Of a stretch of 64,000 nucleotides of DNA, positions 1-64,000 are shown in pieces. Location: assembly GCA_903834785.1 (NCBI GenBank), contig CAILKP010000064.1:1-64000 (forward strand), read 5' to 3'. Position numbers and translations under genes: made by a program. The notes beneath the pieces are model-generated. The model had not been told where the DNA came from, searched no databases, and was given only the letters and a program-made list of their open reading frames with translations. Every line of letters begins with the position of its first letter. Position 1 is the first letter of the stretch. The DNA is from an uncultured bacterium (GTDB lineage: Bacteria; Planctomycetota; Phycisphaerae; Phycisphaerales; UBA1924).

Positions 1-67
1 CCCGGGACAAGGAGCATGGAACTGTTTCATGAAGGCCCCGGGGGTACCCAGAAGCAGGCTGGCCGCG

Positions 68-73
68 TATGAT
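68..73 (+). promoter_or_regulatory. Candidate -10 element upstream of pdhB
   Basis: TATGAT lies about 50 bases before the pdhB start and differs from the TATAAT consensus at one base. The hexamer 17 bases upstream (TACCCA, 45-50) matches the -35 consensus at only three positions. A transcript from here would begin near the small hairpin at 79-93. The assignment is by eye. Confidence 0.35.
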
Positions 74-78
74 GACCC

Positions 79-104
79 CCCGCATCTTGCGGGTGTGTTT
101 ATTT
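79..104 (+). terminator. Small hairpin with T-rich tail before pdhB
   Basis: CCCGCA (79-84) and TGCGGG (88-93) form a 6-bp stem with a 3-base loop, followed by TGTGTTTATTT. It may terminate the gene upstream of the window (often pdhA) or attenuate pdhB. The preceding sequence is too short to identify any upstream gene. Confidence 0.35.
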
Positions 105-123
105 GCATATCCAGGCCAAACCC

Positions 124-1167
124 ATGTCTACCACCTACGTCGCTTCCGCCCCTGATCTGCTCAAGCCCGTGCCCACCCGCGAGGGCACCCGCCTTATCCA
201 GTTCCGCGAGGCCCTCCGCGAGGCCATGACCGAGGAGATGCGCCGCGATGACCGCATCTTCCTCATGGGTGAGGAAGTCGCGTACTACAACGGCGCGTAC
301 AAGGTCAGCCAGGGCATGCTCGAGGAGTTCGGGCCCCGCCGCATCATCGACACGCCCATCAGCGAGAACGGCTTCGCCGGTCTGGCCGTGGGTGCCGCCA
401 TGTACGGCCTGCGGCCCATCGTCGAGTTCATGAGCTGGAGCTTCTCGCTGGTGGCCGCCGACCAGATCCTCAACAACGTGCCCAAGATGCTGTACATGTC
501 CGGCGGCCAGTGGGGCTGCCCCATCGTCTTCCGCGGCAACAACGGCGCCGGTGGCCAGCTCGGCAGCACCCACAGCTGGTGCGTCGAAGCCCTGTACTCC
601 AACGTGCCGGGCATGAAGATCGCTATCCCCAGCTGCCCGTTCGATGCCAAGGGCCTGCTCAAGACGGCCATCGTCGACAACGACCCCGTGTTCTTCCTGG
701 AGTCCGAGCGCATGCTCGCCGACAAGGGCCACGTGCCCGAGGAGGAGTACTACGTGCCCTTCGGCCAGGCCGCCCTCCGCAGCGAAGGCAGCGATGTCAC
801 GCTGGTGAGCTTCGGCCGCCCCGTGAACTTCTGCCTCGAGGCCGTCAAGGAACTCGAGAAGGAAGGCATCACCGCCGATGTGCTGGACATGCGGACCATC
901 CGCCCGCTGGACATCGGCGCGGTCATCCGCTCGGTCAAGAAGACCAACCGGCTGGTTGTGGTCGATCAGTCCTGGCCGTTCGCGTCCATCGCCACCGAGG
1001 TCATCACCCAGACCTGCGAGAAGGCGTTTGACTATCTCGATGCCAACCCGCTGCGCGTGAACACCGAGGATGTCCCCACGCCGTACGCCAAGAACCTGGA
1101 GGCTGAATATCTGCCGCACAAGGGCAAGATCATTCAGGCTGTGAAGGCCTCGCTGCACCGGCTGTAA
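124..1167 (+). CDS. pdhB: Pyruvate dehydrogenase E1 component, beta subunit
   Basis: The 347-residue protein is the beta chain of the thiamine-diphosphate-dependent alpha2beta2 E1 enzyme, which decarboxylates pyruvate and reductively acetylates the E2 lipoyl group in the cytoplasm. It has the N-terminal transketolase pyrimidine-binding domain (about residues 20-200, with the MGEEV glutamate that activates the cofactor and the ISENGFAGLAVGAA helix) and the C-terminal transketolase domain (about 210-340). I start at the ATG at 124; an in-frame TTG at 103 adds seven residues without family support. The E2 gene follows 137 bases downstream on the same strand, so the two are probably co-transcribed. 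The alpha subunit gene is not in the window and may lie just upstream. Length is normal for the family. Confidence 0.93.
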   Translation: MSTTYVASAPDLLKPVPTREGTRLIQFREALREAMTEEMRRDDRIFLMGEEVAYYNGAYKVSQGMLEEFGPRRIIDTPISENGFAGLAVGAAMYGLRPIVEFMSWSFSLVAADQILNNVPKMLYMSGGQWGCPIVFRGNNGAGGQLGSTHSWCVEALYSNVPGMKIAIPSCPFDAKGLLKTAIVDNDPVFFLESERMLADKGHVPEEEYYVPFGQAALRSEGSDVTLVSFGRPVNFCLEAVKELEKEGITADVLDMRTIRPLDIGAVIRSVKKTNRLVVVDQSWPFASIATEVITQTCEKAFDYLDANPLRVNTEDVPTPYAKNLEAEYLPHKGKIIQAVKASLHRL

Positions 1168-1304
1168 GGTGTAAAGGCCCGTACAGGGCCGGTCCCCGCC
1201 GCCCTCGCTGACTGTCCGTTCATCTCGTTTCGTTCCCCCGCCTCCGTTCCTTTGCCCCCTCCCCGCGCCGCCGCGGCTGCTCGCTTCTCCCGGATCCCCA
1301 CGCC

Positions 1305-2639
1305 ATGGCTACCAACCTGACAATGCCCCGCCTCTCCGACACCATGGAAGTGGGCACGATCGTCAAGTGGCACATCAAGCCCGGTTCCAAGGTCAAGAGC
1401 GGCGATGTCATCGCCGACATCGAAACCGACAAGGCCACGATGGAACTGCAGACCTTCGAGGACGGCTCCGTCTCGGAACTGGTCATCAAGGAAGGTCAGC
1501 CCACCCCGGTCGGCACCACCATCCTCCGCTGGGACGGCGGCACTGACGGCCCCGGCGCAAAGGGTGCCAAGCCCACCAGCGCGGCTGAGGCCAAGCCCGA
1601 TGCCGCGGCACACGCCTCGGCCAACGGCCACGGACACAGCAACGGCACCGGCAGCGAGCGCATCTTCGCCTCGCCCCTGGCCCGCAAGATCGCCGCGGAC
1701 TCGGGCATCGGCCTGGCCGGCATCACCGGCACCGGCCCCAGCGGCCGCATCACCCGCCGCGATGTCGAGGCCGTGCTGGCCAGCGGCGGCGCAACCCTCG
1801 CCGTGACCGCCGCCGCCCCGACCTACGCCCCCGCGGCAGTTGCCCCGGTTGCTGCCCCGGCACCAAAGGTCGCTCCCGCCCCGGCCCCGCTCATGGTCCC
1901 CGTGGCCTCGGGCCTCAAGCGCCAGACCATCGCCCTGAGCAACATGCGTCGCACCATCGCGGCCCGCCTGGTCGAGAGCAAGACAACCATCCCCCACTAC
2001 CAGGTCACTGTCGCCATCCGCGTCGATGCACTCATGGCCCTTCGCAGCCAGCTCAACGAGCAGCTCGCCGGCCAGGGCGTCAAGCTCTCGGTCAACGACT
2101 TCATCGTCCGCGCCTGCGCTTTGGCCATGCACCAGCACCCGTTTGTCAACTCCCGCTGGATCGGCACCAAGGGCCAGGAAGCCATCGCGATCATGGACCA
2201 GGTCAACGTGGGTGTGGCCATCTCGCTGCCGCAGGACAAGGGCGGCGGCCTGGTCGTCGCCACACTGCGTCAGGCCGATGCCAAGGGCCTCCGCCAGCTC
2301 TCCGCCGAGACCAAAGCCCTGGCCGACAAGGCCCGCACCAAGGGCCTGACCATCGACGAGATGGGCGACAGCACCTTCACGATCAGCAACCTGGGCATGT
2401 TCGGTGTCGAGCACTTCACGGCGATCATCAACCCGCCCAACGCGGCCATCCTGGCCGTCGGCGGCGCGGTCAAGAAGCCGGTTGTCGAGACCAAGAACGG
2501 GGTCGACTCGATCGTCGTCGGCCACGAGATGCAGATGACACTCTCCAGCGACCACCGCATCATCGACGGTGCGATGGCCGCTGCGTACCTCTCGACGGTC
2601 AAGCAGTACCTCGAGAAGCCCGCCACGCTGCTGGTGTAA
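1305..2639 (+). CDS. pdhC: Dihydrolipoamide acetyltransferase, E2 of pyruvate dehydrogenase
   Basis: The 444-residue E2 core enzyme transfers the acetyl group from lipoamide to CoA. An N-terminal lipoyl domain (about 1-78) has the lipoylation site K43 in ETDKATME. An Ala/Pro-rich linker leads to the E3/E1-binding domain (about 122-160, starting ASPLARKIA). A second Ala/Pro linker and the catalytic acyltransferase domain (about 205-444) follow, ending with the active-site motif DHRIIDG (H417, D421). There is a single lipoyl domain. It follows pdhB and converges on clpX, with a perfect palindromic terminator between them. The pyruvate (rather than branched-chain or 2-oxoglutarate) assignment rests on the adjacent E1-beta and is likely but not proven. 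Confidence 0.92.
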   Translation: MATNLTMPRLSDTMEVGTIVKWHIKPGSKVKSGDVIADIETDKATMELQTFEDGSVSELVIKEGQPTPVGTTILRWDGGTDGPGAKGAKPTSAAEAKPDAAAHASANGHGHSNGTGSERIFASPLARKIAADSGIGLAGITGTGPSGRITRRDVEAVLASGGATLAVTAAAPTYAPAAVAPVAAPAPKVAPAPAPLMVPVASGLKRQTIALSNMRRTIAARLVESKTTIPHYQVTVAIRVDALMALRSQLNEQLAGQGVKLSVNDFIVRACALAMHQHPFVNSRWIGTKGQEAIAIMDQVNVGVAISLPQDKGGGLVVATLRQADAKGLRQLSAETKALADKARTKGLTIDEMGDSTFTISNLGMFGVEHFTAIINPPNAAILAVGGAVKKPVVETKNGVDSIVVGHEMQMTLSSDHRIIDGAMAAAYLSTVKQYLEKPATLLV

Positions 2640-2698
2640 AGCCGGCGTTTGAGCCGCCGACATCGCCACAGTCCCGCCAGGAAAACTCAAAAGCAACT

Positions 2699-2734
2699 GC
2701 GGCCTCGGAGCATGCTCCGAGGCCGCGTCGTTTT
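2699..2734. terminator. Bidirectional terminator between pdhC and clpX
   Basis: A perfect 28-base palindrome at 2699-2726 (arm GCGGCCTCGGAGCA) is followed by GTCGTTTTC on the plus strand. It is preceded by an A-rich stretch (GAAAACTCAAAAG) that becomes T-rich on the minus strand. It lies between two converging genes, so it can serve both. Confidence 0.75.
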
Positions 2735-2756
2735 CAAATCAAACCTCACCCTCGCT

Positions 2757-4052
<1,296 letters not shown>

Positions 4053-4308
4053 ATGGCGGCGTCTTTGCTCAGGATTGTGGCGAGCCGTGCGACGCCGCCG
4101 GAGCCGACAATGACTCCGGAGGTATCGAGCAACCGCCGTGTGGAGTGTATCGACCGGCTACGTTCCCGGCTAGATGGGAAACTGGGCAGAACCCCAGCTT
4201 ATACGGACGCTGCAAGCACCTTTTCTGCCCCGCGAACCGGTTTCAACGCCGCGAAGCCGCCCCTTCCATCGCTTCACATGTTCCCGCCGGACCGCGTGAT
4301 AGCTTCGC

Positions 4309-4337
4309 TTGTGAGTTTGGGGATTTTGGGTTATCTG
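4309..4337 (+). promoter_or_regulatory. Candidate promoter of the kinase-STAND gene
   Basis: TTGTGA (4309-4314) and TATCTG (4332-4337) are separated by 17 bases, about 90 bases before the chosen start codon. The match to consensus is partial; assigned by eye. Confidence 0.35.
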
Positions 4338-4359
4338 GTACAACGCTGGGGCATTCGCC

Positions 4360-4375
4360 TGACAATCATTTGTCA
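4360..4375. promoter_or_regulatory. Inverted repeat TGACAA-N4-TTGTCA
   Basis: Two perfect 6-base half-sites are separated by TCAT, in the likely 5' leader of the kinase-STAND gene. The form suits a homodimeric repressor site. No regulator can be named. Confidence 0.35.
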
Positions 4376-4427
4376 ATGGTCGCCCAGCCTGACGCTGGCG
4401 ACCGCCGCGTCGAGGGAACCCAGCCAC

Positions 4428-7400
4428 ATGACCTGGCCGCAGACAATCGATCAGCGCTACCGCATCCAGGGCGACGAGCCCTTGGGCAGCGGCGGCATGG
4501 GCGAGGTCCACCTCTATTTCGACCTCAAGCTCTCACGCCCCGTCGCGATCAAACGGCTGAGCGCCAATGTTCTCGGCCGCGAGGACGCCGTCGAGCGTTT
4601 CCTGCGCGAGGCACGCATGCTCGCCTCGATCAGCGATGTCAACGTCGTCGCGGTGTATGACCTGGTCACCCTTGACTCTCAGTTCTACCTGATCACCGAG
4701 TACGTGCCCGGCCGCACGCTCGCCAAGGAGATCCGCTCAGCACCCGGCGGCCGCCTCACTGCAGAGCAGGCCTGCGGCATCATGGCGGCTGTTTCCTCGG
4801 GCCTGGCCTCGGCCCACCGATTGGGGATCGTCCATCGCGACATCAAGCCCGGCAACGTCCTTATCCGTACTGACGGCACCGTCAAGATCTGCGACTTCGG
4901 CATCGGCAAGCTCATCAGCGATGCCACCGGCAGCAGCACCGGCCCCCAGGCCACGGTGCTTTCCCCGGAGTTGACCGCCGCGGATCACGTCACTGCACTG
5001 ACCGTGACGGGCGGCTTCATCGGCACGCCGGGCTACGCAAGCCCGGAGCAAGTCAGCGGCCGGCTCGACCTCAGCGAATCCTCCGACCTCTTTGCGGTCG
5101 GCTCGTGCTTGTTTGAAGCACTTGCTGGCTCACCCGCGTTCCCCGGTCACGCCGGTGAGCGGCGCGAGCGGACCATCAAGGGTGATGCCAACTGGCCCGC
5201 CCTGCCCAAAGACCTGCCCACCCGCGTCACTGTGCTGCTTGCGGCCGCTCTGGCTCGCTCGCCGGAGCATCGGGCCGTCGATGGTCAGCCATTGACCGCC
5301 GCCACGCTCGCTCGTGAACTGGCCAGCCGCCAGACCGTCACCACCCGCCCTGTTCGCGGCAACCGCCTTCCGCGACCGCTCACGCGGTTCATCGGCCGGC
5401 AGAAGGACCTGCGCGAGCTTGTTGCGCTGCTGGCAGCACCGCCCGAAGCCGGTAGCCCACCGGCGGTCATCACTCTTCACGGCGCCGGCGGCATCGGCAA
5501 AACCCGCCTGGCCATCGCCGCGGCAGAGGCGGCATGCCGCGCAGCAGAACAGGCCGGCGGCCAGCCCCCCGCCATCTGCTTCGCCGACCTGAGTCTGATC
5601 ACACCAGCCGACGGCGGCAACGCCACCGCCGCCCACGCAGCAGCGGAACAAGCCCTCATCGCGGCACTCGCCGCTGATGGTCGCTCTATCGCCGCCGACC
5701 TGACCGATGCCCTGCTGACCCGCACGGCCGACCGCCCCGTGCTGCTGGTTATTGACAACTGCGAGACCGCACCCGCCGCGGTGCGCACCATGCTCACCGC
5801 AGCGATGGGTGAACTCGATGCATCGTGGCTGACAGTGCTGACGACAAGCCGCGAAGCCATCGGCGTGCCCGGTGAACACCTCTTTGCTGTCCGGCCGCTG
5901 CCGCTACCGCCGGAGGTGCCGCTCGCCGACGAATCAGCCGATGCAACCCGCGACCCCAAGTGTTCGTTACCAAGCGACCCGTCCCCCACCGTGCTGCGTG
6001 AGATCACCGGCTCGGAAGCCGTGGAACTCTTCTGTGCGCGGGCCCGCCTCAACGACCGCACCTTCGATCTGACCGGCGGTAACGCCGGTCTGGTCGCGGC
6101 CATCTGCCGCCGCGTTGATGGCATCCCACTGGCCATTGAGTGGGCCGCCGCGCTGATCGCGGTCATGGACCTGCGGGCGATCCTCGAAACACTCCGTGAT
6201 GCAACCCAGGGCCCGCCGCCGGACTTGGCGGTGACGATGAACGCCGGCCAGCGAACGCTTGAAACGCTCGTCGGCTCATCACTGCAGAAACTCCCCGCTC
6301 CGCTGCTGGACCTGCTGCACCGTCTTTCGGTGCTCACGACGCACTTCAGTATGGATGCCGCCCGAGCCCTCGCGCCTGACTGGCCCGATCTGGTAGCCGA
6401 TCTCTCCCGGCTCTGGGCCCGCTCGCTGGTGATGCTCGACCGCTCGGACTCTGCCACGCGGTACCTCGTTCCCGCGACAGTGCGGGACTATTGCCGCCGG
6501 ACCGCCCCGGCCCGACGCCTGGCCACCGCCCGGGCGCACAAGATCACCTGGTGCCTGGCCTTGGCCGAGCGAACCGCCCCACTGCTGGCCCGGGGCGACT
6601 ACGACGCGGCAGATGCCGTGCTGCGCCCGGAAATGCCGCACCTTCGCGAGGCCTGGACGCTGCTGGACCCCCAGCACGCCCGGAGCATGTTCACCCTCGC
6701 CCGCCAGAGCGAGCCGCCCGATTCCCGGGCCCGGCTGGCCATCGCCCTGCACCGGTACTTCTACATGTACGGTCCGCGGCAGCTTGGCATCGACTGGGCC
6801 GTCATCGCCGCCGAGGCACGCACGCCCGCCACAGCACCCGACCGCCTCCTCGCCGAGTTGTACCGCGCCGCCGGCGTCATCGCCCACGGGGCCGAGCGCT
6901 GGCCAGAGGCCGAACGCTTCGCCCGGCTTGCCTTGCCGATCTTCCGCGATCTGGGTGACTCGCTGGGCGTGGCCCGTTTGTCCAACAACCTGGGCACCGC
7001 CATCGCCGCTCAGGGGCGCTTCGAGGAAGCCGCCGCGGCACAGAGCGAAGCACTGGACCGCTACCGGCAGCTGGGTGATGCCAACGGCATGGCCTCCGTC
7101 CTGCTCAACTTGTCCTTCCACGACCTCAAGGCCGGCCAGTTCGCGGCGGCTCAGGAGCACGCCAGTCAGGCCGTGGCCCACTTCACGATTTCGGGAGATC
7201 GCCACCGCCTGGCCACAGCGCTGCACAACCTGGGCCACGCGCTCATGGCCCTAGGCCGCTGCGGCGAGGCCACCGGGCCATTGGCAGACTCCATCGCCAT
7301 CCGCCTGGGCATCGGTGATGAGCATGGTGCGCTGCAGTCGATGATCTTCCTGGCCTCCACCCGTCTGCGGGCCCCGGCACCGGCCGATGTCCGTGCCGCG

Positions 7401-7595
7401 GCGGAACACAGCAGCAAACTTGTGGGCTATGCCGAGCGCCGGTGCAGCCGCCTCCGCATCCCGCTGGACTCCATGCTGCTGGCCGAACTCAAGTTCAGTC
7501 GCGAAACGCTGCAGCGACTGTTGCCGCCAGAGCGGCTGAGCACGCTGCTGGAGGTTTGGTCGGAGGAGACTCCGGCCGGCCAGATTGTCTTGTGA
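4428..7595 (+). CDS. Ser/Thr protein kinase fused to STAND ATPase and TPR repeats
   Basis: A 1055-residue cytoplasmic signalling protein. Residues 10-290 form a Hanks-type kinase: glycine loop GSGGMGEV, K42 in VAIK, HRD at 136-138, DFG at 156-158 and the GTPGYASPEQ activation segment. All catalytic residues are present. A STAND-type ATPase follows, with Walker A GAGGIGKT near 353-360 and Walker B VLLVIDN near 437-443. A helical region and tetratricopeptide repeats (about 780-990) complete it. The frame is open far upstream into clpX. I chose the ATG at 4428 because kinase homology starts nine codons later. By analogy with other STAND proteins, nucleotide-dependent oligomerisation would be triggered by a ligand at the repeats. 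Ligand and phosphorylation targets are unknown. No membrane segment is visible. Confidence 0.85.
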   Translation: MTWPQTIDQRYRIQGDEPLGSGGMGEVHLYFDLKLSRPVAIKRLSANVLGREDAVERFLREARMLASISDVNVVAVYDLVTLDSQFYLITEYVPGRTLAKEIRSAPGGRLTAEQACGIMAAVSSGLASAHRLGIVHRDIKPGNVLIRTDGTVKICDFGIGKLISDATGSSTGPQATVLSPELTAADHVTALTVTGGFIGTPGYASPEQVSGRLDLSESSDLFAVGSCLFEALAGSPAFPGHAGERRERTIKGDANWPALPKDLPTRVTVLLAAALARSPEHRAVDGQPLTAATLARELASRQTVTTRPVRGNRLPRPLTRFIGRQKDLRELVALLAAPPEAGSPPAVITLHGAGGIGKTRLAIAAAEAACRAAEQAGGQPPAICFADLSLITPADGGNATAAHAAAEQALIAALAADGRSIAADLTDALLTRTADRPVLLVIDNCETAPAAVRTMLTAAMGELDASWLTVLTTSREAIGVPGEHLFAVRPLPLPPEVPLADESADATRDPKCSLPSDPSPTVLREITGSEAVELFCARARLNDRTFDLTGGNAGLVAAICRRVDGIPLAIEWAAALIAVMDLRAILETLRDATQGPPPDLAVTMNAGQRTLETLVGSSLQKLPAPLLDLLHRLSVLTTHFSMDAARALAPDWPDLVADLSRLWARSLVMLDRSDSATRYLVPATVRDYCRRTAPARRLATARAHKITWCLALAERTAPLLARGDYDAADAVLRPEMPHLREAWTLLDPQHARSMFTLARQSEPPDSRARLAIALHRYFYMYGPRQLGIDWAVIAAEARTPATAPDRLLAELYRAAGVIAHGAERWPEAERFARLALPIFRDLGDSLGVARLSNNLGTAIAAQGRFEEAAAAQSEALDRYRQLGDANGMASVLLNLSFHDLKAGQFAAAQEHASQAVAHFTISGDRHRLATALHNLGHALMALGRCGEATGPLADSIAIRLGIGDEHGALQSMIFLASTRLRAPAPADVRAAAEHSSKLVGYAERRCSRLRIPLDSMLLAELKFSRETLQRLLPPERLSTLLEVWSEETPAGQIVL

Positions 7596-7598
7596 TCG

Positions 7599-7615
7599 AC
7601 CAGCGCGTCGCTGGT
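7599..7615 (+). terminator. Weak hairpin after the kinase-STAND gene
   Basis: ACCAGCG and CGCTGGT pair across a CGT loop just after the stop codon. The tail (TGTCAGTCGTC) is only mildly T-rich, so termination is uncertain. Confidence 0.3.
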
Positions 7616-7669
7616 TGTCAGTCGTCATTCGTTACCTTTGCCCTGCTGACCCACCATTCGAGAACGCCC

Positions 7670-8278
7670 ATGACCCACCGCCCCACACGTAGTCAGTGCT
7701 CTCAATCGTCTCTGGCTTTGGTGCTCTGCGCTGCCGCGCTGGCGGCGATCGCCGGATGTGCCTCGAGCTCTGGCAGTGCTGGTCAGGAGGCCGCGGCCTC
7801 CGCACGCGAACCCGCCCCCAAGTCCGCCCCGGCCGCTGCGCCGGCAACGGCTCGCGACTCGACCAGAACGCTGCTGACAACGGACAAGCCAACGTTCACT
7901 CCATCCGGCACACGTGCCCAGTCCGTGCCCGACAGTCTCGAGCAGGTTGCCATGCCGGCCTTCGGATACCGGCCGGGCGACCTGATCCAGTTCTCGTTTA
8001 CCACCTCATCCCCTATTGGCAGCGCGACCCCTGTCGACCTGACGCTCAAGCTTGAGTCCTCCGATCCGGCGGTCAAGCTTCCGGTCGTTTTCGAGCAAAG
8101 CTGCGCTCAGATGGTGGCGGCAGGCACCAAGTCAATCCTGACCGTTCCGATTCCGCTGACTGCGGACGTCAGCGTGGGCAAGCCAATCACCGGAGTTGCC
8201 ACACTCTCAGGGGGCGGAAAGTCGGTCACCCGCCCGTTTACGCTATCCTTTGTGCAGGTTGCGGGTACGAAGCCCTGA
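7670..8278 (+). CDS. Hypothetical lipoprotein
   Basis: A 202-residue protein with a basic N-terminus, a hydrophobic signal segment and a lipobox-like AIAGC at about residue 26. It is therefore probably lipid-anchored in the cell envelope. An Ala/Pro/Ser-rich linker follows. The C-terminal part (about residues 85-200) looks beta-rich, with alternating hydrophobic residues resembling an immunoglobulin-like fold, but I recognise no named family. I chose the ATG at 7670 because it places the signal sequence at the N-terminus; the frame is open upstream into the kinase gene. It sits alone before tRNA-Pro. Confidence 0.65.
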   Translation: MTHRPTRSQCSQSSLALVLCAAALAAIAGCASSSGSAGQEAAASAREPAPKSAPAAAPATARDSTRTLLTTDKPTFTPSGTRAQSVPDSLEQVAMPAFGYRPGDLIQFSFTTSSPIGSATPVDLTLKLESSDPAVKLPVVFEQSCAQMVAAGTKSILTVPIPLTADVSVGKPITGVATLSGGGKSVTRPFTLSFVQVAGTKP

Positions 8279-8355
8279 GCCGAGGCAGAAACGCAACCGC
8301 CCGAACAACCCCCGATAACCGCCCCCGCCAACTGGCCAAACCCGCTGCGGACTGC

Positions 8356-8361
8356 TATACT
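8356..8361 (+). promoter_or_regulatory. -10 element of tRNA-Pro
   Basis: TATACT lies 12 bases before the first base of the tRNA, at the spacing expected for a promoter starting transcription a few bases upstream of the mature 5' end. No good -35 match is seen. An identical hexamer lies upstream of aspS. Confidence 0.5.
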
Positions 8362-8373
8362 CCCCTCCACCAA

Positions 8374-8447
8374 CGGGCTGTAGCGCAGTTTGGTAGCGCG
8401 TTTGACTGGGGGTCAAAAGGTCGTGGGTTCAAATCCCGCCAGCCCGA
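8374..8447 (+). tRNA. tRNA-Pro (anticodon GGG)
   Basis: A 74-base cloverleaf can be folded by hand. The acceptor stem is CGGGCTG/CAGCCCG with discriminator A. The D-arm is GCGC/GCGC. The anticodon stem is TTTGA/TCAAA with loop CTGGGGG, placing GGG at positions 34-36. The T-arm is GTGGG/CCCGC with loop TTCAAAT. The 3' CCA is not encoded. It reads CCC (and by wobble CCU) proline codons. Confidence 0.95.
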
Positions 8448-8457
8448 TTCACGATTG

Positions 8458-8494
8458 AACGCCCGCAGGTCAAAGACTTGCGGGCGTTGTCGTT
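8458..8494 (+). terminator. Terminator of tRNA-Pro
   Basis: A 14-bp stem (one G-T pair) closes on an AAA loop, from AACGCCCGCA at 8458 to TGCGGGCGTT ending at 8488, followed by GTCGTT. It lies 10 bases after the tRNA. Its 3' arm and following bases recur at 9970-9988. Confidence 0.65.
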
Positions 8495-8496
8495 AA
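8478..8496 (+). repeat. Direct repeat copy 1 (tRNA-Pro terminator arm)
   Basis: TTGCGGGCGTTGTCGTTAA matches 9970-9988 at 17 of 19 bases. The two copies bracket the ATP-grasp gene and the small gene after it. Confidence 0.45.
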
Positions 8497-8538
8497 CGGC
8501 CGCCGAGCGGATTTCCGCTCAATCACGTACAGTCGAAT

Positions 8539-9492
8539 GTGCGGAATGGCAAGCCCCAAATCGATGCGATCTTCTTTTGCAGGCAGCCCGGCCGTGGAAA
8601 AGCGGTTGACCAGATGTACGCGGGGGAAGAGGCTGCCGCCCGCGCGGCCGGGTTTGGGGTTCAACTCATTGATCACGACGCCGCGACGGCGGGCGACTTT
8701 GAGCGTGCTGTTCGAGGTGTCGAAGCTGAAGGCCGTGGCCGTCGATTTTTGTATCGTGGATGGATGCTCATGGCACCAGCCTATCGGGGACTCATCGACG
8801 CTCTTGGGCGGCGGCAGTGGATCCCGATCAGTTCTTCGCAGGATTACGAGTACTGCCATCATCTCGTCGGATGGGCTCGGGCACTGGGGCACCTGACGCC
8901 GCGAAGCGAGTGGATTCCGCATCCTCCACCGTTTGAACCAAGTGAACTGGCAACGCTCCTGACCAGATTTGACGGTCCGGCAATTGTGAAGGACTACGTC
9001 AAGACGGAGAAGCATGCGTGGGAAGAGGCATGCTTCATTCCGGACACTCGTGATAGAGCGAGGGCGATGGTGGTGATCCGTCGCTTCCTGGAGCTGCGTG
9101 GATCGAGCTTTGAGGGCGGCCTGGTGATCCGGGACTTTGTGAAACTGAAACCTGACGGCATCGACGCCCGCAGTGGAATGCCGCTCTCAAGAGAACTTCG
9201 GAGCTATTGGGCTGGCACACAGTGTGTCGCCATTTCCGACTACTGGCATAACAACCCGACCAGCGCGGTGCCCCCGATCGCTGAGGAGGCAGCACGCCGG
9301 ATCAATCGCCCGTTCTTCACGATCGACCTCGCCATGACAGTTGATGGTACATGGATTGTGATTGAGGTTGGAGACGGCCAGGTGTCGGCACTCCCGGATT
9401 CGCTCTCCCCGGAGTTCTTTTATGCTGCTCTTCGTGGTCATGTATCGGCTGATCGCGGAACAGTGCTTGGCGACGACGGCTCGAGCCTCTAA
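8539..9492 (+). CDS. R2K-clade ATP-grasp domain protein (DUF4343-like)
   Basis: A 317-residue protein resembling the R2K clade of ATP-grasp enzymes, a group that includes eukaryotic CDC123 and is predicted to ligate amino acids or peptides to proteins. Family-typical parts are the YRGWML stretch near residue 75, the PISSSQDYEYCHH segment near 95, the VKDYVKTEK nucleotide-binding strand, and the acidic end FTIDLAMT...VIEVGDGQV that would bind Mg-ATP. The frame begins with GTG at 8539, and family similarity begins within a few residues of it. It stands first in a run of accessory genes after tRNA-Pro. Substrate and partner are unknown. Confidence 0.75.
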   Translation: MRNGKPQIDAIFFCRQPGRGKAVDQMYAGEEAAARAAGFGVQLIDHDAATAGDFERAVRGVEAEGRGRRFLYRGWMLMAPAYRGLIDALGRRQWIPISSSQDYEYCHHLVGWARALGHLTPRSEWIPHPPPFEPSELATLLTRFDGPAIVKDYVKTEKHAWEEACFIPDTRDRARAMVVIRRFLELRGSSFEGGLVIRDFVKLKPDGIDARSGMPLSRELRSYWAGTQCVAISDYWHNNPTSAVPPIAEEAARRINRPFFTIDLAMTVDGTWIVIEVGDGQVSALPDSLSPEFFYAALRGHVSADRGTVLGDDGSSL

Positions 9493-9599
9493 CATTCTCC
9501 AAGGGAAGTTCTGTGGGTGCACTGGAACCCTGAGTCACGATGGAATGGCCCGCAGGTCATTAACCGCCGGGCGAACACTTTCTTGGAGCGGACCGTTTG

Positions 9600-9887
9600 G
9601 TGTACATCGAAGATGACATCCACTGCGAACAGGAAGGACCTTTCGGCACCTTCGCCGATGCGCTGGCCGAGCTTCGTCGTCGCGCCGTGATCGCGTGGGA
9701 TTTACCGCCAAACCAGGCTCCGTGTACGTCCTGGCGATCGTGCGGACGCGAGTACCACATTCTCGAGTACGACGAGAGATCCGAGATCCCAAGGCTCTTG
9801 AGGAAGGCCCACGTACTCGATGTCTCCGCAAAGGGCGTCGTTTGGATTGAGGGTTTCGAGCAGGAGGGGGCTGTGGGTGCCACCTAA
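9600..9887 (+). CDS. Small hypothetical protein
   Basis: A protein of about 95 residues beginning with GTG at 9600 (or TTG one codon earlier). It is acidic at the N-terminus (MYIEDD) and contains the sequence APCTSWRSCGREYHI, with two cysteines six residues apart. I recognise no family. No signal peptide or membrane segment is visible. It lies between the ATP-grasp gene and the SUKH gene, with gaps of about 107 and 130 bases, so operon membership is uncertain. The balanced amino-acid composition suggests a real gene rather than a chance frame. Confidence 0.55.
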   Translation: MYIEDDIHCEQEGPFGTFADALAELRRRAVIAWDLPPNQAPCTSWRSCGREYHILEYDERSEIPRLLRKAHVLDVSAKGVVWIEGFEQEGAVGAT

Positions 9888-9969
9888 GCGAACCGAGGCC
9901 CTCCAAGTTTCGTCCCCCCGAGTACACTGATACCGCAGTCACAGTCTGATTCGACTACGAACCAGCACG

Positions 9970-9988
9970 TTGCGGGCGTTCTCGTTGA
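9970..9988 (+). repeat. Direct repeat copy 2
   Basis: TTGCGGGCGTTCTCGTTGA matches the arm of the tRNA-Pro terminator at 8478-8496 with two mismatches. It lies just before the SUKH gene. Confidence 0.45.
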
Positions 9989-10017
9989 TGACGCCCCTTC
10001 GGACAGGAGCCAGCGGC

Positions 10018-10542
10018 ATGGGTGTTTTCAGCGATTTTGACTTCTCGGGCTTCTGGAAGCCGTCCAGATATGCGGCACGTGAATATGTAGGTCGATCGGT
10101 TGACCAGGCGACACTTCGCGCCGTCGAGCAAGAGTTGGGCTACAAACTCCCCTTCTCATACCTCGCGTTCATGAAGTTCCAAAACGGCGGCATTCCACGT
10201 CGGACGTGTCACCGAACGAAGGAACCGACATCATGGGCTCCGGACCACATCGCGATCTCGGGACTCTACTCCATCGGAAGCGAACGCCCCAGTTCACTCT
10301 GCGGCGAGTTCTGCTCCCAGTTCTGGATTGACGAGTGGGGATATCCGCCGATCGGGGTGTACTTTGCGGATTGCCCTTCAGCAGGTCACGACATGGTGTG
10401 CCTGGACTACAGCTTGTGCGGCCCGTCAGGTGAGCCGCGGGTTGTGCACGTTGATCAGGAGCTGGACTACAAGATCGTCCTTGTCGCGGAGAACTTTGAG
10501 TCATTCATTCGCGGGCTCGAAGAAGACATCCCGACTGAATGA
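10018..10542 (+). CDS. SMI1/KNR4 (SUKH) family protein
   Basis: A 174-residue protein of the SUKH superfamily. The helix-strand region VDQATLRAVEQELGYKLPFSYLAF and the following QNGG motif are the family's core signature. The ending strand and helix (YKIVLVAENFESFIRGLEED) also fit. In bacteria many SUKH proteins are immunity proteins against contact-dependent or polymorphic toxins; others are general protein-binding domains. No toxin gene is visible beside it, so an immunity role is inference. I start at the ATG at 10018, which removes sixteen residues without similarity. The neighbours are other small accessory genes. Confidence 0.75.
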   Translation: MGVFSDFDFSGFWKPSRYAAREYVGRSVDQATLRAVEQELGYKLPFSYLAFMKFQNGGIPRRTCHRTKEPTSWAPDHIAISGLYSIGSERPSSLCGEFCSQFWIDEWGYPPIGVYFADCPSAGHDMVCLDYSLCGPSGEPRVVHVDQELDYKIVLVAENFESFIRGLEEDIPTE

Positions 10543-10728
10543 TCCATGTCAGCATCCGGCGCAACGGACCGAAGGGCCGCGCACACTACTATCCGTGCCG
10601 ACCAGATAATCGAGGCTCGTACCAGAACCCTCATCACAAGAGGACCCACGGTCAACATCGCAGCCCACTGACCACAGACACGCTGTCGCGCCAACGGCCT
10701 CCAAGTGGTCTTTCTGGAATGCACCTCC

Positions 10729-11295
10729 ATGTCGTCATTCGAGCCCATCACACCAGACCACCTTCGCGCGTTTCTGCGTGCGCGGCTGACTCCAGCGCAG
10801 ATCCGGCGTATGGCCAGTGCGGACTACGACCGTGACGGCGACGGCATCGCCCGTGAGTTCGCTCACAATCTCGACACCGGGCTGTACACCTACGCGGGTG
10901 ACGGCAACCCGTACGAGTGCGCGATGTTGCAACGCCACGATACGACCTCGAATCGAGCACTCGACGAGTTGTTCGGAGCCTGGTGGCTCGGCACATTCTG
11001 CAGCGCCCCGAATCACTTCTTTCTCATCGATAATCTGGGCATCGGGGGTGTTGATCAACTCTTGCACATGGTCGTCCGCGGGTGCGGCAAGCTCGGAGCC
11101 GACTCCCGAGCAGCAGCCCACGCGGCTATCCCGTTTATCCGCTTTCTTCAGGGGCGGACGCCGCACCCGGCGTCGGCGAGCTTCGGTGAGGCAATCGCCG
11201 CACTCAAGGCGATCGAAAGCTCCGGAACCGCGGCACAAACAAGCGGCCGCTATCTGGCCTTTATGAAGAAGCTGGACGACTCGAGCAACATCTGA
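10729..11295 (+). CDS. Hypothetical protein in SUKH accessory cluster
   Basis: A 188-residue soluble protein starting at the ATG at 10729 (a GTG eight codons earlier is possible). It has an aromatic and Gly-rich middle (ELFGAWWLGTFCSAPNHFFLIDNLG) and a helical C-terminal third. No signal peptide, membrane span or nucleotide-binding motif is visible, and I recognise no family. It follows the SUKH gene by 186 bases on the same strand. Its size and setting resemble orphan immunity-type genes, but that is only positional inference. Confidence 0.6.
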   Translation: MSSFEPITPDHLRAFLRARLTPAQIRRMASADYDRDGDGIAREFAHNLDTGLYTYAGDGNPYECAMLQRHDTTSNRALDELFGAWWLGTFCSAPNHFFLIDNLGIGGVDQLLHMVVRGCGKLGADSRAAAHAAIPFIRFLQGRTPHPASASFGEAIAALKAIESSGTAAQTSGRYLAFMKKLDDSSNI

Positions 11296-11474
11296 TCGCT
11301 CTGGTCAGCAGCCCTCCAACCCATTAGAACCCGGTCCAACGCAGTGGCTGTGCAGCGGGCAGTTCCATCGATCAACGGAGCGAGCAGCCGGCGGCACACA
11401 AGGTCGCTCGCCTCACGCCCCGGAGCTTGACATCTCATGCCGATCGCTGTGCCCGGACGCGCAGCCTCAGCGCT

Positions 11475-11996
11475 TCACGCGCGTCCGGACTTGAACACCA
11501 GATACGCCCACAGGAACACGGGCGTGAACAGAATCGAAGCCGCCGGCCACAGCACCAGAGACGGCACCGGCAACCAGATCGCAATCGGGATCGTCGCAGA
11601 CCAGTAGGCCAGGCAAACGGGAATGACGATCCACCGCGGCGTCGCATCCGCCACCCGCTGGGTCGCCTCGCGCAGCGGCCCGCTGCGCTGCTTGATCTGA
11701 AGCGCCAGGCGACGTGCCCACACGAACTCGCTCGCAAGGATCGCCAGCCCCAGCGGCCCCAGCACGCTGAGCCCCGGGCCCGGCAGCGGCGAGATCAAGA
11801 TCCCCAGCACGATGACCGATGTGCCCGCGATCAGCACCCAAAGCCGGCGAGCGTTGCGCCGCAGCAGCGAAACTGCATCCGCCCCCTTGCGGCGGGCCAG
11901 CTCAAGTCGAGTGCTGAAAATCCCATAAATCAGCAGGCACGCCAGTGCCGCCAACAAGGAAAGTTCCAGCCAGAAGTTCAGAATCTCAATGGGCAT
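11475..11996 (-). CDS. PGPGW-type transmembrane protein
   Basis: A 173-residue inner-membrane protein with about four hydrophobic segments. The conserved loop SPLPGPGLSVLGPLGLAILASEF matches the PGPGW family of putative transmembrane proteins, whose function is unknown. I start at the ATG at 11996 (MPIEILNFW), because the preceding ten codons of the open frame are not conserved-looking. A TAGTAT hexamer at 12008-12013 would give an almost leaderless transcript. It is transcribed away from the collagen-like gene. Confidence 0.75.
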   Translation of the reverse strand: MPIEILNFWLELSLLAALACLLIYGIFSTRLELARRKGADAVSLLRRNARRLWVLIAGTSVIVLGILISPLPGPGLSVLGPLGLAILASEFVWARRLALQIKQRSGPLREATQRVADATPRWIVIPVCLAYWSATIPIAIWLPVPSLVLWPAASILFTPVFLWAYLVFKSGRA

Positions 11997-12334
11997 AATC
12001 GAAGCGAATACTACCCCGGCGTCCATTCGGCGCCCCCCGATTTCTCTGCAGCCCGCTCGCCGCGGGCGCTTGCGATGCGCTCGGCACGCGCGACTCGCTC
12101 CGCTTCAGTGGTGCGAGCCCTGCGGCCGGCGCCGGTCCGCCCGGGCCCTTTGCCGCCCTCCGTCGGATCAGCGTTCCCAGCGACTTCATGATCGCCGCAG
12201 CCGCAGCAGCGATGGCCGCTCCGCCGTCTACGGACCACTCTTCCACGACCAGCATGCACGGGCCCGAGGGATGTGCCGACGATCGACCACCGCTCATCGA
12301 CCCCGCCGGTGGTAACACCGACGCTGACCCGAGA
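11997..12334. other. Divergent intergenic region, PGPGW / collagen-like gene
   Basis: This 338-base region is without a convincing gene. Two overlapping minus-strand frames end near 12011. One is Arg/Ala/Glu-rich but lacks a good start codon. A candidate -10 for the PGPGW gene (TAGTAT, 12008-12013, minus strand) is present. Confidence 0.4.
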
Positions 12335-13591
12335 ATGACCCGCAACCGCCTCGCCACCCTGCTCATGGGCACCGCACTGGCCCTCTCCCAGCTCGCCGGC
12401 ACCCCCGCCGCGCTGGCGCAAGTTCCAGCAACCAACGCCTTTACGTATCAGGGCGAGCTGCTCGCCGGCGGCACCGCCGTCGATGGCGCCCGTGATTTCA
12501 AGTTCCGGCTCTTCAACGCGGCAACCGGCGGCACCCAGATCGGCGCGGAACTCATCGCCTCCGGCCTCGTCGTCACCGGCGGACGCTTTGCCGTTGAACT
12601 CGACTTCGGCTCCAGCCCGTTCACCGGTCAGGCCCGCTGGCTTGAGATCGACGTCAGCGACAACGGCAGCGGCGCCCCCTACACCACCCTCGCCCCGCGG
12701 CAGCCCCTCGCCGCCGTGCCATACGCGCTGTACGCCCTCAATGGCCCGGCAGGACCTGCTGGGCCCACAGGTCCGCGGGGTCCCGTCGGTCCGCAGGGGT
12801 CGGCTGGGCCTCAGGGGCCTCAAGGGCTGCAGGGCGTTCCCGGCATCGGAGTTCCCGGTGCTCCCGGCCCTATCGGCCCTCAGGGATTCCCTGGTCTTTC
12901 CGGCCCCCAAGGAGCCACCGGGCCAATCGGGCCGCAAGGCGTTCCGGGCCCGCAGGGTCCAGTCGGCCCGGCGGGCCCGACTGGTATCACCGCCTCCATC
13001 AACGCCCAGTTCAGTCAGGATGACCGCTCGGGCTGGACCCGTATCGAGGCACTCGACGATGACACCTGCTTCAGCAACATTCCCCTCGGGTTCACCTTCA
13101 CCGGATGGGGCCGTGCCGACGCTACGGTGAGCGTCTCGAGCAACGGCGTGCTGTTCTTTGGTCAGCAGTGCAGTACCTGGTTCAGCAATTCCTCCCTTCC
13201 CACCGCCATGAGCCAGGACCCCTTCTTCGCGTTCTTCTGGGACGATCTGCGAGATTCCGGCAACACGGAGTTCATTGAGTACGCCACCACCGGATCACCG
13301 GGCGGCCGCGTCTTCAACCTCTACTTCCGCAACCGGCTTTACTCCACCTTCTGCGGCACCAACGCCGTCAACATCATGATCTCCGTCCATGAAGGCTCGA
13401 ACCTGATCCGCGCTTCGTACACGGGCGTCACCCCCTGCCTCGACATGAAGGGTGCAAGTGCGACGTTCGGCCTTCAGGGACCCGGCGGAGCTGCCGCCCA
13501 GTCGTTCCTGAACATCAGCACCAACGCGCCGATCTTTGATGACAACAATCCCGGGGGGCAGTCCATCACCCTTCAGCCGCCGCGGCAGTGA
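12335..13591 (+). CDS. Secreted collagen-like repeat protein
   Basis: A 418-residue exported protein. Residues 1-29 form a signal peptide with an AxA-type cleavage site (ALAQV). Residues 30-135 are a beta-rich domain ending in the [12 protein letters not shown] motif, which precedes collagen-like regions in many bacterial surface and tail-fibre-like proteins. Residues 137-217 are Gly-X-Y triplets (about 26) with one interruption (PGIGVPG), expected to trimerise as a collagen helix. The C-terminal 200 residues are rich in aromatics and contain four or five cysteines; the fold is not recognised. The ATG at 12335 places the signal peptide at the N-terminus; the open frame extends upstream without support. 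It is likely an extracellular or surface protein. Confidence 0.82.
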
Positions 13592-13684
13592 GCACAAGCA
13601 GAGCCGCGATTCCGCGGGGCGAGCGGCCATCCCAGCACTCGCAGGCCGGAGTTCGGACACGCGGAACAGAATCAGCACGCCCCG

Positions 13685-13714
13685 CCCCGCAGGGAAACTT
13701 CCTGCGGGGCTTTT
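13685..13714 (+). terminator. Terminator after the collagen-like gene
   Basis: CCCCGCAGG (13685-13693) pairs with CCTGCGGGG (13701-13709) across GAAACTT, followed by CTTTTC. This is a canonical rho-independent form. Confidence 0.8.
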
Positions 13715-13884
13715 CATTCCGGTCACCCGTCTCGCGAGCTCGCGTCCACGTTCAACCGCCCGGCATCCGCCCACCCCACTTCAGGCAGCGCTCGCCCGCA
13801 TCCGTCCGTATCGCGTATGCATGGCCGCTGATCACCGCCTCGCAACAGTCCCGGGCACGCAGCTTGCAGCGATTCTCAGCAGTT

Positions 13885-13911
13885 CTGATCGAAATCAGGT
13901 CCTTCTAGCAT
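13885..13911 (+). promoter_or_regulatory. Inverted repeat and -10-like box before the usp gene
   Basis: CTGAT-CGAA-ATCAG (13885-13898) sits where a -35 region would be, seven bases before TAGCAT (13906-13911). The repeat could be an operator overlapping the promoter. No regulator can be named. Confidence 0.35.
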
Positions 13912-13932
13912 TACTCAAACAAGGAGGTCACC

Positions 13933-14919
13933 ATGACATCGCTCGCCCCCGCCCCCCGCACGCTGAGCACCATCGTCGTCGGAACCGACTTCACCCCCTG
14001 CTCCGCCGCCGCGATCGCCCAGGCCGTCCGCATCGCCGCGTGGTCGGATGCCGCCGTCCACGCCGTCCACGTGATCGACACCAACGTGGTCATCGACATC
14101 GAGTCGGCCCTGTCCCCGATGCAGCACAACATCCGCGAAGGCCTCATCGCCGACGCTCGCCGCACGTGGGCGACGTTCTCCCGCACCATCCCAGGTGCGG
14201 CGGGTCTGGCACTGCAGGTCCTGATCAACAACCGCACCGCGGGACTGCTCGACACCACACGCACCTCCCGCGCCGACCTGCTCGTGCTCGGGGCCTTCGG
14301 TCACCAGACACCCGACGTCGGCTTCGGAACCGTGGCCAACGCCTGCGTTCGTTCCAGCCCGGCCGATGTCCTGCTCGTCCGCGACACACGAACCGGTCCA
14401 TTCCGCTCCATCGTCGCCGCGGTCGATTTCTCGCCCACCTCATCCGCGGCACTCCAGCAGGCGGCGTTCTTCGCCGCACGCGACGGTGCCGAACTGCACA
14501 TCCTCCACGTCTACTCGCCACCGTGGCTCGCACTGGACTACGGCGACGCCACCGCCCTCATCGCCCCCTATATCGAGCAGCAGTACCGCACCGGGGTGGA
14601 AGATCACCTCCAGCAGCTCGCCGGCCCGCTGGCCACGGCCTACCCGGGTCTGCGCGTCCGCACCCACTGCCACGATCGCAGCGGCCACCGCTCCGGCATC
14701 GCCCACTTTGCCGCCTCCGTCGCAGCAGACCTCATCGTCCTGGGCACCCGAGGCAGATCAAATCTCCGCGATATCCTCCTAGGCAGCACCGCAGAGAAAG
14801 TGCTGGCCACCTCGCCCTGCTCGGTCCTGGCCGTCAAGCCGCTCACTGTCGAGGCCTCAGCGTCCGCCGAGCCCGTCGCCGAGACACGCCGCCCAGTGCA
14901 GATGCACACGCCCGCCTGA
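13933..14919 (+). CDS. Tandem universal stress protein (two UspA domains)
   Basis: A 328-residue cytoplasmic protein with two UspA folds in tandem (about 12-150 and 155-300). Each repeat starts with the strand-D motif (VVGTDFTPCS and VAAVDFSPTS). The second ends with the ATP-binding type loop LGTRGRSNLRDILLGSTAEKVL, while the first has a degenerate loop (LGAFGHQTPDVGFGTVAN). Such proteins are induced by stress and often bind ATP. A strong AAGGAGG ribosome binding site lies six bases before the ATG. The dehydrogenase gene follows 45 bases later, consistent with co-expression under low oxygen or stationary conditions (inference). Confidence 0.9.
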   Translation: MTSLAPAPRTLSTIVVGTDFTPCSAAAIAQAVRIAAWSDAAVHAVHVIDTNVVIDIESALSPMQHNIREGLIADARRTWATFSRTIPGAAGLALQVLINNRTAGLLDTTRTSRADLLVLGAFGHQTPDVGFGTVANACVRSSPADVLLVRDTRTGPFRSIVAAVDFSPTSSAALQQAAFFAARDGAELHILHVYSPPWLALDYGDATALIAPYIEQQYRTGVEDHLQQLAGPLATAYPGLRVRTHCHDRSGHRSGIAHFAASVAADLIVLGTRGRSNLRDILLGSTAEKVLATSPCSVLAVKPLTVEASASAEPVAETRRPVQMHTPA

Positions 14920-14964
14920 ACATCTCACCCTGCCCACCCCGCACTCCTCCTGAGACCGCCCTCC

Positions 14965-16008
14965 ATGCGTATCGCCGTCTACTCCGTTCAGCCGTGGGAA
15001 GCGCCCTTCCTGCTCCGGGCTGGCACACGCCCCGACCAGCCCCGCCACGAACTGGTTTCCCTCGATGCGCGGCTCTCCCCGGCAACCGCCAATCTGGCAG
15101 CCGGCTTCCCCGCCGTCTCCATATTTGTCGGTGACGACGCCTCCGCCCCGGTCCTCCGCACCCTCCACGCCGGCGGCACGCGCCTGCTTGCACTCCGCTC
15201 CGCCGGCTTCAACCACGTCGACATCGCCGAGGCCGATCGCCTTGGCCTGGCCGTCCTGCGCGTCCCCGCGTACTCCCCCCACTCCGTGGCCGAACACGCC
15301 GTCGGCCTCATGCTCACCCTCAACCGGCACTTCCACCGCGCATTCAACCGCGTGCGGGAGCAGAACTTCTCCCTCTCCGGCCTCATGGGCTTCGACATGC
15401 ACGGCAAGACCGTCGGCGTGATCGGCACCGGCACCATCGGCGCTGTCGTCTGCCGCATTCTCTCGGGCTTCGGCTGCGCCGTGCTGGCCAGCGACCCGGT
15501 CACCAATCCCGCCTGCACCGCTCTCGGCGTGCAGTACGTTCCACTCGCCGAGCTCTACCCCCGCTGCGACATCATCACGCTTCACTGCCCGCTGACACCC
15601 GCAACCCGCCATCTCATCAGCGCCGCGGCACTGGCCGCCATGAAGCCCGGCGCAATGCTCATCAACACCAGCCGCGGAGCCGTGATCGACACCCGCGCCC
15701 TCATCGCCTCGCTCAAGGCCAGCCACATCGGCTCCGTCGGGCTTGATGTCTACGAAGAAGAGGGCGACCTGTTCTTCAAGGACCTCTCCGATCAGGTCAT
15801 CCAGGACGATGTCTTCGCCCGGCTGATGACGTTCCCCAACGTCTTCATCACCGCCCACCAGGGCTTCTTCACACGCGAGGCCTGCACCGCCATCGCCCAG
15901 ACGACAATCGATAACGCCTCCGACTTCGAACTCGGCCGCATCAACCCGGCCAACCGCGTCGGCACGCACCATCTGGCCCCGGCTCCGCCCACGAACGCCG
16001 CCCGTTGA
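14965..16008 (+). CDS. D-2-hydroxyacid dehydrogenase, probable D-lactate dehydrogenase
   Basis: A 347-residue NAD-dependent enzyme of the D-isomer-specific 2-hydroxyacid dehydrogenase family, closest in pattern to fermentative D-lactate dehydrogenase (LdhA). The NAD-binding Rossmann motif is GVIGTGTIG. The catalytic arginine is in INTSRGAVID, the glutamate in GLDVYEEEG, and the histidine in FITAHQGFF. The YEEE/F-rich segment around FFKDLSDQVIQDD is typical of LdhA. It would reduce pyruvate to D-lactate to regenerate NAD+. It lies just after the tandem universal stress gene and converges on katG across a 15-bp-stem terminator. Confidence 0.85.
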   Translation: MRIAVYSVQPWEAPFLLRAGTRPDQPRHELVSLDARLSPATANLAAGFPAVSIFVGDDASAPVLRTLHAGGTRLLALRSAGFNHVDIAEADRLGLAVLRVPAYSPHSVAEHAVGLMLTLNRHFHRAFNRVREQNFSLSGLMGFDMHGKTVGVIGTGTIGAVVCRILSGFGCAVLASDPVTNPACTALGVQYVPLAELYPRCDIITLHCPLTPATRHLISAAALAAMKPGAMLINTSRGAVIDTRALIASLKASHIGSVGLDVYEEEGDLFFKDLSDQVIQDDVFARLMTFPNVFITAHQGFFTREACTAIAQTTIDNASDFELGRINPANRVGTHHLAPAPPTNAAR

Positions 16009-16030
16009 TCCGCCGCCGGCGCCAAAACAG

Positions 16031-16063
16031 CCGCGGGGGCACGGCCAAGCCGTGCCCCCGCGG
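16031..16063. terminator. Terminator between the dehydrogenase gene and katG
   Basis: A perfect 15-bp stem (CCGCGGGGGCACGGC, 16031-16045, with 16049-16063) has a CAA loop. On the minus strand it is followed by CTGTTTTGGC, which suits katG. The plus side (GTTGAATC) is poor in T. Confidence 0.7.
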
Positions 16064-16092
16064 GTTGAATCACTCAGTTCGCACGATCCAGA

Positions 16093-18312
<2,220 letters not shown>

Positions 18313-18372
18313 TCAAACCTGTTCAACACCAGGCGATTGGCCCACTGCCGCGACCGCCACCACACCGCCCCA

Positions 18373-18822
18373 TCACCCCTTGCCACCCTTGGCCTTGACC
18401 TTCCCGCGGGCCGCCCGACACTTCGGACACGTCCCCCAGTAGATCACCTCCGCCTCATCGATCTCAAAGCCCGAGTCATCCGCCGCCCGCATGCACGGCG
18501 CATCACCCACATGGCAGTCCACATCCACTGTCATCCCGCACACGCGGCAGATCAAGTGATGATGGTTATCCCCCACGCGGTCTTCATATCGCGCCGGCGA
18601 CCCCGCCGGTTCAATCCGCCGCAGTATCTGCCGCTCCACCAGCACTGCCAGCGCGTCATACACCGCCTGCCGCGAAATCGCCCCGATCCGTCCCCGAACC
18701 TCCTCGGCCACCTCATCGGCCGTGCAGTGCGGCCGCGCCGACACCGCACCCAGCACCGCAATCCGCTGCGCAGTCACCTGCACGCCATGCTTCTGCAGTA
18801 CCAATGCCAGCGGATCCGCCAT
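18373..18822 (-). CDS. furA: Fur/PerR-family peroxide regulator (FurA-like)
   Basis: A 149-residue metalloregulator. The N-terminal winged helix has the recognition helix region [15 protein letters not shown]. The dimerisation domain has the [10 protein letters not shown] motif and two CxxC pairs (CRVC and CPKC) for structural zinc. Its position immediately upstream of katG, same strand, supports a role as a peroxide-sensing repressor of the furA-katG operon. The promoter appears to direct a leaderless mRNA starting at this ATG, and a 28-base imperfect palindrome covers the -35 box, which fits autoregulation. Metal specificity cannot be read from sequence alone. Confidence 0.9.
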
Positions 18823-18828
18823 GAATCG

Positions 18829-18872
18829 ATGGTACCGCCATTCTGGACTAAGTCAAGATCTTGCATCAGTCC
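18829..18872 (-). promoter_or_regulatory. furA-katG promoter and palindromic operator, leaderless start
   Basis: On the minus strand TTGACT (18851-18856) and TACCAT (18829-18834) are 16 bases apart, and only six bases separate the -10 box from the furA ATG. Transcription would therefore begin at or next to the start codon. An imperfect palindrome at 18845-18872, with outer arms GGACT/AGTCC and core CAAGATCTTG (18854-18863), covers the -35 box and is the likely FurA operator. Confidence 0.6.
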
Positions 18873-19070
18873 GCACCTTTCCCCCGAAGCTGGGCGTCGG
18901 CGACCGTTCCACCGTGCGGGCACACCCGAGGTCTAGCACCTTCACCCCTCCGTTGGCCATCGCCACCTGCCGGAACAGCCTGGTGCCCTGCGCGAAACAC
19001 ACACCTCCCCCCGGCCGCCGCGGCCCGATTCACGCGGATTCTGAAACGGGCCGATTGTGGCAGGGTGTAT
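18866..19070 (-). pseudogene. Decayed, internally deleted copy of the neighbouring kinase gene
   Basis: Read on the minus strand from 19070, the translation starts IHPATIGPF then RESGRGG-GEV, matching the first 26 residues of the kinase gene starting at 21887 (MHPATIGPFKVLRELGRGG). The ATG has become ATA. After a deletion it resumes with GGVKVLDLGCARTVE and SFGG, matching the DFG region of that kinase (GGVKVLDFGLART). The catalytic loop is missing and the two parts are out of frame. The upstream sequence (CCCTCCTC-GTCAT) is also shared. It is the remnant of a tandem duplication, ending at the furA operator. Confidence 0.75.
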
Positions 19071-19108
19071 GACTGAGGAGGGTATTGGCAGACCGGCTTG
19101 ACCAACGG

Positions 19109-21887
19109 TTACTTCGAGACCGGCACCTTCTTCTTCAGGCTCTCGGTCCAGTTGAAAACGATGTTCAGGGAGGTGATGTCATTGGTGATCTCGGGCTTGA
19201 AGTTCACCAGGAAGCGGTCGCCGGCGATCGGCGCGAAACTCTGGATGCGCAGCTTCTCAAAGTCCGCGACCTCGACCGGTGCTGAGATCGTCAGTTGGGG
19301 TTCGAGCGTCACCGCGATCTTCTGAAGCCGCTCTCGTTCATCGACGACGTAGAGGGACTTTCCATCCTGCGCCCAGAGATGGCTCCGATTTCCGCCGTCC
19401 CGCAGTCCGAGCGTCCTGACCATGATCGGCCTGCCGGTCTCTCCGTTCGGTCGCAGCTCGGCAATCCAGACCTGACTCTTGCCGGACTCATCACTGACAA
19501 ACGCGACCGCGCGACCGGTGCTGGAGAGCGTCGCATACCAGCGATTGGACTCCGAGGGAAGAAACGCAATGAGCTCAGCGGCGGTTGCCTGCTTGTCACC
19601 CAGCGGCAGTCGCATGATCTTCGGCCTGGAGCCGATTTGATCACGGATCGTGATCAGCAGCCCGGCGTCGCCCGGGAGCCATGCGGAAGGAAAAATCGTC
19701 TGATCGGCGTTCGCGGGCTTGATTATCCGGCGCGACGTCCCCGACTCGGCATTCATCACATAGACGCCGTCCGCGTCGTCCTTACCGACGCGCACATAGG
19801 CGATCTGCTTGCCATCGGGCGACCATGCCGGGCCATCACAGTCGGCGTTCGGCTCGGCGGTCAACTTCGACAGATCCGGCTGATCGACGGGCGAAACCTG
19901 GAGCGAGTAGAGATTGCGGGCGTTGGCGGTCATCATGAGCACGCGTTGCCCGTCGGGCGAAGGCCACAGGTTGATCAGCCACTTGAGCTCGCCAAGCCAC
20001 GGCTCCAGCTTTCCGTCGGCACTCAGGGTGCTCATGCCGTAGTTCCATCCGCCGGGCGGCGGGGGCTTGTACATCAGCGTGCCGGAGTCGGTGAGGCGAA
20101 AGGCGCCGGGATTGATGGGCATGTCCGACGAAAGCCCGCCCCAGACGGCCACGGGCGAACTCCGCAACTCCACGGCCACCGGGTCGAACGGTGCCGCGAG
20201 AATGGCGTCGGCCCGTGAAAAGACGAGGTGCCCGGAGGGCAGATAGATGCTGGGTCCGGCATCTTCGACCAGCATCTTGACGCGTCCGGACTCAATCTCC
20301 ATCGCACCAAGGCTCGAGAGGAACCCGCGCGGTCCATAGGTCACCACGTTCACCAGAAGATGCCGACCGTCCGGAAGTTCATTACCCGACAGCCCGATGA
20401 ACGCCACGTTCGGACGCCCCGCATCCGCGGTGATCGACGCGGCTTTCGTGCCGGTCTTCGAGACTCGTGCGAGCACAGTTGCACTTTCCGAGTACAAGAT
20501 ATCGCCGTTTGAGAGCTGCGCGAATCCCCCCCCCGCCCGTCGACAACTCGGCAACGGTGGTGGCCGGCGCTGAACCGTCAATCGGTACACTTGCGAGGCG
20601 CACACCCGTTGATGATTGTGCTGAGTTCGCCATGAACAGGAGGCCCCGGCCGTCTCTCGTCGGGATCGCCCAGGTAGCGCCCTCAGTACCCGCGACCGGT
20701 TGAAACTCGTATCGATCCAGCGGTCGAACGTAGAGTCGTGTCGTAGCCTGGCCTTCGGCACCGGCCTTTCTGGGCCGCCCGTTGATCACGAGCGTGCGGC
20801 CGTCGTCGGTGAGGTTCCAACCCGCAACGACGAGCTCGGGCGGCATGTTGATGGCAGCGCAGTATGGATCAGCTGTGGCGCCGGGGCGTGGTCCAAGTGC
20901 GCGCCAGAGCCCGGCGCCGAGCGCGATCATTGCCAGTCCGCCGATCACACCGATCAGGAGCGTTGGCATCAGGCTGCGAGTCTGGCGCACGCCATGCACG
21001 ATGATCTCCGGCTCGTTTCCCGCGATGGCTCGCTCGATCTCCAGCCGCGCATCGCCAATGTCATGCAGCCGGTTCTTCCGGTCCTTGGCCATGCAGCTGC
21101 TCAGCAGTTCCCGCACCCGCCGGGGCGTGTTCGCCGGCAGCAGGCCGAAGTCAGACTCCTTGTGCAGCGTCGCACCGATCGAGTCCGCCACGGTTTCGCC
21201 CCGAAACGGCTGCGCTCCCGTGAGCATCTCATAGAACACACAGCCGAAGGAAAAGATGTCCGACCGCTTGTCCACCGGTTTGCCGCGGGCCTGCTCCGGG
21301 CTCATGTACCCCGCCGTCCCCATGATCGCCCCGGGGATCGTCGGCGAATGCCGCATCTGCGGCACCAGCGTCGGCGAGTCCGACATCCCGCCGCCAAAGC
21401 TCGACGGCGGCGGCCCGTCAGCCGTCCGGGCCAGCCCGAAGTCCAGCACCTTCACCCCGCCCTCGCCCGTCACCATCACATTGCCCGGCTTGAGATCACG
21501 GTGCACCACGCCCTTCTCATGCGCCACCTCCAGCGCCTCGGCAATCTGCCGGGCCAGCGGCAATGCCTCCTCCAGCGCAATGGGCCCACGCTCCAGCCGG
21601 TCCGCCAGCGTCTCGCCCTCAATGAACTCCAGAATCAGATACTGCAGCCCGCCCGATTCCTCCAGCCCGTAAATCGCCCCGATGCCGGGGTGGTTCAGCG
21701 ATGCCAGCACCTTGGCCTCTCGCTGAAACCGCGCGAGCCGGTCCGGATCCGTCGCCAGATCAGCCGGCAACGCCTTGATCGCCACCTGCCGGTCCAGCCT
21801 GGTGTCCTGCGCAAGATACACCTCGCCCATGCCTCCACGACCGAGTTCACGGAGGACTTTAAATGGACCGATCGTGGCGGGGTGCAT
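19109..21887 (-). CDS. Membrane Ser/Thr kinase with TolB-like beta-propeller, frameshifted
   Basis: Two overlapping frames make up one gene: 21887 down to about 20526 encodes the kinase, transmembrane segment and start of the sensor; about 20534 down to 19109 encodes the rest. Removing one base of a nine-G run (20526-20534) gives 926 codons exactly. The kinase (about 1-275) has GRGGMGEV, VAIK, HRDLKPGN, DFG and GTAGYMSPEQ motifs. A transmembrane helix lies near 315-337. The rest carries WD40/PD40-like repeats (for example WSPDGKQIAYV and SPDGQRVLMM), typical of periplasmic sensor propellers in such kinases. Unshifted, the upper frame ends as a 501-residue protein with most of the propeller lost. 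The frameshift may be real, phase-variable or a sequencing error in the homopolymer. Confidence 0.8.
20526..20534 (-). repeat. Nine-base G homopolymer at the frameshift
   Basis: Nine C on the plus strand (G on the coding strand), preceded on the coding strand by GGGC. Eight would keep the kinase and propeller in one frame. Confidence 0.8.
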
Positions 21888-22084
21888 GACCGAGGAGGGT
21901 ATGGGCGAAACCTGCTCGTTCGGCTACCCTGCCCGGCGAATCAACGGCCTGACGAAGCTGTCTCGCTCTGTACGTACCTCCCGGCTCCACGAGCCTGAGC
22001 GGACCTTGCATCGCAAGGGCTAAGCCACGGAGTAAGGGCCGCGAGATCGATCACAGACCACGCAACTGAGCCGGAGAAGCAAGC

Positions 22085-23401
22085 ATGACCAACATCGGCA
22101 CGACAGCTCTTTCCTGCCTCACCTGTGCACTTTCGCTGGTCCTCGCCCTGCCCATGCCCGCCGCCGGAGAGGACTCCCCGCCCGCCTCGCCCCTCCGCGT
22201 CCCCGTGTTCACGGCATACAGCGAGCCGAAGGCCGAGGGGTTGCAACTCGAAGAGGTCAAGGCCGTCTCCGCATGGCGCTCCGCCGATGATCGCATCGTC
22301 TGGTACGGCGAACTGCTTGCCGGCGGGCAGCTATCCGTATCGCTCAGTCTTCAACTGCCGCCCAGGGAGGCAGTCACCCTGCGGCTATCCATCGCAGGCC
22401 AGACCCGCGAGGCTCGCATCGAAGGCAGCGACAGCACCATCACCGCTGACTTCGGGTCTTTTTTAATCGCCGCTGCCGACTATCAGCGATTCGAACTCTC
22501 CGGCGTCTCCAAGAGCGGCGAGACCTTCGGCCAGATCGAAGCACTCAACCTCTCCGGCCCCGCCGCGGCCGGGGCCCGGTTCAACCTCAAGCCCCGTCGC
22601 AATGCCGCCTCGGTGCACCTTGGCTACCCGACCGACGCCGAGAAGGTCGAGTGGTTCTACAATGAGGTCACCGTCCGCGAGGATCCCGTGCACTCCTTCT
22701 TCATGGCCTGCGGGTTCCGCCGCGGCTATTTCGGCATTCAGGTCAACAGCCCGACCGAGCGGCGGATCATCTTCTCGGTGTGGGATGCCGGCACTGAGGC
22801 CATCGATCGCGGCAAGGTCAAGGATGTCGATCGCGTCAAGCTGCTGGGCAAGGGTGACAAGGTCTTCGCCGGTGATTTCGGCAACGAGGGCACCGGCGGG
22901 CACAGTCACCTTGTCTACGACTGGAAACCCGGGCAGACGTACCGCTTTCTTCTGGCAGCCAAACCCGAGGCTGATACCACCGTGTACTCGGCCTACTTCT
23001 ACTTTCCCGAGAAGTCCGCATGGGGACTGATCGCCAGCTTTCGAGCACCCAAGGATGGCAAGTTCCTGCAGGGCCTGCACTCATTTAACGAGAACTTCTG
23101 GGGCACCAACGGCCAGAAGCAGCGGCTCGCAGAGTTCGGTCCACCCTGGATCCGCACCCAGGCCGGGCAATGGCACCAACTGACCCGCGCCAAACTCACG
23201 CACGATGCCACCGGCAAGGCCGACCGCTTCGACTACGGCGCTGGTCTTGCCCGCGGGCGCTTCTACCTCTCCAACGGCGGCTTCACCAAGACACCAGTCC
23301 GCGGCACCAGTGAGAGTGCCGCCCCCAAAGCAACGAAGTACGGCGACGTGGTCGACTGCCCCGCGCACGGCAAAGCACCAGATGACATTCGCCTGCCGTG
23401 A
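22085..23401 (+). CDS. Secreted DUF3472 domain protein
   Basis: A 438-residue exported protein with an N-terminal signal peptide (about 1-28). A beta-sandwich region resembling DUF5077 (about 38-155) is followed by a DUF3472 domain (about 175-370), seen in the aromatic stretches EWFYNEVTV, YFGIQVNSPTERRIIFSVWD and GHSHLVYDWKPG. This architecture is common in planctomycete and Bacteroidetes secreted proteins and is thought to act on or bind carbohydrates, without a proven activity. GGAG lies eight bases before the ATG at 22085. It is divergent from the kinase gene and convergent with the sialate esterase gene. Confidence 0.8.
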   Translation: MTNIGTTALSCLTCALSLVLALPMPAAGEDSPPASPLRVPVFTAYSEPKAEGLQLEEVKAVSAWRSADDRIVWYGELLAGGQLSVSLSLQLPPREAVTLRLSIAGQTREARIEGSDSTITADFGSFLIAAADYQRFELSGVSKSGETFGQIEALNLSGPAAAGARFNLKPRRNAASVHLGYPTDAEKVEWFYNEVTVREDPVHSFFMACGFRRGYFGIQVNSPTERRIIFSVWDAGTEAIDRGKVKDVDRVKLLGKGDKVFAGDFGNEGTGGHSHLVYDWKPGQTYRFLLAAKPEADTTVYSAYFYFPEKSAWGLIASFRAPKDGKFLQGLHSFNENFWGTNGQKQRLAEFGPPWIRTQAGQWHQLTRAKLTHDATGKADRFDYGAGLARGRFYLSNGGFTKTPVRGTSESAAPKATKYGDVVDCPAHGKAPDDIRLP

Positions 23402-23515
23402 CGCCTTCAGCTCTCAAGCAAACGCCGCCGAACGCAGTTCACGCCGCTCACACCCCCCGCGGCGTTGTCACGCAATCCACAATCAACTGAAGTGCTCGAG
23501 CCAAACAACCCGGCT

Positions 23516-26158
23516 CTACTTGCTCGCACCGGCCTTCGCCGCCAGCTCCTGCCGCGTCGCAATCGGCACGTACCCGATCTCCAGCCCCTTCGGCGGCTGC
23601 ACGATCTGCGCCGGTTCCAGTTCCGCCAGCTTGCCCACCGTCGGCGGGGCCAGGTACTCCCGGTCCTTGGTCCACAGCCGGTGCATCTTCTCCACCTTCA
23701 GCTGAAGCGCCTCACGCTCCGCATCGGTCAGGTCCGCATTCAGCATCGCAGGCTGATCGGCAAAGCGGTACCAGTAGTACGTGACCACACTGCCATCACC
23801 AAGGTTCGCCGTAAACGGCCCCGCCGCTGGCCCGGGCTTTTTCCATGAGCTTTCAGCCGCACTCGGGGTGTCGTACGGCTCCGGAGGCTTCTCCTTTGGC
23901 CGCACAAACGCCGCCTCCCGCAGCCCCGTTTCCGCCGGCACCTCCGGCTCCTTGGCCGCCACCCACTGCGCTTTCTTGCCGTCCGTCCGCAGCCGGTAGT
24001 ACTCCGGCAGCCGCACCACGTCACCACCCGGCAGCGCGGACCTCGTCACCGCCGCGGCATTCCATGTGTATCCGTAGGTCGTCGGGTCCGGCGCAACCGG
24101 TGTCGCCAGTGCCTTCCACTCCATCCCGCTCCGCGCCTCCTTCGGCGTCTTGTCCGCGTAGATCCTCCACGTCGACCCGCCCTGCGGCCGGAACTTCTGC
24201 ACAAACGCACCCTCCGGCCGGATCGCCCCGCTGGCCGCCTCTCCGCCATCAAACCACGCCTTCACCCCGTCCCACATCGCCGCCTTGGTGTAGCTCGTCA
24301 GCCGGTGCAGCACCACCGTCTGCCCGTCGGCACCCACCGGGAACATCGTCGCGGCCACCTTCGCGTACGTCTCGCCCGCCGCATCCGTGCCCACCATCGC
24401 CGGCACATACTGCGTCTCCATCTGGAACGCCTTGTTCGGGTCCGACGGCCGCGTGTCTAAAAACTGCCCCGCAAACTTCGGCTCCATCAGCGCCGACCTC
24501 GCCCAAAAGTGCGGCGTAAAGAAGCACACCGGCCCCTTGAACGTGCTCGTGTTCAGAAACAGCGTCCAGCTGTTGTCACCCGTCGCAATGTCCTGCCCCG
24601 CGGTCCTCGCCTTCGCCGCCAGCAGCGGCAGCGGCAAGTACCCGTAACCAAACAGCTCGCCACACGTCCCTTGCTTGAGGTTCAATCCATCGATCGGAAA
24701 CAGCAGCCACGGGCTCAGCTGGGCCACGCCATACAGCCCCTCCGGCTTCTCCCACGTGCCCCGCCCGTGCGCCGGGCCGTTGGCAATGTCCTTGAAGTTC
24801 AGCCCGACACCGCCCATGATGAACTTGGGTGTCTCGGTAGGAAAACGCGTATCACGCCACCAGCCCAGCCCGCCCTCAATGTCCGAGTACAGCCCCTCTG
24901 GGGCCTTGCCCTCGTACTGCGCATGCATCCACGTTCCAAACAGCCCTGTCTGAAAGCGCCGGCCCGGATACCGCTCCAGCAGCGGCCACGCCGCCGCATA
25001 CAGCGAGAACCCCGCATTGAACTCCTTCGGCACCCGCTCAGTTGACACCAGCAAGTACCCCGCCATCTCCCCGGCCTGCGGCTTGGCCGGTGCCGCCGGT
25101 GCCACCTTGGCCGCCGGCTTCGGCTCCGCCGCCGCGGGCACAGTCACCGGACGCGGCGCATCGACCGCGGCGACACCCAGCAGCTTCAGCATCCCCGTGC
25201 CCAGCGCATCACCCACCAGGAAGTACGTCTCGGCATTACCGAACTCGTGGTGCCCGTGCCCCGGATTCGGCGAGTCCTCAGCCTTGCGCACAAACTCGCG
25301 CGTGGGCACGAACACGACATTGCCCGCGAACTCCGGCCGGCCCGCCGCCGCGGCTTGGGCCTTGCGCAGCTGCTCCCACTCCTTGGGCCCGTTCACCCAT
25401 GGCCCGGTCAGCTCCCCCACCACCACCGGCAGGTTCGCCGCGCCAAGGTCCTTGCGCACGTCCTTGATCAGGTTCACCAGGTTCGCCTCGTACTCCGGCA
25501 CCGCGTTCTTCGGGTCGCATCCGTCGTTCCACCCCTGGTACCACACCAGCCCCGCCAGTTCATACCCCTTGGCCTTGGACTTGGGAAAGTCCATGCCGAT
25601 GCTCGCCAGCCCTTCCTTTACCTGATCGATCATCATCGTGTAGTACGGGCCCGTGGTCCCGCCTGATGACGGCGGCCGATAGTCCACGTAAAGACTCTTG
25701 CCACCCCACGCCGTCTTGATCAGCAGCACCTCGTTGTCCATCGCATCGCCGACCACGTGCCCGAACTGCAACTCCGGCCCGAAGTGGTGCTTGCCCTCAT
25801 ATGACGTGAAGCCGACCCCCAGCGGCCCCGCCCGCAGGCCGGCCCGTCCGCTCACAAACCGCACCCACACATCATCCCGCTCGCGCCAGGTGCCGGCCGC
25901 ATCTTTCAGATGTGCGAACATCTCTGCCTTGGCCGGATCACCCATCAGCTTCGCCAGCGTGCCCTTGCCGCCGTTGTAGTCCTTCCCCTCAAGGTCCGCA
26001 ACCGCCTGACCCTGCATGTTGGACTGCCCGGCCAGAATGAACACCTTCATCGGCTTGCCCGCGCCGGTTCCACCCGTCGGCTTCACCGATGCAGCCACCG
26101 CACCCGCCGCCATCGACCAAACCACCATCAGCACGGCAACACATCCGGATCGCATCAT
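23516..26158 (-). CDS. Sialate O-acetylesterase (SASA) domain protein with long C-terminal extension
   Basis: An 880-residue exported enzyme. A signal peptide (about 1-23) leads to an SGNH-type carbohydrate acetylesterase domain (about 35-315). The nucleophile is S46 in GQSNM, followed by the VWYQGWND block and the C-terminal histidine region GHGHHEFGNAE. This family removes O-acetyl groups from sugars such as sialic acid or xylan. After an Ala/Pro linker (about 320-350) a second half of about 500 residues, rich in Trp, Gly and Pro, has no family I recognise. It may bind or process polysaccharide. I start at the ATG at 26158, which exposes the signal peptide; the frame is open 32 codons further upstream. 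Confidence 0.83.
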   Translation of the reverse strand: MMRSGCVAVLMVVWSMAAGAVAASVKPTGGTGAGKPMKVFILAGQSNMQGQAVADLEGKDYNGGKGTLAKLMGDPAKAEMFAHLKDAAGTWRERDDVWVRFVSGRAGLRAGPLGVGFTSYEGKHHFGPELQFGHVVGDAMDNEVLLIKTAWGGKSLYVDYRPPSSGGTTGPYYTMMIDQVKEGLASIGMDFPKSKAKGYELAGLVWYQGWNDGCDPKNAVPEYEANLVNLIKDVRKDLGAANLPVVVGELTGPWVNGPKEWEQLRKAQAAAAGRPEFAGNVVFVPTREFVRKAEDSPNPGHGHHEFGNAETYFLVGDALGTGMLKLLGVAAVDAPRPVTVPAAAEPKPAAKVAPAAPAKPQAGEMAGYLLVSTERVPKEFNAGFSLYAAAWPLLERYPGRRFQTGLFGTWMHAQYEGKAPEGLYSDIEGGLGWWRDTRFPTETPKFIMGGVGLNFKDIANGPAHGRGTWEKPEGLYGVAQLSPWLLFPIDGLNLKQGTCGELFGYGYLPLPLLAAKARTAGQDIATGDNSWTLFLNTSTFKGPVCFFTPHFWARSALMEPKFAGQFLDTRPSDPNKAFQMETQYVPAMVGTDAAGETYAKVAATMFPVGADGQTVVLHRLTSYTKAAMWDGVKAWFDGGEAASGAIRPEGAFVQKFRPQGGSTWRIYADKTPKEARSGMEWKALATPVAPDPTTYGYTWNAAAVTRSALPGGDVVRLPEYYRLRTDGKKAQWVAAKEPEVPAETGLREAAFVRPKEKPPEPYDTPSAAESSWKKPGPAAGPFTANLGDGSVVTYYWYRFADQPAMLNADLTDAEREALQLKVEKMHRLWTKDREYLAPPTVGKLAELEPAQIVQPPKGLEIGYVPIATRQELAAKAGASK

Positions 26159-26429
26159 CTTGCTTCCTTTACCGCACAACGCCACAACCAACCCGCACAC
26201 CGCGACACACGCCGTCACAACCGTCTGCATGGCTGGTCTCCGCGAGCACTCCATCGAACCGGAATCCGCGAGGCAACCCTGCCCTCATGTGCCACCGAGT
26301 CTAGTGTGTCGGGGCGTGCCGCATCGGCCCGCCCCCAGCCGCATCCCCGCCAACCCGCCGATCACCTCCGGCGGTACCATTGACATCCTGAGTTCATCGC
26401 CCCTCCTTCGGCCCACTCGGAGTCCTCCC

Positions 26430-26948
26430 ATGCCGCTCCCGACCCGCCGCGTATGCGTTGCGTCTGTGCCCGCGTTGCTCCCGCTGGCCACCCTCGCCGG
26501 CTGCGCCGCCTCCCAGCCGGCAGAGCCCGCCCGCCCCGCCGCGGCAGCACGCCCAGGCCTCCAGCTCGGCAACTTCTCAGTCAGTCTCACCGTCAAGGAC
26601 CTGGCCGCCTCCAAGGCTTTCTACGAGAAACTCGGCTTCACCACCTTCGGCACCTTCTCGCCCAAGAGCAAGTACGTGATCATGCAGAACGGCACGGCCA
26701 CAATCGGTCTGTTCGAGGGCATGTTTCCCAAGAACACCCTCACGTTCAACCCCGGCTGGGACTACTCCGCGAAAACCCTGCCCGCCTTCGATGATGTCCG
26801 AACCATCCAGCGCAAACTTCAAGCCGACGGCCTCCAACTCGCGAACAAGGCCGACGAGTCCTCGACCGGCCCGGCCTTCATCATGCTCATGGATCCCGAC
26901 GGCAACCCCGTCCTCATCGACCAGCACATCCCGGCTCCCAAGAGGTAA
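26430..26948 (+). CDS. VOC (glyoxalase-like) family lipoprotein
   Basis: A 172-residue protein. The N-terminus has a signal sequence with lipobox LAGC, an unusual feature for a VOC protein, most of which are cytoplasmic. The remaining domain (about 45-168) has the paired beta-alpha-beta-beta-beta pattern: VSLTVKDLAASKAFYEKLGF at its start and FIMLMDPDGNPVLIDQH at its end. VOC proteins are metal-dependent lyases, isomerases, dioxygenases or resistance proteins; the activity here cannot be named. The ATG at 26430 is chosen because it places the lipoprotein signal first. Confidence 0.8.
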   Translation: MPLPTRRVCVASVPALLPLATLAGCAASQPAEPARPAAAARPGLQLGNFSVSLTVKDLAASKAFYEKLGFTTFGTFSPKSKYVIMQNGTATIGLFEGMFPKNTLTFNPGWDYSAKTLPAFDDVRTIQRKLQADGLQLANKADESSTGPAFIMLMDPDGNPVLIDQHIPAPKR

Positions 26949-27032
26949 CCCCCCGCTGCAACGCAGGGCTGTGCTTGCACTCACGCTTCTCAAACTCCCG
27001 ACATCCCTGCCCTACACCTCAGGCCGCACGCC

Positions 27033-27569
27033 ATGTTCACAATCATCGTCCTCCTGCTCGTCGGCCTCCTGGCCATCGTCATCGCCATCATCGCCACCCG
27101 CCCGGCCACCTTCCGCGTCAGCCGCTCGGCCACCATGGCCGCCCCGGCCGAGGTCACCTTCGCCCAGATCAACGACCTCCGCCTCTTCCAAGCCTGGAAC
27201 CCCTTCGGCGATGCCGACCCCAACCACACCAAGACCTTCGAAGGCCCGCCGCAGGGCGTCGGCTCTATCTTCCGCTGGTCCGGCAACAACAAGATCGGCC
27301 AGGGCAGCATGACCATTGTCCATGTCGAGCCCGACCGCCGCGTCCGCATCCAGCTCAACTTCATCAAGCCCTTCCGCGCCACCCACCAGGCCGAGTTCAC
27401 CTTCGAGCAGTCCGCCGGCACGACCACCGTCACCTGGATCATGACCGGCGACAACAACTTCCTCGCCAAGGCCTTTCAGATGTTCTGCAGCATGGACACC
27501 ATGGTCGGTAGTGAGTTCAACCGCGGCCTGGCCAAGCTCAAGACCATCGTCGAAGCACCCGCGGCATAA
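27033..27569 (+). CDS. SRPBCC-family (START-like) membrane-anchored protein
   Basis: A 178-residue protein with an N-terminal membrane helix (about 2-22) followed by an SRPBCC hydrophobic-cavity domain (about 30-170). Typical elements are ATMAAPAEVTFAQINDLRLFQAWNPF and the closing helix FNRGLAKLKTIVE. The family binds lipids or other hydrophobic ligands. It lies 84 bases after the VOC gene on the same strand, so the two may be co-transcribed. The ligand is unknown. Confidence 0.82.
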   Translation: MFTIIVLLLVGLLAIVIAIIATRPATFRVSRSATMAAPAEVTFAQINDLRLFQAWNPFGDADPNHTKTFEGPPQGVGSIFRWSGNNKIGQGSMTIVHVEPDRRVRIQLNFIKPFRATHQAEFTFEQSAGTTTVTWIMTGDNNFLAKAFQMFCSMDTMVGSEFNRGLAKLKTIVEAPAA

Positions 27570-27658
27570 GCCCTTCCGCCTGCCGCACGCTCCTCGTTTC
27601 CCGCGCCGCCTCTCCAACCGTCTCCGCACCCGCCGGCGTCCTGCCGTACCCGCCTCGC

Positions 27659-28666
27659 TCACCCGATCCGCGGATCAATCCACCGGTACAGCACATCCAC
27701 CGCCAGGTTCAGCAGCACCAGCAGCGTGGCAAACACCATCACTACACCGATGATCAGAAACAGGTCCTTGTTCAGCACCGCGTTGACAAAGTGCTGCCCC
27801 AGTCCCGGCAGGCTGAACAGCCGCTCAACGACGAACGACCCCGTCACCGCCAGCGCCGTCGCCGGCCCCAGATAGCTCAGCACCGGCAGCCCCGCGTTCT
27901 TCAGCGCATGCCGCAGCAGCACGCCCCGCGGGCTCACGCCCTTGGCCCGCGCCGTCCTCACATAATCCGCGCTCAGCGCCTCGATCATCCCCATCCGTGT
28001 CAGCCTCGCGATGTACGCGGCAAACGGCAGGCTCAGCGTCACCGCCGGCAGCACCAGGTCACCCGGCCCCGCCAGCCGCCCGATGCTCCCCCAGCCAAGG
28101 GCCACCGGAAACAGAATCAGCAGCACCGTCCCGGTCACAAAGTTCGGCAAGCTCACGCCCACCAGCGCAACAACAAACGTCCCCGCATCCAGTGCCGAGC
28201 CCGGCCGCGCCGCCCCCGCCACACCCGCCGCCACACCCACCACCGTGGCCACCAGAATCGCCAGACACCCGATCGCTACCGAAACCGGCAGACTCGCGGC
28301 AATGATCTCACTGACCCGCCAGTCGTCGTACTGCAGCGACGGCCCCAGATCAAACATCCGCCGCTGCAGCAGCGGCTTGCCCGCCGCCAGCGCGGCCTCT
28401 CGCTCCCGCTCCGCATCACCGCTCACCCACTCCCGGGCATACCGCACGCCCGACGCATTATCCAGGTAGCTCCAGTAGAAGCTCCAGAAGCTGTCGAGCT
28501 TGTACTGCGCCTCCATCGCCCGGATCACTTCCTCCGGCGGCCGCCGCGCATCGGGCGTATCCAGCGGGCTCCCCGGGATCTGCCAGGCCAGAAACAGCGT
28601 CGCGCTGTAGATCACCAGCAGGATGATCGGCAGCTGCACCAGTCGCCAGGCAATCAGTCTGATCAC
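27659..28666 (-). CDS. Peptide ABC transporter permease (OppB/DppB type)
   Basis: A 335-residue inner-membrane permease of the binding-protein-dependent family. The N-terminal helix, a long periplasmic loop (about 35-120) and five further helices fit OppB. The cytoplasmic EAA loop is at YVRTARAKGVSPRGVLLRHALKNA. Its start overlaps the end of the substrate-binding gene by four bases. No second permease (OppC) or ATPase follows: the next gene converges from the other strand. Confidence 0.88.
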   Translation of the reverse strand: MIRLIAWRLVQLPIILLVIYSATLFLAWQIPGSPLDTPDARRPPEEVIRAMEAQYKLDSFWSFYWSYLDNASGVRYAREWVSGDAEREREAALAAGKPLLQRRMFDLGPSLQYDDWRVSEIIAASLPVSVAIGCLAILVATVVGVAAGVAGAARPGSALDAGTFVVALVGVSLPNFVTGTVLLILFPVALGWGSIGRLAGPGDLVLPAVTLSLPFAAYIARLTRMGMIEALSADYVRTARAKGVSPRGVLLRHALKNAGLPVLSYLGPATALAVTGSFVVERLFSLPGLGQHFVNAVLNKDLFLIIGVVMVFATLLVLLNLAVDVLYRWIDPRIG

Positions 28667-30567
28667 CGTGCCCCCCCGCCCGCAGGCACCACTGGCACCT
28701 CACGCGGGGCAAACGGCCCGCGCCCGCCCGCCGTCTTCTGACCGATCACCCCAAGCAGCCCGATGTCCTGCTTCTGCCTGGCATGCGGAGACACCCCCGA
28801 GAGCTTGTCCGGGTCAAACAGCATCGTCGAGCTGAAGTAAAACAGCGGCACCAGCGGCATGTCCCGCTCCACCACAATCGCCTCCGCCTCCCGCAGCAGT
28901 TCCATCCGTTTGGCCGGTTCGCGCTCCGCATCCGACCGCTTCATCAGTTCATCAAACTCCGCGGAGACATACCCCCGGTCGTTGTTGTTGTCGTCCGAGC
29001 GGTTCACATCCAGGAACGTCGTCGGGTCTCCATAGTCACCGAACCACGAGCCGCGCGACACCATGAAGTTGTGGTTCTTCAGGTCGTTGCGAAGGACCTT
29101 GATCTCCTTCTGCACCAGCCGCACCGTCACGCCAAGGTTCATCTCCCAGTCGCGCTTCATCGCCTGGGCAATCAGGTCGTGCCCGCCATCGCGGTTAAAC
29201 AGCACCTCAATCTCCGGCAGCCCCTTGCCGCCGGGGAATCCCGCCTCCGCCAGCAGCTTCCTGCCGCCCTCAACGTCATACTCCAGCCCCTTCGGCGGCG
29301 TGTACCTGCGGATCGACCCCGGCGGCACGATCGAGCCCGCCACCGTCTCACCGCTCCGCCGGATGTTCTCAACCATGTTCCGCTTGTCGATCACCATCGA
29401 CAGCGCCCGCCGCACCCGCGCATCGGCCAGCGGGTTCGTCCGCCCGTCCGGCAGTGCAGGCAGGCAGTTGAAGTTGTACCAGTACGTGCCGAACGTCGGG
29501 AACGAGTGCACCCGCTTCCTCGGATCCGGCGGCAGCCGCCGGTCAATCGCCACCGGGTCCAGCCCCTGGCTCTTGAGCTTCTGGTACTCGTCCCAGTGCT
29601 CGCGGTAAAACGCCTCCTTCTCCGCCAGCATCTCCGCCCGGTAGTCCGGCACCATGTCCGTCAGCCAGTCCACCGTCCGGGTCTGGAACGCCATCACCTG
29701 CGCATTGGGATCACTGACCGACGGCATCAGGATTGAATCCGCATGAATGTCCGCCTGATTCCAGTAGTGCTCGTTGCGCACCAGCAGCATGTCACGCTTG
29801 AACCGCCAGCCCTCCAGCCTGAACTTACCATTGCTCACCAGCAGCGGCGGCCGCGTCCACTGGCTTGAAAACTCCAGCCGCCCCGTCACCGCACTGGGCT
29901 GCTCGTACCGCTCCACCACCGGCCCGTACACCGGGAAGAACGACTCAAAGGCCATCAGCTCCAGGAAGTACGCCACCGGCCGCTCCAGCGTCACCACCAG
30001 CGTGCGTGCATCCGGTGCCCGCACTCCCACCGTCTCATCAAACCGCCGCACCGTCTCGGCCCACAACTTCCGCGCCTCCACCGGCCGCGCCGCCCCGGCC
30101 GACTCGGCCTCAAACTTCTTCAGCTCCTCCGCCCGCCACCGGTAAAACTCCCCCGCGCCCTGAATCAGCCGAAACAGCGTCGCGTAATCGTTCTTCAGAT
30201 CCGGCAGCAGCGCCCGCCGCCACGAGTACCGGAAGTCCTCCGCCGTCACCGGCTTGCCGTTGCTCCACTTCGCATCGCCCCGCAGCTTGAACGTGTACAC
30301 CAGCCCGTCCTCGCTGATGTTCCACGACTCGGCGACTCCCGGCACCGATGAGAACTCCGCCGAGAACCGGTCCGAGTTCAGCAGCCCCTCATACAGCGCC
30401 GCCGCCACGCGATAGTCCTGCAGCCAGCTCATCTGCTGCAGGTCCAGCGTGTTGCAGTCGCCGCGATTGATCACAACCACATCCGCCCGCGGCGACGCCG
30501 GCTCCATGAGCCCGACGCCCACCAGCAGCATCGCAACCAGCACCAGCGGCAGCAGCAGCTTCCACAT
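28663..30567 (-). CDS. Peptide ABC transporter substrate-binding protein (OppA type)
   Basis: A 634-residue extracytoplasmic binding protein of family 5 (SBP_bac_5). An N-terminal hydrophobic segment (about 3-22) serves as signal or anchor; no lipobox cysteine is obvious. The bilobal domain includes the family signature region WKFTLR-like (VYTFKLRGDAKWSNGKPVTAEDF) near residue 95-117. It is coupled to the oppB-type gene by a 4-base overlap. I start at the ATG at 30567, which opens directly on the hydrophobic segment; the frame extends eleven codons upstream. Confidence 0.88.
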   Translation of the reverse strand: MWKLLLPLVLVAMLLVGVGLMEPASPRADVVVINRGDCNTLDLQQMSWLQDYRVAAALYEGLLNSDRFSAEFSSVPGVAESWNISEDGLVYTFKLRGDAKWSNGKPVTAEDFRYSWRRALLPDLKNDYATLFRLIQGAGEFYRWRAEELKKFEAESAGAARPVEARKLWAETVRRFDETVGVRAPDARTLVVTLERPVAYFLELMAFESFFPVYGPVVERYEQPSAVTGRLEFSSQWTRPPLLVSNGKFRLEGWRFKRDMLLVRNEHYWNQADIHADSILMPSVSDPNAQVMAFQTRTVDWLTDMVPDYRAEMLAEKEAFYREHWDEYQKLKSQGLDPVAIDRRLPPDPRKRVHSFPTFGTYWYNFNCLPALPDGRTNPLADARVRRALSMVIDKRNMVENIRRSGETVAGSIVPPGSIRRYTPPKGLEYDVEGGRKLLAEAGFPGGKGLPEIEVLFNRDGGHDLIAQAMKRDWEMNLGVTVRLVQKEIKVLRNDLKNHNFMVSRGSWFGDYGDPTTFLDVNRSDDNNNDRGYVSAEFDELMKRSDAEREPAKRMELLREAEAIVVERDMPLVPLFYFSSTMLFDPDKLSGVSPHARQKQDIGLLGVIGQKTAGGRGPFAPREVPVVPAGGGAR

Positions 30568-30695
30568 GACCACCAGCGTAGTGCACCCGCACCCGCGCAA
30601 TCATGTCGAAGTCACAGCACACACGCCCCGCCGCGTGCATCCCTTCCCCGTCACCTTGCCCTGCAATCGCAAACCACCCGCCGCCCCCCAACCAC

Positions 30696-31760
30696 TCACG
30701 GCTTGAAGCGATCGGCCGGGAACCCAAACGGCGGCTTGCTCAGCACGCCATCAGCCCCGATCAGCGCCGCAATGTCCGTCGGCGGCTTCGGCCTCGCCCC
30801 GCCCTTGTCCAGCAGGCCGCCCGTAATCGCCACAATCGTGCCCGCCGCACCCGAGGCCTGCTCGATCATCTGCGTCTCAATGCCCTCAATCGGCTTGCTC
30901 CGCAGCCGCACAATGGCCACCGCCACATCGCCGGCAAACGCCGCCGCCTCGCGGTACGTCGCATCGTTGAGCGTCGTGGAGATCACCACATCCCGCACCG
31001 CACCCGCCGCACGGATCACCGGCGACATGTACGCCGCGCTGCCCGGCTCACCAATCGCCGCGGCACGCTTGCCGCCGATCTGCGACAGCTTGCTCACCGT
31101 CGAAGTCAGCAGCCCTGCCTCGGCCTTGGCCGCCGGAATGCTCACCGCCGTCGCCAGGGCACGCACCGCCGCATCAACCACAAACGGATCGTTCGTCTTG
31201 CCCGCGACCTCCGCCAGGGCGTTGACGGCCTTGGTCAGGTCCGCCGGGTTCACCGCCGGGTCCTGCTTGGCCGTCACCTCAAACAGCCGCCCCACGCCCA
31301 CGCACGCCGCAACCCGCACCGGGCTCGAGACCGTCTTCTCCGGATCCAGCTGCGACAGCAGCACCGCCAGCGTGCCCGTCGCCCCAGCCTCACCGGCAAT
31401 CCGCAGCGCGTTGATGGCCGTCTGCTCCTTGCCCGAAGCCACCAGTTCCTCCAGCGTGCCACGCAGCGCCGCGGCATACTCCAGCCGGAACTGCAGCGAC
31501 GCATTGCCCGACAGCGGCTTAAGCAGCGCGGTCCGGGCCACGCGGATCTGCTCCGCATCGCCCATCAGCCCCGCCTTGGCCGCCTTCACCGCCGCCTCCA
31601 GCGTGTTCTTGTCATCATCCGTCAGCCGCGCCTTGGTCACCAGCGCATCGGGGATCGACACCCCCTGCGCAAACGCACCCGTCGCGGTGAACCCCATTGT
31701 GACCAGCGCCAGCATCAAGGCGGCGGCAGTGCGAGCGACACGGTTCCCGGAGTTCATCAT
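30696..31760 (-). CDS. Secreted helical repeat (HEAT-like) protein
   Basis: A 354-residue protein with a signal peptide ending in AFAQG. The mature part is almost entirely alpha-helical, Ala-rich and repeats helix pairs of about 35-40 residues (for example TAINALRIAGEAGATGTLAVLL and VVDAAVRALATAVSIP), which looks like a HEAT-type solenoid. No enzyme motif is seen. I start at the ATG at 31760; another at 31775 is equally possible. It follows the coiled-coil lipoprotein gene on the same strand and may be co-transcribed with it (gap 177 bases). Confidence 0.65.
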   Translation of the reverse strand: MMNSGNRVARTAAALMLALVTMGFTATGAFAQGVSIPDALVTKARLTDDDKNTLEAAVKAAKAGLMGDAEQIRVARTALLKPLSGNASLQFRLEYAAALRGTLEELVASGKEQTAINALRIAGEAGATGTLAVLLSQLDPEKTVSSPVRVAACVGVGRLFEVTAKQDPAVNPADLTKAVNALAEVAGKTNDPFVVDAAVRALATAVSIPAAKAEAGLLTSTVSKLSQIGGKRAAAIGEPGSAAYMSPVIRAAGAVRDVVISTTLNDATYREAAAFAGDVAVAIVRLRSKPIEGIETQMIEQASGAAGTIVAITGGLLDKGGARPKPPTDIAALIGADGVLSKPPFGFPADRFKP

Positions 31761-31937
31761 GGCGTGCTGGGGCATGGCGTAAAGCGTGTGGGCGGTCAGA
31801 ACGATTCGATGCGACACCGTCAGGAGAACAACTTCAACCCGGAGGGGCAGCGAGAGAGCGGAGACGAGGGTAGGGATCAAACACACCCGGCGACGACCTC
31901 GCCGCCGCCAGGCCCCACCCCACCCCTCCCCGCCCCC

Positions 31938-33992
31938 TTACTTGCCCCCGCCCATCATCTTGGCCATCTGCTCCTGCATCTTCTTGACCAGAGCCGCGGC
32001 AAACTCTTTTTCGGTGGCAAACTTGCCACCCTTCAGGTCCGTCGCCACCTCGCTGAACGCCGTCTGAATCGGTGCGATCATGGCGGCAGTGCCACCCCCC
32101 GCCGCCGCCAGAATGTCCGCCGGAGGCAGCGCCTTCCACTTGCCCTCGATGACCTGGAACTGCATCGGCGACGCACCCGCGACGGTCGTCTTGGCGACCG
32201 CCGTCTTGCCATCCGATCCGACAGTGACCTTGAAGTCCGACTCCTTGAACTTCACGTCCTTCAAGCCGTCCATCGCCGACAGCCCGGCCGCCATCTGTGC
32301 CGCCATCGGGTCAGCCTTGAGCACAGCGGACAGCGGCTTACTGAACTTCTCGGTGCACAGCTTGTCGAGCGCCATCATCGACGATGCGAACTTGATCACC
32401 GTCTCCACAGACGCCTTCTCGCGGTCGTTCTTGTAGTGATAAAACGGAATCGCCTTGGAATAGTCTCCACTGTTGCTGATCTCGATGGACTCCCGCAGCA
32501 GCGTCATCACTTCCTCCGGCACCCCGTTCGCCGCGGCAGCCGCAGCCGCCGCCGGGTCCGCCTTCGGTGCCGGCGCAGGAGCCGTCTCACCCTTGGCCAG
32601 CTTGTCGAGCTGCTTGGTCAGCCGCTCCAGCTTCTTCTCATCACCGCCAAAGCCCGCGACCTTCTCCTTCAGCTCGCCGTAGGCCGTCCGCGCCGCGGTC
32701 ATCGCCTCGCCGGCCTGCTTGGCCGCATCCTCGGCAAACGCCGCGTACGACGAGCTCTTGGCCAGCGCCGGCTCCAGCGTCGCCGCCGCACGCATCGCCT
32801 CCGCCAGCCGCTCCTTGCTGCGGGCCTTCAGCAGGTTCAAGTCCGCCAACGCCTGCTGCACCGAGGCGTCAGCCTGCTGGCCGCTCTTGCGCTGCTCCGG
32901 CGTCGTGTCCGCACCCAGTTGCTTGGCGGAGGCACCCGCCGCCGTGAAGTACGACTCCGCCAGCGACAACACCGCCGACAGCGACGCGTCCTTAACCGCA
33001 TCGCGCAGCCCGTCAGTCTCAGCCGAGCCGCCCGCCTTGAGCTGCTCCAGCCGCCCCTTGAGCCCGCTGCCATCTTCCGCGGCATGCAGCTTCAGCAGCG
33101 CATCGGCCGCAACAGTCACCCGCGCACCGGTCTCAGCGGCCTGCGCACCAGTGTCCACACTCTCCGCCCGCACCAGCGACTGCCTGTCCGCCAGCGACTT
33201 GGCCGCCGCCTCAACCCGGGTCGATGCCTCCCGCAGGCCCGCGATCTGACCGTCGATGGACTTGACCTCCGGCACCAGCGTCGCGTTCTCCGCCGCCAGG
33301 TACGCCGCGTCACGGTCCAGCTCATCAGCCCGGCGGTTCACCGCCGCGGCACGCTCGGCACTCTCCAGCGCAGCCGTCGCCGTCCCGCCGATGCTCGCAT
33401 TACGCAACTTGCCCGCCTCTTCACGCAGCTTCTTGCTCTGCGCCGCCTTCTCGTCAATCTGCTTCTGCGTCGCGTCAATCTTGCTCGTCAGCGCCGTCTT
33501 CTGGCCGCTCAGGTCCGCCACACGCTTGTCCACCTCGCCCTTGTCCTTGCCCAGCCGCGCGATGTCCTCCGCCAGGCTCACCTTCGCCGCCGCGGCCGAG
33601 ATCGACGCCTGCCGCCGGTACAAGTCGGCGCTGTTCAGCACCGCCGTCCCCAGATACACCGCCTCCTGCTCCTTCTCAGCCGCAAGTGCGGCAACCACGT
33701 GCCCCATCTGCTCCTGCACCCGCCCTTGCAGCAGCCGCATCGCCGCCGTGTTCCCGCTCGTGGCCTTCACCAGCTTGTCCAGCTCATCACGCACCTCACG
33801 CAGCGCCACAAACCGCCGCGCCTCCACCGAGATCATCTGCTGACCCGCCGATGTCAGCAGCGTCACCTTCCCGGAAATCTCACGCAGCTTCGCGCTCGTC
33901 TCATCCTCGCCGCACCCGGCAAAGAACGCCGACGTGACCAGCAGACCCGAGAGCAGAACAGTGACCGCGGCATTGCCCGAGCGAACAGCCAT
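31938..33992 (-). CDS. Large coiled-coil lipoprotein
   Basis: A 684-residue probable lipoprotein with lipobox FFAGC (C27). From about 30 to 460 it is a long alpha-helical coiled coil with heptad-like Ala/Leu/Glu/Lys patterns (for example DKRVADLSGQKTALTSKIDATQKQIDEK). An Ala/Pro linker near 465-485 leads to a smaller C-terminal domain (about 490-680) ending in MMGGGK. It is likely a structural or scaffolding protein in the periplasm. AAGGAG lies six bases before the ATG. I recognise no named family; the C-terminal domain could be NTF2-like, but this is unsure. Confidence 0.7.
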   Translation of the reverse strand: MAVRSGNAAVTVLLSGLLVTSAFFAGCGEDETSAKLREISGKVTLLTSAGQQMISVEARRFVALREVRDELDKLVKATSGNTAAMRLLQGRVQEQMGHVVAALAAEKEQEAVYLGTAVLNSADLYRRQASISAAAAKVSLAEDIARLGKDKGEVDKRVADLSGQKTALTSKIDATQKQIDEKAAQSKKLREEAGKLRNASIGGTATAALESAERAAAVNRRADELDRDAAYLAAENATLVPEVKSIDGQIAGLREASTRVEAAAKSLADRQSLVRAESVDTGAQAAETGARVTVAADALLKLHAAEDGSGLKGRLEQLKAGGSAETDGLRDAVKDASLSAVLSLAESYFTAAGASAKQLGADTTPEQRKSGQQADASVQQALADLNLLKARSKERLAEAMRAAATLEPALAKSSSYAAFAEDAAKQAGEAMTAARTAYGELKEKVAGFGGDEKKLERLTKQLDKLAKGETAPAPAPKADPAAAAAAAANGVPEEVMTLLRESIEISNSGDYSKAIPFYHYKNDREKASVETVIKFASSMMALDKLCTEKFSKPLSAVLKADPMAAQMAAGLSAMDGLKDVKFKESDFKVTVGSDGKTAVAKTTVAGASPMQFQVIEGKWKALPPADILAAAGGGTAAMIAPIQTAFSEVATDLKGGKFATEKEFAAALVKKMQEQMAKMMGGGK

Positions 33993-34516
33993 GAGAACTC
34001 CTTAGCAGACATGCACGTGCCGTGCAGATTGAGATCCAAACCACCCGGCCAAAACGCCGGCGAACCAAACGCCCCTCTCCACCTCCCGACCCAACCCTTC
34101 CCCACCCCTTGCCCACCCCTTGCCCACCCGCCCCCCGTCCAAATATCCGCCCCGCCACCCCACCGAGACACGAACACCACCCCGCTGACGCGAGTTTAGC
34201 CAATCTCACCACCGCATGTTCGCACAATTGCCCCACCGGGTTGCCACCAACCCCAAACACCTCCCGGCCCCTCCCAACCCTTCCCCGCCCCCTCCGGCGC
34301 CGTCCGACACCGCCCAACGCCGCCCCCCGCTACTCCACCGCCTCCGCCACCTCCGGCCTCACAAACCTCGGCCGGGCCACTTCCACCCAGCCCCCACCTT
34401 CCGCACCCCACCCCGGTACCAGCGTCCGGGGGCGCCTCGGCCCAGAGGCCGTCACCCCCGCCACATCCCCGACAAGCACCGGCAACAGCCCGGAGTCAAG
34501 CTTGCTCGCGAGCCGC
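33993..34516. other. Pyrimidine-rich intergenic region
   Basis: These 524 bases are extremely C-rich on the plus strand, with short tandem units such as CCCCTTGCCCAC repeated near 34098-34125. Open frames across it are Pro/Arg-rich on one strand and Gly-rich on the other, with no homology-like pattern, so I see no gene. It is the longest gene-free stretch in the window. Confidence 0.55.
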
Positions 34517-36037
34517 TTACGCGCGATCTTCCGCCTCCGCCCCCTTCGCCTTATCCAGCGCCTGCCCCCGTGTGCCTTCTGGCTCCCGGAAGTGATCCGC
34601 GTTGGCCAGCGCATAATCAAGCAGCCGGGCCACTCGGCCCCCACGATCCTCGTAGAACTCCTTGTCCAGCGGCTCGAAGGGCCCGTCTCCATCATCAGGC
34701 AGCAGTTCAGACAACTTCTTGTGCCGCGTTTCATCGTCCACGCTCGGTCCCGCCGGTCCGAACATGTCCGCCACCTGCTGGAACATCTCGGCATCCCGTG
34801 AGCACCCCATCGCCCGAAATCCTTCGATCGCATCTCGCCAGCGCCTCCCCGACGAGTTGATAAGGAACTGCGAGATCCCGCCGTTGTTCACCTGATCGAT
34901 CAGGATGCGCACCGCCATCACATGCCGCTGAGGGGCACTGAGGCTCTCCCATCCGCCCTCATCCCAGCGGTTGCCAGCAAACTCGAACGGGGAGGTGATC
35001 CCCGCCCGTGTCAGCCTCGCTTCGGCGACGCCCTCGCGAACGTCCGCCGAACTGGAAGCCGCCCCTCTCTGTAGCGCCGCCTCCGCATCCGCCGAGTTGC
35101 AGCGCCCCAGCAGCCGATACACCTCAGCGAGCGCGGAGTTGTTCCTGTTGTCCATCTCCATGCATTCGAGTGCGCTCGCAAGCCCGAGCAACTGCCCCTC
35201 GTTCACGACGACATCAGCCTCTCGCAGCGAACTCAATATCATCCGAAGCGCCTTACTCCCCGCGACCATGTACTGACTGCTCGTCAGCAACTCAATCGCC
35301 CGTGTCCGATCAAGCACCAGAAGGCACTGCGCCGGCTGATCGCCGAAATAGCCCCGACTCAGGTCGACCCACGGCACAATCGCCTCAAACGCAGCGGCTC
35401 GGAACCGCGGCGAGTACCGATTGGCTTTCCGCCCCCACATGACACCGATCATCGCACGCGCAACCAAGTCGTCGTTGTCAGCTCGGCACGCAGTCACAAA
35501 CGGTTCAACACACGCGTCGGAGCCGATTGCGCCAATCACCCTCGCCGCTTCAAGGCGAATCGCCTTACTCGGATCCCGCACCAGCGGTGCCACCAGCGGT
35601 CCCGCCTCCTCCGGGGCAAGGGGCACGAGACAGTCCAGCACCGTTTCCAGCGGCTCTTTACGTTCCCATAGACCTCCTCCACCTCCTTGCTCATCGCCAC
35701 CGCACGGCTTTCGAAAGCGAGGATCGGTGATCGCGGCCAGCAGTGCCGGCACCATCCGCACTCCTCCGGCCTCGATTGCACATCGGGCGATATCAAAATC
35801 GCTGTCCAGCAGCATCTCCACCAGTTCCTCAGGCGGACGACGCGACAGTTCCTCCACGGCCGCCTCACGCATCGCAAAGTAGTCGGACATCGACGCCTTC
35901 CACTCCGGCTTCCGCACCCAGTCGCGAAAGCTGTTCCACCCTCCGCCCGACTGCCGCCTACGCCAATAGCCCACAATCATCCACACCGCAAGTAGCACCA
36001 CCAGGATGCCCAAAACGATCAACAGTCCTCGCAGCAT
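34517..36037 (-). CDS. Membrane-anchored HEAT-like protein with C-terminal DMP19 domain
   Basis: A 506-residue protein. A single N-terminal membrane helix (about 4-24) is followed by a HEAT-like helical region (about 50-350, including LVAPLVRDPSKAIRLEAARVIGAIGSDACVEPFV). The C-terminal domain (about 365-490) resembles DMP19/DUF4375: QVNNGGISQFLINSSGRRWRDAIEGFRAMG, then the FEPLDKEFYEDRGG region. In Neisseria the free-standing DMP19 protein is a DNA mimic that sequesters a repressor; many relatives have no known role. Fusion to a membrane-anchored solenoid argues against a simple DNA-mimic job. It lies 55 bases after the EVE-domain gene on the same strand. Confidence 0.78.
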   Translation of the reverse strand: MLRGLLIVLGILVVLLAVWMIVGYWRRRQSGGGWNSFRDWVRKPEWKASMSDYFAMREAAVEELSRRPPEELVEMLLDSDFDIARCAIEAGGVRMVPALLAAITDPRFRKPCGGDEQGGGGGLWERKEPLETVLDCLVPLAPEEAGPLVAPLVRDPSKAIRLEAARVIGAIGSDACVEPFVTACRADNDDLVARAMIGVMWGRKANRYSPRFRAAAFEAIVPWVDLSRGYFGDQPAQCLLVLDRTRAIELLTSSQYMVAGSKALRMILSSLREADVVVNEGQLLGLASALECMEMDNRNNSALAEVYRLLGRCNSADAEAALQRGAASSSADVREGVAEARLTRAGITSPFEFAGNRWDEGGWESLSAPQRHVMAVRILIDQVNNGGISQFLINSSGRRWRDAIEGFRAMGCSRDAEMFQQVADMFGPAGPSVDDETRHKKLSELLPDDGDGPFEPLDKEFYEDRGGRVARLLDYALANADHFREPEGTRGQALDKAKGAEAEDRA

Positions 36038-36092
36038 TCCTTCGGCTCCTCAACGCACAGTTCGCTCACCACCCTTCACGCCTCCCGCACCC

Positions 36093-36524
36093 TCACCCCG
36101 GCAACCCCGCCATCTTCCGCAGCAGCCGGTCCAGCGTCTTGCCCACCGCCATCACCGACAGCCGCCCCTGCGTCACCAGCGGAAACTCCTTAAACCGCGG
36201 ATCCGCCTTGATCGCCGCCAGCGTCACCCGGCTCTTGGCCGCCGCCACCGGTGCCAGCGTCACCACCGCAAACTTCGGCTCACCCTTGGCCGTCTTGCCC
36301 GGCTGCTCGGGGTCCTCAAACGGGTCGCTCGTCACCTTCGCCAGCCCCACCACCGCCTTCTCATCTCCGGTGTGATACACCAGCACCTCGTCGCCCTTGC
36401 GCATCGACCGCATCGCAATCAACGCCGCGGCATTGCTCACCCCGTCCCACCGGCACGTCCCCGCCTTCTGCAGGTCCGCAAAGCAGTAATCGCTCGGCTC
36501 AGTTTTCAGCAGGTACGTCGCCAT
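36093..36524 (-). CDS. EVE domain protein
   Basis: A 143-residue PUA-fold protein of the EVE family, starting at ATG 36524 with the diagnostic MATYLLKTEPSDY. Further family elements are WDGVSNAAALIAMRSMRKGDEVLVYHTG and VGLAKV. EVE domains bind modified bases in DNA or RNA and occur both as housekeeping proteins and next to restriction systems. No restriction gene is beside it here; the DMP19-domain gene follows and a class I methyltransferase gene is divergent. The longer open frame upstream of 36524 has no support. Confidence 0.87.
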   Translation of the reverse strand: MATYLLKTEPSDYCFADLQKAGTCRWDGVSNAAALIAMRSMRKGDEVLVYHTGDEKAVVGLAKVTSDPFEDPEQPGKTAKGEPKFAVVTLAPVAAAKSRVTLAAIKADPRFKEFPLVTQGRLSVMAVGKTLDRLLRKMAGLPG

Positions 36525-36748
36525 GGCCAGGTCATCAACTTCTTCGAGCGTCACCCGTTCATGGGGAGCCGCTCGTGCACGCACCCCACCACCCGACTGC
36601 AAAACCGTATCCGCCCCCCCACCCCCCCGCCACCACCCCCAGGCAAGGGAATTCCACAGTTCACTTTGCTTCAACCAGCCCCGCCCCCCCTCCCGGCTTT
36701 GGCTGAAGCATGGAGATGTGGACAATCGAACGGGATGGATCTTGCGGG

Positions 36749-36754
36749 TAGCAT
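36749..36754 (+). promoter_or_regulatory. Candidate -10 box immediately before the methyltransferase
   Basis: TAGCAT is followed by only five bases before the ATG at 36760, which would give a leaderless mRNA as proposed for furA. The -35 region is weak (TCGAAC, 36726-36731). Confidence 0.3.
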
Positions 36755-36759
36755 CTGGG

Positions 36760-37437
36760 ATGCTCAAGCCAGCTGAGGTGTACGCCGCGACGCGGGATTG
36801 GGAGGGGTACTTTGCCGCGGTGGCGGGCAAGGGGGCGCGGGAGACGCTGGTTGAGGGGTTGGAGTTGGTGGAGCGGGAGGGTGCGGCGGGGCTGGGTGCG
36901 GGAGGTGTAGGTGGTGCGGTGGAGCCGCCGCTGGCGATTGACCTGGGTGCGGGTGAGGGGCGTGATACGGCGGAGCTGCTGCGACGCGGGTGGCGGGTGC
37001 TGGCGATTGATGATCACGCATCGGCGGAGCGGCTGATTCGCGGGCGGACGGATGTTGAGGCCGGAGCGTGGGAGCGGCTGCGGTTTGAACGGCGCGACTT
37101 TGCGGGCATCGGGCCGGGCGGGCTGCGGCTGCCGCCAGCGCGGCTGATCAACGCGAGCTTTGCACTGCCGTTCTGCCCGCCGGGGCACTTTGCCACGCTG
37201 TGGGCGGAGATGTGCGGGGCACTGGTGCCGGGCGGGCTGCTGTGCGGGCAGTTGTTTGGCGACAAGGACACGTGGGCGACGATGCCGGACCGGACGCACC
37301 ACACGCGTGAGCAGGTGATGACGCTGCTGGAGCCGTTTGCGATCGTGTCAGTGCGGGAGGAAGACAAGCCGGGCAAGGAGTTTGACGGCAAGTCGAAGCA
37401 CTGGCATGTGTTTCACGTGGTGGCGAGGAGGAGGTAG
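36760..37437 (+). CDS. Class I SAM-dependent methyltransferase (TehB-like)
   Basis: A 225-residue protein. Motif I is IDLGAGEGRDTAELLRRGW, followed by the acidic end of strand 2 (VLAIDDHASA). The INASFALPFCPP segment matches motif IV of small-molecule methyltransferases such as TehB. The closing REEDKPGKEFDGKSKHWHVFHVVARR also fits that group. Target unknown; nucleic-acid methyltransferase motifs (DPPY/NPPY) are absent. I start at the ATG at 36760; the frame is open upstream through low-complexity sequence. It is divergent from the EVE gene. Confidence 0.82.
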   Translation: MLKPAEVYAATRDWEGYFAAVAGKGARETLVEGLELVEREGAAGLGAGGVGGAVEPPLAIDLGAGEGRDTAELLRRGWRVLAIDDHASAERLIRGRTDVEAGAWERLRFERRDFAGIGPGGLRLPPARLINASFALPFCPPGHFATLWAEMCGALVPGGLLCGQLFGDKDTWATMPDRTHHTREQVMTLLEPFAIVSVREEDKPGKEFDGKSKHWHVFHVVARRR

Positions 37438-37454
37438 TCGCGAGGGGAGAGAGA

Positions 37455-37552
37455 AAAGATGAAAGATGAAAGATGAAAGGGAAAGGCAAAAGAGGAAAGG
37501 CAGAAGAAGGAGGGCTGAAGACGGAGGGCAGAAGAGGGAAGGCGGAAGAGGG
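37455..37552 (+). repeat. Fourteen-copy 7-nt purine tandem repeat
   Basis: Exactly 98 bases divide into 14 heptamers. It starts with three AAAGATG units, then AAAGGGA, AAGGCAA, AAGAGGA, AAGGCAG, AAGAAGG, AGGGCTG, AAGACGG, AGGGCAG, AAGAGGG, AAGGCGG and AAGAGGG. Nearly all bases are purines on the plus strand. It lies between the converging methyltransferase and pstB genes and resembles the short heptanucleotide repeats described in filamentous cyanobacteria and other large genomes. Confidence 0.85.
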
Positions 37553-37560
37553 ACGGACAA

Positions 37561-37587
37561 AAGCACCCGCAGGACTGTCGGGTGCTT
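37561..37587 (-). terminator. Terminator of the pst operon
   Basis: AAGCACCCG (37561-37569) pairs with CGGGTGCTT (37579-37587) across CAGGACTGT. On the minus strand, downstream of pstB, the stem is followed by TTTTGTCC. It may also serve the converging methyltransferase gene. Confidence 0.7.
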
Positions 37588-37666
37588 GAACATGTCACGG
37601 ACGGCCCGCGACCAGTTGGGTTTGCTTGTCTGAGGCGATGCGGCTTTGCGGTCGGAGCGGCGGGGA

Positions 37667-38629
37667 TCAGCCGAAGCGGCCGGTGACGTAGCTTTCGGTC
37701 TCGGGGAGCATGGGGTTCTGGAAGATGTCGGCGGTGGGGCCGTACTCAACCAGGCGGCCGAGGTAGAAGAAGGCAGTGTTATCGCTGACGCGGGCGGCCT
37801 GCTGCATGTTATGGGTGACGATGACCACGGTAATGCGACCGGCGATGGAGCGGATGAACTCCTCGATCTTGAGCGTGGCGATGGGGTCCAGGGCGGAGCA
37901 GGGCTCGTCCATGAGGAGGACTTCGGGCTCGGCGGCGATGGCGCGGGCGATGCACAGGCGCTGCTGCTGGCCGCCGGAGAGGCCCAGGGCGGAGCCCTTG
38001 AGGCGGTCCTTGACCTCCTCCCAGAGTGCCGCGGCGCGGAGGGCGGACTCGCAGGCATCGGCCAGGACGCTCTTGCGTTTCTCACCGTCGATTCGGAGGC
38101 CGTAGACGACGTTCTCGAAGATGCTCATCGGGAACGGGTTGGACTTCTGGAAGACCATGCCCAGGCGCTTGCGGAGGTTGATGACGTCCATCTTCGGGGC
38201 GTAGACATCGTCACCGGAGAGGGTCATTTTTCCGGCGACGCGGACACCGTCGATGAGATCGTTGAGGCGGTTGATGGAGCGGAGCAGGGTGCTCTTGCCG
38301 CAGCCGGAGGGGCCGATCATGGCGGTGACCTTGCTGCGCGGGAAGCCCATGGTGACACCGTGTAGGGCCTTGTTCTGGCTGTACCACAGCTGGAAGTCGT
38401 CAACTTTTACGATGTGATCGGCCTTGAGCAGCGACGGATGCACGGCGGAGGTGACGGGCTTGCCGGCCTTGATCGCGTCGATGAAGGATGTGGCGGACTG
38501 CTCGGGGGAAGCAATACCGACGACAGGGCGGCTGACAAGGGGCATCGCGGACATGCTCGGCTCCGTGGCGGGGGCAGCGGCCGGAGCGGCGGTGCCTGGC
38601 GAGGTCGGGCTGGTGGGGGCGGGCGTCAT
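37667..38629 (-). CDS. pstB: Phosphate ABC transporter ATP-binding protein PstB
   Basis: A 320-residue ATPase that powers phosphate import. Walker A is GPSGCGKST, the signature is LSGGQQQRL, and Walker B with the D-loop is [13 protein letters not shown]; the H-loop is in VIVTHNM. The core (about 70-320) is of normal length. A 70-residue Ala/Pro/Thr-rich N-terminal extension precedes it, which is unusual for PstB; an internal start (for example MSAMPL) is possible. It is the last gene of pstSCAB; phoU does not follow. Confidence 0.95.
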
Positions 38630-38686
38630 TGGGGTGCGTGGGCGGCGAGCAGTGAGGACGGAAAGGCCGGAAAACGAGGCTGAAAA

Positions 38687-39568
38687 TCAGGAAACCTGAA
38701 ACTTACGGACGGAGCGATGGGCAACGTAGCGGATCAGCATGTTGAGCACGAACAGAATGGCGATGAGCACGAGCATGCCGCCCCAGGCCATCTGCTTTTC
38801 CTTCTCGTAGGGGCCGGTGGCGTAGGTGTAGATCTGTGCGGTCAGGGAGGGGAAGGGCTGGGACGGGTCCATGGTCAGGAAGCGGCTGCCCAGGGCGGTG
38901 AACAGGAGGGGAGCGGTCTCTCCGGCGACACGAGCGAGGGCGAGCATGACGCCGGTGATGACCGAGCCGGTGGCGGCCGGGAGGATGACGCGGAGGATGG
39001 TCTGGGCTTTGGTTGCGCCGAGGCCGAGGGATCCTTCGCGGTAGCTGCCGGGGACCAGACGGAGCATTTCCTCCGTGGTGCGGGCGACGATGGGGACCAT
39101 GATGAAGGCGAGTGCTGCGGCGCCAGCGTAGCCGCTGTACTTGATGTCGAAGAGGCGGTTCATCGGGACGACGAGCAGCTCGTAGCCGACGATACCGACG
39201 ACGATGCTTGGGAGACCGGAAAGAACATCGGCGGTGAAGCGAACAGCGGAGTTGAGGCGGCCGCTGTCATCGGCGTATTCGGACAGATAGACGCCGGCAA
39301 GAATTCCCACGGGGACACCGACCAGCGAGGCCATGCCCAGGAGCATGAGTGTTCCGACGATGGCGTGCTTCATTCCACCGGGATCGTTGGGATCGCCGGT
39401 GGCGACGCGGGTGAAGAAATCGAGGCTGATCGACGAGATGCCGATGCTGACGAGGTAGCCGGTGATGAGGATCAGCACGCCGACGATGACAAAGGAAGCA
39501 ACCGTGCAGATGAGGTAGAGCACGTTGCTGGTGACGCGGGCAGTCGGGTTGTCGCGGCGGGCGGGCAT
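38687..39568 (-). CDS. pstA: Phosphate ABC transporter permease PstA
   Basis: A 293-residue inner-membrane permease with six predicted helices. The EAA cytoplasmic loop is at GSLGLGATKAQTILRVILPAA. It pairs with PstC to form the phosphate channel. It lies 47 bases after pstC and 57 before pstB in the same transcriptional direction. Confidence 0.95.
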   Translation of the reverse strand: MPARRDNPTARVTSNVLYLICTVASFVIVGVLILITGYLVSIGISSISLDFFTRVATGDPNDPGGMKHAIVGTLMLLGMASLVGVPVGILAGVYLSEYADDSGRLNSAVRFTADVLSGLPSIVVGIVGYELLVVPMNRLFDIKYSGYAGAAALAFIMVPIVARTTEEMLRLVPGSYREGSLGLGATKAQTILRVILPAATGSVITGVMLALARVAGETAPLLFTALGSRFLTMDPSQPFPSLTAQIYTYATGPYEKEKQMAWGGMLVLIAILFVLNMLIRYVAHRSVRKFQVS

Positions 39569-39615
39569 GGTGGTGGAGCGGCGTCGGGCTGGGAGGCGAG
39601 AAGGGAAGAGAAGGA

Positions 39616-40746
39616 TCAGTGTGCGCCGCTAGTACGGGAGTTTTTTCCGACAACCAGATAGCGAGCGACGATGTTGAAAAGCAGCGACATGACCAGCAGA
39701 ATGAGGGCGACGTAGAGGAGGGCCGAGCCGTGGAGGCCATCGGTGGCCTCAGCAAACTCGTTGGCCAGGAGGCTGGCCATGGTCTGGGCGGGGGCGAGGG
39801 GGGAAAGAACGATCTGGTTGTTGTTGCCGATGACCATGGTGACGGCCATGGTCTCGCCGGCGGCACGGGCCAGACCGAGCATGACGGCGCCGAAGAGGCC
39901 GGCGCGGCCGTAGCGGAGCATTTCAACGCAGCTCTGCCACCAGGTGGCGCCCATGGCCAGCGAGCCTTCGATCTGGGCGCGGGGGACGTTCTTGAGCACG
40001 TCGCGGCTGACGGCGGTGATGATGGGCAGGATCATGATGCCGAGCACCAAGCCGCCGCAGAGCATGTCGCGGCCGGCGGCGGGCAACTGGCGGCGCACGG
40101 TTGCTCCGGCGATTTCAACATCCTGAAAGAACATCCAGCTCAGGAACGGCACCTTGCCGAGCGTGGAGATGAGGGCCGGCTCGACGGTTGTGGCCAGGAA
40201 AGGGGCCAGGACGAAGAGGCCCCACAGGCCGTAGGCCAGACTGGGGATGGCAGCCAGGAACTCAATGAGGAAGGAGAGCGGGCCGGCGATTTTGATCTTC
40301 GGCGCGACACGGACGATGAACAGGGCGGCGGCAAAACTGAAGGGGACGGCGAAGATCAGGGCCAGCATCGCACTGACGGCGGTGCCGTAGAGCACGGGAA
40401 GGGCACCGAAGCTGGGCGGCTCGATCGTGGTGACATTTTCACCGTCTTTCTGGATGATCTTGCCGGCGGCATCACGGACTGGAATCTCCAGTTCGTTTGC
40501 CCGCCACTCTGAGGAGACCAGGAACCCTGCACCGAATCGATGGACGGCGGGCCAGGCCTGAATGAGCAGGACGCTGACCGGCAGGATCAGCATGAGGAGG
40601 ATGGTGGCAGCTGCGCCGCGGCAGGCCCACCGCAGGCCAGAATCCACAAAGCGAGAGATACCGGAGGCTGGCGGACGGTGACGCGCTGGGCGTGGAGATC
40701 CGGCGAGGGTTGCTGCGGTCGCCGTTTCCATGCTCAGGCCCGACAT
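39616..40746 (-). CDS. pstC: Phosphate ABC transporter permease PstC
   Basis: A 376-residue inner-membrane permease. The first helix (about 40-65) and a long periplasmic loop (about 66-125) precede the conserved permease domain with the EAA loop GSLAMGATWWQSCVEMLRYGRAG. It forms the channel with PstA. A hairpin separates it from pstS, which may set a higher level for the binding protein. Confidence 0.94.
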   Translation of the reverse strand: MSGLSMETATAATLAGSPRPARHRPPASGISRFVDSGLRWACRGAAATILLMLILPVSVLLIQAWPAVHRFGAGFLVSSEWRANELEIPVRDAAGKIIQKDGENVTTIEPPSFGALPVLYGTAVSAMLALIFAVPFSFAAALFIVRVAPKIKIAGPLSFLIEFLAAIPSLAYGLWGLFVLAPFLATTVEPALISTLGKVPFLSWMFFQDVEIAGATVRRQLPAAGRDMLCGGLVLGIMILPIITAVSRDVLKNVPRAQIEGSLAMGATWWQSCVEMLRYGRAGLFGAVMLGLARAAGETMAVTMVIGNNNQIVLSPLAPAQTMASLLANEFAEATDGLHGSALLYVALILLVMSLLFNIVARYLVVGKNSRTSGAH

Positions 40747-40850
40747 TCGCGTGCGCTCCGCTCTGGTAAAGGCCTGGGGCTGGCCAGCCGCAGACGGGGA
40801 ACCATGTGGCTGGGATCAACAGTGCAAGGACGGTTGATCGCTCAAGAAAC

Positions 40851-40878
40851 GGACCGGAGGCCGTCAGGCCACCGGTCC
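40851..40878 (-). terminator. Hairpin between pstS and pstC
   Basis: GGACCGG-A-GGCC pairs with GGCC-A-CCGGTCC around GTCA, with one A-A mismatch. On the minus strand it is followed by GTTTCTTGAG. It fits a partial terminator or mRNA-stabilising structure that raises PstS over the membrane components. Confidence 0.5.
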
Positions 40879-40968
40879 GAGGATAGCTGGTTCACGCGCC
40901 GGTCGACCGGGGGAGCGGCCGGATCGGGCGTTGCTGAGCCAGTGGCCGCCAGAGCGGCCGCAGACAGA

Positions 40969-42015
40969 TTACTTGCCGCCGAACTTGGCGTTGTTCAGGG
41001 CGTCGAGGGACTTGGTGGCGACGGATGCGGACAGGGGGGCGTAGTCCATCTCTCCGGCGAGCTTCTGACCGTCGGTCAGGGTCCACTTCAGGAAGCCGGT
41101 CAAGGCCTTGGCCTCATCGGCAGACTTGACGCTGGCCAGGTCGGCGTGGACGACGATGTAGGTGAAGGCAGCGATCGGGAAGGCGGCCTCGCCCGGCTGG
41201 TTCCAGATGTCAGCGGCCAGGATGTTGCCCTTGAGCTGGCTGACAGCGCCCTCGCCGGCGGCGGAGACGGCGGCGGCGGAGCACTTGATGAACTTGCCGG
41301 CGGCGTTGCGGACGAGGCCGTTGGCGAGCTTGTTCTGGACGGCGTAGTTGAACTCGACGTAGCCGATGGCGCCGGCGGTCTGCTGGACGACGGCGGCGAC
41401 GCCCTCGTTGCCCTTGCCACCTTGGCCGACGGGCCACTTGACCTGCTTACCGGTACCGATCGCGGTCTTGTAACCCTCGCTCTGGGTGGCGAGGTAGTTG
41501 GTCCAAACGAAGGTGGTGCCCGAACCGTCGGTGCGGTAGGCCGGGGTGATGGCCAGATCGGGGAGCTTCTCGTCGGGGTTCAGCGCGGCGATCTTGGCAT
41601 CGTTCCACTTGCTGATCTTGCCCAGGTAGATGTCGGCGAGGATCTCGCCGGTGAACTTGAGGTCGCCCTTGAGGCCGGGGACGTTGTAAGCCGGAACGAC
41701 AGCGCCGCCGACGGTCGGGAACTGAATGACCTTGGACTCGCCGCCCATGGCCTCGATTTCCTTCTTGTTCAGCGGGGCATCGGTGGCGCCGAAGGCGACG
41801 GTCTTGTCGGTGATGGCCTTGATGCCGCCGCCGGAGCCGATTGACTGGTAGTCAATCTGCACGGTGGGGTTGGCCTTCTGGTACTCGGCCACCCACTTCT
41901 TGTAGATGGGGGCGGGGAAGGTGGCGCCGGCGCCAGCGAGACGAACGTTCTCAGCGGCGATGGCGAAGGTGGCGGTGAGGCCGAGGGCGACGAGACCGAC
42001 GATGGACTTCTTCAT
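40969..42015 (-). CDS. pstS: Phosphate-binding protein PstS
   Basis: A 348-residue periplasmic binding protein. The signal peptide (about 1-21, ending AIAAE) precedes the family's opening LAGAGATFPAPIYKKWV. Phosphate-contacting elements include SIGSGGGIKAI, FGATDAPL and RTDGSGTTFVWTNYL. It delivers phosphate to PstC-PstA. AGGAG lies six bases before the ATG. A direct repeat resembling a Pho box lies about 110 bases upstream. Confidence 0.96.
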   Translation of the reverse strand: MKKSIVGLVALGLTATFAIAAENVRLAGAGATFPAPIYKKWVAEYQKANPTVQIDYQSIGSGGGIKAITDKTVAFGATDAPLNKKEIEAMGGESKVIQFPTVGGAVVPAYNVPGLKGDLKFTGEILADIYLGKISKWNDAKIAALNPDEKLPDLAITPAYRTDGSGTTFVWTNYLATQSEGYKTAIGTGKQVKWPVGQGGKGNEGVAAVVQQTAGAIGYVEFNYAVQNKLANGLVRNAAGKFIKCSAAAVSAAGEGAVSQLKGNILAADIWNQPGEAAFPIAAFTYIVVHADLASVKSADEAKALTGFLKWTLTDGQKLAGEMDYAPLSASVATKSLDALNNAKFGGK

Positions 42016-42125
42016 AAATGCTCCTAAAAAACCTGCATATTCAGCACGCGGTGGGATTCACTGCGGATCCGACATTCGGACACCACAAGTCTTGGAGGGG
42101 TTTTCGCCTTGCTCGACTTTTGGAT

Positions 42126-42143
42126 CATGAAGACTGCGTGAAG
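42126..42143 (-). promoter_or_regulatory. Candidate Pho box upstream of pstS
   Basis: On the minus strand CTTCACG-CAGT-CTTCATG is a pair of 7-base direct repeats with a 4-base spacer, the geometry of PhoB sites (classically CTGTCAT-N4-CTGTCA). The sequence differs from the enterobacterial consensus but TTCA(C/T) repeats occur in other phyla. Only position and spacing support it. Confidence 0.35.
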
Positions 42144-42149
42144 CGTCTT

Positions 42150-42179
42150 AACATATACCTTTCATAAAACGAACACCAA
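42150..42179 (-). promoter_or_regulatory. Candidate pstS promoter
   Basis: On the minus strand TTGGTG (42174-42179) lies 16 bases before TATATG (42152-42157), or 18 before TATGTT (42150-42155), in a locally AT-rich stretch. If used, the candidate Pho box would be at the transcription start rather than upstream, so the two assignments are in tension. Confidence 0.3.
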
Positions 42180-42351
42180 CAGAGCCGTGATGATGGGAGG
42201 CGGATTTCGAACCGCAAGCGGGGTTCCTGCGTTACTGGCGAGGGTGCAGCACGACCGTTCTTGTGGGTGCTAGCATCTGCTATCTTGTGGAATGGGGCGG
42301 GATGGGGACCTTGAACCAAGGTTTGGCCAGGCGACGACAGGAGCCCCTTTC

Positions 42352-43140
42352 GTGTCCAGCAATACCGAATCCGCATCGAAAACAACCGCAAATGCATCGA
42401 ATGCCGCTCTTACTGCGGCGAATCTGTCGAAGTCTTTCGGCGGCTATCAGGCCGTAGTTGACGTGAGCTTCTCACTGCCCAAGGGGCAGTTGGTGGCGTT
42501 CCTTGGGCCGAACGGTGCGGGCAAGTCGACGACGATGCGGATGCTGACGGGGTTCTTGACCCCCACTGCTGGCCGCGCTGAGGTGTGCGGGATGGACGTG
42601 GTGGAGCGGCGGGTGGAGGTTGCCGCGAAGATTGGGTATCTCCCCGAATCCGGGGCGTTGTACGGGGACATGACGCCGGTGCAACTGCTGCGGTTCTTTG
42701 GCAGTGCGCGGGGGATGAGCGGGAGCAAGCTGGACAGCCGCGTGGATGCGGCGCTGGAGCAGTGCCGACTGACGGAGGTGACGGGCAAGCCGATCGGCAA
42801 GCTGTCGCGCGGGTACCGCCAGCGCGTGGGGCTGGCGCAGGCGATTCTGCACGAGCCGGAGGTGCTGATCCTTGACGAGCCGACGGCCGGCCTGGACCCG
42901 AACCAGGTGGACCAGGTGCGGCTGCTGCTCAAATCGCTGGCCAAGGAGCGGACGGTGCTGCTGTCGACGCACATTCTCACTGAGGTCCGGGCGCTGGCCG
43001 ACCGGATCCTGATGATCCATCGCGGGCGGCTGGTGCATGACGGGCCGGCAGGATCGCTGGGAGCGACGGAGACGGAGATGGAGCGGCGGTTTAAGGAGTT
43101 GACGCGGGATGCGGCGATGGCCGGGGCTGCCGCGGGGTGA
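42352..43140 (+). CDS. ABC transporter ATP-binding protein (GldA-like)
   Basis: A 262-residue ATPase. Walker A is GPNGAGKST, the signature region LSRGYRQRVGLAQ, and Walker B and D-loop VLILDEPTAGLDP. It belongs to the export-type ATPases (CcmA/GldA group). I start at the GTG at 42352, preceded by AGGAG at eight bases; the frame is open 20 codons upstream. The fused GldF-GldG permease gene follows 115 bases later, and a DUF4340 gene after that, forming one transport unit. Confidence 0.88.
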   Translation: MSSNTESASKTTANASNAALTAANLSKSFGGYQAVVDVSFSLPKGQLVAFLGPNGAGKSTTMRMLTGFLTPTAGRAEVCGMDVVERRVEVAAKIGYLPESGALYGDMTPVQLLRFFGSARGMSGSKLDSRVDAALEQCRLTEVTGKPIGKLSRGYRQRVGLAQAILHEPEVLILDEPTAGLDPNQVDQVRLLLKSLAKERTVLLSTHILTEVRALADRILMIHRGRLVHDGPAGSLGATETEMERRFKELTRDAAMAGAAAG

Positions 43141-43255
43141 ACGGGGCCGGGGAGGGGGCGGCGTGAAGCAGGAGGGCGTGGGGTGAACCGAACTGAACCG
43201 AGTGCCTGCCGGGGAGAGCCCCGGCACGGCGAACCTTGCTAGAGAAGGCCTGCAC

Positions 43256-45976
43256 ATGAATCTGACTGTGATCCGGTCCGTGTTTCGCAAAGAGCTGGTT
43301 GGGTATTTCTCAAACCCGACGGGGTACGTGTTCATCACGCTGTTTGTGTTTCTGTCCGGCGTGGCGGCGTTCTGGACTGAGGCGTTCTTTGTGCGGAATC
43401 TGGCGAATCTGGACCAGCTTAACGGGTACTTCCCGGTGCTGCTGCTGATGCTGATTCCGGCGATCACGATGGCCTCGTGGGCCGAGGAGCGCAAGAGCGG
43501 GACCGACGAACTGCTGATGACGCTGCCGGCGACCGAGGGCGAGGTGCTGCTGGGCAAGTATCTGGGGTGCGTGGCGATTTACACGGTGTGCCTGCTGTTT
43601 GCGATGTCGCACATCGTGGTGCTGGCGTTTCTGGGCAGCCCGGATCTTGGACTGATGGTTTCGACGTATCTTGGGTATTGGCTGGCGGGCGCGGCACTGT
43701 GCGGGGTGGGGCTGTTTGCCTCGGTGATCTCGGCAAGCCCGACGATTTCGTTCATTCTGTGTGCGCTGACGTGCGGCGTGTTTGTGGCCATCGGGCTGAT
43801 CGGCGAGATCCTGCCGGCCAAGGGCGGGGCGGGGCTGACGGCGACGGATGTGCTGCGTGAAATGTCGCTGCCCCGGCGGATGGAGAACTTCGGCCGCGGC
43901 GTGGTGGATCCGTCGGACGTGGTGTACTTCGTGGGTGTGGGGCTGCTTGGCGTATGGCTGGCGACGCGGGTGGTGGCGGGGCGGCGGCACGCGGGCGGCG
44001 GGGGCAAGGGCAGCGAGGGCGGGGTGCACCTGCCGCTGCGAGGGGCGGCGATTGCGACGGTGCTGCTGTGCGCGGTGATTCTGGCAGGCCGCACGGGCGT
44101 GCGGGCGGATGCGACGGCGGAACGGCTGTGGTCGGTCTCGCCGCAGACGGTGGAGCTGATCAACAAGCTGGATTCGACGCGGCCGATCATTGTGCAGGCG
44201 TTTGTGTCGCCGAAGGTGCCGCCGGCGCTGGTGCAGTCTCGCGAGACGCTGCTGGGGCTGCTGCGGGAGCTGGAGGCGATCGGCCGTGGGCGGGTGCAGG
44301 TGCAGGTGACGATCACGGAGCCGAACACGGAGCAGGCACGGGATGCGGACCGGTCGTTTGGGATCAAGCCGCGGGCGCAGCTGAGTGAGGAGCGTGCGGG
44401 CGGGAGCATTCAGGAGGTGTTCCTGGGCGTGGCGGTCTCGGCGGCGGGCGGGGGCGACCCGGTGGTGGTGCCGTTTATGAGCCAGGGGTTGCCGGTGGAG
44501 TATGAGCTGGTGCGTGCGATCCGCGGCGCATCGCAGGAGACGCGGAAGACGATCGGCGTGCTGGATACTGAGGCGGCACTGTTTGCAAAGTTTGACTTCC
44601 AGACGATGCGGGCCGGGCAGGACTGGCCGATCATCGGCGAGCTGCGCAAGCAGTACCGGGTGCAGCGTGTGGCCAGCGGCACTGAGGTGCCCAAGGACGT
44701 GGACGTGCTGATTGTGGCGCAGCCCAGCACGATGAACCCGACTGAGTTTGAGCAGGTGATGAACTACGTCAAGGCGGGGCGGCCGGCGATTATTCTGGAG
44801 GATCCGTTCCCGCTGGTGAAGCCGGACATTGCGACGCTGGAACCGCGGAAGCCGGCGAACCCGATGATGGGCGGCGACCCGCGGGCGAGCCAGCCGAAGG
44901 CGGAGCTCAAGCCGCTGTGGGACCTGCTGGGGGCACGGGTTGTGCCCGACGCTGTGGTGTGGGACACGTACAACCCGCACCCGGTGCTGGCGCAGACGCC
45001 CAACGAGTTCATCTGGCTGAACCGGACGGCCAAGTGGGCGGCGTTGTCGGAGCCGATCAACCAGAGCGAGACGATCACCAGCGGGCTGCAGGAAGTGGTG
45101 CTGCTGTTCGGCGGGCGAATTGAGAAGGTGGATGTGAAGCCGGCGGCGCCGACGGACCCGAGCAAGACGGGCAACGCGGCACCGACGCCGGGCGGGCCGC
45201 AGCTGACCCCCCTGCTGCGATCGAGCCCGACGGCCGGGCAGATGGCCTACAGCCAGGTGCTGCAGCGGTCGTTCTTCGGGATGGCGTTTAATGAAAACCG
45301 TCGGCCGACGATGACGCGGACCGTGCAGACGATGGGTGCGCTGATTCGCGGCAAGTCCGGCGAGAGCGACGTGAATGTTGTGCTGCTGGCGGACCTGGAC
45401 ATGATCAGCCCGACGTTCTTTGAACTGCGGGAGCAGGGCTCGGGCTCGCTGAACCTTGAGTTTGACAATGTGACGCTGATCCTCAACGCGGTGGACGTGC
45501 TGGCGGGTGACAACTCGCTGCTGGATCTGCGCAAGAAGCGGCGTGTGTATCGCACGCTGGAAACGCTGGAGGAGAGACGGCAGGCGGGGCTCTCGGCGAC
45601 GAAGGAAGCCGAGCAGCTTGCCGAGACCGAAGCGCAGGCGAAGCTGGCGGAGGCGCAGGCCCGCGTTGAGGCGGAGGTGAAGAAGGTGCAGGACCGAACA
45701 GACCTGGATGACAACGGCAAGCGGGTGATGGCCGAGACGGTGCGCCGGACCGAGCAGCGGCGACTGGACGGCCAGTCCCGGCTGATTGAGGACCAGAAGC
45801 GCGAGAAACTGGAAGACGTGCGGCTGCAGACCAAGAGCCAGACGGAGCAGATCCAGACCGCGGTGCGGCTGATGGCGGTGGCCGCACCGCCGGTGCCGGT
45901 GATTGCCTTCGCGCTGTTTGTGATGGCGCGGCGGCGGACGCTGGAGCGGGAATCGGGCCGGAAGGAACGGTTCTGA
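43256..45976 (+). CDS. Fused ABC permease and GldG-like auxiliary protein
   Basis: A 906-residue membrane protein. Residues 1-250 are an ABC-2 permease with about six helices (GldF-like; FRKELVGYFSNPTGYVFITLF opening). After a further helix near 265-285, residues 290-770 form the GldG-type extracytoplasmic domain, with the VSPQTVELINKLDSTRPIIVQAF start and the long WGL-type glutamine-amidotransferase-like region. A coiled coil (about 780-870) and a final helix (about 875-895) end the protein. In Flavobacteria GldF and GldG are separate; here they are one chain. The same parts occur in non-gliding bacteria, so motility cannot be assumed. Confidence 0.87.
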   Translation: MNLTVIRSVFRKELVGYFSNPTGYVFITLFVFLSGVAAFWTEAFFVRNLANLDQLNGYFPVLLLMLIPAITMASWAEERKSGTDELLMTLPATEGEVLLGKYLGCVAIYTVCLLFAMSHIVVLAFLGSPDLGLMVSTYLGYWLAGAALCGVGLFASVISASPTISFILCALTCGVFVAIGLIGEILPAKGGAGLTATDVLREMSLPRRMENFGRGVVDPSDVVYFVGVGLLGVWLATRVVAGRRHAGGGGKGSEGGVHLPLRGAAIATVLLCAVILAGRTGVRADATAERLWSVSPQTVELINKLDSTRPIIVQAFVSPKVPPALVQSRETLLGLLRELEAIGRGRVQVQVTITEPNTEQARDADRSFGIKPRAQLSEERAGGSIQEVFLGVAVSAAGGGDPVVVPFMSQGLPVEYELVRAIRGASQETRKTIGVLDTEAALFAKFDFQTMRAGQDWPIIGELRKQYRVQRVASGTEVPKDVDVLIVAQPSTMNPTEFEQVMNYVKAGRPAIILEDPFPLVKPDIATLEPRKPANPMMGGDPRASQPKAELKPLWDLLGARVVPDAVVWDTYNPHPVLAQTPNEFIWLNRTAKWAALSEPINQSETITSGLQEVVLLFGGRIEKVDVKPAAPTDPSKTGNAAPTPGGPQLTPLLRSSPTAGQMAYSQVLQRSFFGMAFNENRRPTMTRTVQTMGALIRGKSGESDVNVVLLADLDMISPTFFELREQGSGSLNLEFDNVTLILNAVDVLAGDNSLLDLRKKRRVYRTLETLEERRQAGLSATKEAEQLAETEAQAKLAEAQARVEAEVKKVQDRTDLDDNGKRVMAETVRRTEQRRLDGQSRLIEDQKREKLEDVRLQTKSQTEQIQTAVRLMAVAAPPVPVIAFALFVMARRRTLERESGRKERF

Positions 45977-46076
45977 GGGCAAAGGGGTGGGAGAAGGTAA
46001 CGCTGGCGGGATGGGTTGGTGGTGACTGGAAATGAACACCCGCCGGGCAGATGAAGCCCGGGCATGCAACTGGACA

Positions 46077-47666
46077 ATGACCATGGCTGTGACAGTGAAC
46101 TCTCCGTGGACCAAGACTGCGTTGTGGATGGCCGCCGCCGGGCTGTGCGTGGGCCTTGTGCTGGTGACGCGGCCGACGAGCCGGTCGGTTGCGCTGATTT
46201 CGGATCAGGGCACACCGGTGGCACCGGATCTGAAGGACCCGCTGGAGGTGCGCTCGCTTGAGGTGATGAGCTTCGACGAGCAGGCGGTCAAGATGCGGGC
46301 GTTTAAGGTCGAGTCCGACGGCAAGTCGTGGAAGATTCCGTCGGCCTCGAACTACGCGGCTGATGCGCAGGAGGGCGTTGCGAAGGCGACATCGGCGTTC
46401 ACCGGGCTGGTGCGGGAGCGATTTGTCTCGGACAACAAGGCGGACCACGCCAAGTTCGGCTTGATTGACCCGACCGATGAGACGGCACTTTCCAACGGGG
46501 GCAAGGGGACGAAGGTGACGTTCCGCGATGCGTCGGGCAAGCCGCTGGTGGATGTGGTCATCGGCAAAGCGGTGGATGCCAGCGAGCCGGGTGCGCAGGC
46601 CGGGGCGCGGAAGCGTTACATCCGCGAGAGCGGCAAGAACCGGGTGTACGTGACGACGATCGACGGGGCGTTCTCGACGAAGTTTGCGGACTGGGTGGAG
46701 ACCGACCTGCTGAAGCTGACTGCTGACAAGGTCAAGTCGCTGGAGATTGACCGGTACAGCATTGATGAGAAGACCGGCAGGATCGAGAGCCCTTCGACGC
46801 TGAAGCTGAGCCGGAACCGGAAGCTGGCCTCGCCCATGGACCCGCCCGGCACACCGGCAGCGTGGACGGGCTGGGACCTGACGGCCGAGCCGGGCCCGGG
46901 TGGCCCCGGTCCGGACGAGGTGCTGGACAGCGAGCGGGCCAACATGGCCCTGAACGCGCTGTCACAACTGAAGATCGTGGGGGTGCAGCCCAAGCCGGCG
47001 AACCTGGTCAAGAGTCTGTCGAAGGCCGAGAGCTCCGTTGCGCTGGATATGAACGACCAGTTGTCGCTGCGGCGGCACGGATTCTTCATCGCCCAGCAAC
47101 TGGGGCTCGTGGCCAATGAGGGCACGATGTCGATCACCCAGGAAGACGGCGTGGTGTATCAGCTGATGCTGGGCGAACTGGCCGGGGAGGCGGACGCCGC
47201 GGCAGCGGGCGGGCAGGTTGGCGGTGACACCAAGGCGGATGGCAAGGCGGCGGATGAGAAGAAGACCGACGCGCGATTTGTGATGGTGATTGCGTCGTTT
47301 GATGCCAGTGTGGTGCCTGAGCCGGGCAAGACGGCGGAACTGGTGGACCTTGAGGCCAAGGAGAAGTCAGAGCTTCCCAACGTCAGTGAGGAAACACGCA
47401 ACAAGCTCGAGCCGCTGCGCAAGGCGTATCAGGACAAGGTTGACGAGCGGAAGAAGACCCTTGAGGCGGGCAGGAAGCGGGCGGACGAGCTCGCCGCGCG
47501 GTTCGCGACGTGGTATTACCTGGTGGATCTGAAGTCGCTGGACCAGATCCGGCCGGTACGAGAGCAACTGGTGGTCAAGGCAGCGGCCAACAACGCGCCG
47601 GATGCGAACATGCCGCAGGTACCGGGCGGACTGCCCCTGCCGATGCAAGTTGAGCCCCCGAAGTGA
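46077..47666 (+). CDS. DUF4340 domain protein of the GldFG cluster
   Basis: A 529-residue protein with an N-terminal membrane helix (about 12-32) and an extracytoplasmic DUF4340 region (about 60-350) marked by KVESDGKSWKIPSASNYAAD, YIRESGKNRVYVTT and the FADWVETDLLKLTADKVKSLEID block. DUF4340 proteins usually follow GldG-type genes, as here, and are thought to be periplasmic partners of the ABC transporter. The C-terminal third is charged and helical. The start is one of two close ATGs (46077 or 46083); an upstream ATG at 46032 would add fifteen residues before the membrane helix. Confidence 0.85.
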   Translation: MTMAVTVNSPWTKTALWMAAAGLCVGLVLVTRPTSRSVALISDQGTPVAPDLKDPLEVRSLEVMSFDEQAVKMRAFKVESDGKSWKIPSASNYAADAQEGVAKATSAFTGLVRERFVSDNKADHAKFGLIDPTDETALSNGGKGTKVTFRDASGKPLVDVVIGKAVDASEPGAQAGARKRYIRESGKNRVYVTTIDGAFSTKFADWVETDLLKLTADKVKSLEIDRYSIDEKTGRIESPSTLKLSRNRKLASPMDPPGTPAAWTGWDLTAEPGPGGPGPDEVLDSERANMALNALSQLKIVGVQPKPANLVKSLSKAESSVALDMNDQLSLRRHGFFIAQQLGLVANEGTMSITQEDGVVYQLMLGELAGEADAAAAGGQVGGDTKADGKAADEKKTDARFVMVIASFDASVVPEPGKTAELVDLEAKEKSELPNVSEETRNKLEPLRKAYQDKVDERKKTLEAGRKRADELAARFATWYYLVDLKSLDQIRPVREQLVVKAAANNAPDANMPQVPGGLPLPMQVEPPK

Positions 47667-47701
47667 CGCGTGAAGCGGCCTGGCGGGACTCAGTGTAAAT
47701 G

Positions 47702-47740
47702 CACAGCAGCCCCCGCCGAATCCGTGCGGGGGCTGCTGTG
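47702..47740. terminator. Stem-loop between the DUF4340 gene and the N/T/K/S-rich gene
   Basis: CACAGCAGCCCCCGC (47702-47716) pairs perfectly with GCGGGGGCTGCTGTG (47726-47740). Both genes converge on it. Neither side has a real T-tract, so it may act with Rho or as an mRNA 3' stabiliser. Confidence 0.55.
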
Positions 47741-47803
47741 GAATCTGCAATCAACCTGCGAGCCGTCCGTGGCCGCCGGGTGAGTGTTCCGGGTTGTGAT
47801 CGA

Positions 47804-48439
47804 TCAGGCGGCCTTGCGGCTGGCGGTGCGATTGCCGCCGGCGTTGAACTTGAAGTTGGTGGTCTTGCGGTTGCCCGTCGACTTGAAGGCCTTGACTGCC
47901 TTGGTGGCTTTGCTAGCGGAGCGAGTGCTGGTGTTCTTCGCCTTCGAGCCGCGGACCTTGGTGGTGTTGGCGGCGCTGGTGGTGTTGGTGTTCTTGGTCG
48001 CCTTGCCGTTCCCGTTGTTGCTGGTGCGGTTGCCGGTCGCCTTGGCGTTTGTCTTCGTGTTGGACTTGGTGTTCGTCTTGCCGTTTGCGTTGCTGTTCAC
48101 GGTGGTGTTTTTCGTGCTCTCGGTGGCAGCGAGGTTGGCGTTGCGGGCGGCGAAGGTGGCCGGAGTGAAGACGTAGCTGCCGACGGTGTTCCAGTAGCCG
48201 GTGAAGGCGTTGCCGTTGAAGGGGTTGTTCCAGGTGCTCTTGGCGGCGTTGTTGTTCGTCGTCGAGCGGGAGCGCTTCGTGCGGCTGGCGGTCTTGGTGG
48301 CCTCGGCGGTGATGGTGTTCTTGGAGTTGCGGGAGCTGGTGCTGCCGGTCTTGTTGTTGAACTTACTGTTGAACTTGTTGGCGGACTTGGTTGTGCTCGT
48401 GCGGGCGTTGTTCTTCGTGCTGGTCTTGGTGTTAGGCAT
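47804..48439 (-). CDS. Asn/Thr/Lys/Ser-rich low-complexity basic protein
   Basis: A 211-residue protein of striking composition: Asn, Thr, Lys, Ser, Ala and Arg make up most of it and acidic residues are nearly absent, so it is strongly basic. Residues 1-70 and about 115-211 are repetitive (for example [15 protein letters not shown]) and likely disordered. A middle part (about 71-110) is different, with aromatic residues ([27 protein letters not shown]). No signal peptide is seen. AGGA lies before the ATG at 48439. It could bind nucleic acid or polyanions like histone-H1-type tails; that is inference. No family recognised. Confidence 0.7.
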
Positions 48440-48658
48440 GTGCGTTTCCTGACAGGGTGCGGACGCGGCACGAAGCGAACGTGACGCGAGAGGTGGGGCC
48501 GAAGGGCCCGGAGAGGGGATATCGGCCGCCACGGGGGTGCAGTTGACCGCGCCGCGGCAAAACGGGGGCGGGGTGAATGCTGGATTGGCAGATGGGGCGG
48601 GTTTTCCCGCAGCGTTGCGCGTGGGGCGTGGGGGGTTCCCGCAGCGTGAGGGCGGGAT

Positions 48659-49735
48659 TCAGCCGCCGCCGGGGGCAGGGGCCGTGGCCGCGGGGGGTGC
48701 AGCGGGGGCCAGGCGAGAGGCGATTGCCTCGAATTCATCGGCGCGGGACTGGTTACCGGCGCGGCGGAACCAGAGGGCCGCCTGACGGGCGAAGTTCTCG
48801 CTCGAGCGTTCCCGCTGGTAGGCCAGGTCGTACTGCTCGGCGGCGAGTTCGGGGCGTGAGAGAAGGCCGAAACACTCCGAGAGCGTTTGCAGCACGGGCC
48901 CGGTGAGGCGTTCGCCGTCGGGGAGCGTCATGAGGAGCTGTGCCGCGGCTTGGGGCTGATTGTCCCGTTTTTGAATGCGTGCCTGGACCAGTTTCCAACT
49001 GGCGACCTCGGGCTGGAGGGTGCGGGCCCGGGTGACGTGCTGCATGGCCAGATCGACGCGGTTCTCGCGGAGCTCGATATCGGCGAGCGTTCCCCAAGCC
49101 TCGGCAAGGTTGTCATCGAGCGCGACGGCGCGGACGAGCTGAGCGCGGGCCTTGGCGGTGTCGCCCCGGCGGAGGTGAACCATGGCGGCGTAGAGCGGCG
49201 GGCGCGGGTCCTTGGGGGAACGGGCCTGGGCGATCTCGTAGTGCTTGATGGCGAGATCGAGCTGTCCGGCAGCGGATGCAACGGTGGCCAGGTCGAAGTG
49301 AAGGGCGGGGGCATCAGGGCCGATGGCGATGGCCTCGACCATGTGGGTGACGGCCTGATCGAACTGCCGCTGGTGGATGAGGGCCTCGGCGAGCTTGAGG
49401 CGGAGGGCCTGCTGACGGGGCGCGGAGGCGACGGCCTTTTCGAGCGTGGCGACGGCGGCGGGGAAGTCACCGGAGGCGATAGAGGAGTCGGCCAATCGCA
49501 TGGCGGCTTCGGCCGCGGGCGATGTGGCCACCGCCGCGGCAGGGGTGCCAGATGGTGACTCGCCGCCGGGGCTGGGACGGTCCGGCTGCGATGCGCCCCC
49601 CGCTGCTGCCGGAGCATCCGGGACTGGTGCGGCTGCCGGCGGACGGAATGCCATGAACACAGCGACCGCGCCGAGGCCGAGCACGGCCACGCCCAGCGCA
49701 CCGGTGGCGGCCAGAAGTGTGGAGCGGGAGGCCAT
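48659..49735 (-). CDS. Membrane-anchored TPR protein
   Basis: A 358-residue protein with an N-terminal membrane helix (about 8-30), a Pro/Ala/Gly linker (about 31-75) and tandem tetratricopeptide repeats (about 76-330). Examples are EAALRLADSSIASGDFPAAVATLEKAV-like and LAEAWGTLADIELRENRVDLAMQHVTRA. It probably scaffolds protein contacts at the envelope. It lies 71 bases after frr on the same strand, so it may be the third gene of the pyrH-frr unit. Specific partners are unknown. Confidence 0.82.
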   Translation of the reverse strand: MASRSTLLAATGALGVAVLGLGAVAVFMAFRPPAAAPVPDAPAAAGGASQPDRPSPGGESPSGTPAAAVATSPAAEAAMRLADSSIASGDFPAAVATLEKAVASAPRQQALRLKLAEALIHQRQFDQAVTHMVEAIAIGPDAPALHFDLATVASAAGQLDLAIKHYEIAQARSPKDPRPPLYAAMVHLRRGDTAKARAQLVRAVALDDNLAEAWGTLADIELRENRVDLAMQHVTRARTLQPEVASWKLVQARIQKRDNQPQAAAQLLMTLPDGERLTGPVLQTLSECFGLLSRPELAAEQYDLAYQRERSSENFARQAALWFRRAGNQSRADEFEAIASRLAPAAPPAATAPAPGGG

Positions 49736-49806
49736 AGTGGGGCTGCGAGCCGCGCGACTGCGGGGTGACGGGGCGAGTCAGATCGGAACGCTCCGCCGGA
49801 GCGGGC

Positions 49807-50367
49807 TCAGAGGGTTTCGATTTCCTTCTGCTTGGCGGTGACCAAGGCGTCGGAGTCGGTCTCGAACTTCTTGAGGAGATCCTGAATCTCCTTCTTGAGG
49901 GTCTCGAGCTCGTCTTCCGGGATTCCGGTGCCCTTGAGGCCGTCGGCGTGCTTGTTGCCGTCGCGGCGGGCGTTGCGGAAGGTGACCTTGGCTTCCTCGG
50001 CGTTCTTTTTGCAGAGGGCGACAAGCTGCTTGCGGCGGTCGCCGGTGAGGGCGGGGATGTTGATGCGGAGGGATTTGCCGTCGCTGATGGGGTTGAAGCC
50101 CAGGCCGGAGGACTCGACGGCACGCTTGATGTCACCGATGGAACCAGTGTCAAAGGGCTTGATGAGCAGCTGGGTCGGCTCGGGCACGGAGATGGAGGCG
50201 ATGGCCTTGAGGTCCGTGGTGGAGCCGTAGTACTCGACCTTGATGAACTCGATGATCGAAGGAGACGCCCGGCCGGTGCGGATGCTCTTGAGTTCCTTCT
50301 TGAGGTGCTCCATGGACTTGTTCATGGACTCTTCGACTTGCTTGAGAATGGAATCAGGGGTGGCCAT
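49807..50367 (-). CDS. frr: Ribosome recycling factor
   Basis: A 186-residue protein of normal length that, with EF-G, splits the post-termination ribosome. Conserved elements are LRTGRASPSIIEFIKVEYYG near residues 28-47, the VPEPTQLLIKPFD strand, and the NARRDGNKHADGLK segment. The three-helix bundle and inserted domain are intact. pyrH lies 111 bases upstream on the same strand, a widely conserved order. Confidence 0.97.
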   Translation of the reverse strand: MATPDSILKQVEESMNKSMEHLKKELKSIRTGRASPSIIEFIKVEYYGSTTDLKAIASISVPEPTQLLIKPFDTGSIGDIKRAVESSGLGFNPISDGKSLRINIPALTGDRRKQLVALCKKNAEEAKVTFRNARRDGNKHADGLKGTGIPEDELETLKKEIQDLLKKFETDSDALVTAKQKEIETL

Positions 50368-50478
50368 GGGAAGGTTCCGGAAAAACGGGATTCGTCGCGG
50401 GACGAGAAAGTTCTATCGATGGTGAACGTGAGCGGCGCGAGCAGGGTGGAGGCCGGTGCCGGGGCTCGATCCGGGGGA

Positions 50479-51240
50479 TCAGCTGGAGACGATGGTGCCG
50501 ATGGAGGCACCTTCCACAACGCGGCGGATGTTGCCGTTGGGCTTGAAGTCAAAGACGACGATGGGCAGATCACGCTCCTGGCACATGGCGAAGGCGGTCA
50601 TGTCCATGACCTTGAGGTTCTTGACCATGGCATCGCGGAAGCTGATGCGGTCAAACCGGGTGGCCGTGGGGTCCTTGCGCGGGTCGGCGGAGTAGATGCC
50701 GTCGACCTTGGTGGCCTTGAGGATGACCTGGCAGTCCAGTTCCAGTGCACGGAGGGCGGCACAGGTGTCGGTGGTGCAGAAGGGATTGCCGGTGCCGGCG
50801 ACCATGATGACCACCCGCTTCTTTTCCATGTGGCGGAGCGCCCGCTGGCGGATGAAGGGTTCGGCGACGGCCTTGACCTCGATGGCGGACATCACGCGGG
50901 AGTCGACGCCGACGGCCTTGAGGGCTTCGCGGAGGGCCAGACCGTTGATGATGGTGGCCAGCATGCCCATGTAGTCGGCCGTGGCCTGGTGGATGTGGCC
51001 GATCTTGGAGAGCTGGGCACCGCGGATGAAGTTGCCGCCACCGACGACGATGGCCATCTGGACGCCGGTCGCCAGGGCATCCTTGACCTGTTTGGCGATC
51101 TCGTCGATCTCGATGGGGTCAAGTCCGGACTGGCCGCCGGTGCCGAGGGACTCACCGGAGAGCTTGAGCAGGACGCGTTTGAATGGAGAGCCGGGCGCCG
51201 GGCGGGGGGTGGATGTGGCGGCGGCGGTGTTGCTGTTCAT
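50479..51240 (-). CDS. pyrH: UMP kinase
   Basis: A 253-residue amino-acid-kinase-fold enzyme that phosphorylates UMP to UDP. Motifs are LLKLSGESL at the start, the VVGGGNFIRG glycine loop and GTGNPFCTTDTCAALRA. UMP contacts fit KATKVDGIYSADPRKDP. About 15 residues of Ser/Thr/Ala-rich sequence precede the conserved start. It is followed by frr. tsf and rpsB, often upstream, are replaced by a divergent VWA-ExbBD operon. Confidence 0.97.
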   Translation of the reverse strand: MNSNTAAATSTPRPAPGSPFKRVLLKLSGESLGTGGQSGLDPIEIDEIAKQVKDALATGVQMAIVVGGGNFIRGAQLSKIGHIHQATADYMGMLATIINGLALREALKAVGVDSRVMSAIEVKAVAEPFIRQRALRHMEKKRVVIMVAGTGNPFCTTDTCAALRALELDCQVILKATKVDGIYSADPRKDPTATRFDRISFRDAMVKNLKVMDMTAFAMCQERDLPIVVFDFKPNGNIRRVVEGASIGTIVSS

Positions 51241-51531
51241 GGGGCCAAAACTCCTAGCGGCCGGATGATACGCCGCCGGGGTGCGGAAACCGAGCGTGGG
51301 ACGCTCTGGAGACTGGTCGCCAGACCGGCGGGTGGCCGGGCCGGTGTGGTGAGGGCGGCGGAGCGGGGAAGAATTCGCGGGTTGGTTGTCCGTGATTACG
51401 GAACAGATGGGGCGAGTTGGTCGGATACCGTTGCGGACACAAGTCGGAGCGAGAGAGGGCCCGGACCGGCTGGGTGGGGCGATTACCCCCGCACGGGGCG
51501 GATCCAGCGGACCGATGACAACAAAGCTGCC
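51241..51531. other. Divergent intergenic region, pyrH / VWA-ExbBD operon
   Basis: These 291 bases contain an inverted repeat TCCGT-GATT-ACGGA at 51389-51402 but no confident -10/-35 pair. The long plus-strand frame crossing it is read through from antisense pyrH and is not coding. Confidence 0.45.
51389..51402. promoter_or_regulatory. Inverted repeat in the VWA-ExbBD operon leader
   Basis: TCCGT and ACGGA surround GATT. It lies about 130 bases before the first start codon of the operon and could be an operator or a short hairpin. Confidence 0.3.
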
Positions 51532-52515
51532 ATGACGACCGTCTCCACAGCTCGATCACCTGCCGCACTGACCCAGACGGGGGGTGACGGCGTTCCGCGC
51601 CGGCGCGGGAACGCGTCGCTGTTTGTGATCGCGATGCTGTCATCGGCGGTGCTGCATGCAACGCTGCTGCTGATCGGGTCGGTGATTTATCTGACGAATC
51701 TGAAGATCGAAGATGCACCAGCGGGTCAGGGCGTCGGGGCTGCGATTTCAGTGGCGACGATCACCGAGGCCGAACTTGGCGCACTGGAGCGGGGCATGCT
51801 GGACACGGCAGGCCCGGCAGTGGATGAGGCGGCGACGAGTGCCGGCATGATGCAGTCGCTACCGGGGGTTGAATCACCGGGCGGTCAGGCGACGCCGGGA
51901 TCGGGCGATCTGGGCGGCGTGGGGGCGGGGATGGGCGGCGCCGGCGCGGGTGACGGGATCGGCATTGGTGACGGATCGGGCGGGTCGGGCGGCGGCGGGA
52001 CGAAGTTCTTCGGGGTTGAGGCGCGGGGGATGCGGTTTGCGTACATCGTGGATGTCTCGGGTTCGATGGAGGGCGAGAAGATCGCGTACCTGCGTGATCA
52101 GCTTGCCACCTCGATCAACGGGATCATCGATACGGGGTCGTACTTTGTCGTTGCGTTCTCAACTGACGTGATGCCGCTGCACCCGGCGATTCGCTGGATG
52201 GACGCTTCGACCAAGAACAAGCGGGAGTCCGGGGCGCTGATCAACCGGCTGCGAGCCGGGGGCGGAACCGAGCCGGGCGGGGCGTTTCAGATGGTCTTTG
52301 GGATGCGGCCGAAGCCCGACGCGATTTACTTCATGACCGATGGGCAGTTTGATGCCGGTGTCGCTGAAACAATCGCGCGGGTGAACAAGGGTTCGGCACG
52401 GGTTCCGGTGCACTGCATCTCGCTGATCGACGATTCGTCGGCCGACCTGATGAGGCGGATCGCCAGGGACTCAGGCGGTACCTACACGCACATCAAGGGG
52501 ACTGGAAGACCGTGA
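51532..52515 (+). CDS. Membrane-anchored von Willebrand factor A protein
   Basis: A 327-residue protein that opens the eight-gene operon. A membrane helix (about 30-55) follows a short Arg-containing cytoplasmic head. Residues 110-157 are a Gly-rich linker. The VWA domain (about 158-325) has a complete MIDAS start, D174-V-S176-G-S178, preceded by the KFFGVEARGMRFAYIV strand common in planctomycete VWA proteins, with the TDG (FMTDGQF) aspartate later. Such domains bind partners through a divalent metal. The stop overlaps the next start as GTGA, giving translational coupling. I start at the ATG at 51532, because the upstream frame has no support. Confidence 0.85.
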   Translation: MTTVSTARSPAALTQTGGDGVPRRRGNASLFVIAMLSSAVLHATLLLIGSVIYLTNLKIEDAPAGQGVGAAISVATITEAELGALERGMLDTAGPAVDEAATSAGMMQSLPGVESPGGQATPGSGDLGGVGAGMGGAGAGDGIGIGDGSGGSGGGGTKFFGVEARGMRFAYIVDVSGSMEGEKIAYLRDQLATSINGIIDTGSYFVVAFSTDVMPLHPAIRWMDASTKNKRESGALINRLRAGGGTEPGGAFQMVFGMRPKPDAIYFMTDGQFDAGVAETIARVNKGSARVPVHCISLIDDSSADLMRRIARDSGGTYTHIKGTGRP

Positions 52516-53900
52516 CCGGCAGCCGACATCCTGCTGAAGGCAGGCTTTGCGCCGCCGTGCTGCTGGCAGCCACGTTGCTGCCGTGGGCCGGTGCGCACGC
52601 CGAGACGGTGGTGACGCTGCGCGGGGGCAAGGGCTCGGTCCGCGGAGATGTAATGAGCATGACGGGCAGCGGGCTGGCCATCCGCAGCGGCGGGAATGTG
52701 ACGAACATCATGTGGGGCCGGGTGGCGACGGTGACCGGCGATGCCGAGGCGGAGTTCGCTGCCGGGTACGCCAAGCTGGCCGATGGGCTGTGGCGGATCG
52801 AGGCACGGGCGGCACGCGGTGACTATGACGGTGCTGAAGTGCTGTACGAAAAGCTGGACGCGGCAGGGGTGCTGAAGGCGGCAACAGGCCCAAGCCAGCG
52901 GCGGCTGCAGGAGACACTGACAGGGCTTCGGCTGGCACGCGGGTTCGTCACGGGCGGGATGAAGAACTACCTGCAGGCGATTGCCGCGACGGCGACGCTG
53001 ACAGCAACCGGCGAGGACGCGGGAGCTGGCGAGGGCGGAGCGGTCTCGATGGGCAGCGCGGTGATCGACCCGGCCACGGGCCTGTGCCCGAGTTTGCCGC
53101 CGGTGCTGAACCCGGGGCTTTCGGGCGGTGCTGCCGCGGCGCTTGCACGGTGGCCGGGATGGGATGAACTGATCGCTCTGCCGGGCACTGCGGGCGAAGT
53201 CGCGCGGTGGTATCAGGCCGAGGCACTTGTTGCAGCGGGCCAGCGCCCGGCGATGCTGGATCTGGCGGTGGTGGCACCCGCACCTGGCGAGGGCGCTGGG
53301 GCAACGGGCGGGCCCGAGGTGCTGGTACGGAGCATGGTTGTGGCGGCCCACGGCAACGCGGAGCAGCGGAAGGCGGCACGGAGTTGGCTGCAGCGGAAGC
53401 TCTCGGCCGAACTCTCGCGAAGCAAGGCCGCGGCGACGGCGTCGCCGCCGGGGGGAACTGGAGCAAGCGGGACCGGGGCGGGCAACAGCGCAGCGGGCGG
53501 GGCAGGGACCGCGGATGACGCGGCGGCGGACCGCGGGTGGATTGAGGCGTGGTGCCGGCTGGGCATTGGCCGAAGCTATCTGCGTGAAACCGAAGCCGGC
53601 GACCGGCGTAAGGGCCTGCTGGAACTGATGTACCTGCCGGCGGTGTACTCCGAGCGTTTGCCGCTGCCTACGGCGATGGGCTTGGTGGAAGCCGCGGCGG
53701 AACTTGACAAGCTGGGCGATGGCGAGTCGGCACGGACGCTGCGAGCGGACGTGCAGAAACTGATTCCCGGAGCCGCCCTGGAGGCGACGCCGGCGAGCGG
53801 AGATGCAGGGACGGGCGGGGGAGGGGGCGGGACCGGAACACCATACTCATCGGGCGGCGGCGCGATGCCGCTGGTTCCTGAGCAGGAGAAACGCAAGTGA
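52512..53900 (+). CDS. Secreted protein of the VWA-ExbBD operon
   Basis: A 462-residue protein with a signal peptide (about 1-30, ending AHAET). A short beta-rich part (about 31-85, VVTLRGGKGSVRGDVMSMTGSGLAIRSGG) is followed by a helical, repeat-like region (about 90-420) and a Gly/Pro-rich tail. I recognise no family. The GTG start at 52512 overlaps the VWA stop, and its own stop overlaps the ExbB start at 53897. It is probably a periplasmic component made in fixed ratio with the motor genes. Confidence 0.72.
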   Translation: MTGSRHPAEGRLCAAVLLAATLLPWAGAHAETVVTLRGGKGSVRGDVMSMTGSGLAIRSGGNVTNIMWGRVATVTGDAEAEFAAGYAKLADGLWRIEARAARGDYDGAEVLYEKLDAAGVLKAATGPSQRRLQETLTGLRLARGFVTGGMKNYLQAIAATATLTATGEDAGAGEGGAVSMGSAVIDPATGLCPSLPPVLNPGLSGGAAAALARWPGWDELIALPGTAGEVARWYQAEALVAAGQRPAMLDLAVVAPAPGEGAGATGGPEVLVRSMVVAAHGNAEQRKAARSWLQRKLSAELSRSKAAATASPPGGTGASGTGAGNSAAGGAGTADDAAADRGWIEAWCRLGIGRSYLRETEAGDRRKGLLELMYLPAVYSERLPLPTAMGLVEAAAELDKLGDGESARTLRADVQKLIPGAALEATPASGDAGTGGGGGGTGTPYSSGGGAMPLVPEQEKRK

Positions 53901-54739
53901 TTCAATCGCTGACAGGCGAGATCGTGATGTTTGTGATGCTTCAGGCCGGGAACGCCGCAGCCACACCGGCAGCGGCCGGTGCTGCTGGCGGGGTGGCACC
54001 CATCCTGGAGAGCAAGTCGCTGCTTGGGTACATCGCGGCGGGCGGCTTTGTGGCGGTGGTGCTGCTGCTGCTGTCGGCCCTGGCGGTGGGGCTGGTGATT
54101 GCCAACGGGGCGATGCTGCGGAAGACCGCGCTGGCCAAGCCCGGAACGACCAACTCGCTGGAGATGCTGCTGCGGGAGCGCAAGGTGGATCAGGCGATCG
54201 CCTTCTGCCGCGCAGCTGAGAACGACTGCTTCCTGACTCGTGTGCTGGGTGCGGGCCTGGCAAAGGCAAGGTCCAGCCAGTTTGGCGTGCTGGAAGCCAA
54301 GCCCGTTATGGAGGAAGCAGGCCGGCGCGAAGCCGACAAGCTGGACCGCGTGACCTACGCCATCCGCGTGGTTGCGGACCTGGCCCCCATGCTGGGGCTG
54401 CTGGGCACGGTCATCGGCATCATCAAGGCGTTTGCGACCATCGGCGGGGCGGAGGGCGCGAGCCGGTCGGCGCAGCTCTCGGCCAACATGTCCGAGGCGC
54501 TGGTGAACACGGCCTTGGGCCTGGCGATCGCCATTCCGTGCCTGATGTGCCACGCGTTCTTCAAGCGGCAGACGGAGGCGGTGCTCGGTGAGCTTGCTGA
54601 TACGGCCGACCGGCTGATCTCCATCCTGCAGCAGCCGGCGGCGGGCGTGCGGCAGGCCGCAGCGGTACCGGCCGCACCGGCTGCCGCAGCACCGGCGGGT
54701 AACGGCAGCGTGCCGCTGGCGGCGGGGGCGACAGCGTGA
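53897..54739 (+). CDS. exbB: MotA/TolQ/ExbB proton channel protein
   Basis: A 280-residue inner-membrane protein. Three membrane helices lie near 40-68, 150-178 and 190-218, with a cytoplasmic loop between the first two. The conserved blocks LAPMLGLLGTVIGIIKAFATIG and MSEALVNTALGLAIAIPCLMCHAFF are the family core. With ExbD it converts proton flow into mechanical work in the envelope. It starts with GTG overlapping the previous stop by four bases and its stop overlaps the next GTG start in the same way. No TonB or TolA gene is in the operon, so the driven partner is probably one of the operon's own proteins. Confidence 0.93.
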   Translation: MIQSLTGEIVMFVMLQAGNAAATPAAAGAAGGVAPILESKSLLGYIAAGGFVAVVLLLLSALAVGLVIANGAMLRKTALAKPGTTNSLEMLLRERKVDQAIAFCRAAENDCFLTRVLGAGLAKARSSQFGVLEAKPVMEEAGRREADKLDRVTYAIRVVADLAPMLGLLGTVIGIIKAFATIGGAEGASRSAQLSANMSEALVNTALGLAIAIPCLMCHAFFKRQTEAVLGELADTADRLISILQQPAAGVRQAAAVPAAPAAAAPAGNGSVPLAAGATA

Positions 54740-55158
54740 AGTTCAAGAGCCGCGGCGGCGAGCACGAGGAACTGACACTCAACGTCACAGCGCTGACGGA
54801 TGTGGCGTTTTTGATCATCATCTTCTTCATGTTCTCGACGCACTTTCATCGGACACAGTTGCGGCCGATGGACCTGCCCAAGGAGCAGGGTGCCGAGGCG
54901 GTGGAGTCGGCACTGCCGCTGGTCATTGAGATTGATCAGCAGGGCGGGCTGTCCATCGCTGGCGGCGGGCCGACGGAGTTGGCGACTATCGCGGCGTCCA
55001 TCCGCGGGAATGCCGCGACGGCCGGCCAGGGCGGCAAGCCCGAGATTGTGATTCGAGCAGACCGGCGTGCGGCAGCGGTGCACCTGAACCGGTTGTCGTC
55101 GGAACTTGCGAAACTCGGGATACGGGATTGGAAGCTCGCAACCGCACCCGCGGGGTAA
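54736..55158 (+). CDS. exbD: ExbD/TolR biopolymer transport protein, first copy
   Basis: A 140-residue protein with one N-terminal membrane helix (about 14-33). It carries the essential aspartate in LTDVAFLIIIFFM, which conducts protons with ExbB. A periplasmic domain (about 45-135) follows, including VIEIDQQGGLSIAGGG and IVIRADRRAAAVHLNRL. It begins with GTG overlapping the ExbB stop. A second, divergent ExbD-type gene follows 66 bases later. Confidence 0.9.
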   Translation: MKFKSRGGEHEELTLNVTALTDVAFLIIIFFMFSTHFHRTQLRPMDLPKEQGAEAVESALPLVIEIDQQGGLSIAGGGPTELATIAASIRGNAATAGQGGKPEIVIRADRRAAAVHLNRLSSELAKLGIRDWKLATAPAG

Positions 55159-55224
55159 GACAGACCGCGGCGGGCACGACAGCAGCGTTGATTCAAGGAC
55201 GGCAACGACAGGCAGCAGCAATCG

Positions 55225-55692
55225 GTGAACTTTCACAAGCGAACATCCCGAGACGAGAACGGCATTGTGCTGCCACTGGTAGCGCTACTGGACGTTATCT
55301 TCTTCATGCTGTTTTACTTCATGGCGGCCGGCTCACTTACGGCACCTGAGACGGAACTGGCGGCGGCGATCTCCGCCGAGGCGTCAGGGCCGGGTGCGGC
55401 GAGTTCGAACTTCACGACCCAGGTGTTGTACGTTGAGCCCGACACGCAGGCCAAAGCCGGGGCGGGAACGGCCGGGGCCTCGGGCGGGCCGGAGCGGCCG
55501 TGGCGGTATCGCATCGGTGCGCGGGTCATGAGCGGAAAGGCGGAGCTGGAAGGCATCTTGCGGGATCTGCCCAAGCCGCCGGGGATTATCATCAAGGCGG
55601 CGGATGAAGTGAATGTGGAGGCGGTCGCGGCGGCCCTGGAGGCCGCGCGGATGTCAGGATTCAGCAAGATCAGCTATGTCGCCGGACAGTGA
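55225..55692 (+). CDS. ExbD/TolR-like protein, second copy
   Basis: A 155-residue protein. One membrane helix (about 15-36) has the conserved aspartate in LLDVIFFMLFYFM. The periplasmic part differs from the first copy: a Gly/Ala-rich insertion (about 70-90) precedes a beta-alpha region ending in AARMSGFSKISYVAG. It starts with GTG at 55225. Paired, non-identical ExbD proteins beside one ExbB suggest a hetero-dimeric stator (inference). The next gene starts 17 bases before its stop. Confidence 0.86.
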   Translation: MNFHKRTSRDENGIVLPLVALLDVIFFMLFYFMAAGSLTAPETELAAAISAEASGPGAASSNFTTQVLYVEPDTQAKAGAGTAGASGGPERPWRYRIGARVMSGKAELEGILRDLPKPPGIIIKAADEVNVEAVAAALEAARMSGFSKISYVAGQ

Positions 55693-58600
55693 GCACACTT
55701 CGAACTGCGTTTCCTTGCCGCGGCGGCGTGGCGGCGAGCGTGCGCGGGTGTGGGGTGCCGCACATGCGGCGGTGCTGCCCCTGCTGCTGGGCCAACTGGC
55801 GGGAACGGCGGTGGCATGGAGCGGGATGGAACTGCAGCCCCCGGCACCGCCGACCGCGCCGGCGGCGGATCCCGCAGCTGCTGAGGGCGAGGCGGTGCTG
55901 CCCGTGCCCGTTGCGACGACAACAGGAGCGTCAGGGAAGGCGGTGCCGAGCGGATCGCTGGACCTCGTTGAGCAGTACCTGCAGTCACGCGGGCTCAAGT
56001 CGCTGCTCGTTGAGCACCTGACGCAGCGGTTTGAGCAGGCAACCGGGGCGGAACGCGCCCGAATGGGCGAGCGGCTGGCACGGCTGATGTTCCAGCAACT
56101 CGGGGCAACGTCCGATCTGGCCGAGCGGCAGCGGCTGGAAGAGCGGGCGAAGGTGTTCATTCGCTCGGTGGCGGAGTCCAAGAGCATCGGACTGCGGGTG
56201 GAGCTGGCACGGACGAGTTACTTGCGGGCGGAAGCCGATGCAGAGCTGCTGCGGGTTGCCGCGGGCAGCGAAGAGGGACGGCCGCTGCTGATTTCAACCA
56301 TGAACCAGTTGCACCAGCAGCTGATGGCACTGGGGCTTGAGGCAACCCGGCGGGTGCGTCAGCTCGAGGAGCGGCTGGATGCTGGCAAGTCCACACCACA
56401 AGATGATGAGGACGTGACCGATGCGAGGGCGATGCGCTCACGGGCGTACTACTTCGCCGGATGGGCGGCGGTCTATGCCGGAGATCTGATGACCGCGTCA
56501 GCATCGACCCAGCGGCCGCCCGGCGTGCCGACGGCTGAAACGCTGGCGGCCAGTGCGCTGGAGTGCTTCGGATGGCACACAGGGCGAGCCGCTCTGGAGC
56601 GGGCGAGCCTGGACCGGCTGCCGCGTGTCATGCTCAAGCACGAGCACATCGCCCGTGCGGTGCTGGGGGTCTCGGCGGCACTCTCGCTGCTGGGGCAGGA
56701 CAGCGAGTCGCTGCGGTGGCTGGAGACCATTGAGACCGAGCCGCTGGCTGCTGCGGCGGCCAAGGCGGCGGCGCCGCTGCGGCGGGTGGAGGTGCTGATG
56801 AACGCGGCGCGGTACAGCGACGCGCGGAAACTGCTGTTGTCACTGCGTGCGTCGGGCCCGGAGGGCGGTCCGACGACGGTAATGCCGACAGCGACGGACC
56901 CGTGCCTATCGCCCACGGTGGCCCGCCACGTCGCGGCAACGGCGCTTCGGATGCTCCGCGACAGCAAGCCACCGGATGCCAGCGGTGAACTGCCAAAGAT
57001 CGCCGAGCTCGCGCTGTCGGACCTGATCGCAACCGGACGGGTGAGCGATGTACTGGCGCTGGCCGAGCGGTACGGCACAGCAACGCTCAGCGACAGCGGG
57101 TTTGTCGGCGTGTTTGTGCGCGGCATGCTGCGGCTGGAGTCGGCCCTGGGAGAGCTGCGGACGGCACGAGGCGGCAAGCTTGACGAACTGCCGGCAACCG
57201 AGCCGGTGATGGTCAACCGGCTGCGGGAGGCGGCGGCGATGCTCGACGCCGCGGCGGCACAGCCCGATGCGGGCAAGTTTCCGGCAGACCTTTCCCGTGC
57301 GCTCTACAACGCGGCGCGGGGGCTGTACTACGCGGGCATTGACACCGATGCGGCGGAGCGGGGTGAACGTGCCTTCCGGCTGGCGGAACGAATCAACCCT
57401 GTGCTGGCTCAGGACTCGCTGTGGCTGGCGATTGTGGCCACCGAGCGTGAAGCGGCAAAGCCGGGGGCCGGACTGATCGTTTCGGAGAAACTCGGATCGA
57501 CGATCTCGCTGTTTGTCACACGCTTCCCGGGCTCGGTCCGTGCGGCGACGCTGCTGGTGCGGCGGCCGGACAAGACCGGCCTGACGGATGCACAGGCCGT
57601 TGAGACACTGCTGGCCGTGGACGCTGGATCACCGCTCTACGCCGACTCGCGACGGACTGCCGCGAAGATCCTGTATCGGATGTTCCGCGAGCACAGGCCG
57701 GGGACGGCAGCGGGCGACAGGCAGTTTGCAGCGCGACGGTTCCTGGCCGTGGCCGAAGCGGTGCTGGAGCCCGACCGCAGGGCGGCAATGGCGGCTTCCG
57801 GCGATGCCGGCAAGAAGCAGGCCGAGACGGTGATGGTGCTGATCCGCCAGATGCTTGATGCGACGCTGACGCTCGAGCCACCCGACACGGCGCGAAGCGA
57901 GCAGTTGCTGGCGACGGCTGAGTCACTGCTGGGCTCGGCAGGGCTGGACCGTTCGCGGCTGGGTCGTGAACTTCTCTTCCGACGGCTGCAGATGGCGATC
58001 GGAAGGCGGGACTTTGATCGTGCCGAGGTGCTGCAGAAGGAGATTGAGGCACCCGGCGATGGGCTGGATCCACGGTTTGTTGAGTCCGGTCGACGGCTGC
58101 TGTACCTCAACGCGTCGGCACGGTTCAAGGCACAACTGGCGGCCAGGAAGCCGGACGAAGACGAACTGCTGCGTGAAGCCAAAGCGGTTGTCAATCATGG
58201 GCGACGGCTGATCGAAACCGTGGGAACGACGTCCAGATCGATGACCGATACCTCCGTGCTGGTGCTGCATCAGGACGTTGCCTCTGCTGCTCAATGGATG
58301 TACGACAAAACGGGCGAGTCCGAGTACCGCGAGCTTGCGATGCGGCTGGACGAAGCCGTGCTGGCGGTGCGGCCGACAGACGGAGCCTCGGTCTCCCGTA
58401 TGGCCACGCTTGCGGAGGCGGCCGGGGACGATGCCAAGGCGCTGGGCTATTGGCGCGATCTGGCGAACACGCTGCCGCAGACCAGCGACCGGTGGTTTGA
58501 GGCACGGTTCAACACCATCCGGCTGATGGCCAAGAGCGACCCGGCGACCGCTCTGACGCTGCTGAGCCAGCATAAGGTGCTGAACCCGACCTTTGGCCCG

Positions 58601-58735
58601 GCACCATGGGATGCTCGCTTCGGGGAACTGCAGGCCAAACTGCTGGGTGCCCAGCCTCCGAACGCGGCAACGCCACCCGCAGCGACAGCACCGGCCGGCG
58701 GAGTTGCCCAGCCGCAGGGCGGAGGTGGACGATGA
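55676..58735 (+). CDS. Large alpha-helical secreted protein of the VWA-ExbBD operon
   Basis: A 1019-residue protein. A basic N-terminus and hydrophobic stretch (about 25-48) look like a signal or anchor. The rest is helical and Ala/Leu/Arg-rich, with TPR-like spacing in several places (for example NAARYSDARKLLLSLRASG and DFDRAEVLQKEIEAPGD). It reads like a long solenoid. No catalytic motif is seen and no named family is recognised. It starts within the ExbD-like gene and ends at ATGA shared with the next gene. Confidence 0.75.
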   Translation: MSPDSEHTSNCVSLPRRRGGERARVWGAAHAAVLPLLLGQLAGTAVAWSGMELQPPAPPTAPAADPAAAEGEAVLPVPVATTTGASGKAVPSGSLDLVEQYLQSRGLKSLLVEHLTQRFEQATGAERARMGERLARLMFQQLGATSDLAERQRLEERAKVFIRSVAESKSIGLRVELARTSYLRAEADAELLRVAAGSEEGRPLLISTMNQLHQQLMALGLEATRRVRQLEERLDAGKSTPQDDEDVTDARAMRSRAYYFAGWAAVYAGDLMTASASTQRPPGVPTAETLAASALECFGWHTGRAALERASLDRLPRVMLKHEHIARAVLGVSAALSLLGQDSESLRWLETIETEPLAAAAAKAAAPLRRVEVLMNAARYSDARKLLLSLRASGPEGGPTTVMPTATDPCLSPTVARHVAATALRMLRDSKPPDASGELPKIAELALSDLIATGRVSDVLALAERYGTATLSDSGFVGVFVRGMLRLESALGELRTARGGKLDELPATEPVMVNRLREAAAMLDAAAAQPDAGKFPADLSRALYNAARGLYYAGIDTDAAERGERAFRLAERINPVLAQDSLWLAIVATEREAAKPGAGLIVSEKLGSTISLFVTRFPGSVRAATLLVRRPDKTGLTDAQAVETLLAVDAGSPLYADSRRTAAKILYRMFREHRPGTAAGDRQFAARRFLAVAEAVLEPDRRAAMAASGDAGKKQAETVMVLIRQMLDATLTLEPPDTARSEQLLATAESLLGSAGLDRSRLGRELLFRRLQMAIGRRDFDRAEVLQKEIEAPGDGLDPRFVESGRRLLYLNASARFKAQLAARKPDEDELLREAKAVVNHGRRLIETVGTTSRSMTDTSVLVLHQDVASAAQWMYDKTGESEYRELAMRLDEAVLAVRPTDGASVSRMATLAEAAGDDAKALGYWRDLANTLPQTSDRWFEARFNTIRLMAKSDPATALTLLSQHKVLNPTFGPAPWDARFGELQAKLLGAQPPNAATPPAATAPAGGVAQPQGGGGR

Positions 58736-61700
58736 GCTACGGCCCCGAAGTTGAGGCACCAACAGATCCGGAGCAGATCCGGCGGCTGATCGAAATGTTC
58801 TTTGGCCTGGACGATGCGGAGATGTGGGCCCCGGAGCGGCCGCATGCCGCGCTTGGTCTGGTGCCGACGGCAAACTCACCGGCGATTGTGATGGCCGCGC
58901 TGCAGGACCGGCTGGCTGTGGTGCGCGGCTCGCCGCTGGCGGGCACTGCTCACGCCATGGCGGCGGAGGCATTGCTCAAGCAAGCAGCATCGGTGGTGCT
59001 GCTGGGAAGCGTCAACCGGCCGCCGCGGATCAGTGAGGTTGCGGCACAGCGGGCGGCAGAGGCGAACAAACAGGAGGCGGCGGCCAGCACGAGTGCCACG
59101 GGCAAGCCGGCGGCACCGAAGGCGATGCCCAAGCCGCTGCCGGAGGCCGAGCCGATTCCGCTGGCTGCTGATGCCGACGGGCCTTTGACTGCCGGAACGC
59201 GAGTCCCGCAGTCCGGTCAACCGACGCCCCCCCTGCCCCCCCCGCTGCCACCGAATGTCTCGCCGATGATGCCCCAGGCATCCCCCGCGGTGCGGCCTGC
59301 GGCCATGCCGGTCTCGCCACAATCGCCTCGCCCATGGACGCCGCAGGAGCAGGCAGTTGCCGCGCTGCGCCAGCGGGCAATCGCGATTCTCTCCAGCCGC
59401 GGACGGGTGGATGCCCAGACCCTGCGTGAACTGCAGACCGCGGCCGTGACGCTGGGCCTGCCGGCGGCGGCGGCGACGCAGGTGATCTCGCAACTGGCCA
59501 ACGGCGGCGCCGCTGAGCCCGCACGTGCCGTTTCAGCGTCGAGCCCGACAGCGGCCGCAGGTACGGTCGTGTCTGCGGTGCCAGCCCACGCCCAGCCAGC
59601 GGCAACTCCGGCTGCCGCGCGGGGCGAGTCACTGAACGACGACCAGACTGAATCGGAAGACGACCCCAGTTCGCGGCTGCTCAAGCGGGTGATCATCGGC
59701 GGACTCGCTCTGGTGACACTGTGCGTGGTGGCCCTCTCGGCCTCCCTGCTGCTGAGCAAAGGTGGCGGCGGCACAGGGGCGACACCCGCAGGTGGGCCGG
59801 CCGTGCCGGTGCCCGGACCGGCATCCGCCGGGCCAACGCCGACGATGGAACCACCGACCAAGCCGGTTGCCAAGCCTGTGGTGCCTCAGATTGCCGCCGA
59901 TCAGGTTGTGCCCTCGGTTCGTGATGCCGCGGCGGCGGCGGCGGCGGTCCGGGCACTGGCGGATGAACCCGGGCGGGACGGCCCGTCGGCCAAGACCGTG
60001 CGGGAGGTACTTGTACTCCTCTGCCGCACGTGGCCGCGGCTGGACAAGGGCCAGCGCGTTGCAGTCACGGAGGTGGCGACGGATCTCATCAGTCGACTGC
60101 CAGCGGCAGGGCAGGTGACAGTGATTTCGGCCTTGGGGCCGCAGGGCAGCCGCCGCGTGGTAGACCCGGCGGATGTGGTTGAACTGACGGGCCGGGCGGG
60201 GCTGGTGGCCCGGCTGTCCCGCGAGCGTGAACTTGGCGCACAGTCCCGTGCGGAAGTGCGGCGGGTACTGACCGCGTACGGCGCGGGTGATGGCGGGTCC
60301 TTTGATGTCGGGGCAGCGGCCGCGCTGCGGACCGTGCCGCTACGACTGGTGGCGTCTGGCGCGAGCGCGGCGGACCTGCGGCTGGCGTGGCAGGCGTACG
60401 AACTTGTTGCCGCGGCGCTGGCCAACTCACCGGTGGCATCGGCTGATCAGCCGCAGCTGACAGATGCACAGGACATGGCACTACGGGAGGCCGCGACGCC
60501 GTTCATGCTCGAGGCCCTTGAGCAGATGGTGCGTGGCGGGCCGGACCCGCTTTCGTCCAAGCCGATGCACGACAGCCTCGCGGAGGTGGCCGGGCGACTG
60601 ACGTGGTCAGCACAGTCGGCGGCGCGGGCCAGATTGATGGCTTGGTTTGATGAACCGGGCATCAGCACGGTGCGGCTGGGGATTGTGACGGCGGCGATCT
60701 CCCAGCGGTCCGGAACTGAAGGCATCGACCTGACGATGGCGCTGTCGAGCTCGGCTGACCAGACGTCGCGGCAGGAGATGCGGGCACGGTACGCCGAGGC
60801 GTGGAAGCTCACCAACGCGCTGCCGCCGGCCAGCCGGCAGGAGTGGCTGGCACGACTGGGAGGGCTGAGCGCCAAGGTGGACTCCGATGCAGGACGGTTG
60901 TTTGTCGCGGCTGCCGCGGCGGATGCAAACCGGTATTTCTTCACTGGGTTCAGCGGGACGATGCAGCCTTCGGAGCCACTGATTCCTGAGACAATCGCGG
61001 CGATGATCAACGCGGCGAGCAACCCGGGGCTGCTGCCGAACTCGATGAGTTACAACGTCCGCGATGGAGCGCAGTTGGCGGAGTCCTGGGGCATCCGCTA
61101 CTTCGCCGAGCGCAACGCCGCGGTGCGGGTGGAGCTGGTACGCCAGCTGGAAAGCCGCGGCCCGCTTGACCCGGTGGATGCCGACGCGCTGCTGGACGCC
61201 GCGGTATTCGGCGGCTCGAGCGAACTGAGGAATGCTGCGGGGCGGGCGGCGGCCAAACGCTCGAGTGAGGCGCTGGTGATGACCTCGCTGCTGGAGGTGC
61301 TCCCCAGAATGAACCGCTCGCGGGCCTCGGCGGAGCTCGTGGCGCTGATGACCCTTCGCCAACTGCCGGATCCGGAATCTCCTGAGTACGCGCTTGCCAG
61401 CCGGCGCGCGGTGATTGAGCGGCTGACGGATCTTCTGGCGATGGCGATGCCAATCGCGGACGTGGAGTCGCAGGCAACGCGGCTGGCGGAGATGTACCGG
61501 GCCACCGCCAATGGACTGGGCGCGAACGTTGCGGTGCTCTCGCCCGACGGCTTTGCCGGCGACCTGCCGGCGGAAGCGGCGGAACTGACGTTTAACCGGC
61601 TGCGATCTCGCGGGCTGCTGCTGTCTCCACCGGCGGAGGTGCAGCTGACGCTGCAGCAGGTCGAAACGCTTGCCGCCGCCCGGGCAGCCGCGGCGGCAAC

Positions 61701-61914
61701 GCCGATCCGCCGGTTTGCAGCCTGGCAAAGCTCGCTGCTCGAGCTGACCGCGCTGCTGGTGGCTTCGGACCGGCCGGCGTGTGCCAAAGCGGTGCGCGAG
61801 GTGCTCGATGAAACCGCGGACCGACGCCGCAAGGCGACAGGCATTGCCCAGCAGATCATGCACACAGAGATGGCCATGACGCGGATCTGGATCGCCTGGG
61901 AGGCCCACCGATGA
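58732..61914 (+). CDS. Large membrane protein of the VWA-ExbBD operon
   Basis: A 1060-residue protein. The N-terminal part (about 1-310) holds a short helical domain, a Pro/Ala-rich linker (about 120-200) and a helical segment (about 205-260, with ILSSRGRVDAQTLRELQTAAVTLG). A membrane helix lies at about 318-342. A second Pro/Gly-rich linker is followed by a helical 680-residue region, presumably extracytoplasmic. No family is recognised. Coupled by ATGA overlaps to the genes on both sides. Confidence 0.75.
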   Translation: MSYGPEVEAPTDPEQIRRLIEMFFGLDDAEMWAPERPHAALGLVPTANSPAIVMAALQDRLAVVRGSPLAGTAHAMAAEALLKQAASVVLLGSVNRPPRISEVAAQRAAEANKQEAAASTSATGKPAAPKAMPKPLPEAEPIPLAADADGPLTAGTRVPQSGQPTPPLPPPLPPNVSPMMPQASPAVRPAAMPVSPQSPRPWTPQEQAVAALRQRAIAILSSRGRVDAQTLRELQTAAVTLGLPAAAATQVISQLANGGAAEPARAVSASSPTAAAGTVVSAVPAHAQPAATPAAARGESLNDDQTESEDDPSSRLLKRVIIGGLALVTLCVVALSASLLLSKGGGGTGATPAGGPAVPVPGPASAGPTPTMEPPTKPVAKPVVPQIAADQVVPSVRDAAAAAAAVRALADEPGRDGPSAKTVREVLVLLCRTWPRLDKGQRVAVTEVATDLISRLPAAGQVTVISALGPQGSRRVVDPADVVELTGRAGLVARLSRERELGAQSRAEVRRVLTAYGAGDGGSFDVGAAAALRTVPLRLVASGASAADLRLAWQAYELVAAALANSPVASADQPQLTDAQDMALREAATPFMLEALEQMVRGGPDPLSSKPMHDSLAEVAGRLTWSAQSAARARLMAWFDEPGISTVRLGIVTAAISQRSGTEGIDLTMALSSSADQTSRQEMRARYAEAWKLTNALPPASRQEWLARLGGLSAKVDSDAGRLFVAAAAADANRYFFTGFSGTMQPSEPLIPETIAAMINAASNPGLLPNSMSYNVRDGAQLAESWGIRYFAERNAAVRVELVRQLESRGPLDPVDADALLDAAVFGGSSELRNAAGRAAAKRSSEALVMTSLLEVLPRMNRSRASAELVALMTLRQLPDPESPEYALASRRAVIERLTDLLAMAMPIADVESQATRLAEMYRATANGLGANVAVLSPDGFAGDLPAEAAELTFNRLRSRGLLLSPPAEVQLTLQQVETLAAARAAAAATPIRRFAAWQSSLLELTALLVASDRPACAKAVREVLDETADRRRKATGIAQQIMHTEMAMTRIWIAWEAHR

Positions 61915-62903
61915 GCCAGATCGAATCACATCGCGATGGCACTCCGAGGCTGCGGCGAGGCGGGCGGGTGGTGAAGCACCTGGCGATGGTGTTGGTTGTC
62001 GTGCTCGCGGTGCTGGCGGGCGATGGGCTGCTTCGTACCGGGCGGACATCTTCGGAAGCGGTCGCAGCATCCCGAGGTCCGAGCACCTTGCCAGCGTGGC
62101 TGGACAAGCGACTGGCAGCCCTCTCAGCCAAAGATGCGGAGGGGTACCTGCTGCTCGCTGAGGAGGTCGCGGATGCAGCACAGTCGCCCGACCAACTGAA
62201 ACTGGCCCGCCAGCTTTACACGCTGGCCCTGTCACTGGACGCTGCAGCCCAGCAGCAAACCGGCGCTGCGACAGGCATTGGCACCTCTGCATGCTACGGA
62301 CTCGCGGAGTTGACGCGTTCCCGAACCGAGCGTCGCTGGCTCATCGCCGTAGGCGAGTCTCTGCGGCCGCGGTCGGACCGGGTCCGGGCAGCACCGTTGA
62401 CGGATCAGCCGTCATCATGGGCAACAGCGATCAATCTGGTCGATGCGATCTCGCTGGCTCGCGCCGGTGAAGGCCGTCGGGCCGATGCCCTGCTGCGGCG
62501 GCCGGGCGTTGAGGACTTGCTCACACGCTACGAGCGGGCACTGGATGACCGGGGTTACTTCAACTCAGCAGGTCGGCTGCGGCGGTGGATCACCGACTGG
62601 CCGACCTGCCCCGAGTGCAACAACCGACGGGTCGTCAACCGTCCGGAGGGTGGCAAAACGATGCTCCGTCCGTGCAGCACGTGCAAAGGAAATCCGGGCC
62701 CGGCATTTGAACTCGATGAACTGGTCAACCAGGTGCGTTTCCAGTCTTCAGTGCTGTCGGGAATCTCCGCCTCGTGGGCTGCGGCATTGCTGACCGACGG
62801 CGGTGAGCCAATCCGTGAGCCGGAAGCCGGCGAGGTGGCTGCCTTGTACGGGGTTGATCCGGCGGCAACAAGTTGGCAGGACGGACGCTGGGTGAAGCCC
62901 TGA
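61911..62903 (+). CDS. Membrane protein with a C-terminal four-cysteine zinc-ribbon motif
   Basis: A 330-residue protein closing the operon. One membrane helix (about 22-40) follows a basic head. The middle (about 60-220) is helical. Near the end lie two CxxC pairs, C233/C236 (CPECNN) and C255/C258 (CSTCKG), 18 residues apart. This resembles DnaJ-type or rubredoxin-like zinc ribbons. By orientation it would be extracytoplasmic, where such motifs may bind zinc or a cofactor, or undergo thiol chemistry. Starts at ATGA shared with the preceding gene. Family not recognised. Confidence 0.75.
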   Translation: MSQIESHRDGTPRLRRGGRVVKHLAMVLVVVLAVLAGDGLLRTGRTSSEAVAASRGPSTLPAWLDKRLAALSAKDAEGYLLLAEEVADAAQSPDQLKLARQLYTLALSLDAAAQQQTGAATGIGTSACYGLAELTRSRTERRWLIAVGESLRPRSDRVRAAPLTDQPSSWATAINLVDAISLARAGEGRRADALLRRPGVEDLLTRYERALDDRGYFNSAGRLRRWITDWPTCPECNNRRVVNRPEGGKTMLRPCSTCKGNPGPAFELDELVNQVRFQSSVLSGISASWAAALLTDGGEPIREPEAGEVAALYGVDPAATSWQDGRWVKP

Positions 62904-62931
62904 CCAAGGGTGGTGACGGCGACCCGGAAAC

Positions 62932-62954
62932 GGCTGGACGGCAGGCCGCCAGCC
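62932..62954 (+). terminator. Hairpin after the VWA-ExbBD operon
   Basis: GGCTGG pairs with CCAGCC and, after one unpaired base, CGG with CCG, 28 bases after the last stop codon. No T-tract follows, so intrinsic termination is doubtful. Confidence 0.3.
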
Positions 62955-62992
62955 CCACTTCCAGAACAGAATCCGACAATCAACTCTTTCCC

Positions 62993-62998
62993 TATACT
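62993..62998 (+). promoter_or_regulatory. -10 element upstream of aspS
   Basis: TATACT lies 118 bases before the aspS start, in the gap after the operon. The -35 region is not recognisable. The same hexamer precedes tRNA-Pro. Confidence 0.4.
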
Positions 62999-63115
62999 CG
63001 GCCCCTGAAAAGGACCGAACACAGGCACCCGTGCCGATCGGATCCGTGTTGGGCGACCGCCAGCTTCGGGGCGAACCCGGGCCACGGCGGCGGCACCTTT
63101 GGATTGGATGGAACC

Positions 63116-64000
63116 ATGAAGATTTTTCGTACTCACACCTGCGGCCAGCTCCGTGTTGAACACGTCGGGCAGAGCATCTCCCTCAACGGCTGGGTGAACT
63201 CGTACCGCGACCACGGCAATCTGATTTTCATCGACCTGCGCGACCGCTTCGGCATCACGCAGTTGGTGTTTGATCCGGAAGATGGATCACAGAAGCACCT
63301 GATGGAAGTGGCCAGCAAGCTCCGCAGCGAGGACGTCATCGGCGTCACCGGCAAGGTGCGCGTCCGCATCGGCGGTGAGAACCCCAAGCACGCCACCGGC
63401 AAGGTGGAGCTTGTGGTCACCGACCTTGAGGTCCTCAACAAGACGGAGAACCCGCCGTTCCTGCCCGATGACTACGGCCAGCTGCCCAACGAGGAGATCC
63501 GGCTGAAGTACCGGTACCTGGACCTGCGTCGCCCGAGCATGCAGAAGATCCTGGGCCTGCGCAGCCGCGCGTTGCAGACGATCCGCGAGTACTTCGTCGG
63601 CAACAACGGATTCCTGGAAATCGAGACCCCGGTGCTGTACAAGTCGACTCCGGAAGGCGCTCGCGAGTTCCTGGTGCCATGCCGCAACGTGCCCGGCCAG
63701 TTCTACGCCCTGCCGCAGAGCCCGCAGCTGTTCAAGCAGATCCTGATGGTCGCCAACGCCGACCGGTACATTCAGGTCTGCCGCTGCTTCCGGGATGAGG
63801 ATCCCCGCGCGGACCGTCAGCCGGAGTTCACGCAGATCGACCTTGAAATGTCGTTCGTCCGTCGCGATCACATCGTGGCGATGATGGAGGGCTTCGTCCG
63901 CCACTTCTGGAAGACGATGCTGAACTACGACGTGCCGCCGATCCAGCGGATGAGCTATCGCGAGGCGATGGAGACCTACGGCATCGACCGGCCCGACACG
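63116..64000 (+). CDS. aspS: Aspartyl-tRNA synthetase (5' part, runs off the window)
   Basis: The first 295 codons are present. The N-terminal OB-fold anticodon-binding domain (about 1-105) begins with THTCGQLRVEHVGQSISLNGWV. Class II motif 2 residues are visible in CRCFRDEDPRADRQPEFTQIDLE, and the EIETPVLYKSTPEGAREFLVP and QSPQLFKQILM blocks are typical. The QSPQLFKQ form and the start of the GAD insertion fit the bacterial type. Whether it is Asp-specific or non-discriminating (Asp/Asn) cannot be decided from this part. Confidence 0.96.
   Translation, partial: MKIFRTHTCGQLRVEHVGQSISLNGWVNSYRDHGNLIFIDLRDRFGITQLVFDPEDGSQKHLMEVASKLRSEDVIGVTGKVRVRIGGENPKHATGKVELVVTDLEVLNKTENPPFLPDDYGQLPNEEIRLKYRYLDLRRPSMQKILGLRSRALQTIREYFVGNNGFLEIETPVLYKSTPEGAREFLVPCRNVPGQFYALPQSPQLFKQILMVANADRYIQVCRCFRDEDPRADRQPEFTQIDLEMSFVRRDHIVAMMEGFVRHFWKTMLNYDVPPIQRMSYREAMETYGIDRPDT

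Follow-up and report, generated by a model that had tools for sequence, protein, structure and literature searches.

Which protein would an ExbB/ExbD proton motor drive in an operon where, according to the initial annotation, neither TonB nor TolA is present? The question is raised by eight genes on the forward strand at positions 51532-62903 of the window, the 64,000-nucleotide stretch of DNA from a Phycisphaerales bacterium analyzed here, which are named in their order VWA, G2, ExbB, ExbD1, ExbD2, BIG1, BIG2, and SM. Five junctions are 4-base overlaps (three GTGA and two ATGA), ExbD2 and BIG1 overlap by 17 bases, and ExbD1 and ExbD2 are separated by a 66-base gap; the eight coupled genes and the overlaps counted in the initial annotation all hold. 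At the same five junctions, a start codon is possible within the 4-base overlap in 28/32, 17/26, 21/28, 29/34, and 30/33 homologues, which argues that the coupling is not a matter of chance. These overlaps indicate translational coupling only, and the accompanying proposal that the subunit ratios are likely fixed goes beyond them. Pfam searches identified VWA_3 (E-value 2.3e-14), MotA_ExbB (7.1e-27), and ExbD in both ExbD1 (3.5e-15) and ExbD2 (6.4e-8), and the Pfam and NCBIfam profile searches returned no confident match for G2, BIG1, BIG2, and SM. A frr-like and a pyrH-like gene at 49807-51240 on the reverse strand diverge from the operon, and two genes of these sizes occupy the same divergent position in most Phycisphaerales neighborhoods. 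In addition, a low-complexity open frame with a very high content of Asn, Thr, Lys, and Ser is situated at 47804-48532 on the reverse strand of this GC-rich genome.

The motor proteins carry the hallmarks of an ExbB/ExbD proton motor, namely two channel threonines in ExbB and a transmembrane aspartate in both ExbD proteins. In the 280-residue ExbB/TolQ-type channel (53897-54739; Pfam and alignment), Thr171 and Thr205, which likely correspond to Thr148 and Thr181 of E. coli ExbB, are unchanged in 34/34 sequences, and Pro164 is also invariant. ExbD1 (140 residues, 54736-55158) and ExbD2 (155 residues, 55225-55692), both assigned by Pfam and alignment, belong to distinct families, and their transmembrane residues Asp22 and Asp23, respectively, are conserved in 33/33 sequences each. 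Both ExbD families look competent, and ExbD1 and ExbD2 could pair as a heterodimer.

The VWA protein (327 residues, 51532-52515) was delineated by Pfam, alignment, and hydrophobicity, the last of which also provided the predicted topology of the other operon proteins. It would have a cytoplasmic N-terminus, a single transmembrane helix at residues ~28-55, a Gly/Ser-rich linker at ~60-158, and a C-terminal VWA domain at ~170-322, where the VWA_3 match spans residues 172-319. The full MIDAS motif reported in the initial annotation is borne out, as D174-S176-S178 form a D-x-S-x-S motif that is invariant in 39/39 sequences. The only transmembrane helix contains the motif S38-x-x-x-H42 (SAVLH, residues 38-42, encoded at 51643-51657). 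In cryo-EM structures, the docking of TonB on ExbB and of TolA on TolQ is mediated by the SHLS motif, Ser-3X-His-6X-Leu-3X-Ser (PMC12905483); the helix of E. coli TolA shows the identical five letters SAVLH, that of E. coli TonB reads SVCIH, and SxxxH is also present in several TonB proteins of the same class. Among the 39 sequences from the order, Ser38 is kept in 38/38 and His42 in 37/39, against at most 27/39 for the other helix positions. Conservation of SHLS stops at the His, with Ala in 27/39 sequences at the Leu position seven residues after the His and no conservation of the Ser at the eleventh. A conserved hydrophobic stretch with the consensus VExAVxxxxEL, visible in the alignment only, follows the transmembrane helix, where predicted vWA force transducers have a motor box strand. 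A short phmmer query with the VWA helix against PDB chains gave no match.

SxxxH is found in 74/78 VWA homologues that have the helix and in 55/55 of those adjoining ExbB, compared with 6/509 (1.2%) unrelated N-terminal helices in the same DNA, an enrichment of ~80-fold. ExbB was not found within 4 kb of 19 SxxxH-bearing VWA genes, at least two of which are gene-calling misses; since this check is blind to uncalled ExbB genes (L043 and L117), the Fisher p = 0.006 that it yields carries less weight than the comparison with unrelated helices. Owing to the docking motif in its sole transmembrane helix, the VWA protein can be regarded as a TonB/TolA-type transducer and thus as the very partner that was held to be missing. 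Its coupling to the motor is very probable.

Force transducers with vWA domains have been predicted in Planctomycetes and other phyla by Williams-Jones et al. in 2025 (PMC12204202). According to the available part of that report, their genes in the PVC group adjoin tolQ, a TPR gene, and two genes resembling tolR, and an AlphaFold3 model of related vWA proteins places the helix at the TonB site. The core of the present operon is therefore already known as a prediction, and the earlier view of it as an unrecognized kind of system has been overtaken by this publication (PMC12204202). Of the features of the predicted class, a disordered linker of ~100 residues followed by a C-terminal vWA domain and the tolQ-like, paired tolR-like, and TPR neighbors are present here; judged by sequence, the core qualifies as a vWA force transducer in every feature with a clear outcome, and SHLS is kept in its first half alone. 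The first vWA family, of the Tichowtungia type, likewise has an N-terminal transmembrane helix with the docking Ser and His, a linker, and a C-terminal vWA domain, and has the same kinds of neighbors, with a TPR gene, one tolQ-like gene, and a pair of differing tolR-like genes. Compared with that family, the vWA gene stands first in the operon here, SHLS is reduced to its S and H, and G2, BIG2, and SM are additional, the available part of the source making no mention of them for that family (PMC12204202). The second family, TPH-vWA, shares a vWA domain on a transmembrane helix adjoining a TolQ-type gene but, as described in the same portion of the report, is without SHLS and ExbD neighbors, whereas the present operon has SxxxH and two ExbD genes (PMC12204202).

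There are also clear likenesses to and departures from the classical systems. In common with TonB-ExbB-ExbD, the operon encodes a channel with invariant Thr and Asp residues and a transducer with an SxxxH helix and a linker, but the VWA domain replaces TonB_C, two ExbD families are present, and most family genomes tested are without a Plug receptor. In the case of TolA-TolQ-TolR, the SAVLH helix of E. coli TolA and the placement of motor and transducer in one operon are shared; however, there is no TolB in the genomes tested and no TolA C-terminal domain, and large solenoid proteins occur instead.

G2 (462 residues, 52512-53900) starts with a signal peptide and would be periplasmic. Its AlphaFold2 model (pLDDT 81.5) consists of a five-stranded Sm/Hfq-like barrel at residues 32-75 followed by a TPR-like helical array, for which Foldseek returned only weak matches, to TPR proteins and, for the barrel, to Hfq, none at E≤0.001; the G2 profile matches its counterpart in other planctomycete classes with E=1.3e-12. 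BIG1 (1019 residues, 55676-58735) is a TPR-type solenoid with a weak signal sequence, the TPR families being matched in several homologues (best 4.5e-8) while the window protein itself has no confident Pfam match. The BIG1 profile matches its equivalent in other planctomycete classes with E=1.3e-27, and BIG1 belongs to the phylum-wide core. BIG2 (1060 residues, 58732-61914) has one transmembrane segment at ~312-345, and its AlphaFold2 model (pLDDT 76.8) contains helical N-terminal domains at 13-118 and 204-256 and an all-helical C-terminal solenoid at 389-1058; Pfam gave no match, and Foldseek gave weak matches to helical-repeat proteins, none at E≤0.001. SM (330 residues, 61911-62903), characterized by alignment, comprises a signal or anchor segment, a helical domain, and a zinc ribbon, CxxC...CxxCxGNPG, which is kept in most members and lost in one related family (f2).

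All eight genes occur in the same order in 29/40 neighborhoods from the same family and order, where the 29 complete loci are L034-L068 minus five motor-less loci and the contig-cut L063. The initial annotation had made its proposal of a distinct system depend on a conserved gene order and on large proteins outside the known partner families; the order is kept, the large proteins match no Tol-Pal or TonB partner family, and both results support its description of a self-contained, force-driven envelope machine. At the level of sequence, what is established is the anatomy of the operon, the conservation of its motor and docking residues, and the constancy of the gene order. Beyond the order, a six-gene core, VWA-G2-ExbB-ExbD-ExbD-BIG1, recurs in other planctomycete classes, where the gene after the core gives no profile match to BIG2. 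One genome of another class (G178) carries one eight-gene copy, with a weak BIG2 match (54 bits), and one six-gene copy.

In five family genomes (G005, G013, G016, G020, and G031), VWA-G2-BIG1-BIG2-SM is found without the motor trio, and the trio and a separate G2 are also absent from L070, a locus of G042 from another family. At L070, a 1172-residue BIG1 homologue (12468-15986), possibly a G2-BIG1 fusion, directly follows VWA. In the ExbB tree, trios located elsewhere in G013 (L076) and G042 (L088) fall inside the operon clade, so the motor has moved in these two genomes rather than vanished. G005, G016, G020, and G031 show only a paralogous ExbB-ExbD-ExbD type and no orthologous trio, and their VWA operons would have to rely on the paralogous one. 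A second ExbB-ExbD-ExbD trio, L098 (G000:C56, 3312-5058), and its equivalents L102 and L104 have no recognizable transducer adjoining them; the L098-type trio is a candidate motor for the VWA operons of the four genomes.

SxxxH is kept at all six motor-less loci, which bears on whether the VWA protein transmits force at all. VWA/MIDAS proteins often serve as chaperone cofactors, and the protein might regulate the channel or be its client, for example as a metal-dependent chaperone, with the transducer encoded elsewhere. We regard this as improbable, given that the motif persists where the trio is missing, that it is so strongly enriched over unrelated helices, and that TonB_C and TolB were not found in the window genome.

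An outer membrane on which such a transducer could act is present, judging from the Omp85 and OmpA-domain proteins in 10/10 genomes tested (Omp85 in 8/8 within the family). Of the family genomes tested, 6/8 lack the Plug domain that marks TonB-dependent receptors, including the two-contig G093 and the single-contig G153, and no Plug receptor was found in G024, which carries a complete operon (L058). A single Plug receptor was observed in each of G000 (L275, G000:C143:7947-8276) and G011 (L274). TonB_C was not found in G000, G024, G093, and G153, and TolB_N is absent in 7/7 genomes tested, the window genome included, with E. coli as a positive control. A substitution for TonB, in which the machine energizes outer-membrane nutrient receptors, would fit the one receptor each in G000 and G011 together with the missing TonB_C of G000, and in these two genomes a link to import may exist. 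As a general role, it is contradicted by the Plug-less genomes, all six of which carry the VWA gene; moreover, we know of no VWA fold that binds TonB boxes, and we consider this substitution very unlikely. A separate ExbB-ExbD-TonB operon (L096, G047:C43, 1486-3240) accompanies the eight-gene operon (L062) in one genome of this order; the VWA and TonB systems thus coexist in G047.

We conclude that the product of the operon is probably a trans-envelope machine of the general Ton/Tol type, driven by protons, with the VWA protein as its transducer. ExbB, ExbD1, and ExbD2 would form the inner-membrane motor, on which the VWA protein would dock through its Ser-x-x-x-His helix in the manner of TonB and TolA. 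Force would then travel along the flexible linker to the VWA domain, which may use its metal site to grip a partner. The periplasm would house G2, BIG1, SM, and the part of BIG2 that faces outward, as scaffolds or clients, and BIG2, spanning the inner membrane, could report to the cytoplasm. Like the docking and the force transfer, a task at the outer membrane or cell wall other than TonB-dependent import is inferred. Upkeep of the outer membrane or cell wall is the most likely such task, though we put it forward tentatively. It is more speculative that the Phycisphaerales machine replaces Tol-Pal in outer-membrane upkeep, that BIG2 relays the envelope state to the cytoplasm, and that the VWA domain catches and releases a partner at its metal site. 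An analogy to myxobacterial gliding proteins underlies another suggestion for vWA transducers, a motor for gliding or adhesion, which is raised in the available part of the Williams-Jones report (PMC12204202), but profile searches recognized no adhesin or gliding family in the operon. Almost every family genome also contains the VWA gene, mostly next to the pyrH- and frr-sized genes, as would befit a core function, and such a motor is unlikely here.

The fixed eight-gene order, G2, BIG2, and SM, the relocation of the motor, the SxxxH statistics, and the absence of receptors and TolB are new, as are the six-gene core in other planctomycete classes and the TPR nature of BIG1. Our survey finds the docking motif in every helix-bearing VWA protein that adjoins ExbB. 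No phenotype has been reported for vWA force transducers, which were predicted only recently and for which this locus supplies a conserved list of eight parts. With finished genomes in which neither TonB_C nor a receptor is detected, the envelope role of the motor can be tested free of TonB-dependent import.
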